64,000 bases of DNA from Polytrichum commune (lineage: Eukaryota; Streptophyta; Polytrichopsida; Polytrichales; Polytrichaceae): the NCBI GenBank assembly GCA_950295325.1, contig OX485807.1, positions 26,137,666-26,201,665 on the forward strand, in the 5' to 3' direction. Under the pieces are notes generated by a model that had not been told where the DNA came from, did not search any database, and saw only the letters and a list, made by a program, of their open reading frames with translations. How positions within the stretch are numbered: position 1 is the first letter of the stretch; each line of letters opens with the position of its first letter. This document shows, one piece after another, positions 1 through 64,000 of the stretch. Made by a program: the position numbers and the translations under genes.

Positions 1-104
1 GAAAGCTTGTGAATATGAGAGCACTCCTGTAAATTGCATTGTTTGTTTCTAACTTATTTGAATATTGGTATTATGTTGTCATAGAACCATTCATTCAGCT
101 TCTG

Positions 105-130
105 ATATATATATATATATATATATATAT
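105..130. repeat. (TA)n microsatellite in a BIG intron
   Basis: An uninterrupted AT/TA dinucleotide run ends 13 bases before the acceptor of the first exon in the window. The tract plus the following T-rich stretch may serve as the pyrimidine/AT-rich region before the AG. Confidence 0.9.
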
Positions 131-143
131 TTTTGTGGTGAAG

Positions 144-3100
144 GTGAATTCATTGTCACGGTTGGCACAAGGAAGTCCTAATGCAGATCCCAATGCGGCT
201 GTTCTATCACAGAACATCACGTTGAAGTCCTCATCACTACAAGTATGTGAAGAACTAGAAACATGTTCCTTGCATATTTTGTGTGGCTTGTGTAAGCAGA
301 TCGTATTTATGTCTGTAGTTTCTTGAAAAGGAGTTGTGATTGTTGTAGAAGGTTCTTGTCAGCTTTGATCAGCTTGGCTGTAGTTAGTAACTGATTTACA
401 TCTGCTTTCAAGCATGAGCATGGACTAGTTGCCATAATAGAGTTATCCTTTAAATCAGTGCGACTTTTGGTAGGGAGTTGGTTTTTTTGCTTACAACACC
501 TTTGATATTTGGTAAGTTTACGGTGCATGCTTGGAGGTAGTGTGGAAGTTTAAACAAAGAACATTCTATATCCACCATTGAGGTCAAACTCATTTTGGCA
601 TGCCAAGAGGTGCTAAAATGAGTTTGTCTTTCAAAGTACCAGAATTGGTTGCTATTCTTTTAAATTCAAACACTACCTCCAAGCATGCACCACAAGTGGA
701 GACACATTATTGATTTTGTATGCAAAACAATGATGGGAAAATATAGGGATGAACCCTGCCGAAAATTTTCAATGAGTTAAGGGATAACTCTAATATGATG
801 AAGTTTTAATTGGAATTATACATGCTCATATTTGTGTTCAATGTGATACAGGAATAAAATGTATTTTACTTGCAAGAAGAGAGAGGCAGTTTAGTCTAAA
901 TTGAAGAATATGGTCCACTTCTGACAATCATGTTTTCATGGAATGGCAGTGTCTGGTGAGTGTGTTACGGTCACTTGGCATGTGGACATCAAGGCAGAGG
1001 GGCAATAGGGTTATGTATCCTGATCTTTCGGCTCCAGAGCTCCAGAGTTCTAGTTCAGGGGCTGTTCCTGATGATTTGGAGTTTGAAGTTAAAGATGAGA
1101 GTAAGGGTCCTACACAAGCAGATGAGTTTGAGAAAGCAAAAGCTCTGAAGGTCACAATGGGGAGTGCTGTGGCTAAGGTATATCTTTTCTTCGCTGAAAC
1201 TATCTTGATAATAGCTGAAGACTTTGTCTGTGCAAGGAGATGTACATCCAAATACTTGCTGTAGTATCCCTATGACAAACTAGATGTTAGTTTATTTATA
1301 TTTTTTTCTGGTGCTTGTAAAGTTTTTTGGAATGAGCATGTGATTTTGTGAAGACATGATGCCCAAGATTATCAGTGTTCTGAGGATTTAGAGTGCTCTT
1401 TTTTGTTCAGGTGTATGAAGATTACTAATTGTTTTCAAAATATGCTTGGCATGGTTGTGGACATAGTTCAATCTTAAGCCTTCCAATGGAATCAAGTTCC
1501 TGCTGGAGCATAATTTGGTTGCTAAAGAACCAAAAGCAATTGCACTTTTCTTAAAAGATACACCGGGCTTGGATAAGGTACGTCTATTGTGATTATGTTG
1601 GTTGATTGTATGTACTTTGGCATGATGGAAATTGCTCTTCTGTTTGTGAAAGGCACTCAGGTGCTGCATTGATTGTTTTTATGGTGCAGAAAATGATAGG
1701 TGATTATTTGGGCCAGCACGAGGACTTCCCTTTGTCAGTCATGCATGCATATGTTGATTCATTGGATTTCAGTGGCATAAAATTCGATAAAGCTGTCCGA
1801 GTATTCCTGAATGGGTTTCGCCTTCCTGGAGAAGCTCAGAAAATTGATCGAATTATGGAGAAATTTGCTGAGAGGTGAGGCACGTATGCTAAGCCAGGTT
1901 TTTGTGTTATAACCTGTATCAAGTTGGCAGTTATACCATGAGAGCTGTTGCAGGTCACTGAACACTCTGCATATTCATGTCTTAAATTTATGTATCATTC
2001 CTCTCGGTACTAAAATGATACTTGCTGTCTGTATGAGAGTTACCCTTAAAATCTCTCAAAAATTCATGTTTTGGCCCCACATTGGACAATGTATGATGTT
2101 TAAGGAGTGCTCAAGTGGTATTGGAAGCCCCAATTTTGGTGAAATGAATGGGAGGTGTTTGACTTTGGCCCAAAAACGCCTATGTAAAAATGAATTTCAT
2201 GGCAAGCTTTGAGGGCACCTACAATGGTGCTCTCAAAACTTAACATAGGATTCATTTTGATATAACCATCTCTTGGTCGAAGTGAAACACCTCTGCTTCA
2301 ATCCACCAAAATTAGGGGTTCCAACACCACTTGAATACTCTATAAACATTATAAATTGTCAAAAGTGGGGCAAACTCCTTATTCGAAACATGAGTAATTG
2401 AGACTTTGAGGGTAACTCTATTGATTAGATTGTTTTGCATGGTGAAGTCACTTGCATGTAGGTTACATGTGATTCTCCCAATCATGCATTAACTTGGATC
2501 CTTGTCACGTAGGTATTGTCGAGACAATCCTAATCTCTTCAAGAATGCAGACACAGCCTATGTACTTGCATATGCTGTTATCATGCTCAACACAGATGCC
2601 CACAATCCTATGGTTACCAAGAAAATGACCAAGGCTGATTTTGTGCGCATGAACTCCTCCAGTGACGTTGAGGAACATGCTCCCACGGTACTACATCTCT
2701 TATCCAAAGTTCATAAGTTTCTCCTCTGTTGGTTTTTTGGCCCTTATATGCCAATGTGGGCTGTTTGTTCTGTTAGAATTTTTTTGCTCTTCCAAGGGAG
2801 GAGTTATATTCGTATCATGGAAAAAAGTTGCATCAATGTTTGATAAGGACAGAATGTTTGATAAGGAGTTCAAATGGACAGAATGAGTCTTACAAGTCGT
2901 TTTTTGAAGTCTTGTTTAAAGACCAAAGTTGTTCAAAGTATTGATAAGAGCACAACTGAAAACAGACTATTGGTATTTTTTTAACCTATATAACTATTAA
3001 AACATCCACCTATTAGGGATTCATGTCATGTTATGAAATTGTTGAAAGGTACTTCAATATGCAAGTTTTATGACAAACGACACTGAAATTCACTCAAGAT

Positions 3101-6100
3101 ATTTCCATTAGTCTAAACCCAAGGTTGAACTCTTACTGGTTTATTCTCAAAAATAAAATAGCAAATAGGCCAGGATGGTAATGATCTTCAACCAGCTTTT
3201 TATGAAGCACCCCCCTAACTAGCATTTTGGTTAATTTGACCAAAAGTTTTGGTGCCAGAGGTTAGAATTTGCCCAAGCTAAATTGTTTGGTCTGACTATC
3301 TGCTCCTGCTGATCATCCTTATGCCTGGCTTGAACTCAGGATCTCTTGGAAGAAATATACGACTCCATTGTTCGTGAGGAGATTAAACTGAAAGATGATG
3401 ATTCCAAGAGGGAGAGGATGGAAGAGAAAAGTTCGCTAGTCAGTATTTTGAATCTTGGTGGCGCGGGGCGAAAAGGCGCAGCTGATACCAAGAAGGAGAG
3501 TGATGAGATAGTGCAGGTCACACAATCGTATTTTAGGAAAGCTGGTTTCAAGAAAGGAGTGTTTTATAAAGCAGAGCATGAGGACCTTGCACGTCCAATG
3601 CTTGAGGCAGTCGGGTGGCCATTACTTGCGGCGTTCTCAGTGACTATGGAGGACAGTGATAACAAACCGCGCGTCCTTTTGTGTATGGAAGGCGTTCGGC
3701 TGGGAATTCACCTGACAAAGGCACTTGGAATGGAGACCATGCGTTATGCATTCCTAACATCATTGGTCAGGTTGGTTCCAAATCCTTTTCTATCGTCATG
3801 GGTCAGGTTGGTTCCATATCCTTCTCTTTTATAGTGTGTCGTTAGTTCTTGACCTGTACACATATTCACCTCTATTTCCATTAGTGGACCACCATTTGAA
3901 ATATCCCATAAATATAGAGTGTAGAATATATAGGATTGCCACATCATTTGAAAAATAACTACACATAGTCTATAAAACCAAGTAAATTCTACCTTTCTCT
4001 GCTCACTCTCCCTTCCTTGCTACCTCATGCATTCTGTGGGTCTTCCCTTGTCAACATATACATTGTGTTCATTGAAGCTCTGGTAAATTCCAACATTATG
4101 ATTATTTTTTACGGAAAACATGGAGGCATAGAAGAAGTGATGAAATAACCAAGAAATACAAAACATATACTAGTTAACCCAAGAAACACTCATGTTTATC
4201 AAAGCAATGACTTCCAAAGGCCATGATTAATGGAAATCTAATAAAGTAGTACATTTTCTCAACCCTCCTCATCTTCCAGCCCCTCCCAATCCCTTCTCTC
4301 CTACCATTGCCTTTCCAATTTAATTTCCAAGTGTTTACAGTGCCCCAATCCCCGCCCCCAACTAATAGCCTTGCATAAATTAAGGGGTACATGTATGGTC
4401 CTCCATCATCTTTGATGTACACACTTCTTGTGCGAGAACTCTGGAGTTTCTTATTTTTTTTCTGAGCTCAAAGAAATTATGATTTCTTGATGGTTAAGTG
4501 GAAGGAATCAATCGTTTCTGCAGACTTTGCATGGAGCATATTACTATATGGATGGTTTCCAGGTCTAAATGCAACAACATTCTGTCAAAAGGTGTTGATA
4601 TTTTTTATCCATCATGAGCAGATCAAAATTTTGAAGGCAGACCTCAAATTCTATTTGTCTACCTGTACAAACAACGTTTCTTTGTTAATTTTGAAGATCA
4701 TTCTATTATGCAGATTCACATTCTTGCATGCACCAAGAGAGATGCGATCAAAGAATGTGGAGGCCCTGAAGACACTTTTATCCATTTGTCAGAATGAGCC
4801 AGAAGCTCTGCAAGACACTTGGAATGCTGTCCTGGAGTGTGTTTCGCGGCTTGAGTTTATCACCTCTACTCCCGGCATTGCAGCTAATTTAATGCAGGGT
4901 AGTAATCAGATATCACGGGACTCATTGGTCCTTTCGTTGACCGAACTTACGGGAAAGCCGACGGAACAGGTTTTTGTCAACAGTATAAGGCTCCCAAGTG
5001 ACGTGATTGTGGAGTTCTTTGGAGCGTTGTGTGGTGTTTCAGCAGAGGAGTTGAAACAGTCTCCCCCACGTGTGTTCAGCTTAACAAAGTTGGTAGAAAT
5101 TAGCTACTACAACATGACCCGTATCCGCATGGTAAGTTTTTCTCAAATGGAAGTATTGTGTTTATACACAACCACCATTTTGGTGGTTGGTGGTTGAAAG
5201 TTACTTTCTTTGGCTCTATTTTTAAAGGATAAGGAGGGACAAGGCGCATTAGTGACAAGTACAATCACAACTACTCTACCTTGCCCAACTATGGTAGTTG
5301 GGAGTTTTGTGATGGTTGTAATTTCAAATTTTCATTGGTTCTATTTTTTTGTAGTTGCTTTTGTGGAACGGGGATAGATTTTCAAAGCCAAAGCATGGGA
5401 GAGGACAATTTGTAGGAGGAAATCACTCTTATACAAAATTTCTGCTAGAATCCATAGATTGTTTCTTTACTCCATGGATTGCACTAATAGGAGGGGACGT
5501 CATTGAGGTCAAATACACTTTTCAACTACTCAGAGTAGTTGTGTGTAAATGAAAACCACTCATAGTTGTGGTTGAAAGTGGGCTCAAACCACAACCACAG
5601 CCACAACCACTTGAGTAGTTGTGTGTAAATGCACCTTGAGTTAGGTAAATGGGCGTCTTTTGTGGGTAATTCCATTGGCCATGTTTTGGAAGTCCTACAT
5701 ACCTCTTAAACAAACATATGCTACTTTTTCCCATACATAGGTGTTTTTGACCACTGCAGTAAGTGGCACTCTATATTGGTCTCTGAACTGCCACTTTCAT
5801 TTTCATGTAAAACTCATGACACCTGATGCAAATGAGGTTTTGCCTGGAGGATTTTGGACTGTTATGTTCCATGTAGGAGCTAGGTAATACAGTGAATAAG
5901 ATACGCAAACTAGATTTAGAATGGCTTCTACCTTGAATTCTATCCTTAGATCATAGGCAAAGATCTTTTGCCTTCATTGTAGTTTGACTGCTTTGTGGGT
6001 TCTGCTTACTGTGCTAGGAAGGGATTTGGTGAGATGAAAACACTGAGGATGCATGCATTTTAATCTTTTCCAGGTTTGGGGAAGGATCTGGGCAGTTCTT

Positions 6101-9100
6101 TCTCTGCATTTCGTTTCAGCTGGAAGTCACTCTGATGAGAAGATTGCAATGTATGCAATTGACTCCTTGAGGCAGCTTGCCATCAAATACCTTGAGAGGG
6201 CTGAACTTGCCAATTTCACATTTCAAAATGACATTTTGAAGCCGTTTGTCATTATTATGCGAAACAGCAAGAATCCTACAATCCGAGCTTTGATTGTGGA
6301 CTGCATAATACAGGTGGGTATTTAACAAATTGAATGATTTCATCACCTCAGAAACTGCACATAGGATTGGGTGTTTATGCAGAAATGGCCATATGCAACA
6401 GAAATAGAGCTAACCAAATTTCACACATCTAGAAACCCTCCTAGGGAATCTTCTATGCATTTAATATGCCTAAGATATGTCTAAGTAATATTATATTGAT
6501 AACTGCTCTCAATTGAGTAGGTGTTCTCAATTTGTCACTATTGTAGTGTGGAGTAGGTTGTTCATCATAGTATTTAAATGCAATGCTATTGAGTCCATTT
6601 ACAAACTGATAAAAAGACTTGACTTCGTGTTCAGATGATTAAATCAAAGATTGGGAGCATCAAATCTGGATGGAGAAGTGTGTTCATGGTTTTCACTACA
6701 GCTGCATATGATGATGTGGAGTCCATTTCTGATGTTGCTTTTGAGAATGTAGAACAAGGTATGCTATTCCCCTAGATGCTTGAGCTCCTTATCTCCTACT
6801 AGGTGAGAGAACATACTATTTGTATTGAAATCTTATTTTTCTACAATGTCCTGTGAGACAAAACCCATGCAGTGTTGATATGCTTTGTATTCTTTATACC
6901 CCTTCTGTTACAGTATTTTTGAGTGTTAAGAGTTTCCTGCAATTGGTTAATATCATACATTCTTGTCCAGTTATACTGGAACATTTTGATCAGGTGGTGG
7001 GAGACTGTTTCATGGATTGCGTGAACTGTCTTATTGCTTTTGCCAACAATAAAATCAGTCCACGTACAAGCTTGAAGTCTATTGCTCTTCTTCGAATATG
7101 TGAGGATCGTCTTGCAGAGGTAAATTAAAAATCTGGAGTTTGTTATACTGGTAGAAACTAGAGTGATGGTTGCCATTTTCATTCTTGTGTCATTAACCAT
7201 CTTATGTAAGGTAGAGCATGCTAAAGCCATTACCTCACTCGAAACCAACACCCTAAGATATATATGCACAATATGTACATGTTGATTATGAGAATATCCA
7301 CCACTTTAACATCAGGCTCCCGTAATGGCTTTGTGTCACCAATCAACAAAACTTCGAACCTCGGCAACTTTTGCATATGGAATTCAAATAAGCCATCGTT
7401 GGTGCATTGTAATCTCCTGTCAATTGCTAACAAGAATCATTGAAAACTTATGAATCTAATACTAGTACCTGGATGCAGGGCCAGATACCGGGGGGTGTTT
7501 CAAGGGTTGGGGGTGGGTCGGATCAATCAGATCTTGAGGTTGCTGAATACTATTGGTTTCCAATGCTCGCTGGGCTCTCGGATCTTACATCAGATCCAAG
7601 AACTGAAGTGCGAAATTGTGCACTAGAAGTATTGTTCGACTTGCTCAAGGAGCGAGGGCGGAACTTTTCTGGCCCATTTTGGGAAAGTGTGTTCCATCGT
7701 GTTTTGTTTCCGATATTTGATTACGTGCGCCATGCTGGCAAGGATGGCGAAAAGCCGGCCTCCGCAGATCAATGGCTTCGAGAAACTTGCATCCACTCCC
7801 TGCAGCTTCTATGTGATCTCTTCAGCAGCTTTTACAAGGTGTTACTGACATTTCTTATAAACTGCATGTTTACATAGGTCTCTATTCTAGTGGACATTAA
7901 ATTGCAATATCACAGCTCCAAAAATTGTGCATTGCTGAATTTTTCATTACTGAACCTATATGTCTTTTGCAGGAGGTGTCGTTTCTGTTGCCCGCCTTGT
8001 TAGGATTGCTGCTTGATTGTGCAACCCGACCTGATCAAACCTTAGCTGCAATTTCAATGGGTGCTTTAGTGCGACTTGCTGAAGTTGGTGGTCACCAATT
8101 CAATGACAAGGACTGGTCCACAGTACTAGATAGCATTCGGTATTTCCCTCAACTTTGTGGTCTGTCAGATCAGACTAGAGGTAATAGAGTTATCCTCTAA
8201 CTCAACGTGGCTTTTGATGGGGAGTTGGTTGTTTTGCATACCACATCTTCCATGTTTGGTAAGATTTTGTGCATGGTTGGAGGCAGGCTGGAGGTTTGAA
8301 TGAGGAACATTCGATATTGGCGTTTCATTGAGGGTCAAACTCGTTTTGGCGTGCCAAGAGGTGCTAAAATGAGTTTGGCTGTCAGTGAATTGAAGTAGGT
8401 TGTTCTTCATTCCAGTTCAAACACTACCTCAACAAGCATGCAGCACAAGTGAAAAGAAATTATTAACTTTGTATACAAGTTCAACCAATAGAAAATTGTA
8501 GGGGATCAACTCCCAACAAATAGTCCTGTTGAATCAAAGATAACTCTGTTTTGCTGGGATTGTTTATGACTTGAGATGTGAAACGTACACAATACCATGC
8601 TGTGAGAGAGCATATTAAGAGGCCCAGAGGAGGCTTAGTAAAGTGAAATGCTTTGGAAGTTTCTTGTCTACCAGTGGATTCTACAATTATTTTCTTGACT
8701 TTTTGAGGTTGCCTGTGCAGGGATGCATGCTACACCACCCAGCCAGTAGAGCTATTAAACCCAGAGAGTAATTTGACCTTTGGGTCAGATTTTGGTACCG
8801 GACCACGGAAGTTTGGGAACATGACCAATACAAATCTGAGAGGAGATCAAACCCCAACGGGAATTTCTGAACAGGATGGTGATCGTTCGGAGGTCCTTGA
8901 AAATGGGGGTGTTGCTGGAACTGCAGGGAATGGAAATAATAGTGATATATCAAAGTTAAATCGGCAACTGAGTGTGGACTCTGCAGCAGATGATCGGCTC
9001 GAGAGACTGAGCATAGCAGAGTCTGAAGGTGCCACTCTTTAATTGATCAACACATTTGATAGAATCCTGCTGTAAACTCTATTGTTTGAAAGTTCTCACT

Positions 9101-12100
9101 CCATTTTTATTTCGTCATTAATAACTTCATCTCAATTTAATCTGCTTCTACATAACCCATTCTTAAGTATGAAGACTTTTATCAAAGTCTCAGTACTGTG
9201 GCTGTGGGCACTGTGAGTTTCCAACCATTAAAATATGGACGTAAGAGATATCCTTCAATTCAATGGGACTTTCTGCTGGGAGTTGGTCTCCTATGATTTT
9301 CCATTGCTTTAGGAATATAGAATATCAGTAATTTAACCACTTGGGATTGGATGTTTGGAGGTAGTGTTTGAACTTGAATAAAGAGTAACATATTTCAGTT
9401 TGTTGAGGGTCAAACTCATTCTAGCACCTCTTGGCATGCCAATTTGAGTTTGACCATATGTCACCATCTATGTTTGGCTCATCCATATGAATGTCCAGAA
9501 CTAGATTTTGGTAGTCGTAATGTGACAAGAAAGTTCATGTCTTGATTGTAGGTTCAGAAGCAACAGCCTCACTTGCTTCTCCCAAGGTTGCTAGTAGTGG
9601 CATGTTCAGTAATCAAGCGACGGGGCGTTCCTTTATGAGTAATGTAATGGATACGCTGCTCTTGAAGAACACAACGTTCAGGAGCAACAGGGTCAAGACA
9701 GTAGAACCGGGTGTACATAACTCTCCCCAGGTGATTTATATTTTGTGTTTGTAGGCCTCATAAATTTTTTTTGATGTATTTTTTGCAGTTCAACAATTTC
9801 CTCACATGTGGAAGATGCTTTGGCATGATGTTGTCTTTCACTTAGCAGTGCTAGGAATTTTAACCAAATTCTCGGAATCACTTGCATCCACAGGAGGATA
9901 TAGATGTCGGAGAACAAGGGCCGGATGGAAGTGAGTTGGAAGGACCATTACTGCAGGGTGTGAGATCAAAATGTGTCATACAGCTTTTGTTATTGGGTGC
10001 TCTAGATAGTCTACAAGTAAGAATCTCTTCCACTCTCATTTGATTACCACTATAGCGTCTATTGGTGGGTACAGGTGGGTTGTCTTACTTTCAGATGGTG
10101 TTCTCAGGGTGGCTTTATACTAGGGTCCAAGACCAAAGAATCTCCAAAATCAAGTGAGCTTATTGGTTGCGAGGAATTTTTAAGCCCAAGAAATTTGCAG
10201 TAGGGTCCATGTCCGAGGGATGAAAAAATGAAGTGGCGTTAAAATGGCATCACTTCCTGCCAAATCTTGTCGGTCCCCACTAAAGAATGTAATTAGTGTC
10301 AGAACTAAACTTCAAGCTTTGGTCCAATCTTGAGTCTGTAAGCAAGCTCCATTTGGGGATGTTTTGGACCTCCAGTTTCTTGGACCCGGATTTCAATTTA
10401 AACCCACCCTCAGTCAATTACAGTGCAGTGATGATTTTTATGGTAGAAGGGAAGGTCATGTGTTCAGTCCTGTTCTTAGTGGTGGTTCTCCTTTATGTGC
10501 CCAAAGGTTTGTGTCTTATCAAGTGTCTTTTTACTGCACACAATATACAGAGAAATCATTGGCAGCGGTTGCAACCCTGGCACAAGCGGCTAGTCATGGA
10601 TACTCTTCTTTCCATGGTTGATTTTGCTGCCTCATACAACTGTGATGCAAATCTTCGTGCAAGAATGCAGCAAGTATCTGGAGATAGGTATGCTTCTAAC
10701 ACTTACCTTGCCACAATGGAGTCCCAGCTAATAGAGTTGTCTGTAATGTCTCTGGGTCAAACTTTGGGTGAGTTGGTTAAAAGGTGAGTTTGAGAGCTTA
10801 TCTGTAAAGTTACCGAGTTTTTCTAAGGATTAAAATAACATGTTAAAAGAGTCGGATCAGTTTATTAAAAACTGGCGTTCTAGATAGTCAAACTAGGATT
10901 GGTGGGCTGATCTAGCCTTGTATAGTCCAGTCCGAGAATTAGGGAGGTGGATCCCATGGGCAACCCGAAAGTTCTCAAATTTTTGGATTGAAAGAAGGGG
11001 TCCAAGGAGTTTCACCCAAGTTTCAAAATTAGGCTGACACAAGGTGCTCTATAATGAGCTCTTCCTTCAAAAAGAGGCAACAAACTCATAGTTTGGTCCC
11101 TTTTCTAATGAGTTTATAGTTAATTCTAATGATGTGGGTATCTAAGGTAGACGAACTTGTTAGAAAGTTAGCCACATTTGGCCCTTTCAAAGTTACTTTT
11201 GGGCTTTGTCAATGTCCCCCCCCGCTGCCCCCCCCCCCCTTCACTTCAAATGGAGCATTTTTAGCTGCACCCTGTTTTTTTATTAAGTTATTTACCCTTA
11301 TATTGAAAGATGAAAGCTCTGTGAGATCAGATGTTTGCGCAAAGACTAAAATTGTTTCGTAGTCCTCACTGTAAAATATGGGTGCCTCTTCCTTAGATTC
11401 AATGGTCACTATCAAAAGCACATGTGTCTTACCAGACCAATATTTGTTTTCTCAGACCCCCTCCAAATCTACTGCGGCAAGAGACTGAAGGCACTCAGCT
11501 CTACCTGGCCGTTCTGAATAAGACTGCAGCCGAGACTGAGGATGAAGCGACAGATCTTGCAGACAATGAAGTACCTGTTGATTCCAACAAGGATGAGGCT
11601 ACCTTGAAAGGAGAGGCACAGCAGCTACGAGAAGATGCTGAAAGGCAACTCGTGTCATTTTGTGGGCACATTTTGAAAGAAGTTGCGACTGCGCAACCTG
11701 GTTTGAGTGACGCTGTCCAAGCTGACTCTCACCGTGCGCTTGCTTTAAGATCTCCAGTCACAGTCCAGGTTTAGCCCTACAAGATTTTTTCTGTTTTCCT
11801 CTTCCTCTTTGTTGTTCTTTGTTAAGTCGTTCCAGTCCAGTGAACACATTTGCTACTTGTTTCTTAATCAAACCTTTAATATCTCATTTGACTTATCAGT
11901 AAACTCAGTGGGACTTTTTGTCAGAAGGTTGTCCCATAGAATTTTCCATTCATTGTTTTGTGTAGAATATTAAAAACATCTTTCCACTTGTGCTGCATGT
12001 GTGGAGGTAGAATTTGCAACCCCTTTGGTTCCTTGAGGGTCAAACTTCTTGGCTTACCAAATGACTTTAACCCTCAATGAACCGATAGAGAATGTTCTTT

Positions 12101-12679
12101 GACCAAACCTCCACAATACACCGAACATGAAAGGTCTTCTATGCAAAACAACTAACTCCCGACCACAAGTCATGTTGAGGTGGATGATAACTCTAATGTT
12201 TTGATCTTCAGGACGCAGAAACCCTAATACTGTAAACTCTAAATCCCTACTATGTCTTCTTGCTTATCACAATAACGTCAAATTAGAAAAGTGATACTAA
12301 TATGGCTTGGGTGGATGTAACTATATATGCAGGTATTGCATGCCATGACTGATATGGAGACAAGCATGTTCAAGAAGCATCTACCAGAATTCTACCCTTA
12401 CTTCACTAAGCTTATTTGCAGCGACCAGGTAAATTACACCTTAGTTGCTTGTCACTCCACTTACTAACTGTTGAGACGCCTTTTGCTTATTATTATGATT
12501 GGAGATTTTATTGCAAACTTTGAAATCACATTCTATGTAGTTACTGCATAGATCTTTTGATTATTATGTATGTTGGACTTGAGACCTTCCTTCTGAATAT
12601 TGGTTCAACTGTGTAGATGGATGTGCGGAGAGCCCTGGGAGTCTTGTTCAGAGTGCAACTGGTGGCACTTCTACCATAA
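144..12679 (+). CDS. BIG-type brefeldin A-inhibited ARF guanine-nucleotide exchange factor (SEC7 family), 3' part
   Basis: Activates ARF GTPases at the trans-Golgi/endosome. Modelled exons: 144-242, 950-1177, 1467-1577, 1690-1874, 2513-2687, 3340-3770, 4714-5131, 6074-6313, 6635-6758, 6971-7119, 7479-7838, 7973-8139, 8721-9028, 9552-9730, 9894-10016, 10551-10687, 11456-11768, 12333-12428, 12617-12679. They sum to 3906 nt (1301 codons plus TAA), all with GT..AG borders, which supports the model. The SEC7 domain spans roughly residues 95-290 of this part; the catalytic-finger motif [13 protein letters not shown] lies in exon 4 with its glutamate near residue 194. HDS-type helical domains follow ([19 protein letters not shown] in exon 10). 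A low-complexity Ser/Gly/Asn linker fills exons 13-14, and the protein ends VQLVALLP. The DCB/HUS N-terminus, probably several hundred residues, lies left of the window. Assignment to a BIG1-4 or BIG5/MIN7 subclass is not made. Confidence 0.93.
438..792. mobile_element. Foldback MITE, family A, copy 1 (BIG intron)
   Basis: Ends are inverted: TAGAGTTATCC on the left and GGATAACTCTA on the right. An inner inverted pair lies around GCATGCTTGGAGGTAGTGT and CACTACCTCCAAGCATGC, so most of the element folds on itself. There is no ORF. It is related to copies at 8185-8548, 9245-9480 and 11890-12195 in other introns of the same gene. Family assignment to a known superfamily is not made. Confidence 0.75.
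1467..3400 (+). other. SEC7 catalytic domain of the BIG gene (exons 3-6)
   Basis: Exon 3 opens with [20 protein letters not shown], the usual start of a SEC7 fold. Exon 4 carries the catalytic-finger motif with an intact glutamate ([10 protein letters not shown]). Exon 5 carries [19 protein letters not shown], the loop that lines the ARF groove and contacts brefeldin A in sensitive members. Exon 6 begins [17 protein letters not shown], the end of the domain. All expected parts are present, so the exchange activity is probably intact. Sensitivity to brefeldin A cannot be read from this alone. Confidence 0.88.
2036..2420. mobile_element. Foldback element with AGAGTTACCCT-type termini (BIG intron 4)
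   Basis: Terminal inverted repeats run from AGAGTTACCCTTAAAATCTC at the left to GAGACTTTGAGGGTAACTCT at the right. The inside is also self-complementary, for example AAAATGAATTTCATGGCAAG against CTTAACATAGGATTCATTTT. It is non-coding. The outer bases resemble those of family A (AGAGTTATCC), so it may be a cousin. Confidence 0.7.
5160..5632. mobile_element. Foldback element with GTTGTG-rich arms (BIG intron 7)
   Basis: The left end reads TTTATACACAACCACC and the right end GGTTGTG..GTTGTGTGTAAATG in inverted orientation. Several internal blocks are mutually complementary: ACACAACCACCATTTTGGTG, CAACTATGGTAGTTG, CAACTACTCAGAGTAGTTG, and ACCACAACCACAGCCACAAC. No ORF. Boundaries are approximate because the arms are imperfect. 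Confidence 0.6.
8185..8548. mobile_element. Foldback MITE, family A, copy 2 (BIG intron 12)
   Basis: It starts TAGAGTTATCCTCTAACTCA and ends AAAGATAACTCTG. The body matches copy 1: a GGGAGTTGG block, a GCATGG..GGAGG block, a GGTCAAACTC..TTTTGGCGTGCC block, then GTTCAAACACTACCTC. It sits 45 bases after exon 12, fully inside the intron. Confidence 0.72.
9245..9480. mobile_element. Partial family A MITE, copy 3 (BIG intron 13)
   Basis: It contains the family A blocks GAGATATCCTTCAATTCAAT, GGGAGTTGGTCTCC, GGAGGTAGTGTTTGAAC and GGGTCAAACTCATTC followed by GGCATGCCAA. The right terminus is missing or too decayed to place. Confidence 0.55.
10108..10410. mobile_element. Imperfect foldback element (BIG intron 15)
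   Basis: Left arm GGGTGGCTTTATACTAGGG then GTCCAAGACC. The right arm in inverted orientation holds TTGGACCCGGATTTCAATTT and AAACCCACCC. Inner blocks TCTCCAAAATCAAGTGAGCT and AAGCAAGCTCCATTTGGGGA also pair. Boundaries are uncertain by tens of bases. Confidence 0.45.
11216..11239. repeat. Poly-C tract in BIG intron 16
   Basis: A nearly pure C run broken by GCTG, about 215 bases before exon 17. It is low-complexity sequence that is prone to slippage. Confidence 0.9.
11890..12195. mobile_element. Foldback MITE, family A, diverged copy 4 (BIG intron 17)
   Basis: It has the family landmarks in order: CTCAGTGGGACTTTTTGTC, TGTGGAGGTAGAATTTG, GAGGGTCAAACTTCTTGGC, then the inverted half CCCTCAATGAACCGATAGAG and the terminal GATAACTCTA. 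The left terminus is decayed. Confidence 0.6.
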
Positions 12680-13757
12680 ATCTTCTTTACATTCATCGAT
12701 TCTAATCTAGGCTAGACATTAGTACTTAGAGGAGTTCTTTCAGGTAGATTCAGAAGGTTCATCCATTTGAAAATCATGTTCTTTCTTGAAGAAGCTACAC
12801 ATCTTACATTGTAGACATGCACTTTATTTTGTTGTAGCACCAGAGCTAGGTCACCACGTCTATGTTTCTGTCCAAATATTTTTTCAACTCTGTCTATATA
12901 CATGACGCCAACTCACTGGCTCATCTTGTTTGCCCAGAGACCACATGGTTTTGCATCTGTATTGTTTTGATGAAAATTCTTGCAATACCTTGTTAGTCAG
13001 GGCATAGAAGTGTTTATTTGAGTGAAATTCCTGACAAGCAATTGCAAAATATATGGTTTTACAGAGGAACTGGATGTTGTGACGGAATTTGTGGACAATT
13101 TTTAGACTGGGGCTTTGAACATTGAGGTGGTGTGAAATAATGAATATGGCTCTAGCTATATGGGAATTCTTGAAATCTTCGATGTGCTTTTGGGAGCTAA
13201 AAACTTGATCTACTTTCGTCCTACAAGGTTTCATGGACTATCAATTCCCTGATTTGATCATACTTGGGTATTTAGTTACCTTTCTTGGGGTTGTTCGGTT
13301 CCATTGTTCTTGGGGTTGTTCGGTCACCCTGGGGACAATTGCCCCCCCACTGCTTCTGGTCCCTGTGATCTTGAATGTTTTGCCTTGGAAACAATATGGT
13401 CCCAATGTTTCTGAATTCGAGGATGAAAAAGTAAAACAATCATTGGTAGAGTTTTGAGGAAATGAAGTCATGTTGATTGCAGAGGAGCCAAATCGACCAC
13501 GGATGCACATCAGAAATTCTCATTGTAATGTACGTGATAAGTATGCTGTGGAAACTTGATTTCTTCTTAGCGTCATGCTTGTATCCAAATGTTTCTATTT
13601 TTGCAAAACGCATACTATGGAAGCAGCTTGTCTCGAGTTTTGAATGTACACCTTGCAGAAAGCTGTTCCATGTTCTAAGTAAGTCACCGTTATGAGTTCT
13701 GACAGAAAATGATATGGAAATGCAATATATACGTAAATGTCCAATCGCGGACATAGG
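12680..13757 (+). other. 3' flank of BIG, no gene seen
   Basis: The stretch starts right after the BIG stop codon and probably holds its 3' UTR. It has no frame with recognisable protein similarity. A C-rich spot lies at 13342-13349. Nothing marks a clear poly(A) site. Confidence 0.6.
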
Positions 13758-13829
13758 GGATCCGTGGCGCAATGGTAGCGCGTCTGACTCCAGATCAGAA
13801 GGTTGCGTGTTCGATTCACGTCGGGTTCA
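13758..13829 (+). tRNA. trnW: tRNA-Trp (anticodon CCA)
   Basis: A full cloverleaf can be drawn. The acceptor stem GGATCCG pairs with CGGGTTC with two wobble pairs, followed by discriminator A. The D arm is GCGCAATGGTAGCGC. The anticodon stem is TCTGA/TCAGA around the loop CTCCAGA, giving anticodon CCA. The T arm is GCGTG TTCGATT CACGT. The 72-nt length and sequence match what I know of plant nuclear tRNA-Trp. There is no intron. A T-run follows about 25 bases downstream (CTTTTTAATTTTT), a plausible Pol III stop. It has no functional link to BIG, whose stop codon is 1.1 kb upstream. Confidence 0.96.
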
Positions 13830-13852
13830 ATACCCCGAAACAATTCGGTCCC

Positions 13853-13867
13853 TCCAGCTTTTTAATT
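13853..13867 (+). terminator. Likely Pol III terminator after tRNA-Trp
   Basis: Two T5 runs (CTTTTTAATTTTT) begin about 25 bases after the tRNA 3' end. This is the usual signal for RNA polymerase III release. Confidence 0.6.
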
Positions 13868-15861
13868 TTTCGTCCCATCGCCACGTTGCCGGCAATCTGC
13901 GGCTCCAAACCTATTTGACTGACGACATACAATGAATCTTCTAAAAATAAACTATCAAATCTACAACTTCATCAATGTGTGAATGAATAATTCTAATGAA
14001 TAAAACGGACTACAAAAATTCAAAGTGAAACGCAGGCTTGGAAGTGAAATGCCGATATTTGTATAGCTTGTAACAAAAAAGCCTGCATAGAAATCAACTC
14101 ATTCAACTGAAAAGTATGATCTTGTTGAAGACCTACAAGAAGCATGACCATACATTACCCCATAATCAAAATCCTAGGAGAGTGCCAGGAAAACAAGCAT
14201 ACATAAAGAGCAAGCGATACAACAAGAAAGGTTGGTTTGCTTTTGTGTTCCATGTCCAAATTCGTATGTATTTCCCCCATATTCATTCATCCATGTATTC
14301 AAGGAAACTTTATACTTTCAACAACATCCAATTCTCTGCATATTTGGGCGCCATAGAATCAATATATTGAAAACCCTTGCAAGATCATACTCTTTGCCAA
14401 GAAGTTTGCCATGGCCGTTGAGGAGTGAAACTTGGAGTAGGGGAGAAGACGACAAAAGCAAGCGGGGAAGGGGACTTACATGGGGCCCACCACCACTTGG
14501 GAGCCTGGGAGAGTGGCTTTAGAAGACCTCGGAGACAAGGGAGCGGGAGGGGAACGTGTTCAAGACCCCACCTAGACTTTTCGTGAAGAACTAGCCAAGA
14601 CTTCGGATCAAGAATGCCCGTTTTAAGACCCGGTCTTGAGAAGTTTGATTAAAATAGTGGTTGTGAAAACCACTTAACTGCTGGATGTGAATGGGAAATA
14701 GATTTTGAAAAATAATTAGATTCAAATGTTCAAATAATAGATAAGATGACACTAAAATATACCAAAGTATATATCGTCTTATATTTAGCAAATACAAGGA
14801 TCAATGAATAAATTAGGTAGAATTTAGATTTCACATACTATATAAAGGGGGAACTTAGAGATCCTATTGCACTTCATTCGGCCTTGATCAACTTACGCAA
14901 AGTGTCATCAAGGTCTCGATATAGGTGGGAGAACACTTGGAACTTGGAAGTTAGTATTGGACACCTAGAAATGACACTTGGAACTTGGCAAATGGATACT
15001 CAAGATTTTACTTAGAAATCCGAAAGCTTGAGTTTGAGTCTTTCTCTTAGAAATTATTTAGGATTCGAAGGCTCGAGGTTTGAGCTTTCTCATGAACACT
15101 TAAGAGATAATTGAAGAAATAAGAGACTTGTAGAGCTCTTTGAGATGAATGGAAAATCAAATCCTTTGGATACATAAGTTTGGTGCGTGGAATTTTATAG
15201 GGCTTGGAATAATTGTTCAAAAACCCTTAGAATAGACAATTTAGAAGAGATACTTGAGTGTGAGGATTACTCCAATTGGAATACAATTACTTAATTGACA
15301 ACTCAAATTTTAGGATATGTAGAATTCACAATTCAAGGCTTAGGGACCTAAGGTACAAATGCTTACGTCAATCAATCAAAACTTAGTTGCTCACTTAAAA
15401 ATTAGATTTGATACATGGATGACATGGCTTGAGCACTTGAATGAATGAAGAGGAAGGTCCCCAAGCAACTCCTCAAGTAAATTTAGGTTTATGACCCCAT
15501 CAAGCATACCCAGTAAGAATCATGATACCGAGTGCACTTGAGCAATGCACATTTATAAGCACAACCATCATCAATTGTCTTGCATTTAGTCTCTTATCAA
15601 AGCCAGTAGTAGCACGTTGCAATAATCTCATATTAATTAAATCTTAGTAATGTAGCTTGAAAAGTTAGGAAAGTCTCCCTTATCAGTTTCCCTTTCCTCA
15701 TGGAAATTCTTACATCACACCATAGACTAACTCTTTTGTTAATAAGAAATTATGATGGGTTACCGGTTGACAAATAAGGTCCGTTGGATTTCAGACTAAG
15801 TGCAAGTCCATTATCTACTCAACTGATTCTTCACCTATAACCAGTCTCTCATGTGAAACAT

Positions 15862-16366
15862 ATGGCCACTTCACATACGAGACTGAGAGCCCGTGACCAT
15901 TACACTTCCAGCACTTTCCTTGGTGGAAAAGGCGGAGCCGGTCCAAGTTTGCTTCACACTACCCTTGAGGGACCGACGGAGTATGTGAATGCAAGATGGA
16001 TGTAAAAGTCTACATGGATTCCTACATGGCATCAAATGGATCGTCTTTCATGTTCACTTGGATCATTTTCATACACCACCTCTTGGAGGTAGGCCTAACA
16101 CAACCGTGAGAGACCAGGGCACTCTGAATGCTCCCAACCGTTGATTTATTTTATTTTATCACGTGAGAGGACCCGCATGAATAGAAATCCATTGAAATAG
16201 CATTTGGTTGAGGGCCCGGTCACATTTGACTTCACACTACACTTGAGTATCTGTGATCACACTACATGATTTTGGAGGTGTGTTGGGACGGACGGCCTTT
16301 GGACACTTTCTTTTGGGCTCTCACAATCTCATGGTCACGGCTCTTGACTTGTGTGTGGAGTGGCCC
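15862..16366. mobile_element. MITE family B, copy 1
   Basis: Inverted termini: GGCCACTTCACATACGAGAC at the left against GTGTGTGGAGTGGCCC at the right. The inside matches copy 2 at 22749-23253 over its whole length (GCAAGATGGATGTAAAAGTC, CACCTCTTGGAGGTAGGCCT, GACACTTTCTTTTGGGCTCT). No coding capacity. The element is about 505 bp, as is copy 2. Confidence 0.85.
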
Positions 16367-17290
16367 AAGTTAGTAGAAATAATTTCAATTGTTATAACAA
16401 CAATCATCACCACTCATTAGTGGGCAGTCAATATCTTTAGTAGGAGGAATCTCCAATCAATTCTAGCTCTATATAGACTATTTAACTGTGCATTAGGTCC
16501 AAAACAAACTTCTTTACAAGGCAGATTCATATGTTCCATTCAACTAAGGTAGATGAGGCTAATGTGGACACCTCCAGCTCTATGGAAACATCCAATTGAT
16601 GGATTCGAGCATTGGCAGCTTGAGTAGGTTAGCAATTATGAATCAGGAGCAAAGAATTTGAAATAACTGTAATCCGAGTTGAGGAAGGTCTTGATCTAGG
16701 CTCCGCAGTCAATGATTCTCTACTTCCCAATGTGTTGTTTATAGGGGGGGAAGTCTTTCATCGTTCAATGTTGTGTAAGTGAAAATCATCATTACTAGAT
16801 TCAACGTGGATCATTTGCCAATGAAAGCCCAAGTTTAATGCCAATATTGGGTGTGTCATGTCTCTAAAGTGGTCACATAGGATAAAATGTTGTTGATTTG
16901 TATTTTCATTATGGAATACCCACAATACAAGTTGGTCAACATCTAACAACCACATGATGCCTCCTAATTTGCCCAAGTCGATGCTTCCTAATTTGTCCAA
17001 GTTGCCACTTCGTAATGGAGGAGAGTGGGTGTAGTTTGACTTTTGCGAAGGTGACTAACCAAATATCATCAAGACCATGTTTACTCATCCACTGAATTAG
17101 AGCGATTGTACCTCTGATTAGGAGCCATAAATAAGTGTCTAATTAAGGAATCTAACTGAATTAATCTCATCGACCTTAGATATACGTACTTGATCAAGCG
17201 CGTTCACAAATACTTGTGATCACACAAAATAATTATACGAGAAAATTGACAAACCAATACAATCACTCTAATTTTCTTCTAATCACTCAA

Positions 17291-17885
17291 GGGTGCAAGC
17301 ATGGTAAAGTGGACCAAAAAAGCGCTCCCGTATATTAAAACCAGAATGTTTTTGGGTCAAAGGCCTAAAAGTAGTAGCAAAGTGCTGTTTAAATTGGATT
17401 TTTTTTCATGATGACCTTTGTTGTTGTGTTGAATACTCAAATGTAGAAAATAAAGTTGAGATCTTCAATACTTATCATCAAAAGTGATGCTCAAAAGCAA
17501 ATGCTTGAGTTTGATTTTGGACGTGATTGAAATTGGAATTTTCTTTCACATTCCTTAAATTTAATATCTACTTGAGGGCATCATCACAAAACTTTATGGA
17601 AAACCATGTATTTAATGTAAGTTTATCGTACTTTAAACAAGTTTTAGACAATCACTTGTTCAATATCACCTACTTGCACACCACTTGCACCGTCTTCTAA
17701 AATATGTAGACTTTTCTTGGAATTCATTTTGTCATCATAGTTTGCTTGGCTTTGTAGATCAGTATGTTTTTAAAATGTCTATGATAATTTTCTTCACAAA
17801 ATTCAAAGTTTAGTGTATAGTTTTGAATCACTTTCATTGAACACCAAGCAAGGATCAAGAGTTGTCCACTTTACCGTGTTTGTCT
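17291..17885. mobile_element. MITE family C, copy 1 (right end worn)
   Basis: It starts GGGTGCAAGCATGGTAAAGT and ends GTTGTCCACTTTACCGTGTT, where the last bases have drifted from the expected CTTGCACCC. It is collinear with the intact copy at 54833-55430 (GGTCAAAGGCCTAAAAGTAG, CATCATCACAAAACTTT, TGCACACCACTTGCACCGTC). No ORF. Confidence 0.85.
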
Positions 17886-18131
17886 TAAGACAATTGACAA
17901 TTGTCACAACACGGTGAATCACTCACATGACACACAACTTCTTTCTAACTCGCAAGATGATTAATAAATATACAAAATCATCAAAGGTTCAAAATTACAC
18001 ATAAGTCGATTGTAGACCCTACCTATGGAAAATTCTTCCCTTCTTGAACTTGAGATTTGGCCATGTGCTAGGCCAAGAGATGTGTGGCCTATCCTATAAA
18101 CACAAAATTTAAATGTAATAGTGAACATTAA

Positions 18132-18151
18132 GGGGAGGGGGGGGGGGGGGG
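18132..18151. repeat. Poly-G tract
   Basis: A run of G with a single A near the start. It may form a G-quadruplex. No gene lies close by. Confidence 0.85.
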
Positions 18152-18649
18152 CGCTATGTGATTGAGTTATGGCTCCTTGAACCGCCCACATTTGCAAATC
18201 AACTATAATTTAGGGTTTGCAAATCGGTTTCCATTCTATTGCGACAAGAAAATATAACCACCATGTCTATCTTGATGGGGTCAAGGCATATACAATCAAG
18301 TAACTGATGTAATTTGATGAGAAAATTAGAATGGAAATGCAACAAATCACCATCATGAGGTTGGAAAATATTGCATTAGAAACTTTCTTCAAATTTTCTT
18401 ATTAATTTCATGTTTTCTCAAAAATTTGTGCAACATTAATTGGAAACATCTTGAACATAAGGTGACACTAGACAACATTTGGCATAAACTGTGTAATCGA
18501 AGTTCCAAGGAGCGATCTCACTTCTCCAAAGACGTTGATCATTTCAAGCATTTGGTATGAGATGATTAGCAAATCCAAACAAGAGCATGGCCATTTTCCT
18601 CATTGTTTCTGGAGTTTATACGAATGGCTTATACAATCCTCATCAAAGT

Positions 18650-21600
18650 GAAAATTAATCTACTCCTCCAATCAAAAAGCTTCCTGCTCGCACCCCATCC
18701 CAGAATTATGTTGACTATTAAACCTAGAACAGTTGCACCGGTAGATCACTTAGTGCATTTTAAAAACGACGTGCGGCATAATATAGAGAGGATTAAAATC
18801 ATTTGAAATAAAAATTATAAAAGAATTCCAAATAATGAAGGGGCCATTAAATGTAGACAATCCCATTATAAGTAAGTTAGATGGACATAAAACGTGGGCC
18901 ATTATTTTTTTGTAAAATTAATATAGGGGCTGAAGATAAGGATCCTAGAAGGTATGTTTAGTATGATATGTAAATGGGTTTAGGACTCACGGGGATGGAT
19001 GATAATTGGGATTTCCGTCTGTCCAAAAATGGATTAAAAGGAATATAGAGTACAAAAAATTGCAGTGATTTGGACAATATAAGTAATGGAAGGGTGCAAA
19101 CAAATGGGCCATTTTTGAAATTTAAGTAATTATAGGGAGGCTTTAATTCAACCCTTGAAGGTAAATAGCCCCAAAACAAAAAAAAACCCCAGCCGCACGT
19201 GGTGCACAGAAATGCCTTAGAGTGATCTACCCGTGAACAGTTGTCAAACTCCGTACACGAAATCCGATCTCTTTTTAAGCACATGTGATTTTGTAGCTTG
19301 TTCTTAGATCCACACCTAACTAGACGCCACTCAAATAGAGTGTTCCATTAAGATAAGTGACCAAAGTAGGCCCACTTAACTCATGGAAGTTCTTACTCCA
19401 CAATCGACAAATCTTTGAGTCCATGGGACTCAACTCCACCCATCAAGCTAATCCACTAACCACAAGTTCTCGAATGTCTTCTTCACACACAATTACACTA
19501 TGCGCCAAGAATTGTTCTATCATCAAAATTGTAATCGAAGGCATCAAGATTTAATGGTTCCACTTGCATCCCCGGGAGGCAACTTTTGTGATTTTGATAT
19601 ATGATTGACACGGTGTGGTATAGTGACAACCTTACAATGACTTGAATGGGTCCATTACGAACTCAACACCATTCAAAGAGAAAACCAAAACTTTTCCATC
19701 AGTATGAATAGTAGTGCAAATGTTGACAAAAAATATTTGAAGTTGTGTAAGACAATTTTTTTTGAAGAATTGCAAGGGTCCTCATCCAAAAGTTGGATTG
19801 ATTTGTCAAATTATTGATACCTACATGCAAATCTTGTGTTACAATGTATTGATTTTCCTTCTTTGCAACATGACTTCTATTTGGCAACATCTTGTATAAC
19901 ATGTGCAGAATTACATAGAATGGAGACGTTATGAGCTTGGAACATAAATTATTGTATGAAGACCATTGCAAGTAGCTTAAACCCTTCGCATCATCCCTAG
20001 GGGTTTATGTATTTTCAAGATTAATTATAAAGTGAGATGTGCAAGCTTGCTTTATAAAATATTCATGAAGCAAATTTGTCGACATAAAGTTGAACACATC
20101 TGCACATTTCGACTTTTTATGTAAAAGGTCATGAGCATCATGACAACATTCTCAAATCAAGAACTTAAGAAAAACTTCTTAAAATGAACAATGACATTAG
20201 TTTGCCTCAATGTTTTGTGGATATGTTCACTTCATGAAAACTTGTGAGTTGGACCTTCTATGTAAAGTTCATGAGCATCGTGTAAGCAATTTTCAAAGCA
20301 TAAATTTAAGAAATGAAGATGAAGATGAAGATGAAGATAATATCTTAAAATGAAGCTGGAATTAGTTTGCTTATCATGTGATCTTGACTTGTGACTTGTG
20401 AGAACATGATCCTATGTGTAGAGAGTGTCACGCGTGAACAACATTTGTTGATAAATTGAGAACTCGTCATTCAATTCGTCAAAGTTGATGTTTTGGTTCT
20501 CTCCTTGTATTTTTGCATACAAAATTATGATACTCATATCAAATTTGAAACTAAACCTTTGCGAGTATCTTTGAGCTCGAGACCACAATGTGGTCCCAAA
20601 AAACATTAAGCGTTAAGAGTTGTCACCACCACATGCACTGGAGTTCTTTAGTATGACACTGCTTCAAACTCATGACATGTCCAATGAGGCATAAGGTAGG
20701 TTAGTCTTGGATGGTTGTTTTTTTTCTGACTAGCCCACTCTTTTGTAGGATATCAAACACAAATCAATATGAGAAGGTTAGCAAAGTCAAATCAAGGACA
20801 TAGTCAGTTTTTCATAATTGTTAGGAGCTCATGCGAATATCTTATTAAATTGTCAAAGAGAATATTCTCATGCTCATTAAATGGTCATATAGATCCCTTG
20901 CCTCCCAATTATGTTCACTATTGATCCTAGACCGGTTATCTTATTTTGAGCACATAGTCTAATCTATTTCTCAGGGGTAGGTCACTCTATAGGATTTTTG
21001 TGCACCATGTGTGACTGAGGGCTATTTACCTTCATAGCATGATTTAAAAGCTCCATTTAATCACTTCATTCTCTTAAATGACCTATTTGATTCCAACCTG
21101 TCATTACTCATAGTGCCAATGTTGTTGCATATTGGAAAAGTGGCACAAAAAAGCATGGCAACAAAAAGGCATGATTCATGCATACCATTGCAAAACCATA
21201 TAACTGCAACACTTCAAGAAAGACACAACATACAACTACAACAACATGAAGCAATTCATTCCAAGAGTACAACATGAATGCAGAATGCACCAAAAAAATT
21301 AAGCACGATTTAGAAACTACTTACAAGTCTACAAATTTAGGGTGTAATATCACATCACCATTATGTATCACAAAAGAAGGCTTACTAGGTGGAAACACAA
21401 CACCCACTTCATGGCAGTCTAGCCCCAAGCCACAATGCGATGTCAACCTATATATTGCTCTCTACCTCCTTGTTTCATAAACCCCAAACAAAAACACCCA
21501 AAAAAGCTAGTCTCGACAAAGTGGAACTAAAACCCTATGTGTTGGCAAACATGAGTGCAGAAGTGTAGGATGAGGAAGACGATCACTAGGAAAGTTGATA

Positions 21601-22110
21601 ATTTCCATCCTTTTGGGCATACGATGTTGCAATTTTCATCTAAATATCGTAAAGCATGTGTGCAAAACTAAGCCTACTCGACATAAATCCTAAGGTCCTT
21701 ATCTTGAACCCCCTATATTCTAAATAGAAAATTTGAATGGTCCACATTTGAAGTCTGTCTCCCTTACCTGTAATGGAACTATTCACTTCTTATGGGAATT
21801 ATGTGGGAGTCTTTTATAAATTTTATGTCAAATGAATTCAATCCTCCCTATATTAGACCGCACGTCATTTTTTTTTAAAACACTAAGTGACCTACTTGGG
21901 ATCTCTTTTATAAACATGTCTTGGAGCCAAACCTAAACCACATACTCAAATGTAGGTGTCCAGTTAAGATTTGTAACCAAATTAAGCACGTCTACCTTGC
22001 AGTGTCCAAAGAAAGCATGATTTGTTCATCATAAACGTGCCACTCATCAAATCAATTGTCACACCAAGGATGCATCTTCTTTGAAATCCTTAACTTCAAT
22101 TTTGGATGAA
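18650..22110. repeat. Decayed dispersed repeat, several copies in both orientations
   Basis: Blocks recur with substitutions. AATATAGGGGCTGAAGATAA near 18921 is inverted around 21690-21725 (TTATCTTGAACCCCCTATAT). The block with CCACACCTAACTAGACGCCAC near 19310 reappears near 21935 and, more weakly, near 33690. GATCTACCC near 19223 and GGTAGGTCACTCTA near 20977 lie in inverted versions of another block. No ORF. This looks like remains of an old transposon family. Confidence 0.5.
20311..20340. repeat. (GATGAA)n short tandem repeat
   Basis: Five hexamer-like units of ATGAAG/GATGAA in a row. Non-coding context. Confidence 0.85.
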
Positions 22111-22748
22111 ACTTGAATACTGAAGTCCGATGTCACAATCGTGTTTGACAACAACGTGTAAAACGTACATATAATTAATGACATATAATAATGCATAATG
22201 CTTCACAACATAGTTAGTTTACGAGGACCTTCCATGAGTACGTTATTTAATGTAGATACGCCTCATTTAGTTACTATGCAACTAGTTGAACACCTACTTT
22301 TGGGTATAATTAAAACACCTTATGTCACAAAAAGTCAACAGTTTTTAAAGAATTGACACCAAAGAAAACGTGCTAAGAAGCAGTTTGAGTATACATGCTC
22401 AAAATGCATCAGCCATTCTAGGTTCAATAGGCAACATAATTGGGGGAGATTTATGTGGCCTTTTTATGGTTCATTGTTAGTGGACTTTAATAATTTATAA
22501 CAATTCGAGATTACCTCCAAAATTTCATGTTATCCAAACACTATTATCATCCGAGGACTCCCACAAGTAACATTATAGGAGTTTGTCGTTACTAAAGGCA
22601 TTCTCGCTTGTAGTGGGACACTACTTCACGAGGTTGGGCCCTCATTCCAAGCTTGAAATGGTCGTTGGCCAAAGATTTTGAGTTTTTGCGGTCACACACG
22701 CCACATATGGCAACTAGAGGTTATAAATTGTAAGTACTAGTAGCCTAA

Positions 22749-23253
22749 GGGCCACTTCACACACGAGACCGCGAGCCCGTGACCATTACACTTCAAGCAC
22801 TCTCATTGGTGGAAAAGGTGGAGCCGGTCCAAGTTCGTTTCACACGACACTTGAGGGACCAATGGAGTATTTGAATTGCAAGATGGATGTAAAAGTCTAC
22901 ATGGATTCCTACATAGCATTAAATGGATCATGTTTCACGGTCACTTGGACTATTTTCAAAAACCACCTCTTGGAGGTAGGCCTAGCACAAAACCAGGAGA
23001 TCATGGCACTCCGAACGTTCACAACCGTTGGTTTATTCTATTTTATCATGTGTGAAGACGCCGTATGAATAAAAATTCATTCAAATAGCATTCAATTGAG
23101 GGCCCAGTCACATACGACTTCACACTACACATGAGGATCCGTGACCACACTACAACATGATTTTGGGGGTGTTTTGGGACGGCCTTTGGACACTTTCTTT
23201 TGGGCTCTCACAATTTCACGGTCACGGCTCTTGGCTCGTGTGTGAAGTGGCCC
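22749..23253. mobile_element. MITE family B, copy 2 (better preserved)
   Basis: The left end is GGGCCACTTCACACACGAGA and the right end is the inverted TCGTGTGTGAAGTGGCCC. Terminal inverted repeats are about 35 bp and continue into CCGCGAGCCCGTGACC / GGTCACGGCTCTTGG. It is close to copy 1 at 15862-16366. The fragment has no transposase, so it would need one in trans. Confidence 0.88.
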
Positions 23254-25535
23254 TCGGCTCACCAATGCCAACTCAACGAGGTCGGGCCTTCGGTCCACAA
23301 CACATGGGACCATACAAAACCACCAGATGTTGTTCAACCTCCACATGCATCATTGTCGTCTAGTTTCTTAATAGAGAACTCTTTAATATTTCGGTGTTGA
23401 TGAAATTATTAGTTTCCAACAGTTAGTAGGGAATTTAGACAAGATGACAACTGCTAACCCCGGTAGGCAACACCATAGATCTTGGGACTCCTATTTCAAG
23501 AGTTCTTGAGAATACTTGTATTTGTTTGGAGTTATAAGTTAGTATTCCATACCATCTATATTGCTTAAACTCGTTGTATATTTACTTTTAAGCTCATATT
23601 TACTTATGTTTTCGTATTCCCTCAATAATACAACAACTTTACGCCATTTGTCATATGAATGAGAAGACGACACCTCGATAATATGACTTTTTTTGTGTTT
23701 CCCAAACGTGTCATACTCAAGAGGGAGAGCGGTACCACCATTGCGATGAGTTCAAGGTGACGTCATGTGGTGCCATTGGAGTGTGAGGCCCAAGTCCTTG
23801 TTTGTTTGTTGTGAGCTTGCGTTCCTTGTGGCACATGTTTTGAATGGAATCCCGATCAACCTCAATGTGTGCAATGCATTGCCGCAACTTCCCCCACACA
23901 TTCTTGGCACGGTTTCGTTTCCGGGGATATTTTAGGGTATGGAGTCGAGGCGCCTACAACCAATCACTTGAGAGATTCTACGCTAGATCTAGAAAAGTAT
24001 GAGGCGGTGCAAATTTTTCCTGTGTAGGAAGATAGAAATCGGGAGGGTGGTAAATTTTGGGGATAATTTTATTCCTTAAATTGAAGTTACTGTGAGTTTT
24101 TGAAGTCAAAAGTTGACCCAATCACATTACCGTTGGTTAGAGTCTACCATAACCGCACGTTTAAACTGCTCATTCCACCTCACTTTAACGACGGATATTA
24201 AGACATGTGTCATGGCACTATTGGTTCAGGCTTGATCAAACTTCAATCCTAGCCAAATTGACATTCAGTCCTAGCCTGGTTGAAAGTCCGGTAATTTATA
24301 GATTGCTGATGGGTCTTGGTCGGGATTAGGCGCCTCTACTACAATCGGTCAAGATCTTAATTTTTCCAAGTCCAACCGGTTACATGTTATGATCTTTTGG
24401 TTTATCTTTATTATTTTGAGGTATATTCTATAGTTTCCTCTCAAAATCTCGGTAATTTTCCTGAAGTCTTGGACTTCAAACAATCATTTCTCAAAGTCAA
24501 CTGGTTCATTTGTGACTAACAGTTGAGACAATTAAAGGACAATGGGATATTGCATTTTTTAAAACACTGTATAAAACCCCCAATTAAAACCATGGCTTCA
24601 AGAATCTCTCGACAATTGTCACAAAAGCAAACTTGTGATGCACCATCAAAACACAATTGGAATCTATGGAAGTCCCCCTTTGGTATTTAACAAGTATTCT
24701 AATCAAAGCATGCTTTCAAATTGCACAGGTATTTAAGAGATCGAACTTAGAATTTCAATTGCATACCGTGTAAAATTTTTTACTCAATTGCCATCATGAG
24801 AATTGAAGAATATCCTTTTATCATGCTCATTTCTTGAATGAATGCCATGTTGATACATGCATAATTTGACAAGTATTGAGGTTTATGCATCATACTAATG
24901 TAGACCTAGTTGGGATCAAAAAGTTTAACTCTCTTAATAGCCATGCCCGATTATATAGACCCTATTGATATCAAATAAGGTGATACATACCAACACGACA
25001 AGTCTGGCATGAACCCCCAAGGTTGCAAGAAGCATTTCTCCCCACTACAACTATACGGATTCATGAGCAATAGTAGTTTCAACTATATAGTTCACGAGAG
25101 GGTATTCATTAAGCATGTTCTATACATATAGGAGGAATATTGTTGAAGAGAATGTTTGTCTATATACTTGAGGTTATTATGTGATGTTTTGAAAACGTGT
25201 AAATGTAATAGGTGCATCATACAAGCAGGTAATGGAAAATAAGCAAGTGCATATATTTTTGACTCGTACATGGATCTAAAGCTATGTGTAAGTTCTACAT
25301 TTGTATGTATAAATTTGTCTCCCTTGCAAAGTTTGTAGATAGGGGTAACAATTTGAAGGTGATGCAGACATGATATATATCATCCTAATGCAAAGTGTAC
25401 CCAGGTGGTGTATCCTTTGTTAAAACCGTGATTGAAGTGTGTGCGTCACCTACAAATTTATACCCCTATATTTTTATTTTCTTAGGTAAATTAGAGGATA
25501 AAAGTAGATCTAATGTGTGGCTAAGAAATAGCGTC

Positions 25536-25537
<2 letters not shown>

Positions 25538-25569
<32 letters not shown>
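25538..25569. repeat. (TA)n microsatellite
   Basis: Uninterrupted TA run of about 32 bases. Non-coding. Confidence 0.95.
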
Positions 25570-25571
<2 letters not shown>

Positions 25572-26574
25572 TACAAAAGTAAAATAAAAAGGTGTTTCCA
25601 TATATACATACAAGATATAAGGGGGGGTCTTAAAGTTTAGAGAAGAATTTGATAGTTTAGCTTCACCTAGTTTATAGTTTTCATCCTTTTTTAATGTGGC
25701 TATCATCCCTTGTCATTGCTTGTCCCTGGTCATTTGCGTTAGGGGCTTCTTTAGAGTTTAGGGTTTAGGGTTCTTCCAAACTATAACAAGTCGTATTTTG
25801 CAACCTTGTGGACACTAGAGAGCGGAAGCTTTTGATTTCCTACGCAAATGTACAACCTAGACGTGTGGTTTCCCATTGACACTTGCATGCTATGTTTTGT
25901 GATTGCATAGGTTCCGCGGTGTTTTTCTCAACATCTAGTTTGTTGAAATTTTAAATAAAATCGGGTGAAGTTGTGAGGTGTGCCTACAGTTTAACCCGAC
26001 AATCAAGTGGACAATACTTTTGCATATGGAGATGGAGTTTTGTTGTTATCGAAGGTCAAACAAGTCATAATAGACTTATAAATTAAATAATCATATTTAA
26101 TGCCAAATATAGGTGTTATCATTTTTTAATTTCAATGACATTTGTTGATAGGGTAGATTACTATGAGTCGCATCCATGGATAAATAAAAGTATTCAAAAT
26201 CTTACTCGCTGGAAATAAGTTGTATATATTATAAATTAATATTTTTTTCTTCTTGTGATTTACATTTTTGTGTAGTCGGTTGAGGCATTTATTTAGAATT
26301 CCAATAAAGTGCGATCCCCTAGGAACTTGGAATGGAGACCATGCCTTTGACACACCGTATACAGTGTAAAAGAAAGGTGACAGTCTTACAATGCATAACT
26401 TCCCGCTAGAAAGTAAGGAGGGACAATGTCATAATCAATCCTAAGTTGTTAATCCAATCCATAATCATGTGATACAAAATTACCTTGAGAGCTTTAGAGT
26501 TGTTAACCCCCCAGGGTGGGGTCTCTTGCAAATGCAAGTCAACTCTCGGGCATAACTCTTCAAACAAATCAAGA

Positions 26575-26592
26575 GGGGGGGGGGGGGGGGGG
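26575..26592. repeat. Poly-G tract
   Basis: Run of 18 G following AAGA. Non-coding. Confidence 0.9.
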
Positions 26593-26819
26593 TTACCAAC
26601 TTGTTACATAAAATAAAATAAAAATAACTTTGGGGTTTCTTTTACCCTTACGTGAATGGGAGCCTGTTCTGCTCTACCGTGATCATGTTTGACCAAGCGT
26701 CACTGTAGGGGTACTTCCTCCCTCTTAACATGTTACAGATACCGTAGGAAGGCAAAAACAATACTAAGAAAAACTGAAGACCTTAAAAACATTATAATTT
26801 TTATATATATATATATATA

Positions 26820-27755
26820 GGGGATAGCTATTTCCACACCTTTTTTGGCTAGATTCACACCTTTTTGCCGGTTCGGTTGCCATGTCACTGAGGCGCTATA
26901 TATGAGATTCTTCATGGTGCATCCGGACCGTTGATCCACCAAGGCCCATCCAAGGGCCTCAATGATCCTAGGTGGCGGTGGGGTGGGGGGCGGGGGTGGT
27001 GCTTGCCACCAAGGCGGGGTGGACCGTGGGCCTTATGTCTTTTTTGGGGAGGCCGGATTTAGGGTGGTGTCGGGCCCAATGGCTAGGCCTACTTATTATT
27101 AACTAGTTGGTTACCCTTACTCTACTTACTAAATAACTAGTTGGTTAGCCTTACTCTACTTATTAAATGACTAGTTGGTTACCCTTCCTCTACTTATGGT
27201 CACTCTTCTTAATTGGGCATGTATATTTGAGTGGTATATGTGCAAGTATTGAAGTTAGGTATGGACACCTATATGATCATTATTGACACCATAATCTTCA
27301 CTTTGATAATGACTAAGATATTCATATGAGCTCCTAAATTTGGATTTGGATTTGCTAACCATCTCGTACTAACCTACTTGTTTCATATCATGCCATAAGT
27401 AGAGTAAGGCTAACCAACTAGTTATTTAGTAAGTAGAGTAAGGGTAACCAACTAGTTATATAATAAGTAGGCCTAGCCACTGGGCCCGCCTAGCCACTAG
27501 GCCCGACACCACCCTAAATCCGGCCTCCCCAAAAAAGACATGAGGCCCACAGCCCACCCGCCTTGGTGGCAAGCACCACCCCCGCCCCTCACCCCACCGC
27601 CACCTAGGATCATTGAGGCCCTTGGATGGGCCTTGGTGGATCAACGGTCCGGATGCACCATGAAGAATCTCATATATAGCGCCTCAGTGACACGGCAACC
27701 GAACCGGCAAAAAGGTGTGAATCTAGCCAAAAAAGGTGTGGAAATAGCAATCCCC
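26820..27755. mobile_element. Large foldback element, 936 bp, arms about 380 bp
   Basis: The left arm starts GGGGATAGCTATTTCCACAC and the right arm ends in its near-exact inverse (GTGTGGAAATAGCAATCCCC). The arms stay complementary inward through CCGGTTCGGTTGCC, CATCCGGACCGTTGATCCAC, CAATGATCCTAGGTGGCGG, GGAGGCCGGATTTAGGG and the tandem ACTAGTTGGTTACCCTTACT units. The unpaired loop is near 27200-27400. A (TA)n run flanks the left end and a T-rich run the right, so the target-site duplication is masked. No transposase ORF is present. It belongs with non-autonomous foldback/MULE-like elements by structure only. Confidence 0.9.
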
Positions 27756-29276
27756 ATTTTTATTTTTTTTCATTTTTTCATTTTTTCATTTTTTTTTTCA
27801 TTTTTCATTTTTAAATAGATACTTAGCAGGCTTGTTTCTCAACCATACAGGCCACAACCGGTGAAGTTGAGATTTGTAAGGACTCGTGTAACAGTTCATA
27901 ACACGCCTCCACAAGGGCCATTCAATTTTCAAAAGAAAAAAGCAGCCTACCAACTTATTATAAGGTTCCCTGGTACCCAAAACAGTGGGACGGCGGAAAA
28001 AAATATACATATAATAACAGAAACCATATGCACATGGGTGTGGTTGCTTAGAAGAGACGATCTCCTTGGAGATCAAAACAAGTTTGGATAGCGACGATTT
28101 TACTTGCCTTAGAATGTGCATGCAATGGATGGCACAAAGAGCAAACAGAGGACTTCTTCTAGTATGATCATCAACATTGGAGATCCTTTTGTTCCACTGT
28201 AATATGTAGTTGTTTTACTTCACGTCCTTCTTATTTCAGGCTCCTAAGTTACTTCTCGTTGACGTTATATCCAAATTTGCCGTAAAGTCAGAGTCAATGC
28301 ACATGGATTAGTATGCGAAGTGACATCTAATGTGAACATTACTGATTGCTACCCAAACAAAGCCCGTGTCACCCCCAACTTGCCCCAATAATGTACGTGT
28401 GACAAGCACAACATTGATAAGTATGATGTTAAAGAGACCGGCTTGATGGATTTCATGTGGAACATCTATGGCAAGCTCTTGTTGGATTTTGACAAGTTCG
28501 CTTTCGGTCAAAAGTCTAAGCTACCTCACGGAGGTCACTTAGGGATGTCGTGAGGTTCAGTCTTTGTTTTGTGGGTCTCCGGTCAATGGGCTTCTGAACA
28601 TGCTTTAGTTTGTCATGAATTGTGCTTTGTTGATTAATACCATTACCCCATTGTTATGTCATTTTCATTTTATTTTCTCTAACTCGAAAATTGAAACAGG
28701 ATTGGGACCTGAGAGAGTCCTCCCTGCTCTACGTCTCGGATCTCAATGGCCTTATGTTTTCTTGACATTAAGATCTCATTTTGAACATGATCACTTTACA
28801 CTTGCTCAAATTGTTATGAGCTTGAGTCAATTGTCAAGCTCTCGATAATGATTGAGTTTTTGAGCTGACAACTAAAACTTAGTGCAACTAGTAAGTATCA
28901 TTGCTTCATATCAAAATATATAATTTCCATTCAATTTCACTATAGCCAAATTCTACTTGGCACCATGATATTTTACCATCATCTACATCATACTTGTCTT
29001 TATCAATATAAAAAACCAGGGTGACTCAAACTGAACAACCACATCGGAAAATCGAACTTGAAGAACACAGTAAAATAGGCATTATATCCAAATTAACACA
29101 TATCTTAAAAACCAATACTATGTGGAAATGGGATACATTCAGGATACATTCGAAGGCCCCAAATGTATTATTAAGATACATATTATGGCCTTTTAAGTTC
29201 AATGTCGGTTTTGGGGTATGTACCTAATACCAAAAATGTTAAAAGAAAAATAAGTGCAACCCTTGGCCACTCTGCG

Positions 29277-29423
29277 AAGGTACGTATACCCAAAATTGTG
29301 ATCACCAAACCTAAAACCACCACTATGTACTACACGCATGCATTTGGAAGCGCCAAATGTATGTGAGTGGTACATAGTGGCGGTTTTAGGGTCAGTGGTC
29401 ACGGTTTTGGGTTTACGTACCTT
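29277..29423. mobile_element. Compact foldback element, 147 bp
   Basis: Arms AAGGTACGTATACCCAAAAT and inverse GGTTTTGGGTTTACGTACCTT, then TGATCACCAAACC / GGTCAGTGGTCA, CCACTATGTACTAC / GTGGTACATAGTGG, and CATGCATTTGG / CCAAATGTATG around a loop of about 5 bases. It is almost entirely hairpin. Ordinary MITE structure; a hairpin small-RNA source is possible. Confidence 0.85.
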
Positions 29424-29602
29424 ACTAGGTACCAAAGGGTGAAGGATCCGGGTCAAGACCAATTTTCAGAAATACTTTTGAGAATAGACTTGCACACGTG
29501 TCGCATCCACATTGTTCAAACCTCCTGTTGAATCCCACGTGGAATTTTCCGGACATTTTGATATGAAGTATCCCAATCCGAACAGTTACAGGGGCCCAAA
29601 GT

Positions 29603-29677
29603 TCATCACCTCTGTCCAGATTATCTAGGAACGTCGTAGAGATACATACGTCCTAGATCCTGGACAGAGGTGATGAT
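29603..29677. repeat. Short hairpin with 30-base arms
   Basis: Left arm TTCATCACCTCTGTCCAG, then ATTATCTAGGAACGT. Right arm ACGTCCTAGATCCTGGACAG, then AGGTGATG. The loop is about 14 bases. It sits 1.3 kb upstream of the oxidase gene. Size and mismatch pattern would fit a small MITE remnant or a young miRNA-like hairpin. Confidence 0.7.
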
Positions 29678-30299
29678 GAATTTCAGGGCAGTTGTGAACA
29701 ACGGATGTCTGCATGCATGGGCCATGATTCCTCTCCTCCTCTTCGAGAATGGATCTCATTTAAGTGAATTTCAAAATTGAATAATCATCATGCGAAGCTG
29801 GAAATCAAAGAAAATTGAGGAAGAAGGTCGACGAGATCGGACCGCCAGCTTGCGTGATGGAGGCAGACTCTGCATCTTTTGTCACTGCAGGCATGGACGA
29901 TCATCAAAGTCATACTTACATGGCGCACACCCAGCATTCGGATCCACAACTCTTTTAAAAGTGAGCCACAAACTCTGAGTGACAGTGGCAGTACACTTGG
30001 TGATCTGTGTGGAAACCTTGATTCTCTTCTCTCTGTCTGTCAACCAGTCCAGCTGCAAGCTCAATTCACACTTGATGTTCCACCAGCTAGCGCTAGCTGA
30101 TCGATCCAGACGACTTCATGCTCGCCCCATGCCAGTGTCGACGCTTCTCCGAAATTCACAGGAATTCCATACAGCTGGTCATGTTGAAGCGATCTATATT
30201 CAGCTGGATTAAGTCTGGAATCCTCATTTCCCCCATCGCAACTGCTGCCAGCAAATCCATCACACCAGCTAGCTGCAGAGAATTGAGCTGTCAGGACTT

Positions 30300-30880
30300 C
30301 TAGCTTGAGTCTGCTAGTCAGAGAAACTCGAAGGCGGGAGACGAGGTGAGGTGGTTATGTTTGATTCACATTTTCCGTGATGGACGTTTTGCTTGAGGTA
30401 TCAAACTGGGAAAACATGGCATGTTTATGGTCTAGATGTATAGCATCAGACTTATATCTATAGTAGTGGTCTATACAAGTTGGATCGGCAGGCTGCTGAT
30501 AGGTTTGAGTCTGGATAGCCATGTTTGGTATGCCTCTCAAATCTACGGTGTGTGTCTTTCAGTTCCAATTTTTAGATGGTGCTGAGCTTCTCCACACTTA
30601 GTATCACACCAGCGGTTTATACTGATTCGGATGTAGAATACTTTAGTTCCAGTGTTGAGCTCATGTATTCTGTCCACGCTTGTGGAATGTAGCAAGTTGG
30701 ATAGGCAGGGCTCCTCATAGATTTGAGCCCTGGATGGCCATGTTTGGTGTGCCTCTCAAATCTGTGGTGTGTATCTTTCAGGTACAATTTTTAAATGGTG
30801 CTGAGCTTCTTCACAGGGAAGGATTCGAACTAGCTCCAGAAGTGTATGCTTGCTGCAGCACACATGCAGCAAGTCGTCAG
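30300..30880 (+). pseudogene. Duplicated intron/exon fragment of the neighbouring PRPP synthetase gene
   Basis: The sequence tracks the minus-strand PRPP synthetase gene from inside intron 6 (TAGCTTGAGT.., GGTGGTTATGTTTGATT, TTTATACTGATTC.GATGTAGAA) into exon 7 (GGTGCTGAGCTTCTTCACAG then GGGAAGG). Exon-like parts occur twice, at 30563-30597 and 30782-30880, because a 220-bp unit is duplicated in tandem. The second still reads [16 protein letters not shown] in one frame, but a 1-nt gain before it, a 9-nt and a 3-nt insertion, and loss of the other exons make it non-functional. It lies on the + strand, so it is inverted relative to the parent at 37736-38304. Confidence 0.88.
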
Positions 30881-30906
30881 GTAGGATGCAGGGATACATG
30901 ATCAGT

Positions 30907-33900
30907 ATGGTGAAGAAGATGACGTCCAGCTCTGCTTGCACATTGGCAAATTTAGTTTCTTTTACGTCTATCGTGGTGATCCTAGAACTGTCAGCATTGC
31001 AATTCTCTGGAGTGGAGGGATCAGGGAGCATAGGCACATGGCAGCTCCTGCTGAACAACTCCGGAATCTCCTCCATGCACACGGCGGTCACGCACTACGA
31101 CACCGCGATCTTCCTCGACCGAACCGACATCGGCCTGTCCAAGATCAATTTCTCCAGTGGCTACTGCCGCGACGACCCGAACGACCGCTCCCTAAAGCAT
31201 GACTGCAGTGCGCATTCCGTGATGTTCAACCCCGGCAACAACACGGTACGCCCACTCACCATCCTCACCGACACCTGGTGCTCCTCGGGCCAGTTCGCGG
31301 CGGACGGCACCATGGTGCAAACGGGGGGAGATTACGATGGATTCAACCGCATCCGCCGGTTAACTCCCTGCGCTCCAGACGGACTTTGCGATTGGGTGCA
31401 AGACAACTACGTAAACCTCACCGACGGCCGGTGGTACGCATCCAACCAAATCCTCCCAGACGGCCGCCAAATCATCGTAGGCGGCAGAGCAACTTTCACC
31501 TACGAGTTTGTCCCTAAGCGAACCTCCACCGAAGGCTCCTTCTACCTCCCATTGCTGAACCAGACCAACGACTCCCAGAACGACAACCTCTACCCCTACG
31601 TCCACCTCCTCCCTTGCGGCAACCTCTTCATCTTCGCAAACAGGGACTCTATCCTGCTGGACTACAACAAAAACGTGGTGCTAAGAACATACCCGACCAT
31701 CCCCGGGGAACCGCGGAACTACCCGTCCGCGGGCTCCTCGGTCATGTTACCACTCGACCAAGCGAACGGATTCTCCGTCGCGGAGGTCCTGGTTTGTGGC
31801 GGAGCGCAGTACGGGGCCTACCGAAAACCTAAAGCGCAGTATGGCGCCTCCCAGACATGCGGGCGCATCGTTGCGACCGCCGCGAACGCGACTTGGAGCA
31901 TGGAGACGATGCCGATGCGACGCACCATGGGCGACATGATCATCCTGCCGACCGACGACGTCTTGATCATCAACGGCGCGCAGAACGGGTGCCAGGGCTG
32001 GGGCCTGGCGAGCAACCCCGTGTTTACTCCGGTGACTTACGCGTCGTTTGGGAGCCCCGCCGCGCGGTTCTCTGTGTTAGCGGCTACGGCCATCCCGCGG
32101 CTGTACCATTCGACGGCTAACCTGTTACCCGACGGCCGGGTGCTGGTGGCCGGGAGTAACACGCACCAGTACTATACGTTTAGCGGGCTCTATCCCACCG
32201 AGCTCAGGGTCGAGGCCTTCTCCCCACCTTATTTGGATGCAAGGTAATGTCCCTTTCCCACCAAATAACCAAAGTCTTTCCTAAAAACCGGGTAAAGCTC
32301 CTCCCTTGGTTTATAGCGCAGGCATCCGGCTATCCCAATGCACCTACAAGAACTTGCTCCAGAGATTGTCAAGCAAGTTTTAGTGAAGTAGTTCTCACAC
32401 ACGTTCCGTTGTTTCATTTATCATGCACTGAACGTTGGATAGTTTTTGTCCTATCCCCAAAATCCTTACTACTCATCTATCTTACCATCGGTTTTTGTTA
32501 ATGAAGCTCCTCTGCTCCTCGTAGCTAAGACTAAAAGCGACCAATCACAAGGGCAGGCAGAACACGACACTTTTAAAGGTCCTACATTCTTGCTTCATGT
32601 CTAAAGTACCGATGGGAGGGTTGGTGCTTGAGCCTTAAAACCCTCCACTTTTAAACCATGCCACATCATTTGCCAACTAGGCTCGGGGCTAGGTAGTGTC
32701 AATCGTGTGAAGGTTGTGTTTTTAGAACCAACTTTTAGGCTTAGCTAAAGTCGAGTGGGAAGGGGGCATAAGTCGCTTAAGCAAAGTGCACTAAATGATG
32801 GTATTTAGTGTTACTTATTATTTGGAGTTAGACAATGTTATATCTTCTTACTATATATGTTTACCAAGTAAAACACACATTAATGTTCTATAATGTCCAA
32901 ACAACCAATTTGATCTTTGTTGGCCAAAAAAATGAGATATATAGTAAACAATTATAACATTACGTAATTCCAAATAGTAGGTGACAGTAAACACAATATT
33001 TAGTGTAATATAATCTCTCGGCCTATGAAGATTGTGCTCTTTCTAAGTATTGGATAGGGTACAGTAGATGTACCTACATCAAACACAACTGTGTTATATG
33101 GACACCTCCATTTGAGATTCGATTAGGTTCTCGGGATTCATCACTGCTTTTCACCAAAGATACACGAAAAGGCACCAAAAAGCGGACCACTTTGTAGCAT
33201 CCCGATTATACATACTTAATCATACAAGGAACTGAATCAAGGTGAATTGGAGCACTCCCTAAATCTTGCATGTTTTATTGATCTGGAGGATACTGACGAT
33301 AATATCAAACGAAATATAGTCCTATCAGTGTGGGTGGAAATTTAGTGCGGATTTCATGTTTGTTGGGCCACTAATTGTGTAGTGGAGGTGGGAATAATGT
33401 TGTCCCAAGACCTTGGGTGTTCCCTTAATTCTTCCTGACTTTTGACTTTGAGTATTAGTTCGTGGACAAAAGTGGCATAGAATAAAATAGTCACCCATAC
33501 CAATTTTCTCCCAAAAAAAAATTTAATGTGACCAGATTTCTGTGTCATTTCTCTTCAGATGATCACATAGTCCCTCCCAATTCGTTTACTAATTAAACAT
33601 AAAACGGTGTCTAATTTTGAGCACAAAGTTCAATCTTATCATAACAGAAATATTTTTGATGTCCATTCTTGACTACAAGCCTTGTCATAAACCACTCCAA
33701 TTTAGGCGTCTGATTAAGAGTGGCCACAAAAGGCCCACACACCTTGATTCCTCTTGTCACATTTTCAAAGATAACTAACTGATTATGGACTCGGTTCCCA
33801 TTCCGCAGCCTACTTCACCAGATTTGTCCTCGTGGGCCTTTATACATGCTCGCTGCTTCTTCCTGCCTGAACATTGATGATCATCAGTGGGTGTCTTTCT

Positions 33901-34516
33901 TTTTGCTCAAAGTTCAAGAAACAAAAGGATTTTCATTCTATGACAACTTTCATGCATATGCAAATATGTCATGTTAAGAATAAGTTAATCGCAATTCTAC
34001 TAACATTTGGAACACCAATTCAAGCCGAGCCAAGAGCATCATCATGTGCTATTGGCAATGACAAAAGAAAGCCTATATTTGAATGCGATGTTACCTTCAC
34101 GTTCTTGTTTCTGGATTGCTCTCAGATCTATGTTCTTTTGGAGGTTTTTATCAAGTGAGTCACTGAACGTGTTGAATTCTTTATGCAGCATGAACAGCAT
34201 CCGACCCACAATCACAAGCGCTCCTAGTACCATTGGCTACGGCGCCACGTTCCAAGTCACGTTCACGGCGAGTAAGAGGAAAAATTACATTGCACTGAGG
34301 CTGATGAGTGCTCCCTTCACCACACACTCATATTCCATGGGCCAGAGATCTCTCATGCTCAAGGTGTCGAACTCAAACTGGGTTGGTGGTACCAAGTATA
34401 CACTCAACGTCACTTCGCCTCCCAACAGTGTGATTGCACCTCCAGGTTACTACCAGTTGTGGCCTGTTCAAGCTGGTGTTCCAGGAAATGCAGTCTGGGT
34501 GCAGCTCATGGGGTGA
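30907..34516 (+). CDS. Secreted glyoxal/galactose-oxidase-like copper radical oxidase (GLOX/AlaOx type)
   Basis: Oxidises small aldehydes or alcohols to products plus H2O2 in the apoplast or cell wall. Exon 1 is 30907-32243 and exon 2 is 34189-34516 (554 residues), with an intron of about 1.95 kb. The start at 30907 (MVKKMTSSSACTLANLVSF) gives a basic n-region and hydrophobic core of a signal peptide; in-frame ATGs at 30886, 30898 and 30919 are alternatives. The copper-radical residues of the galactose oxidase family all appear: Cys in TDTWCSSG (codon 31279) and its cross-link partner Tyr in GRWYAS (31435), axial Tyr and His in RLYHSTANLLPDG (32104, 32107), and the His in TTHSYS (34325). Exon 2 forms the C-terminal domain of unknown function 1929 type. 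The acceptor could instead be AG eight bases further on, in frame. Exon 1 is clearly GC-richer than its surroundings. Confidence 0.92.
32788..33005. mobile_element. Foldback element in the oxidase intron
   Basis: The left half CACTAAATGATGGTATTTAG then TGTTACTTATTATTTGGAGT pairs with the right half ATTCCAAATAGTAGGTGACA, then AACACAATATTTAGTG. A central TTATATC / GATATA pair also exists. Non-coding. Its blocks resemble those at 46669-46889, so both may belong to one family. Confidence 0.65.
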
Positions 34517-37272
34517 AGCTTATGCAGAATAAGAGGCTCCATAACTCTTTGTCATTCTAATTCCTACCCCCACACCAACTATTAAAAAAGCCATAGTTAA
34601 ATTGGTCTCTTTGAGAGTTCAGTAAGATCGATACAACATCAGTTGGACATTTATGAAGTTAAAGTTCTTAAATTGATAGGAATTAGGCTTGCAATTGATG
34701 AATTAAAGGAGACGATGATTGGAGATACCAGGGCAAAAGTACTTCAGGTTGCTTATGCGAAGGCACCTTCCTTCCAAGTTGATCCTGCTGGGTGATTCAT
34801 GAACTAGTCCTGTTTCCAAATTGATCCATCATTGATACCTGTGAAGGTCTGCAGAATATCCGAGCTGAATCCCCAAGACTTGCTGGGAGTTACCCCTACA
34901 GGCACAAGTTAGTAAGACTTCATATTGACAAAGATAGTGTATCATATGTTTCTGTTGTGTATGGATTGGCTTGGATATCAAGTATTGTATATGAAGTGCT
35001 TGGGCTGGCCATTGCCCCCAACATAAAGCAAAATAAGATTGTCAAGTTATTGCATATCATGTGTATTTCTGAAAGGTCATTTAAGGCTTGGAAGTTTGTC
35101 ACTTACAAAGATGCATCACCGCCATAACTGCTGGAGACCAAGGTCCAGCATAAAAGATCCACTTCAAAAGACAACGTAGCACTGCAGACACTTCTGCTTT
35201 TTAGTGAATCAAAATTATCAATTGCGAAACTTGGGTCCACGGAATTACAGTGAAAACAATCACTTCTATATGAGAGAATAACCAACCCAGTCCACCAAAC
35301 GTCTTACACAAAGCTCTTGGGTCCTGAGCCAATCTTTTGCAGCCCTGCACTTTTCAAGAGTAACAGTGACTTCCAGTCAACTTAAATAAATTTCAATGAG
35401 ATGGGTATTCACACCCAGTAGTCATAGCCGTTATACACATTCACAAATGATAATACATCTTGTAAGTTGCAGGAGCAGACCCACATCTAACCCATATATC
35501 CTGCATCTTAGGTGGTCCCGCCAGTTCATTGTGGTGTCAATATTCACAATTTCTTTTCTTCAGTTTTCTTCATCAAGAATTCCAAAACCTTATAACCTAC
35601 AGTAACAGAACAAGACAAAACTTACCCGTGGTTTGCAAATGCCAATGAGATGCACTCACCTTGAGCGGTATTGCACTAGTCTAGGCTGGTGTATTTTTTT
35701 CCTTTAGGAGAAACGATCATTAAGCTGATGGAAAATGCAATGCATGCATGTACGTCACAAACTACGTATCCAATCAAAGCACAACACTCAATTTGCAGAT
35801 TTGAAATAAGAGACCCATCCTGGAGAAATTAGAGAAATTAGAGAAATTGAAAAACTCAACAAAAGTCTGCGACGGTTTACAATATCACAAGACAGCCACC
35901 AGCATTGGCTAGAGACAGGCATAGTTCTTTGCTTTCAGTCGACATTAACCTCAAACTAACTGATCAAACTAACTACAAATTGTATCACACACACAAATCA
36001 TCGAAGCCAACTAATCAAACCACTGTGCAGTTTCATATGCACCTCGACTTACAATGGGTAAGCTCATTGTAATGTTTACACCGGCTGTGCCCTTGAAATG
36101 AACTATATTACAAGAACTACTGTACAATCTGACCTTCGCAGAAAAATGAGTCTTTGAGCAGAAATATGCGTTGCTTGATCACTGCACTCTGCTCATCCAA
36201 GAAGTAGAGTTCGTCCTCGCAAAGCAGTCCGCAGTAGAAATTTTCAGTTACAAGAAATCGTGACCAAGATCACAGGGCACTGTAGTCGATAAAGGAGCCA
36301 CCGTCATAAAATGAAGGCCAATATTCTTAGTCAATCCCGAGGCTCGAGTATCGCTCATTCTTAGCCTGGGAACATTTAACATGGGGCTAATCGTTCAGAA
36401 GTCTGATATAATAATTCAATAAAAGTTCATAAATAAGCTTCCATGTGAAAAGAAGTATCCAGCACATCAAGTTACTCAAGAGTACCATGGGCACAGATCA
36501 AACAAAAGAGGAAGCACAAGACAGCTAATTATTGGCCAGTGAGCTAGAGAAGTGGGGAACAATTTCTGTTGTCCCAACACACAACTCAAACAATCTTTGC
36601 ATCCACCAATACCAAAGCGCTTCCAGGGACTGCAACCAAAAAATCAACAATTGACAGGGCACACTAACTGCAAAAGCCAGTGGTGCCCACCTGACAGAAT
36701 CTGCAGATATGGTGTAGATTCATGGGAAGCCTTCATCACCCTTTCTTACCTACATCAAGATCTGATTGCAGCTGGTAAGTGGGACACAGCTGCAACCCTC
36801 ACTTTAAGGTGGAAAGGAGACATGGCAAATTACACTCCAATTAACCACTAACAGCATTGGAAGAAGCTGCAGGGACTTGGCATGATGCCTAGGAGTTTTA
36901 CTTCATAAAATCCTCTGAGAATCACACTGAGCCTAGAGGATGTACCACCATGAGAGAGACATCGGCCATTCTTCATTAATCATAGCCATGGAGAGTTAGC
37001 TGGCTTCTGGTAGACATAAATATAAGGGCTCCCCCTTTACAAATTTGGACATTATACAACTATACATGAAGCCAGACTTGATGACTCGCTTGGAAAAGGG
37101 TGGACCTTGACAACCACCTTTACTTCCAGTGGAGGTGAAAATGCACAGTTGGATATATGATCCCAGAGTGTGACCTTGACCCACCTTGCACCTAAGACCT
37201 GGATGACAAGGACTGCAATGACAGCAGTCAACATTATATTAAACTCAAAAAAGAACCCATTTTCAGCTAATT
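34517..37272. other. Convergent 3' flanks of oxidase and PRPP synthetase genes
   Basis: The 2.76 kb lies between two stop codons on opposite strands. Both 3' UTRs must end here. No ORF resembles a protein, no foldback element stands out, and base composition is average. I see no clear poly(A) signal to place. Confidence 0.6.
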
Positions 37273-40200
37273 CTAACGGTATAAGCTACTCACAGAGGTG
37301 TCATCATGCACCCGCCAGATGGTTTCTCCCAGAAGATTGGCAACTGACAACACCGTGAGCTGGGGAAAGTAGTTGTGTTCTTTCACAGGTATTGTGTCGG
37401 TCGTGATAACTTCATGAAATAGCCCTCCTGATAGTCTCTCGATAGCAGGTGGACTGCAATCAAAAATATGTTGCTCTCACTACACAAGGTAATAGTGGCA
37501 ATTCATAAGAAAAACAATCACGACTGGCACAGAAAATGAGGCAATGTTGAGGGATTTTATATAAGAGGAAGAAGTACAACAAGATGTACTTATTCCTCTT
37601 ATGTAACATCTCTAAATCGTTATCGTGCATGAATACATAAGAGGCAGATGTACAAAGAGAACAGTATATAAATGACAAAAGAATCTTAAATCTTATTGAA
37701 AGAACAACAAACTCAAGCAATTTAAAGAGGTGTACCTCAACACTGCATGTGTGCAGCAAGCATATACTTCTCGAGCCCCTTCCCTGTGAAGAAGCTCAGC
37801 ACCGTTATAAATGGTACCTGAAAAATAAGCACCACTAATTTAGAGTTATACCAAATCTGGCCATCCAAACCAAAATCCATCATGATCCTGACAATCAAAC
37901 TTGCTCCATTTTATAAGGATGGACGCAATGAGGTCTTAATCATATGGCCTTCCTCAACTATAGCAAAGTAAACACCAAACTTTCTACATCTGAATCAGTA
38001 TAAACTGACAAGTGTGATGTTACCTAGCCAGAAACATGCTGTCCAAGTTTGATATCTCATGCAAACCATGATTCTGGAATTATAAATCAAACATAACCAC
38101 CTTACATCATCTCCCAGGTTTGAGCTTCTCTACTCAAGCTAAAGTAATGTACGCTGCATTAGAGGCACTCAATGCATCGTTCCTCTTGTAAACCTGACCA
38201 AGATTGCATATGATGCTGAAAAGAGAAAGCTCACCAGCAGTGTCAATCATATCATCAACCATAACAGCAACTTTTCCTTTCACATCTCCAATAAGATTCA
38301 TCACCTGCCAAATGCAAGCCAAACCACAAACCATTCATCACTTACCATTATGCTAGGAAGAGCATCTAAGTCAGATGTGTCAAAAGTGCATTCAACAGAA
38401 ACAGCAGCAGAAAGCAAACAGTATGGAAGCCGGTTATAAGTACACATGTACATCAGTAACAGGGGCAGTAAATAATGTGCAGGTAATCCAGACCTCTGAT
38501 ACATTATGACCCTGCCTCCTCTTATCCACGATGGCTAGTGGAGCATCAGACAGCTTTTTGGCAAATGCCCGAGCGCGTGCAACTCCCCCAACATCTGGTG
38601 ACACTACCACTAAATCATTTGAAGATATCATCTTACTTGCGAGATAGTCGAGTATGACAGGCTGCACAAAGATGCCACCAGTCAAAACCACTGACAACAA
38701 AACCACATTAACTGGACTTGATTGAGAAATACTAGATAAATGATTTTGATGCACAGAATGAAAACAACACTCCAGGCCAGATTGAAATTTTTGCAACAAT
38801 CACTACACTAACTTTTTTCCTATCATAAAACAACCTAAACATGCAGTGAATACCACAGCCCAACATGTCTGCATGCCTTGTTGAAACAGGTTCCATAGAA
38901 TCAGGGTTCACATTTCCAGTTTAGGAAGAAGAAATGGAGACCAGATAAACAGCTGAAGAAACACAATTTTAAAAAATTGGAAGAGAACAAACTAAAATTC
39001 AAGGCTCACCTGGCCATAGACATGATCTACAGGAATGTCAAAATATCCTATAGACTGGCCTGAATGGAGATCGCAAGCCAGTACCCGATTGGCCCCAGCT
39101 TCAGTAATCAAGTTTGCTACAAGCTTGGCAGCAATTGATTCTCGGCCTTGTGTCTAGATACAAGAAAAGATATGGACAGTTTGTCAACACACATGAGGAA
39201 GCTGCAGCATGCTTATCATCTACATGATGATATACTGCAATCGGTTAACAAACTGCTTTGCTCATAAACGTCACAGAAAAGTAATCTGCATCGTCCCCCA
39301 TGCTCCAATTGCGTTCAAGTACATGAATCTTTGGTCTACCTTCAATTCGTCTACCAAGTGTGCTCAGAAATTGATTAAAAAGGGGGAAAGAACAAGAAAT
39401 GATAGAAATAGGTTAAGTTAAACTGTACTTGAGCATTTCCATCCTCACTATAGAGCCCCAGCTTTCTTATTACTTTACACATACTTCATTGTTCTGTTCT
39501 GAGAATGGCCAGTAAACCCCAGATTGGCATATCTGCAATCACAAGCAACCTCATAAAGTGCAACGAAGAGTTTTGTCAAGTAAACTTACTTTACGATCAG
39601 CTCGAGCATAACCAAAATATGGGATCACAGCTGTAATGTTCTTGGCAGATGCGCGACGACATGCATCAATCATAACAAGGAGCTCCATCAAATTCTCATT
39701 TGCGGGAGGACATGTTGGTTGAATCAGAAACACATCACAACCTCGAACACTTTCTTGTAGCTGTACATAGATCTCACCATCCGCAAAGCGCTTGATGGTA
39801 ATCTTTCCCAAATCAAGACCCAAGTAACAAGCTATCTCCTGCAGTGGCAAATACACAACAGACAACTTGTTTTCAGACCACCCTTGCCAGTAATTGTCAT
39901 TACGTCAATACAAACTTAATATGCAAGGCTCAAATCTGTGGCCTCCAGTATTACTGAAAAGGACCTGCCCTATTGTAGGACTGATTCACTTCTATCACAT
40001 GGACACATAGACACATTTCCCTAACAGTACAACTGGTTTATATGAACTTGACCATAGTGAGCAGCTGGTGCAGCAAAGCTAGACCAAGATAATCCTCCAC
40101 CTAAGGCTTCTGCCATAACCAGGTAAGCAATAAACACCTGAGATAGTGGCTCATTAGCAGTGCCTGAGAAGATTTTGAGACGGTTCTCTGAGCGCACATC

Positions 40201-41625
40201 TCGAGGCACGGCATCCTGTAGGACTCGGGGCCCCACATGGTTCCAGTTCGGAGTTGGCATCACTGGCAATATAGGCCTTCCATTCCATGATACAGAGGAG
40301 TCCGCCAGCGCACATCTCTACAACCATTCATCCACCATGAAAACTCCTCCTCACACAGGACTTACTCAACCGGATTGAGCACTGAAGTTCCAGAAATGAG
40401 CGACTCGTGCCCGTGAAAAGTACTCAGGACAGGTGATATGCACGTTCACATGTTTCAGACCAGATGAGAGTATGACACATACAAGATTAATACTCAGAAG
40501 CACCAGAACTCGTCCACTTCTAATAGGAGAGAAACTTGGCAAATCAATTAATCGCAAAAACAAAAACAAAAACAAAACAAAAAACTCCAGCTCGGGAGTC
40601 CAACTGGCCAATTTCACTGACTTTCTAACAGGACCTCCACTTTGATTTTCAAGTGAACCCTAACACCATCCCGTTCAAAGATGGAATGCCAGCGAGCCAA
40701 AATAACACAACGCTCAGAGACGTGATGTTCTACATTGTCTACGGCAAATAAGTCGAGGTTATTGTTATGATACAAATAACAAGGAAAAGAGGAGGAAGAT
40801 GATGGCTGCATTATGGTACAATGCCTTCAGTGAAGCAAGTAAAGGGAACACGTGTACGTCAAGACATCAAAAATTGAGCATTAGGGACAGAAAACACATC
40901 CCGCAGGTTCTCGTGGCCAGAACAATAATCTGCTAAACAGAAAGCAAGACAAGCAGCAGCTTCCGTGCAAGAAGCCACAACTCAGTTGTTATTCCGGTGG
41001 AGTTTCTCTGGTCAAGTTGGAACGTCACCGGGAAATCCAAGACGACGAACAACTGAGAGGCAAAAAAAAGTATCACGAGCAAGCGCGACCGAAACAGGTC
41101 CAAGTTGCGCACAAGTCGAAGAGCAATTAACTTACGGTGAGAAGAAATCCAGCACATAAGTGGTAATACTATGAGTTCAGAAACATCATGACATTCCGCC
41201 AGACGCATGGTGATGCAATTTCCCTTGTCCAGATTTCAAAATGTGGCAGCCAGATACACAAATCTTAGTGACACTAAATACAAGTTGTACAGAGATTATT
41301 TCTGTGCGCCCAGGTAAGTATTAAATCTTTGTGCGACGAGGACACAGGTTTTGGCTGGCGGCAACAAAGGAATGTGTGATCAAAGTAAACAGCACGGAGG
41401 ACGTACTGATCGAGACGTTGATTTCCGCGGTTGCAAAGGGCATTTGTTGCGAGGAATCTCGATTTTCGGTGACAAGGAACGCAGTGTGGGAGCGCGGGCG
41501 TGGCCAGTCGACCATAGCTGCATGCCGCCAGCGGCTCGCGGCGACGCCATCGCCATAGCCATGGCTGCGCTACGCTGCTTGCCTGCGTCGGAGCGAGCTC
41601 TGCAAGCCACACGACGAGACAACAT
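37273..41625 (-). CDS. PRS: Ribose-phosphate pyrophosphokinase (PRPP synthetase), organelle-targeted type
   Basis: Makes PRPP from ribose 5-phosphate and ATP for purine, pyrimidine, NAD, His and Trp synthesis. Exons in coding order: 41625-41407, 40317-40138, 39838-39590, 39153-39010, 38661-38494, 38304-38235, 37817-37736, 37453-37273. They total 1293 nt (430 residues plus TAG). The first about 75 residues ([20 protein letters not shown]..) are Arg/Ser/Ala-rich, a likely plastid or mitochondrial transit peptide; an internal ATG at 41562 is an alternative start. Family landmarks are [64 protein letters not shown] and the PRPP-binding [12 protein letters not shown] split by intron 6. The C-terminus ([13 protein letters not shown]) resembles plant PRS1/2. 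The exon 5 donor GTCTGG is weak. A piece of this gene is duplicated at 30300-30880. Confidence 0.95.
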
Positions 41626-43370
41626 CGGCCCTTCACTTCCACGGTTCACCCTCCATTTCCACGGGTCACCCCTCGAACATCACAGATTAGGATTTCATCC
41701 ATCCGACTTGAATGATTGGGTACTAAGTAGATTCTAAATTGCTCCGGCACAACTTACCATGGTGGGTCAGATTAGGTGTACCCTAATTTAGTTATTTTGG
41801 TCAAAGTGTGCCCCACGTGTCATCATGTGAGTGGTTGGAACATATTCACATCTTCTTTGGAAGCTTAATTTAGGCAAAGATGTGTCCAATCAAACATGAA
41901 CATACATTACGTAATGTAATTTAGGCCCCCTTTCCAATATGATAAAAGTCAATATCAAGGGATATTGACTTTGAGCGCTTGACATTTTCCAAAAAAAATT
42001 CACACCTTGTACAAATTGTAAATTCGTGAAAAAGTTAGTGTGATTAAGCTTGTAAAATTTTGACATCGTGTGATCTAGACATGATCCATGAAAGTTATGG
42101 TTGTTTTAATGATTATTGAAATACCTCTCCTCTCAAATGGTATCCTCAACCAATGAACTACATCTTTAATATTCCAAATGACATCATCAGTGTTCATTTT
42201 GAAGTATGTAGGTTAGGATTGTCCACTTTGGGACAAAGCAAATAGATGTCACAATTGGGTCCTTTACGGAATTAGGCGCTTCTTTTTTAAGAGCTTGAGT
42301 TGAGAGCTCACACTTACAATGTATGGGATTTTAATATCTGATTTGGACAAGCTTTCATCCAAAGTCCAAACAAACTTTACGCTCTCAATGGTTATAGTAA
42401 GTGTAAGCTGGACATGCTCAAAATCAGACATCAAAGGGGGGGGGGGGACTTAGTGCTAAACAAAGGTAGTTGACGACAAGCAAAAGAATGCTCAAAAGCT
42501 TCCTGTGTCAGAGCCCACAACACAAGAGTTATCAACAATGATTGAGAAATTGTTTGAGTCGTTCCACATCTGATCCATCGAGGTGCCATGTAGGTTTTAT
42601 TACCCCATTGAAGTTGGAAACTAAAGTATAGGTGAACTTGAGTAAACAAATGTACTTAAAATACTTCCCACCAATCACTACAAAAATCACAAGTTGTTAC
42701 CACTGGTCTTTTGTCACTGTAAAGTAGATTCTCAAACATCCAGTTATAATACAACATTAGATTTGAACACCTAAAATCTACCTCGCATGGAAAGTGGCAA
42801 CAACCCGAGATCCTTGGAGTGAATGCTCCTTTCTTGAAGCTCTCAATCTTCTACCTTTGAGCTCACCCTTTTACGGGGGATTGTCATGAGCTCACAACTC
42901 CTTCCACTTAGCTGACATTTCATTAGATATCATCCACTCACCTTTCATCTAGCCGCAATTTGTGCTATGTTTAGCCTTTGGATAGGGAGGGGCTTTATTG
43001 CACTTTTACGCAAATTCCTATCCATTATAATAAGGAACGCAAGGGTCATGCAAGTGGGGTCAAGTGAAAGAAAGGGACGGTGGAGTGTCATTCTCGGATA
43101 AAAGAATATGGAGACATTTTCAAAAGCACCCTTGATGTGTTGGCCCTCGAATGGCTGACCAAAACTTTTTACATAAGCTTGAACGTGTTGAGGTTTTTTA
43201 GGAGAGATATTTTCCTTTGAAATGCACCACATTCATAACATTACTTAATAAATAAATAAATAACCAACGTCGGGCAATCTGGCATGAATTTGAGCCCGTT
43301 GATCTTACCCTGCCCAAGATTCCTCTTGACGCAAGGTGGGGTTTACTGCCTACTTTTGCGGTGGGTGGAT
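41626..43370. other. Upstream region of PRPP synthetase, no gene seen
   Basis: It should contain the promoter and 5' UTR of the minus-strand PRPP synthetase gene, but I see no distinct TATA box or other element. The first 130 bases are moderately GC-rich, then the sequence turns AT-rich. A G-run lies at 42436-42447. No conserved ORF. Confidence 0.55.
42436..42447. repeat. Poly-G tract
   Basis: Twelve G in a row after TCAAA. Non-coding. Confidence 0.9.
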
Positions 43371-43379
43371 TTCTGGCTT

Positions 43380-43505
43380 CCTACTTATTTAGCTAGTTTT
43401 TTTTCCATCAAATAGAGAGTAGTTTTCACATTGGGAATCGAACCGCCAACCACTTCATTCGGAAATGAGTACCTCTCCACTATCACCCGGTAGTTTAGGG
43501 TCGTC
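43380..43505 (-). mobile_element. SINE-like segment with tRNA-type Pol III boxes
   Basis: On the minus strand, GGTTCGATTCCCA (43444-43432) matches a Pol III B box, and CCGGGTGATAGTGGAGAGG about 30-40 bases upstream resembles an A box at the usual spacing. No cloverleaf can be drawn, so it is not a tRNA gene. The 3' tail and target duplications are not clear, hence approximate ends. Confidence 0.45.
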
Positions 43506-46000
43506 TCGGACCTCATAACATTACTAAGTAAATAAATGATCACATAACATTCATCAACCGTGTGGATCGGTTCCATGATCTTGAAATATATCAATTATTG
43601 TACGTGGGCCCCAACACAAAGCAAGAATATTCATTTACTATTCATACATATAGGCTGATACTTGGAAATTTGGGTGGAGTTATACTTCTGACACTCTTCA
43701 CACTAATCATTGCTCATCTCGGTATTATTCACATGGTTAAATGAATTGACATCCAACATAAGATTGTTATTTTTCCGTGTTCGGTGTCTTTGTTTGATCA
43801 AACAAACAAACAATATCACCTTGTGACCCCTAGGGCAATGATCGACCTTAAATCAATAGTACCCAACAACTTAAGTTGGCGGATGTTGGAGTCATCCCAC
43901 CTCAACTATACCCAAGATGTAATAAGATCACATCCCTATGCTTAAAAACGGGAAAGAAATACGTTTACAATCGTTTCATATTGAATTCAGAAGTAAAGTC
44001 TTCCAAACTTGATCATAAACATGAATCTCATTCTTCCGATTCGTTTTTTGAGGAATGCTTGGAATATGAGATGATTGGAAGTTGCATCATATATTCTTGG
44101 AGGATGATAAAATAGGCGGAGGTCTTGGTTTGTAAATATAGCATTTTTTTGTACTAAGATCAAGGGTTTGTAGTTGGCGTGATGTGCATCTTTCAGCTCT
44201 AAATCCTTTTGTTATTGTATTGTAAGATTGTGTATCATTTCCCGTATGTAGAGATAATGCTGGTAAACGTGGCAGTGAATAGTTTGTATAATGTGTTGGC
44301 CAGGGCTATTGGCCTATGGTTAGTGAGGTAGTATGGGTTTATATATATATGAATGAGTATGATAAGGTTCATAACATTATTCAAGTCCATAATAATGTTT
44401 TGTGGGATTGAGAATATTCAACATAATATTCTTATAATATTAGTATGAATGTGGGGAATATCCAGGGATAATTTATGGAATATTGTTAGTCCCACAAAAA
44501 CATTCTCATTGATCTTAATGATGTTATGTTTGTTTTCCAAGATGTGGGGATTTGTTTTTGTTTATAAGAACGAGTCAAAAATAGCAAGAGAAGTTTATGG
44601 AATCTTGGTGGCATGTTTTTTAGTATGGAGTTTGGGGCCTTGTTTGGTTTAGGGGTTTTTTCCCGTTGGCTAGGGTTTTAAGGCATATGTCATATGTTTC
44701 TTGGACGAGATAAGTGTGAAGTGGGATTAATCAATCACACTAATCCCCTCTTCTTGATGGTACATAGCCTTCCAAGTCATGCCATGGGTATTGTTTAACA
44801 TCACAAATTCAATGTCCATGATGGTATGGTTGGTAGTAACATGTTGGGATTATTCGCCGATTGGTTGCATGTGGATTTCATGAGCAATATCTTCCGGATT
44901 GGTGAGGTGTTTATAAATTTGTATACAAGGCAGTCTAGTGGGAAGATGTCATTGTTTTTGAAGACTCCCGTGTTGGTTTTTGGGGGGCTTTTGTTGTATA
45001 GTTGTTGTATAGTTGTTGATATTTTGATATAGCTTTATAGTTTATCTAATTAAGTATTTTGTGGTGATTTTACAAGCTTCATTGACATTGGAACTTTAGT
45101 AACTTGTTTATATGTGAGGGATTCAAATCTATCCGTTTAGAGTGAACAATACTTGTCTAAGAATGAGTATATATCATATATATGTCTTCTGATATGCGTT
45201 GTTTAATGTTCATGTGAGTTAGTTGATAAAAAAAATGAGTGGACAGGGGTTGATTCAAAGGCTTGTGTTGAACTTTGTGCAATAAAGTGTTGTTACATTA
45301 AAAGGCAACTATGTCATCTCACATCAAATTAAGGTTTGGGACAAGTGCTACAAAGTAGACCCCATTCATGTATGATTATCATTTCCTTAGGTTGTCATTT
45401 TAATATGAAATAATCAAATATGTGGGCTCAATCTAAGATTCCAAACAAGAATCTTAAAATAAGACAATATGCACAGATTAGCAACTGTCAATCATTCCAA
45501 TCTCTCATGGCACCATGTTAAAAAGCTTGCATGACAAGTCACAAAGCTATTTACCCAAAAAAACAAAGGTTTTGTTTTCACTAGGGACTAGTCACCAATG
45601 ACCATGATCATCGCTTTATGAATTCTCTCATTGGATATACATATGAGTTCTCTCACAAGTTAAGGGTGGCTTAACATAAGGTTTTAACTTGGATCCCATG
45701 GGCGATCCTAAGCATGTGACCCCACCGCCTATTGTTGGTGAGAGTTCTCAAGGGACGGTTGGAGGTGAAGGGTTTGAATTTGTATGCAATTGTTGTACAC
45801 TTCTTCTTGCAAGAAGCTTGGGGTTGTGAGCAAACCAAATGCCCATAAATAGTTCTTGATTGATACGGTGTACTTGGTGAACATGCTCTTGCATTTTGCG
45901 GCTAGATTTGCACGTGTGGGGAGGCACAAGATTGCTACAACTAAGGAAATGTTGGTTGCAATAATTGAGGTTAATGAGGAGATGACAAAGTTCACAAATG
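43506..46000. other. Gene-poor AT-rich DNA
   Basis: Several short ORFs exist on both strands (for example at 43876-44115 and 44826-45032), but none matches a family I know and none has a splice-supported neighbour. The stretch 45690-45840 reads openly on the + strand (TPPPIVGESSQGTVGGEG) but soon meets a stop. Confidence 0.5.
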
Positions 46001-46032
46001 ACGTTATGTTTCAAATTGCCGAGTTGGAGACA

Positions 46033-46434
46033 CGGGGAGGTCACTTCATTGTCAAGTTGACACCACGTGCGGACAAAGTTTGCTACCCCTATATTACGTG
46101 CCATATATAAGTTTAAAATTTATGATATTTTTTCTACATATACAGAACCATTGATAGTATCTTTTGAATATTTTTTTGAAATTTTTAGTCATATTTTTTT
46201 TAGTAATTTTTTTAGTTCAATTCTATGTCATTCTAGTTAGAAACGGTATGTTTTATGAAAAAAACAAATCATCAAATTTAGTTACCGCTTTTAACTATGT
46301 CATAGGTACTGTGTATATCTACTCATGAAAAAAATTGATAAAATTTTGACCCATTTTGGTGGTGCAACCTACCAAAAGAAGATTTTTTTTGGTCGCACGT
46401 GGTGTTCAACTTGACAATGGAGTGACCTCCCCGT
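46033..46434. repeat. Inverted repeat pair, arms about 43 bp, 320 bp apart
   Basis: The left arm CACGGGGAGGTCACTTCATT then GTCAAGTTGACACCACGTGC at 46033-46078 is matched by the inverted arm GCACGTGGTGTTCAACTTGA, CAATGGAGTGACCTCCCCGT at 46395-46434. Outside the arms weaker similarity continues, so the pair may be two inverted copies of one former coding sequence: the left copy reads IAELETRGGHFIVKL in an open frame. Confidence 0.75.
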
Positions 46435-46668
46435 GGTTGGAGATTGCCTCAACGCATGCTTGCTTGGCGCGTTTGGCTTGCTCAACTTTGCAATGATTTC
46501 ACATCGTTGGGCTTCGGTCAAGCAGGTTGCCTCAAGTTTCATATGTTTTCCGTTGCGATTCATCAAATCAAAGGGTCTAGAAAGTGATATGAGTAAAGTA
46601 GACACCTACCAACTAAGTGCGCACCAACGGCTTTGGTTCAAAGTGCGTACTTAAGTAGGATAATATTG

Positions 46669-46889
46669 TACACTATTTTGTCCAATTAGTGTGAGTTACC
46701 ATTTGTAGCTATGTGTTGCTATAATTTTTTCCCGACCTTATCTTTTTTAACCAATTAAGTTATAGTATAACTTTTGGTGTGCATACTAATCACTTACGTT
46801 ATTTGGGCAAAGAATTATACTCTCAGTAAAATGTTATAGCAATGCGTAACTCCAAATGATAAGCCATGTTAATTAGACAAAATAGTGTA
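46669..46889. mobile_element. MITE with TACACTATTTTGTC termini
   Basis: Left arm TACACTATTTTGTCCAATTA then GAGTTACCATTTG and TGTTGCTATAAT. Right arm, inverted: TTATAGCAATGCGTAACTCC, AAATGATAAG, and GACAAAATAGTGTA. About 221 bp, no ORF. Inner blocks resemble the element at 32788-33005. Confidence 0.8.
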
Positions 46890-48815
46890 GTAGACTCCCA
46901 CCTCTTTGACCAGGACCTTCACCAACATTATCCAAGGTGAAACAAAAATAGGTATATTATTGAATGAATTTTCCGGGGTTTAGACAATTTGACCCCATAA
47001 GTATTGTAAATAGTCCTATTACTGTGGACCATAATAACTTTCTAGAGCCCATGCTAATTCTCGTAATGAGAATTAATGTGGGCCACATTGATTTCAACCC
47101 ACGCTAAGTTTCTTGTAGAAAATTATCATGGGCCAAATTAATTTGCTTTTTCTTTTTCTTTTTTTTCCTAGAGAAGTGAAACGGGCGATAATTTTATTTT
47201 GAGCTATTTTTATTTTGTAACTATTGTTTAATGTCTCGGTCAAAAGTCTTTCATGAAGACTTAGGGGAACCAAGGTCTTGTACTCATGTTAATTCCACCT
47301 TGACTAGAAAATTAGTGTGGCCCACACAATTACTTCAATGTTAATTTTCCACCCACACTGAATGGACTATTTAGTGTAGTACCATGGACTCCGAATTAAT
47401 CTAGAACTACCTGTGAGCCAAATTTTTGGTCAATTAGTTTAACTATAGGCATATAGCTAAGTCTTGGATGAAGTTCCCCAAGCGGATGGAAATAGTTGAA
47501 CTATAGGCTAGGAAGTTGGTTGTAACTATTAGCACGGCCATAGGCGGCCCTAGTTGGTTACTGAAACTATCGTCTTCTTCCCCGCCGAGCTAAGAGGGTT
47601 GGCGAGGAGGAGGAAGCCAGACATTACTCAGATAGTTTTGAGCGCATTGTTTAACCAAAAGTCTTGTCTCCCTCATCACAGAGATTGTGAGAGGATAATC
47701 GTTAAACTATCTTTCAAGCAAAACTTAGTGATCGCCTCAGTGATTGCGGGACATTGTTTTTGATTGAAGCTTATTGTTACTTTGAATGTTGAGTCGATTG
47801 AATGGCTGGAGCTTCGTTGAACTATTTTCTTGTTTTGATTATGTGAATGTGAAAGTGAAAACTAGGGTCAGTTGGTAACAATGCAAGTATTTGAGACTGA
47901 AAGTAAGGATGGAATTGATTGAGTGCAAACTACAGAGAACAATGCGAGATTGAGAGAGGAACTGAGCGAGTTCAAACTGTGAAGAGCAGCTGGAGATTGA
48001 GAGGAAAGTGATAAGTATCGAACGACGGGAAATGTGAATGAATCAGAGGGTTAAGCAAGGAGAAAGTAAATGAGAATGAAGAATTTGTGAGGGATGGAGA
48101 AATCAATGTAGAAATCAAAAGCGAAAACTATTGGTAGTCGAAGTGGAATATTGTGTCACCATTGCCTAAGTGCAAATTCTGGAACATAGTTGAGCCGACT
48201 GAGATTATGAATAAGGAGAGTATGTTGATTGTTGCATGACGTGAGCCCAAACTTGTGCTCACATTAAGAATTAATCGTAAAATCTTGTTAAAACCTTGAT
48301 ATGGTATTTTTGGGGTTAGTCAAAAGGGGTAAGAAACGCGAATGGTCAAAAGTCTCGATCGGGGTAAGTTAAGGGGGAATATGAGCTAGGAAGGGCGGTA
48401 AACCGTAGAGGATTAATGGGGAGTAAAAGACATAAGTGTTAATCGTAATTCTAGTAAACAACATACTAAAAACAACCAAGAAATACCAATAGAATAGAAG
48501 AGGGGGGGTCATAATGATGACCATTATTTATTGAATAAGATGTACACGATAGCTCAAGGAGAGGGGTAAGAGCCGGTTGGTTGATACAATTTTCCTGCCT
48601 AGAATCACTAGCAACGCCAAGTCATGCATAATACACTAACGGTCAGACGAATTCAATTGGAATCGAACCCGGACCGTCTAAGTGTAGTACAAACATCCTT
48701 CCTCAACCAACCGAGGAAACATGACTTGGTGACCACAACCACAACAAATCACAACTTATACTCTAACACGAGCGTGATTACTTGGTAACAACTATGGTGG
48801 GTTACTCTTATCTTA
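46890..48815. other. AT-rich DNA, no gene seen
   Basis: No conserved frame. A short open frame at 47554-47763 has no recognisable similarity. A SINE-like segment near 48640-48722 is listed separately. Confidence 0.5.
48640..48722 (-). mobile_element. SINE-like segment with tRNA-type Pol III boxes
   Basis: On the minus strand CCGGGTTCGATTCC (B box, around 48672-48659) lies about 30 bases after CGGTTGGTTGAGGAAG (A-box-like, 48712-48697). The order and spacing fit a tRNA-derived SINE head. No cloverleaf forms. Tail and duplications are not identified. Confidence 0.45.
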
Positions 48816-48833
48816 TCTATCTATCTATCTAGG
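48816..48833. repeat. (TATC)n microsatellite
   Basis: Four to five TATC units in a row at the edge of the GC-richer island. Confidence 0.9.
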
Positions 48834-48879
48834 AGTTTTATTTATCTATGAGTCTAGGGGGAGAAGAAGTCAAGTAAGG

Positions 48880-51200
48880 AATAGGGAAAGTGGGTTTGAA
48901 AGGGGGAGAGGCCAAAAGAAAAGGTCTTAACCCGTTTTTTCTCTCGGGCGGCCCGAAAGATGCCGGGCAAACCGGGAAAAAATGTAGAGGTTGGAGGGGT
49001 CTCAGGGGGTAGGAGGTAGAGAGCTCATTATGCATTTGGAGAAGAGTAGAGGAAAAGGAGAGGGAGAAGCGGGGCGAAGCCCTGCCGGAACGCCGAGAGG
49101 GGTGTGAGGAGAGAAGCAGCGGGAAGACAACGCCATGTCCCGTGGGGGAATGGTGTAAGGCAAGGGACAGGCAAGTAGAGAGGGAGGCCTCGAGAGATCA
49201 CACCGAAGCCATGCCTCATCCTCAGAGGGGGGTGCACAAGCTCTGTTTTACTAGCGGAATGCCGACGGATTAGAGGCGAAGGGAGGGGATGACAAAGCGA
49301 TGCAACCGCACTCCACTGGAAAAGAAGGAAGAGGGACGAGGGGGACCAGACGTACAGGAGGAATTGAAGGAGGGGACTTCCGCAGTCTTCCACCGTTGTG
49401 GAAGCTGCCGCACTCACCTGCACACATGCACCTCGGCCAATCAGGCACCACACGGCCAGTGTCATCGGAATCTGAGGAGGGAGTCACAAGCAGGCGGAAG
49501 AGCTGGTGTCATGCGGAAGCTCCGTCACTTCAGGGGGCGATGGCGTGGTTGAAGGAAGAGGAGCGGATGGGTCGCGAGAATGGCGTAGAGTTCATCTCCT
49601 AAGGGAAACAATACACTCTTGCGCTGAGCGGACGGAATGAGGGGCAAGGGTAGGAGTGGAGTGCAGCGGTGGTGGGGTTCGGCGGAGTGAAGAGGTTGTC
49701 CGAAAGTCGAATACTGCCGCGAATCTCCAGGCTTCTATTGAGGTAACGAAATGCCTTCCCCTGGGAGTGTGCAGGTAGTTGTACCAGCGGATCCGTGAGC
49801 GTGGAGAGAATCGAGCGTTGGGGAGGGGAATGCCAATCACTTAGATGGCCTCCTGGTACCGGGGATCCGGGTAGGCATAAATCGATTGGGCATGACGGAG
49901 GATTCAGGTGCCCCCCCTGGACGAAGTCGCTAGGTTAGATCAGGGCATTCCCACATCAGTAATGTAGGAGTCATAAACTCTTGAACAAGAACGTAACCCT
50001 GGCATAATGTTAACCTGCTGAGGGGTTGGATGAGGAGTCGGCGTAGCTGATAGAGGCAGTCGGATTGAATTGCACGGAGTCTCCAGGTTGCACATGAGTC
50101 GATCAAAATCGTGGGGGGTAGTGAGGCCGAAACTAATTCCCGGAAGGGTGTCGGGGTATCAAAGTACGTTGCAACCGACACATTAATAATGTTGGTGGAC
50201 AACCGCCACACAACACGGCGGTAACATTCGTAAGATGTGGAGGTAGCCTTCAGACTGAGTTGTATGCGAGGAATATGTCAAAGTACACTGGAACTGCCCA
50301 TCCGTTATGTACCACCCCCTTGTTGGACAACCCTCTTGGCGGTTGCAAGGTGTTGGCACCAACATCTACAATGGTCGTGTCAACGGAGGTAGGGAAGGAC
50401 CTTCCAGTGGCGTGGGGGATCGTCCTGTCATTCACTGCCGGTGCGGCTCCCATCATGTGCGAGCTGTAGATAACTTTGTTAGTCCCTAGAATCAAAGTAG
50501 GAATTGCAGGTGTTGGTATGGGTTCACTTGTCATCCGGTCCTCACCTCGCGGGGAAATTTTAAGTGCCACTGAGTAGACACACGCGGAAATAAGTGTGGA
50601 CATTGATTGGTGACCAGTGGGGAATTACATGCTTCCGAAGTGTGTTGTTGTTTTTTTCTCTTTGCTGGGTTCCTTCGTGGGTTTTGTGGGTGTTAGGGGG
50701 GGATTGTGCAGTGGTTGTGAAGAGGCTGGTTGCGGGACCAACTTCAGGGGAAGGGAAGTACAAGCGACCTGGACTGTCGGAGGGACAACACTCTGCATGG
50801 GAGTCTGGTAGCCGGCAACAACCTGTCAGGCGGTGAAGTTGGTGAATTCAACCGAAGAGGGAGCATGCCGGATGTTGCTGTTCCAGGAGGGTATGGATGA
50901 TGCCAACCGACCCTAACTAGTGAGAGGTGGGAGAGTGAACATAAAAGGGAGTTCAGGTGATTAGGTAGAAAAGTGAATGGAAGCCACCGGGGTAGGTGTG
51001 TATAGACATTGTGTTGCAATCTAGCATTTGTAAATGCTTGCATGAGTGAATAAAAAAAAGAAATGTGTTATACACACCACTTCTACCAATCCTTTTCTCC
51101 TTGCTCGCACTTGGTACTTGCAATCTTGAATGTAGCCCATGAACCCTCACCCGGACTAGGACGCAATCGAAGGGTGAGGGGGATTTGGGCTTACACATGA
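48880..51200. other. GC-richer island without an identifiable gene
   Basis: This 2.3 kb is visibly richer in G and C than the AT-rich DNA on both sides, and purine-rich on the + strand (AGGGGAGAGGG-type runs). Long open frames appear on the minus strand (49465-49028) because purine-rich DNA lacks stop codons in that sense; their Pro/Leu/Ser-rich translations show no domain. It could be the remains of a transposon or an expressed non-coding locus. Confidence 0.45.
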
Positions 51201-54200
51201 ATGAACTATCGTCAAAGCGATAAACCTTTTCAATCTGAGTGAAACAAATGAACTGTCAAGATTTTCATGGCGAGGAATTGAGTCGCCCTATGAGCGTAGA
51301 GAGTTATCAGAGAGAGAGAGTGCGGAGAACATGGGAAGGGATCATGCATTGCCAATACAGTATGATACCGTGATGGTCAAAGGAAGAGAGAATAGTGAAA
51401 CTATAATCTGATACACCCGAGAGGTGCATTCCCTGGGTGATGAAGGAAGATAAGATAAACTATTATATGAGGAGTTGTGTGTGAGAGGGAGGACCCACTT
51501 GAGAGAGGTTCTATGAGAGTTCCAGTCGAGGGAAGGGAGTTGAAAGGTCAGGGAGTTAGCCTATCTGAAGTGTAATTATGGGCTATAGTGTTACCTACAA
51601 TATGCTGAGAGGAAGCCAAGCGGCCAACTGTCAGCCAGCCTATGAAATGATTGTTTATTGTTGAAACCTGTGAGAGGTTATACCGAGAGAAAACACATAG
51701 TTCAACCAAATGAGATTATAATTGAATATTGAATTTTAGGTTGTTAGGATTATCATTTGGAGAGTGAGTTTAATGAGAGAACCCTAATCAACTGAAGTGA
51801 TGAGAAATCACTTCTGATCAGTTGATTAGGGGGGATTTGAGAAGTTAGGATTATTGAGAGTAAGTCTAAGATAGGATTAACTTTGGATTATAAATGAGAT
51901 TTAGGCATAAGTTATCCTAGTATTAAGTTGAGCTGTAAATTGATATTAAGTCTAGAGACTTGATCTTTAAGTATAAAAAGGCCAGCTAACCATATCAACT
52001 ATTGTCTTGTGTGTTACCCTGGTTGTTGTTGTTGCAGGTTTGCAGGGCGACCAAGACTATAGCTTGACCTTGATGTTCATTGTTAATTGCATGAGTTGTG
52101 AGTAATGATTAAAATTGAAATTAAGGAATGAACGATTTGTCTTCCGTTGGAATTAACATTGACCAAGTAATGAAGGAATTGTTTTGATTTGAAGATGCAT
52201 TGGCCAATGATTACCAAAGACAATTGTGATACTCAAAGACTATTGTTCTTGAAAGACTATTGTTATACAAAATCTCATAGCGAGATGGAAACAACAACTT
52301 ACTGACACACATACCCTTACTAACTGAGAAATATTGAGAGGAAAACCAAGAGAGAAAAGGAGAGTAAAAGACATACCAATCATGATTTAGAGTGAAGATA
52401 GCAACCCTATTGTCTAATTAATAGACTACAATGTGACAAAAATGCATGTAATAGACACTAGTTAAGTCTTCCTTGAGAGTCCGTACCCTGGGTTTTGGGT
52501 TATTTAACTAAGAGCAAAATCTTACTACACTACCCCCCTAAGATGAACTAATCACAAACATCTCTATTGGTTTTTATTGGACCCTTTATGTTGGTAGTGT
52601 TGGTGGGGGCCTAGCTCAAGAGGGGGGTGTCTAGCCTTGACCTTAGTAAAGATAGAGGAGATTTTTATTTTCTTTGAATTTATAAGCTTGCATGACATGG
52701 CTAAGCCTAGTAACCCCCCTCTACATCTTTTCTAAAGGTGGAGGCGTAGGCTAGCCTAACGCAACTCAACCCTGCATCTAGCAAGTCTCTTGATTCATGC
52801 CGCCCCACATGGGCCACCTGCAACAACTAACTATAATGGACTAATTAGGAAATGTATTGTTGAGGATGGAAATGAATTGCAAGGATGAGTGTACAAGACT
52901 AAGAAGCGTGGATGAATGGAAAGTCGAGGGACGAGAAGTTGGATGATTCTTATCTATGTAAAGCAAAGGGAAAGTGATTTAAGCATATAGATAAGGAGAC
53001 TTCAATCTATGTATAGAAAGACCTGAGACTTCTATAAGTATCTCATAGATACTATGTATAGATATGGCTCGGGGGAAGGAGAACACACATTATGTTTTGT
53101 GGTGTGTCTCTAGGTTGGGAGGTGAGATTTACTCAATAAATGATTGTTTTTATGAACTATTAACGAGGTACGTTACACTAACTTTTTAATCTATCAAACA
53201 AGTCAAGCCAAGCCACGCCAAGCCAAGCCTAAGCCCAAAGATAACGAGTGAGGCAAACCCGAAAATCCCCACTACTATAGTTGGTTCAATGTGGCAAAAT
53301 GAACGCACTGGATGAGTGGTGGCAGGAACGGAGGAGATTAGGGGAGGAGGGTTACATCGGTCAGATCCGACGGTCGAGAAAGCACAAGCAACGTGGCCTC
53401 ACCAGAAGTCAAAAGTTGCTTTCATCGCCCATAGACTTCTTCTCGACAATGCTCATGCTAAATGCTATTCATTTTGTAAAGTAACCCCAACATATAAAGA
53501 AAATCATGCCTAGTAGATTCCCAGCCCCATGACGCAAGAGCCTACTCCTGAGTAATGTTATATGCCTGAATTGTTTGCACAAACTCTAACAATATCTTGC
53601 CATTCTCCGTGTTCTTCTTAGCTTCTCATCTTGCACTCCAAGTGTTCTTTATAGTGGAGACGATGAAAGTACTTGTGTGTTAGCAAAGTTGGGTGGTGCG
53701 AATGGAAAAAAAAAAACATGATATTGTGTTCTTGCTTGAAATACATATCAACAAGTGCTTTTATAACATTGTGCCATCCACAATTGTTGAGCCTATATTT
53801 GTTGGTGTATATTGTGAGGTCACACTATATGGTAAGTCACACTACACATATGCCCACACAAATTATCACAATCAATCCAGCTGAAAATGCATTAAAATTC
53901 ATATGAACGAGTCACTTATTCAAAAGAATATCAAATAAAAAATGTTGCATGACCAATTTCAAGAATGACGTAAATCTATTGTTTTCCTTTGTGTCTTCAT
54001 GTTGACTTCCAAGCTCAAAAAGCAAGCATCACAATATTTATAAATTCTTAGTATAGCCAAAACATGTTTTTTTTTTGGGTCCAAGATTCTAGTTATGTGT
54101 TCTAAGATACTAAATCATATAAATATAAATAAATTTAATATGTGATGCCTTTTACTTATACTTCATAAATTTTGGTCTATATTTGTTGTTTTGGTCTATA

Positions 54201-54689
54201 AATACGTAAAAGTAAATGCTAAATTGTCTATTCTAAGATCTTAAAATGTATGAACGCAATTGAATATGATCCTTTGGCAAATTTAGGGTTTCAATGTAGA
54301 ACCGAACACACATAACGTAATATATGTACATCGTTATTCTAGAAGCTTTAGTTATTACTAGATGAAACTATTTGAGATTATCTGCATCAGAGCTTCAACT
54401 GATTCACTTAAGATATCTAATGTAAAACTTGTTAATATAGTCACAAGGTTCATGCAAGCACCATGGTCACTAATTAGTATAAGCAAAGCCCCTTGTGATT
54501 CAACCTATTCAACGTTATTCTGCTTTAGCATATGTAACCTTTTGGAATAGACTAGAATATTAATGATTGATATTTACAAAGATAGAATAATCATACATTT
54601 ATTCTAGGAATGTTGTATTTAGTGTCACCAATTCTATTTGTCTTGCTCAACACTAAATGTAAATCTGCCCATTTAGTGTCACCAACACT
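51201..54689. other. Intergenic DNA, no gene seen
   Basis: Apart from the hairpin at 51783-51836 there is nothing structured. AGTATAAAAAGGCC near 51979 looks like a TATA box followed by a T/G-rich leader and could be a relic LTR or cryptic promoter, but no matching second LTR, primer-binding site or gag/pol frame is visible. Confidence 0.45.
51783..51836. repeat. Short perfect-type hairpin
   Basis: ACCCTAATCAACTGAAGTGA / TCACTTCTGATCAGTTGATT then AGGGG fold around GAGAA. A single short stem with one small bulge, in non-coding DNA. Confidence 0.7.
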
Positions 54690-55690
54690 AAATGTGAACC
54701 TAACATTATTTGTCACTCCTTGTGAGAGAATGGATTTGGACAATGGAAATTTATAATGTTGCGATAACTATCACGAACTAAGTTCTTTTTTCATTCAAAT
54801 TTCAATCATCCATGACAATAATTATGACATAAGGGTGCAAACATGGTAAAGTGGACTAAAAAGGTTTTATGGTATACTAAAACCATAATTTATTTGGTCA
54901 AAGGCCTAAAAGTAGTAGCAAATTGTTATTAAAGTTGGAGTTCTTTTATGATGACTTCTACTGTTGTGGATTATTAAGTTGAGATCTTCAATATTTAGAA
55001 TCAAAAGTGATGCTCAAAAGCAAATGGTTGAGTGTGGTTTTGGACGTAGATTTCACGACCTTGACTATTTTGAAGTTGGAATTATTTTTTAAATTCCATG
55101 AATTCATTATCTACTTGAGGGCATCATCACAAAACTTTGTAGAAAATCATCAATTCGTTGTCATTTTATCATATTTTAAACAAATTTTTAGACATCCACT
55201 TGTTCAATACCACCTACTTGCACACCACTTGCACCGTCTTCTAAAATATGTAAGCTTTTCTTGGAATTTTTTTGGTCATCATAAATTGCTTGGCTTCGTA
55301 GATCAATATGTTTTGAAAATGTCTATGGTTTTTTTCTTCACGAAATTCAAAGTTAGTACATAAAATTGAATCACTTCCACTTAACACTAGGCATGGATCA
55401 GGAGTTGTCCACTTTACCGTGCTTGCACCCATAAATGTTAAGATGTAGAATATACCAAACTTTGTTTCAATAATTGACATGAATTTCATGCATTATGCCA
55501 TAAAAGAGTAGGTATGTAGTTGCTAATTAGCAACCTTCCAAAGGAACTAGGTGTTGGCAAATGCATGAACCAAATGTAAGTTGGAATAACAATACTTGTA
55601 AACTTATTTATGTAATTTGGCAAACTTATTAGAAAAGTCACCACAATGACATATAATACCATATGATACTAAATACAATATTTAGTGTAC
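54690..55690. repeat. Dispersed repeat D, copy 1, interrupted by a MITE
   Basis: 54690-54832 and 55431-55690 together match 59915-60210: AACCTAACATTATTTGTCA, CAATTTTCAATCATC-like and GATGTAGAATATACCAAAC blocks, then CACAATGACAT and AATATTTAGTGTA. The 598-bp MITE at 54833-55430 sits between the halves. Non-coding. Confidence 0.8.
54833..55430. mobile_element. MITE family C, copy 2, intact termini
   Basis: Starts GGGTGCAAACATGGTAAAGT and ends CACTTTACCGTGCTTGCACCC, an inverted repeat of about 24 bp with few mismatches. It is flanked by ATAA on both sides, a probable 4-base (or TAA 3-base) target duplication. It is inserted into repeat D; an unoccupied version of the site is at about 60035-60060. 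No ORF. Confidence 0.88.
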
Positions 55691-56308
55691 CGTATCTCTC
55701 TAGCAACTTGGGCATCTTTCTGCCTAATAATTAATTAAAGTGTCAAAGTATGTTAGGTAGTCTAGAAAATAATATTCTAGAATTGGGAAGATTTAAAAAG
55801 TAATTTACAATAAGTTAGACATTCATTCCCGTTTGCTTGTCTCATTCCCGTTTTTATGGTAGTGTGTCAGCATGACTTGTGGAGCAAATGCTTGTATTGT
55901 TTCTAGACCATGAATGAGATTGATGCCGCGTGAAGACATTATTGAAATTATTTGATGTTACTTTGTTGGATTCTTATGAATGTCACTTGCATTGTTATGA
56001 TTTTAGGCACTCTTTGATTTGATTTGATTTTTTGTTTTTTTTTGTTTTGACACTCAACGAAATTAATTTCCCAAAAATTTAGGCACCTTAAAATTAATTA
56101 CTTTCTGTCAAAGCTCCTAGAGAGCTACGGTAGTTGCATCTATTGGTTTATATAGTATGCCTACATGCTCTTAGTATATACAAGGGCATTGGCTCACAAT
56201 GATTCCAAAAAATGTTACATTACGATATTCGGATTTGCATAGTTTCTAATTATTTGTTTTCATTTTGAATCGTGATTTACTTTTTAGTAGAAGTCATTTT
56301 ATCTTCAA

Positions 56309-56383
<75 letters not shown>

Positions 56384-56669
56384 ACATTGTATGCAAAAAT
56401 TTGGATTTCATTGGTTTTCTAGATGTCTTCTATATATTTTATATCTTTGAAATTTTTTGTGGAATTAAAGCATATGTTAAAAAGGTGTTAGTATTTCCTC
56501 TTATATTGCTATTTAGGCATGAAAATAGAAGTTTAAACTAAAGAAAAAACAAGTCTTTTTTTCTAATTTTATGTGCCTCAAAATTAGACCTCATAGTGTG
56601 AACATTATTTTGAATGGATTATCATTTTGAAATGTTAATTTGATAACAAATGATGAACATACGAAAGAA
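55691..56669. other. 5' flank of the DCD gene
   Basis: AT-rich and includes a (TA)n run at 56312-56380. No ORF of note. The DCD promoter or an upstream non-coding exon may lie here, but I cannot place a TATA box with confidence among so many AT runs. Confidence 0.5.
56312..56380. repeat. (TA)n microsatellite, about 69 bases
   Basis: Longest pure dinucleotide run in the window, 290 bases upstream of the DCD start codon. Likely highly length-variable. Confidence 0.97.
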
Positions 56670-58984
56670 ATGACAAACCCTAGAATAAAGAGGGATGTAG
56701 TACGCCACACAAGACCTTCATCATCTCAACTAGAATCGAGAAGAGATTTGCAACAACCGCAACCTATATTGCACAATTTCCAAAACCATGAGCCTGCTTG
56801 GCATAATCGAAATCAACAAGTGCCTCATCAATATCAACATCACAATATGGATGTCCATCAACATTTTTACTCCCATGAAGGCCTTCCAAGATACGATGAA
56901 TATGGAAGACCATATTTTGTGGGATCGCATGCACCGTCTCAAGTTTTCCACTCGCCTCATCACCTTCAAAACGCACAAAATCCACAAACTTTTGTACAGC
57001 AAGAATACAACCAAAGTTCATCTTTGCAACAACGCAACACTCACAACAACAACCACCACCAACACAATTTATTCAACTATGGAGGTGTAATTGCATCGCA
57101 CAATCATCAACAACAATTCACACAAGATCCAAGAAACTACAGTCAACAACAATCAACACACGATCCAAGAAATTCCAATCAAGAGCAATCAACACACGAT
57201 CCAAGAGATTACATTCAACAATTACCTCCACATCGTTTACTAGGATCCCACAACAATCACGGTGACTTACAAGCACTTGGTAGAGAGTTGAGACAGTTAG
57301 CATTGACTCCAGGACACGCAACAACTTCTTCTGAGCCGCAAGAGGAGGCTTTGTTTCAGAAGCATAGTCGGGAGCATGTGAAGGTGATGATTGAGCTTGG
57401 AAACAAGAAGCGCATCAAGCATCTTGGTGACGCAGTTAACGAACACGATTCCTCCAAGACAAGTAAGCTCAGTTTGGAGGTCATATCAAAACACCATCCT
57501 GTGCACACGAAGCCGGCAGAGCTTCAAATCAAGACGTTGCCGATCTCTGAGACTTTGCGAAGAGATGCGACGTTGGGGGGTTACATTTTTCTCTGTAAAG
57601 ATGAGACTATGGATCTAGAAATCATGAATGAACTGTTTGGTATGTATGATTTTCATGTGATCGTTCAAGTTGCTATATTATTTACTCTACTTTTTGTAGC
57701 CTCTTTAGTTTTTATTTTTTTGTGAGTATGTAATGTGTAAGTGTACTAATTTAATCATTTTCAAGTTTTTTGGTGTTTGGCATTTGTAGTGTTACCAGCA
57801 AGGTACAAGGATTCGGTTCGTGCGATAACGCCAGGAACTCCATTGTTTCTATACAATGTCACAAGACATGAGCTTCATGGCATTTTTGAGGTGAAGAAAA
57901 CATATGTGTCTCTTGATAAAATAGTATTTGTGATTAATTTTTTTTTTATATGCTCAAATCTGACAATGTGTAAGTTCATTCATGAAAGTGGATTACAAAT
58001 GCAGGCTACAAGTTTTGGAACATATGACACAAGCCCACTACCTTTTTTGGCACAATCTGACAATGATAAGTTTCCAGCACATGTATGTTTTGGAATTTTT
58101 TTGGTAGATAATTTATTTATATTATTTACAGTCAATTATTTAATTTTCACAAATAAAACAAAAAAGAAGAAGAGAACTTTGATCTCCAATCTTTACTCAA
58201 ATTATGAGGCTAGTACTTTTTAAATGTCACGCTTTAAGTGTAAAGGAATAAAAAAAAATCCAATAAGCATTAGCTCTCCCTAAAAAGGAGGTGGGGTCAA
58301 GTTATTGATATAAAATTGATTTCTAAATAAGATAATTCTATTAATAATGGGAAATTTACCATTACAGCACCCCAAGCGATATTGGCTATATCCATATTTT
58401 TTATAAATTTTTACTCCTCTTGCTTCTAAAAGATTAGCATGAGCCATACCAGTAATAGCTAAATCATGTTGTAATTCTCGCATATGTTGTATCTAATTAT
58501 AATTATCAGGTTTTTATATAATGCATGGCATTGGTATAGACATATCTTTATATATATATTTTTAAAGTAATAATTCAGCAGCTTGATATCGTATTTTAGA
58601 ATAACCATGAAGAAAACAATTGATTTAGCAAAAAAAACGAAAATCAAAGGTATTAAAATACAATTTTCATGACATCTTAATGAAATTATTTAATTTTTTT
58701 CTTATAATTTAAATTTATTTATTTTAAAATTTCAAATATATATTTAAAATTTCAAATTTTTATTCATTACCTTTTTCATTAAATTTATTTCAATCCAATT
58801 TAATAAGTGGAACTAATGGGGATTGAACTAATGGGAATTGATAAAATTGATTTGTGTGATCATTCCTTGCTAGGTGGCTTGTCGTATAAGAAAACGATAT
58901 CATGCACTTGCTGAAGAAGAATTCAGATATGCTCTTTCACATTATGATGGGCCCAAGTTCATTCTTCAACTCTCTGTTCCACAG
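56670..58984 (+). CDS. DCD-domain (Development and Cell Death) protein with Gln/His/Asn-rich N-terminus; 3' end unresolved
   Basis: Modelled exons 56670-57639, 57790-57890, 58005-58082, 58874-58984 give 420 codons with a frame that stays open over all junctions. Residues 1 to about 290 are rich in Gln, His and Asn and include a 36-bp tandem repeat. The last about 125 residues form a DCD domain: GYIFLCKDETMDLEIMNELF, LPARYKDSVRAITPGTPLFL, YNVTRHELHGIFEATSFGTY, KFPAHVACRIRKRYHALAEE, HYDGPKFILQLSVPQ. Plant DCD proteins such as NRP act in stress and cell-death responses; the biochemical role of the domain is not established. The first ATG in frame is 56670. After GTTAGG at 58985 a short terminal exon is expected; AG at 59159 followed by WETINKGIV..stop is one weak candidate, and reading through the donor gives a stop about 90 bases on. 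Confidence 0.85.
57121..57222 (+). repeat. 36-bp tandem repeat inside the DCD gene
   Basis: Nearly three units of CACAcGATCCAAGAaAtT..CAACAATCAA encode repeated (F/S)T(H/Q)DPR(N/D) plus Gln/Asn. Units 2 and 3 share QSTHDPR exactly. It lengthens the low-complexity part and is likely variable between individuals. Confidence 0.85.
58265..58630 (-). other. Unrecognised coding-like stretch inside a DCD intron
   Basis: On the minus strand 58483-58280 is open for 67 codons (MRELQHDLAITGMAHANLLE..), with protein-like composition and, upstream in the same frame, GYSKIRYQAAELL broken by stops at AT-rich points. I do not recognise the family. Overlapping in another frame is MDIANIAWGAVMV, which resembles the start of plastid PetN. 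The AT-rich nature would fit an organelle-DNA insert, but I cannot confirm it. Confidence 0.3.
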
Positions 58985-60355
58985 GTTAGGCTCTCATCAT
59001 TAATTCAATGTTGTATATATGTCCAATATAAAGAAAAAGAAGAAGAAAACATAACATCAATTTATTCGAAATTGTAGATTGTGAGTTTGAATTTAGTTTA
59101 AATGGGATGGAAGGATTAAAATAAATCCTAATAAATCTCTCTTGTTCCTTATATTATAGTGGGAGACTATTAATAAAGGAATTGTCAAAAAAGTTGGTTG
59201 GGGTAGAGGATAGATGCCCCTTTGAGTGGTTAGGCATGGAAATACATTTAGCACGATGACTTGACAAATGACTCATACTTGTCATGCTCACTATGTCATA
59301 TACTAACTTAGAGCTAGATACCAATCGCTTGCAATTCTCTCATAAGATTTGGATGCTAAAAAACTGTTGGGATTGATTTTCATCATGATTCATATGGTGT
59401 GGGATGTTGTAGGCGTTAGACATCATCACATTATTTGAGGAGCAACAAATCCCCCCACAAGACCGCCGGCATGGACCCTTTAGCTATTGTCATCGTAAGC
59501 ACGATGGTTGACATGGAAGCATTACAAATTAGACCTTTACGCAAGAAATTACGTATCTTGATTTGGTCAAAAAATGTTGATCATTGTTTTAGTGGTTAGG
59601 ACTTTAGAGGTTAGCCTAGTGTTAGGCCATGCAATCTTGTGCATTGTTGAAGTGTGAGGCCATTAACACCTAAAATGCCTGGGCCAATTTCCAAAAAGTC
59701 AAAGCAATGCATATGAGTATTTTTTATTTTACTTGAAGGATTGTAAATTCTACATGGAAACCTACATAAGTGGGCAAATGCATTTATGAAGAGTTCATCA
59801 AAATTTCAACATGATTGAACCATATTTGGATTTGTGCATGTAAAAAGATAAAATTGAAAGTACAAATATTGTAAGGATAAAATCTCATCCAAATTTGTAT
59901 TTATGATAAAATATGAACCTAACATTATTTGTCATTCCTTGTAACATTTTGGGCATTATATATTTACAATGTTGTAAGTATTGTCACTTACTAAGTGATT
60001 TTTCATCCAATTTTCAATCATCGTGACAACATTTCATTAGTGTAATGCTAGGATGTAGAATATACCAAACTAAAAGTGGATGTACTAAAAGTAAGTAGGA
60101 ATGAAAATATAGATAAATTTATTAATATGAAGTGTCATTAGAAAACATACCACAATGACATAAAATACCATATTATGAAATAAGGTACAGTATTTAGTGT
60201 AGTTAAGTTGGGTTTGGATGTAGGTAGTACATAATCAGTTGCTCATCCAAGTAAGGAGCACTTCCAACAACTCATGGGAGTGGACTCTTCATGCCATGTA
60301 TGAAGTCATGTGACTATAGAAAGGGGTATTGTTTGAGGCATTAGTGTACATAATA
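58985..60355. other. 3' flank of DCD gene up to the LINE insertion
   Basis: It should hold the last DCD exon and 3' UTR. The rest is AT-rich. Repeat D copy 2 (59915-60210) occupies the right part. No other gene seen. Confidence 0.5.
59915..60210. repeat. Dispersed repeat D, copy 2 (uninterrupted)
   Basis: Matches the two halves of copy 1 at 54690-55690 without the 598-bp MITE. Shared blocks are AACCTAACATTATTTGTCA, GGATGTAGAATATACCAAAC and ACATAAAATACCATATTATG. It represents the state of the site before MITE insertion. Confidence 0.8.
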
Positions 60356-60367
60356 TACATAAGTGAG
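60356..60367 (+). repeat. Target-site duplication, left copy, of the LINE
   Basis: TACATAAGTGAG, identical to 61967-61978 on the other side of the element. The perfect 12-base match fixes the insertion borders. Confidence 0.92.
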
Positions 60368-61966
60368 CATATACACAGACAGGTCATTCATCCCCCCAAC
60401 TAAAAACTTAGAAGGCCAAATAGTGGGCGATACCGCAGGATCTGGAGTATATAGCCCCAACAAAAATATACACATAGCCGAAAGATTACCGGGATACCAA
60501 AATATCCTTAGAGCATAATTGAATGCCATACTCATCGCTATCAAAACCATACAAACCACTCAAACAGACACACACATATTCACAGATAGCCTTAACAACA
60601 TATATTTAATCAGCAACCACATACAACACCCAACCTCACAACACCATCACCTAGACAAACTCCTCATAGCAGCCATAGTACACCAAATTTATTGGACACC
60701 ACACTTAATACACATACACAAAGTAAGGGCCCACATGGGCATCATAGGGAATGAAATAGCGGACACACTCGACAATGAAGGAGCACTTAAAGAGAAACCT
60801 AGCGCCACACCCCATATACATATAGCCCACGCCACACCATATTGGCTAGCAAGCTGCCCAACCGCCACGCGTGACGGAGCAATTCGAAATTTACACATAT
60901 TTGTAACAAAAGCACACAACTATCGAGAAGTAAGGACGGCCCAAAATAAATACCCATACGTAGATAAATGGCTATCAAACGACCAAATAAACCAAACACT
61001 CTCCAACCATTTCTGGAAAAACAATAAAATATCCAATGCCCAAATCACTCGAACCTTAAAATTCCGCTACGCCCAATACATGGGTAACCATAGAAAAAAT
61101 ATATTTTGGCTTCTCAAATTCCAAAACCCCAATTGCACACTATGCCACAAAAATGACAGAGACACATGGCCCCACCTACTGTCAATGTGTGAACACCCTT
61201 ACCTGAAAGGCCTAAGAATAACCAGCCACAACAAGGCGGTACACCTCATTACTCAAACACTACAAGCCAACAAACACACCATATACTACACATTAACAAA
61301 CGTAGGCACTCTCAACAATAATAGCCAAGAACAAACCGTCCTTGATTGGATAATAGAATGCACATGTACACAAACAAAATGCCAATGCCACACCAGGCTA
61401 AGACTAGACATTCTATGTATACTAGGAGCCCCAAACCACACCCCCACACCCCTCCTACCCGCATACACACACACAATACAATTCATTGAATTCACAAACT
61501 GCCACGACAGATTCCCCGAACAAGCCATCACACAAAAACAATCCAAATACGACCCCTTAATTCACTCCATACAAAACAAAGGCTGGAAAATGAAGCCCCT
61601 TATCACTATTACAGCAGGAGTAAGAGGGGCTATACACGAACAATCCATCAAGAAATTAGAAGAACTCAACATCTCAAAGACCAACATCAAAAAACTCATG
61701 CAAAACATACACCAAACTACGATTAATTACCTAACCTATCTCGTACTCAACAAAAGGAAACTTGACAATAAACAAACTACCATTGCACCTCCCTAGAAAT
61801 GGGAACTAAATATTAACTATCAACTAATAGAGCTCACCTCCCAAAAGAGGCATAACCCCTCATGTTACAACACGACTTGTCGTGTTTAGCATTTGGGTAA
61901 CAGACTCACATTCATGCTGGTACAAGGTATGGGTGTTATTTTTTCTTTTTCTTTTCTTTTCTTTTC
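60368..61966 (+). mobile_element. 5'-truncated non-LTR retrotransposon (LINE), RNase H + CCHC + restriction-like endonuclease tail
   Basis: A 1.6-kb insertion between perfect 12-bp direct repeats. It begins a few codons before the first RNase H aspartate, so reverse transcriptase and everything 5' is gone, as in typical incomplete target-primed reverse transcription. The coding part is followed by a 3' UTR of about 135 bases and a pyrimidine tail of TTTTC units instead of poly(A). The + strand is extraordinarily poor in G (3 of 60 bases at 60541-60600, 2 of 60 at 61441-61500). The protein order RNase H, CCHC, endonuclease is known from Dualen/RandI-like elements; the clade cannot be settled without the missing RT. 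Confidence 0.92.
60369..61796 (+). pseudogene. LINE ORF C-terminus: RNase HI domain, CCHC knuckle and PD-(D/E)XK-type endonuclease; one internal stop
   Basis: Upstream of an in-frame TAA at 60516-60518 the frame reads IYTDRSF..GSGVYSPNK..NILRA; downstream it is open for 425 codons. RNase HI residues: Asp in YTDRS (codon 60378), Asp in FTDS (60585), and the KVRAHMGIIGNEIAD block with the final Asp. The stop occupies the position of the catalytic Glu (RA-stop-LNAIL for RA-E-LNAIL). Then comes a zinc knuckle C206-x2-C209-x9-H219-x4-C224, counted from the codon after the stop. The restriction-like endonuclease follows: RLDIL (Asp297), FIEFT (Glu324), QKQSKYD (Lys340/343) and TAGVRGA. With RT missing and the stop present it cannot mobilise itself. 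Confidence 0.9.
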
Positions 61967-61978
61967 TACATAAGTGAG
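61967..61978 (+). repeat. Target-site duplication, right copy, of the LINE
   Basis: TACATAAGTGAG directly after the TTTTC tail, identical to 60356-60367. Confidence 0.92.
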
Positions 61979-62482
61979 AGACATTGTTTTTCTCTAGTGT
62001 GTATATTTAAAAAATACTACTAAGATTTTGAAGTGAAAGTAGATGTAAAAAAAGAGGCCCTAAGGTTTAGAGAATTTTTTGACAACAAGTTTGCTAGTTT
62101 CAACTAATTTACCTTATTCCATCCAATTCATGTATGTTTTAGGGTCAAGTTTTAATCCTATGGATGAATAATGAGATTCAATGACTTTCTCAATTAATAT
62201 CTATCTATATCTATATCTATATGTAAAGGCCCTATGTATTTCATGATTTATAAATTATGTATGTAGTGGAGGCATTTATCATATAAAAATAAGAAGCTTA
62301 TTATAAACTTGTGAGTCCATTGTCTAGGATAATGTTAGTATGTACACATTTATTTTTCTCAAAAGAATTCTCATATATAAGGGGTTCTATTCCTTAGTCA
62401 CTCATGCACGTCATTTTGGTTTCCAATGAAGAGTCCACCCTCCATGCAACAACTCCCCTGGAATTTTCTATCGATATAAAGA

Positions 62483-62508
62483 ATATATATATATATATAT
62501 ATATATAT
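62483..62508. repeat. (AT)n microsatellite
   Basis: Uninterrupted AT run of about 26 bases. Confidence 0.92.
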
Positions 62509-62701
62509 CATCCATGGTTTATGATTTCTATTCTTGAGAATACTAATTAATATGCGCCATAAACAAATTGAATAGGTGAATTATTTGGTGCATAAAGTGT
62601 CTTGAAATGTTGGTTTGGTCTTAGCGCAAGTCACGTGCACTTAATGATCATTAGAAGTGTCAATTCATGAATGAAAATAACTTCATGCAATACTTTGCAA
62701 T

Positions 62702-62978
62702 CACTAGTAGAAAACTATGCCCAAGAAACCACAGCCGAAATTGGATGTAGTTCTTTTGACCAACTTGATCTATAGTTGCTAAACAACTACATTTTATTTT
62801 GTTTTTTTGTGACTAAAATTTTAAAAAATTGGGATGTGTAATATACTGTTGGAAATTTTTTTCAAGAACTTTCCAATGGTATATTACACACCCCTAAAAT
62901 CCTAAAATTTTAGTTGTTAAACCAAAAAAATAAACAAATTTACAATCGTTTAGCGACTGCATATCAGGCTGGTCAATA
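62702..62978. mobile_element. Foldback element preceded by a CACTA-like terminus
   Basis: The arms TTGACCAACTTGATCTATAG, TTGCTAAACAACTACATTTT, CTAAAATTTTAAAAAATTGG and TGTGTAATATACTGTTGGAAA are matched in inverted order by TTTCCAATGGTATATTACAC, CCTAAAATTTTAG, TTTACAATCGTTTAGCGAC and TATCAGGCTGGTCAA. The hairpin spans about 62755-62978. At 62702 CACTAGTAGAAAA matches the well-known terminus of plant CACTA (En/Spm) elements. The opposite CACTA end is not found downstream, so the right border is lost or diverged. Confidence 0.65.
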
Positions 62979-63953
62979 TTTTCATAGGTTGGCATGTTGG
63001 CCACTATTCTGGCCAACAACTCATGTCCTTCTTGAGATCTTTTATTTTGGGGGGATTTTTTTATGATTAGAGTTTAGGGATTGTATTTTGTGACTATGCT
63101 TGTATCATCATCTATCTCTATCTATAAATCCTTGCATTTGTGGTGTCATTCTTTGTCTCCTAGGTATACTTTGAATCTTTTAAAGATTCAAAGGTCACAT
63201 CTTTATATTTCTTATAACATGGTTTGCAAAATTTCAATGGAGATCAAAACTTAAATGCATTATATAACTTATACTTGGACGCTTCTTGAAATCCTAAGTG
63301 GGCTTTTAAGCTCAAGTTCCAAAAAGTCATGCTTCCCTGGAACCTAACGTCGAGGATTTATTGTTTTTTCATTAAAGTGAAGAAACAATGCATTCATAAA
63401 TTTTTATTTTCCTTATGGCCATGCATACAAGTATATTACACTCTCATTAATTTATTTGATTTAACACTTCAATACTTGTTGCAATGACTTCCTTTTGATT
63501 GGACAAGTGTTTTAGCCATAAGATATCCAAGAAGGAAAAATAATTTCGGCTTTGTAAGAATACCTAGTTATCAAGTGTCCAAATGATCATAGTGTTCTTA
63601 TACTTAAGAATTAAAATTCTAATTCTTTGAGTTTTGCATATCTAGCTATTTAAGAAGCTAAATTCCATCATTTTCTAAATTACCAACCATATCTATATGT
63701 TATATATACATAATGGTTCATTTTATTTTATTTCATTAAATTTGGGAAATTATGAATGATTTCCATTATAAAATTGTAGTATTTCATAATCATCACAAGG
63801 TATAATAGTTGGGCAAGTTGAGCATAAATTTGGCCAGTGATTTGTTTTTTTTTTTAAATCATAAGGTGTGATTTTTATTAATGAGGACATGTCGACATGC
63901 AATCAATTTGCCAACATAAGAATTTACTAATTTGTAAGATATTATTAATGATA

Positions 63954-63981
63954 ACACACACACACACACACACATATATAT
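63954..63981. repeat. (CA)n(TA)n microsatellite
   Basis: Compound dinucleotide run at the right edge of the window. Confidence 0.92.
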
Positions 63982-64000
63982 ACACTGAAAGTTGAAAACA

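Follow-up and report, generated by a model that had tools for sequence, protein, structure and literature searches.

The window, by which we mean the whole stretch of DNA analysed here (64,000 nucleotides of Polytrichum commune, contig OX485807.1 of assembly GCA_950295325.1, forward-strand positions 26,137,666 to 26,201,665), contains the 3' part of a non-LTR retrotransposon, a SINE on the opposite strand, and three further features (Table 1). The original prediction had placed here a LINE tail with a 425-residue open frame and a perfect 12-bp target-site duplication (TSD), and these details hold: the frame runs from 60519 to 61793 plus a stop codon in the window's list of open reading frames, the limits given for the element are exact to the base, and the two copies of the duplication directly adjoin them. 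Upstream, the frame can be followed to 60372 through a TAA at 60516-60518, and the 5' end of the copy coincides with the start of RNase H. This TAA occupies the position of the second catalytic RNase H residue (Glu), the RNase H motif YTDGS reads YTDRS, and in the nuclease RLD stands where relatives keep RPD. Because the RNase H Glu is a stop and RPD reads RLD, the window copy is a dead pseudogene fragment, and its domains are real. Searched by itself, the fragment gave nothing relevant in Pfam (only DUF2043, E 0.14) and no match in the PDB; its RNase H, knuckle and nuclease became significant only when full-length relatives were added.

Table 1. Positions and basis of the features of the window (counted from its first letter).
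Feature	Position	Strand	Basis
5' target-site duplication TACATAAGTGAG	60356..60367	+	Exact 12-bp repeat
5'-truncated copy of a probable dual-endonuclease LINE, 1599 bp	60368..61966	+	Bounded by TSDs; tblastn to L012 ORF2, 77% over 474 aa
RNase H domain	60372..60782	+	Aligned to L012 ORF2 residues 1832-1968, where Pfam RNase_H gives 4e-15
CCHC zinc knuckle CX2CX9HX4C	61134..61190	+	Invariant in 18/18 copies; aligned with the R2 knuckle
CxC-x4-CxC cysteine cluster, between knuckle and nuclease	61359..61388	+	Invariant in 18/18 copies and in 4 subfamily B rows of alignment A1
Predicted restriction-like endonuclease	61389..61793	+	hhalign with the R2 RLE of solved structures; catalytic residues in 16-18/18
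RLE motifs: RPDI (RLDI here); IEFT Glu; KX2KY; GVRG	near 61401-61412; 61488-61490; 61536-61550; 61617-61628	+	
Predicted structured 3' RNA end	61830..61942	+	RNAalifold and pair counts, 22 copies; model R1 112.6 bits, the window being a training sequence
Pyrimidine tail, (TTTTC)n-like	61936..61966	+	Read directly
3' target-site duplication TACATAAGTGAG	61967..61978	+	Exact repeat of 60356-60367
SINE, 267 nt, 3' part matching the LINE 3' RNA structure	43246..43512	-	R1 35.7 bits; 13-bp TSDs
Match of covariance model R1 within the SINE	43261..43372	-	35.7 bits, E 3.9e-5, outside the training set
TSD of the SINE AGTAATGTTATGA	43513-43525 and 43233-43245		Perfect 13 bp
Degenerate RT fragments	44162-44868	-	tblastn E 2e-16 and 1e-4 to 3e-4
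480-aa open frame	30805-32247	+	By eye
tRNA-Trp (cca) gene	13758-13829	+	

Full-length relatives, which the original prediction had held out as a possibility, were recovered from the same genome. In the 407.8-Mb assembly (seven large contigs of 42-78 Mb make up ~406 Mb of it), the window fragment matched itself and at least 98 other scored places, all of them at least 70% identical and most covering the whole query; behind these scored places stand 7372 first-look candidates, a figure that is not validated. A 30-base pattern for K-F-x3-Q-Y-M-G-N had 533 exact genomic matches against 0 for its reversed control, and a scan of viral contigs returned no relatives. Plastid psaB of this assembly, on contig C8, has its best PDB matches in 7ksq/7kux, 6l35/7xqp and 8htu (1671.8 bits, against 1634.3 for the next), which are photosystem I entries of Physcomitrium; this bears out the plant genome of the original prediction and suggests a moss. 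Some of the relatives lie in open frames of >2000 aa, and full-length copies measure 11.9-12.9 kb between their TSDs. Two of these copies, L011 and L014, are 98.6% identical over 11.9 kb, and dS in ORF2 is 0.005-0.011 among L009, L011 and L014; since these three are nearly identical, the family moved recently. The window copy belongs to subfamily A. A second subfamily, B (L034-L038), has a tail 39-43% identical to that of the window (four rows compared) and the same domain order from the end of the reverse transcriptase to the nuclease, within the DNA analysed, with an open frame of 2919 aa in L035.

Locus L001 is the window copy itself and L007 is the same copy as L025, and both were dropped from the copy alignment and from the 3'-flank counts; L024 and the near-identical L011 and L014 were also left out of the copy alignment, and alignment A1 omits L014 for its near-identity, and eight loci because stops interrupt the stretch concerned. 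TSDs of 9-14 bp were accepted in 7 of 25 copies (the window copy, L009, L010, L011, L012, L014 and L021), that of L009 being uncertain in repetitive flanks, while the remaining 18 either have their 5' end outside the DNA analysed or showed no repeat that was accepted. Two candidate repeats were discarded as misplaced, a second one of 12 bp in L012 and one of 10 bp in L008. No shared target motif was seen by eye in the 3' flanks of the 25 copies. The near-identical full-length copies L011, L009 and L014 (5' ends L031, L032 and L030) have differing leaders of ~16-60 nt between the 5' TSD and the ATG of ORF1, and their common sequence starts at or beside that ATG.

ORF1 (~1300 aa) had no meaningful Pfam match, and its C-terminal half has an RRM-like and coiled-coil look by eye. 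Its stop overlaps the start of ORF2 as ATGGATAG in all five junctions recognised among the 18 long loci (L009, L011, L012, L016 and L025), a set in which L009 and L011 are near-identical and the frame behind the L016 junction is broken. ORF2 (~2400-2600 aa) encodes, in this order, a 2A-like NPGP motif, an AP endonuclease (APE), a reverse transcriptase (RT), a chromodomain-like stretch, a PCIF1-like domain, RNase H, a CCHC knuckle, a CxC/CxC cluster and a predicted restriction-like endonuclease (RLE). Pfam recognised APE, RVT_1, PCIF1_WW and RNase_H in three ORF2 proteins: Exo_endo_phos_2 was above its curated cut-off in all three and Exo_endo_phos in two, and the RNase H downstream of the RT gave E values of 2e-16 to 1.3e-14 in 3/3. 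The catalytic E, D, N, D and H of the APE are kept in 14/14 copies that reach that far 5'. In the PDB the RT matched R2 best (62-103 bits), with 60 bits for 8c8j, which we take to be human L1 ORF2p, and RNase H1 was also matched in the search with ORF2. The founding Dualen family is reported to carry a cysteine protease; in the ORF1 pieces and ORF2 of the present family no cysteine protease was matched by Pfam at E<=1, a search that a divergent one could escape.

The N-terminus of ORF2 combines hydrophobic stretches with the NPGP motif, and GD[IV]xxNPGP occurs in 12 of the 18 long loci. When the StopGo/2A core was taken as (D/G/C/N)(V/I)ExNPGP, six of these loci had the canonical Glu (L010, L013, L015, L020, L024 and L025) and six had the core without it (L009, L011, L012, L014, L016 and L023). 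The canonical core has 261 genomic matches and its reversed control 0. Among the 68 matches of the PCIF1_WW model (PF12237) listed on contigs C1 and C2, 37 have a canonical core 4.0-6.3 kb upstream on the same strand, a pairing that drew on 100 listed 2A cores and compares with a shifted-control mean of 0.18. 2A/StopGo motifs of APE-type LINEs were reportedly described by Odon in 2013, a study cited in PMC12846837. The present family is like those LINEs in having G-D-[VI]-E-x-N-P-G-P close to the ORF2 start, behind a hydrophobic leader, whereas here the element is a probable dual-endonuclease one from a plant, and half of the motif-bearing long loci deviate at the E. In L009, L011, L014 and L020 the NPGP-bearing leader module stands twice in tandem at the N-terminus of ORF2.

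The tail had been described as joining RNase H, a CCHC motif and a C-terminal nuclease, and all three sets of motifs are present, the nuclease being recognised through profile homology. A search of the PDB with the A1 profile found R2 weakly (E 0.65), and a first comparison with the R2 RLE alone gave a probability of 1.2 and E 0.046. With the linker, knuckle, RHN and RLE of two solved R2 proteins on the R2 side (X standing for unprinted letters), hhalign returned a probability of 92, E 6e-7 and a score of 50.1, which was reached by 0 of 300 column shuffles (mean 14.6, maximum 25.1); for the RLE columns taken alone the score was 22.9, and the highest of 250 shuffles was 18.9. PD, KX2KY and GXRG are in register in the hhalign alignment, and the IEFT Glu is out of register with the Asp of R2 VVDVT. 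Of the 18 long loci, 16-18 retain PD, Glu, KX2KY and GVRG, and the order CCHC knuckle, RH(N), PD, KX2KY, GXRG, as a pattern written after the sequences were seen, fits 15/18 copies and 0/300000 shuffles. KX2KY is a motif described for LINE RLEs and holds their catalytic Lys, according to the available part of PMC5678591. By its profile homology to solved R2 proteins, the tail is predicted to be an R2-type RLE.

With an AP endonuclease before the RT and this predicted R2-type RLE after RNase H and the CCHC knuckle, the relatives do not appear to be ordinary L1 or I elements, and the domain order of the full-length ones supports the Dualen/RandI arrangement that the original prediction had named. 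Membership of Dualen/RandI was judged by architecture, and by that measure the family is very probably a dual-endonuclease LINE of this kind. Our main reading, to which we give a probability of about 0.85, is that the window holds a dead, 5'-truncated copy of an abundant and recently active non-LTR retrotransposon of the Dualen/RandI kind, which would move by the mechanism proposed below.

In a rough comparison, in which many pairs are near saturation and pairs are not independent, the median pairwise dN/dS was 0.05 in the RT, 0.10 in the RT thumb, 0.07 in RNase H, 0.06 in the CCHC knuckle, 0.12 in the RLE, 0.14 in the APE, 0.14 in the PCIF1-like domain and 0.24 in the chromodomain-like stretch, with 0.37 in the N-terminal stretch and 0.11-0.36 in other linkers. 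Of 153 pairs, 122 entered the comparison (overall dS 0.2-1.6; 63-122 pairs per domain); the columns came from a nucleotide alignment to L012, and the borders of the domains were set by hand. Every part of ORF2 looks constrained, and the RT, RNase H and knuckle look most so; the APE, RLE and PCIF1-like domain are clearly under the loosest spacers, though some adjacent linkers have values about as low (0.17, 0.18, 0.11).

These values bear on an alternative in which the family is a dual-endonuclease LINE that leaves all cutting to the AP endonuclease, its RLE having become structural or DNA-binding. TSDs of 9-14 bp at sites without a visible motif would suit APE-type insertion, and the target specificity usual for RLE elements was not seen; the catalytic residues of RLE and APE are, however, conserved to about the same degree and at a similar dN/dS, and we consider this alternative unlikely, although it keeps some weight. 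Very improbable, in our judgement, is an ordinary RNase H-bearing LINE of the APE type, from the I or L1 group, with a C-terminal extension other than a nuclease: an APE, and an RNase H after the RT, are typical of I-group LINEs and single-sequence searches of the tail found nothing relevant, but the comparison with the R2 knuckle and RLE exceeds all shuffles, and the tail keeps its PD, E and GVRG, as well as the KX2KY described for LINE RLEs, at a dN/dS of 0.12. A domesticated host gene or expressed pseudogene, for which the surviving 425-aa frame might speak, is refuted by the TSD, the hundreds of copies and the near-identical full-length copies at different sites, besides the premature stop and lost catalytic residues of the window copy.

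Two further parts of ORF2 lie between the RT and RNase H. PCIF1_WW matches 16/16 rows of alignment A4 at E<=1, with the best value (1.5e-13) in subfamily B; three subfamily A proteins score 25.5-27.4 bits (E 3e-6 to 1.1e-5), short of the curated cut-off of 31.1, and subfamily B scores ~50 bits (49-51 in L035). In the search of the genome with PF12237, the best 150 of 697 candidates are all above the cut-off, the best at 55.6, and most of these 150 should be B-type copies, given their scores (those examined are L034-L037); no PF12237 match was found in 14 control genomes. The middle domain of L035 matched only PCIF1, a cap-specific adenosine methyltransferase, in the PDB (6irv/6irx, E 1.2e-4 and 1.6e-3). 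The domain differs from PCIF1 in being embedded in a LINE protein and in its catalytic motif, which in PCIF1 is NPPF according to the accessible text of PMC8868631: NPPF is found in 0/16 rows of A4 and in neither L034 nor L037, and in its place subfamily B has HPPN or HPHN and subfamily A has [FHY]P[TK]D. Because NPPF is replaced in all copies examined, we read the PCIF1-like domain as non-catalytic. L034, the best PF12237 match, was considered as a host PCIF1 gene and rejected, since it is a LINE copy of subfamily B that is broken; the PF12237 matches examined included no identified host PCIF1 gene.

For the chromodomain-like stretch, the seven best PDB matches are all chromodomains (E 0.0098-0.12), and Pfam Chromo matches 4/16 rows of A4 at E<=1; this identity appears weaker than the PCIF1-like one. 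Chromodomain capture has been reported for oomycete LTR elements (PMC5348765, available sections). The most likely role of these two parts of ORF2 is not catalysis but binding, of chromatin by the chromodomain-like one and of capped RNA by the PCIF1-like one. A bolder and distinctly doubtful idea is that a captured PCIF1-like domain has changed from a methyltransferase into a non-catalytic reader gripping the element's own RNA by its capped 5' end, beside a chromodomain-like picker of chromatin sites, with both ends of the template held in an element that also has two nucleases, a 2A motif and a 3' structure. If true, such a grip on both ends would explain the existing full-length 12-kb copies and the unconserved 5' leaders.

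The last ~115 nt before the tail were folded from 22 copies by RNAalifold into a multibranch structure with a terminal hairpin, in which 97.4% of cells are paired and compensatory changes occur in 14/31 pairs. Double-change cells number 63 against 21.4 in shuffles, and all slid versions lie far lower. TTTTC-type tails follow in nearly all copies compared; the tail of L022 is (TTA)n, not (TTTTC)n. Rfam offered SNORD67 for the 3' end, a sub-threshold match (E 0.27) that we took as chance.

The covariance model of this 3' end, R1, also matched the SINE of the window (Table 1), which carries a B-box-like GGTTCGATTCC and a (TTTA)n tail. R1 also gave weaker matches: one, of 22.3 bits, follows the subfamily B copy L038, and two others, at 15 bits, look like chance. 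The genome holds at least 39 other near-full-length scored matches to the SINE (84-88%), with 2629 first-look candidates; two further copies score 51 bits with R1 and have no TSD of >=9 bp. Because tRNA detection found no tRNA in the three SINE copies, it is the B-box-like GGTTCGATTCC alone that suggests a tRNA-like head. The element near 43 kb is likely to be a SINE that borrows the machinery of the LINE. Contig C7 carries at 26238122-26238817 a tandem array of ~56-bp units like the SINE head, beside a full SINE copy.

In the mechanism that we propose, ORF2 would be made by reinitiation at the ATGGATAG overlap, and the 2A-like motif would free a short hydrophobic leader from the enzyme. The ORF2 protein would bind the 3' RNA structure, one endonuclease would nick the target, and the tail would prime reverse transcription; RNase H would remove the RNA, and the other endonuclease would aid the second-strand cut, leaving TSDs of 9-14 bp at unrelated sites. 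That the two endonucleases divide the labour in this way we infer tentatively, at somewhat less than even odds.

Dualen/RandI elements are non-LTR retrotransposons, known from Chlamydomonas, with both APE and RLE (PMC4640811 and PMC3636483, in the parts available). The family of Polytrichum commune resembles them in joining APE and RLE with RT and RNase H, in its simple non-poly(A) 3' repeats and in its paired SINE: according to the available part of a 2013 review, 8/8 green-algal RandI families have non-poly(A) 3' repeats, such as (ATT)n and (CTATTT)n, and SINEX is listed with RandI-2/-3/-5 in Chlamydomonas (PMC3747384). It differs in its length of ~12 kb, in having no Pfam cysteine protease and in its land-plant host, RandI being listed only under green algae in the table of the same review (PMC3747384). 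By description it would further stand apart through its 2A-like motif, its CxC cluster and the chromodomain-like and PCIF1-like regions that separate RT from RNase H. With R2 and other RLE-only LINEs it shares a homologous linker, CCHC knuckle, RHN motif and RLE with KX2KY; R2, however, has one ORF without APE or RNase H and is site-specific, whereas no common motif was seen at the insertion sites of the moss family. Plant L1 LINEs with RNase H are alike in their APE, RT and RNase H, and the moss family differs from them in its predicted RLE and in a TTTTC-type rather than a poly(A) tail; we know of no RLE in plant L1 LINEs. LINE-1 and LINE-2 of Physcomitrium are mentioned without the word endonuclease in the available text of PMC7466625.

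In the literature covered on Dualen/RandI, on PCIF1 and retrotransposons, on 2A motifs and non-LTR elements and on moss LINEs (most subscription papers and Repbase being outside its scope), the combination is not described, and neither the PCIF1-like domain nor the chromodomain-like stretch nor the 2A motif was found for Dualen/RandI elements. The two-nuclease architecture is already known; what is new, as far as we have seen, is the host (a land plant), the scale, the additional domains and the pairing of LINE with SINE. LINEs with two endonucleases are regarded as preserving the stage at which an AP endonuclease took the place of the restriction-like enzyme (PMC4640811, available part), and an abundant, recently active land-plant lineage that keeps both active sites would make the division of labour between the endonucleases testable. 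The family would also show a new domain capture in non-LTR elements, of a PCIF1-like domain and perhaps of a chromodomain-like one, and it offers a natural candidate for a plant 2A sequence and a LINE paired with a SINE, together with a covariance model by which the two can be annotated.

Elsewhere in the window, the degenerate RT fragments derive from a related LINE, and the 480-aa open frame looks by eye like a plant glyoxal/galactose-oxidase-like gene.
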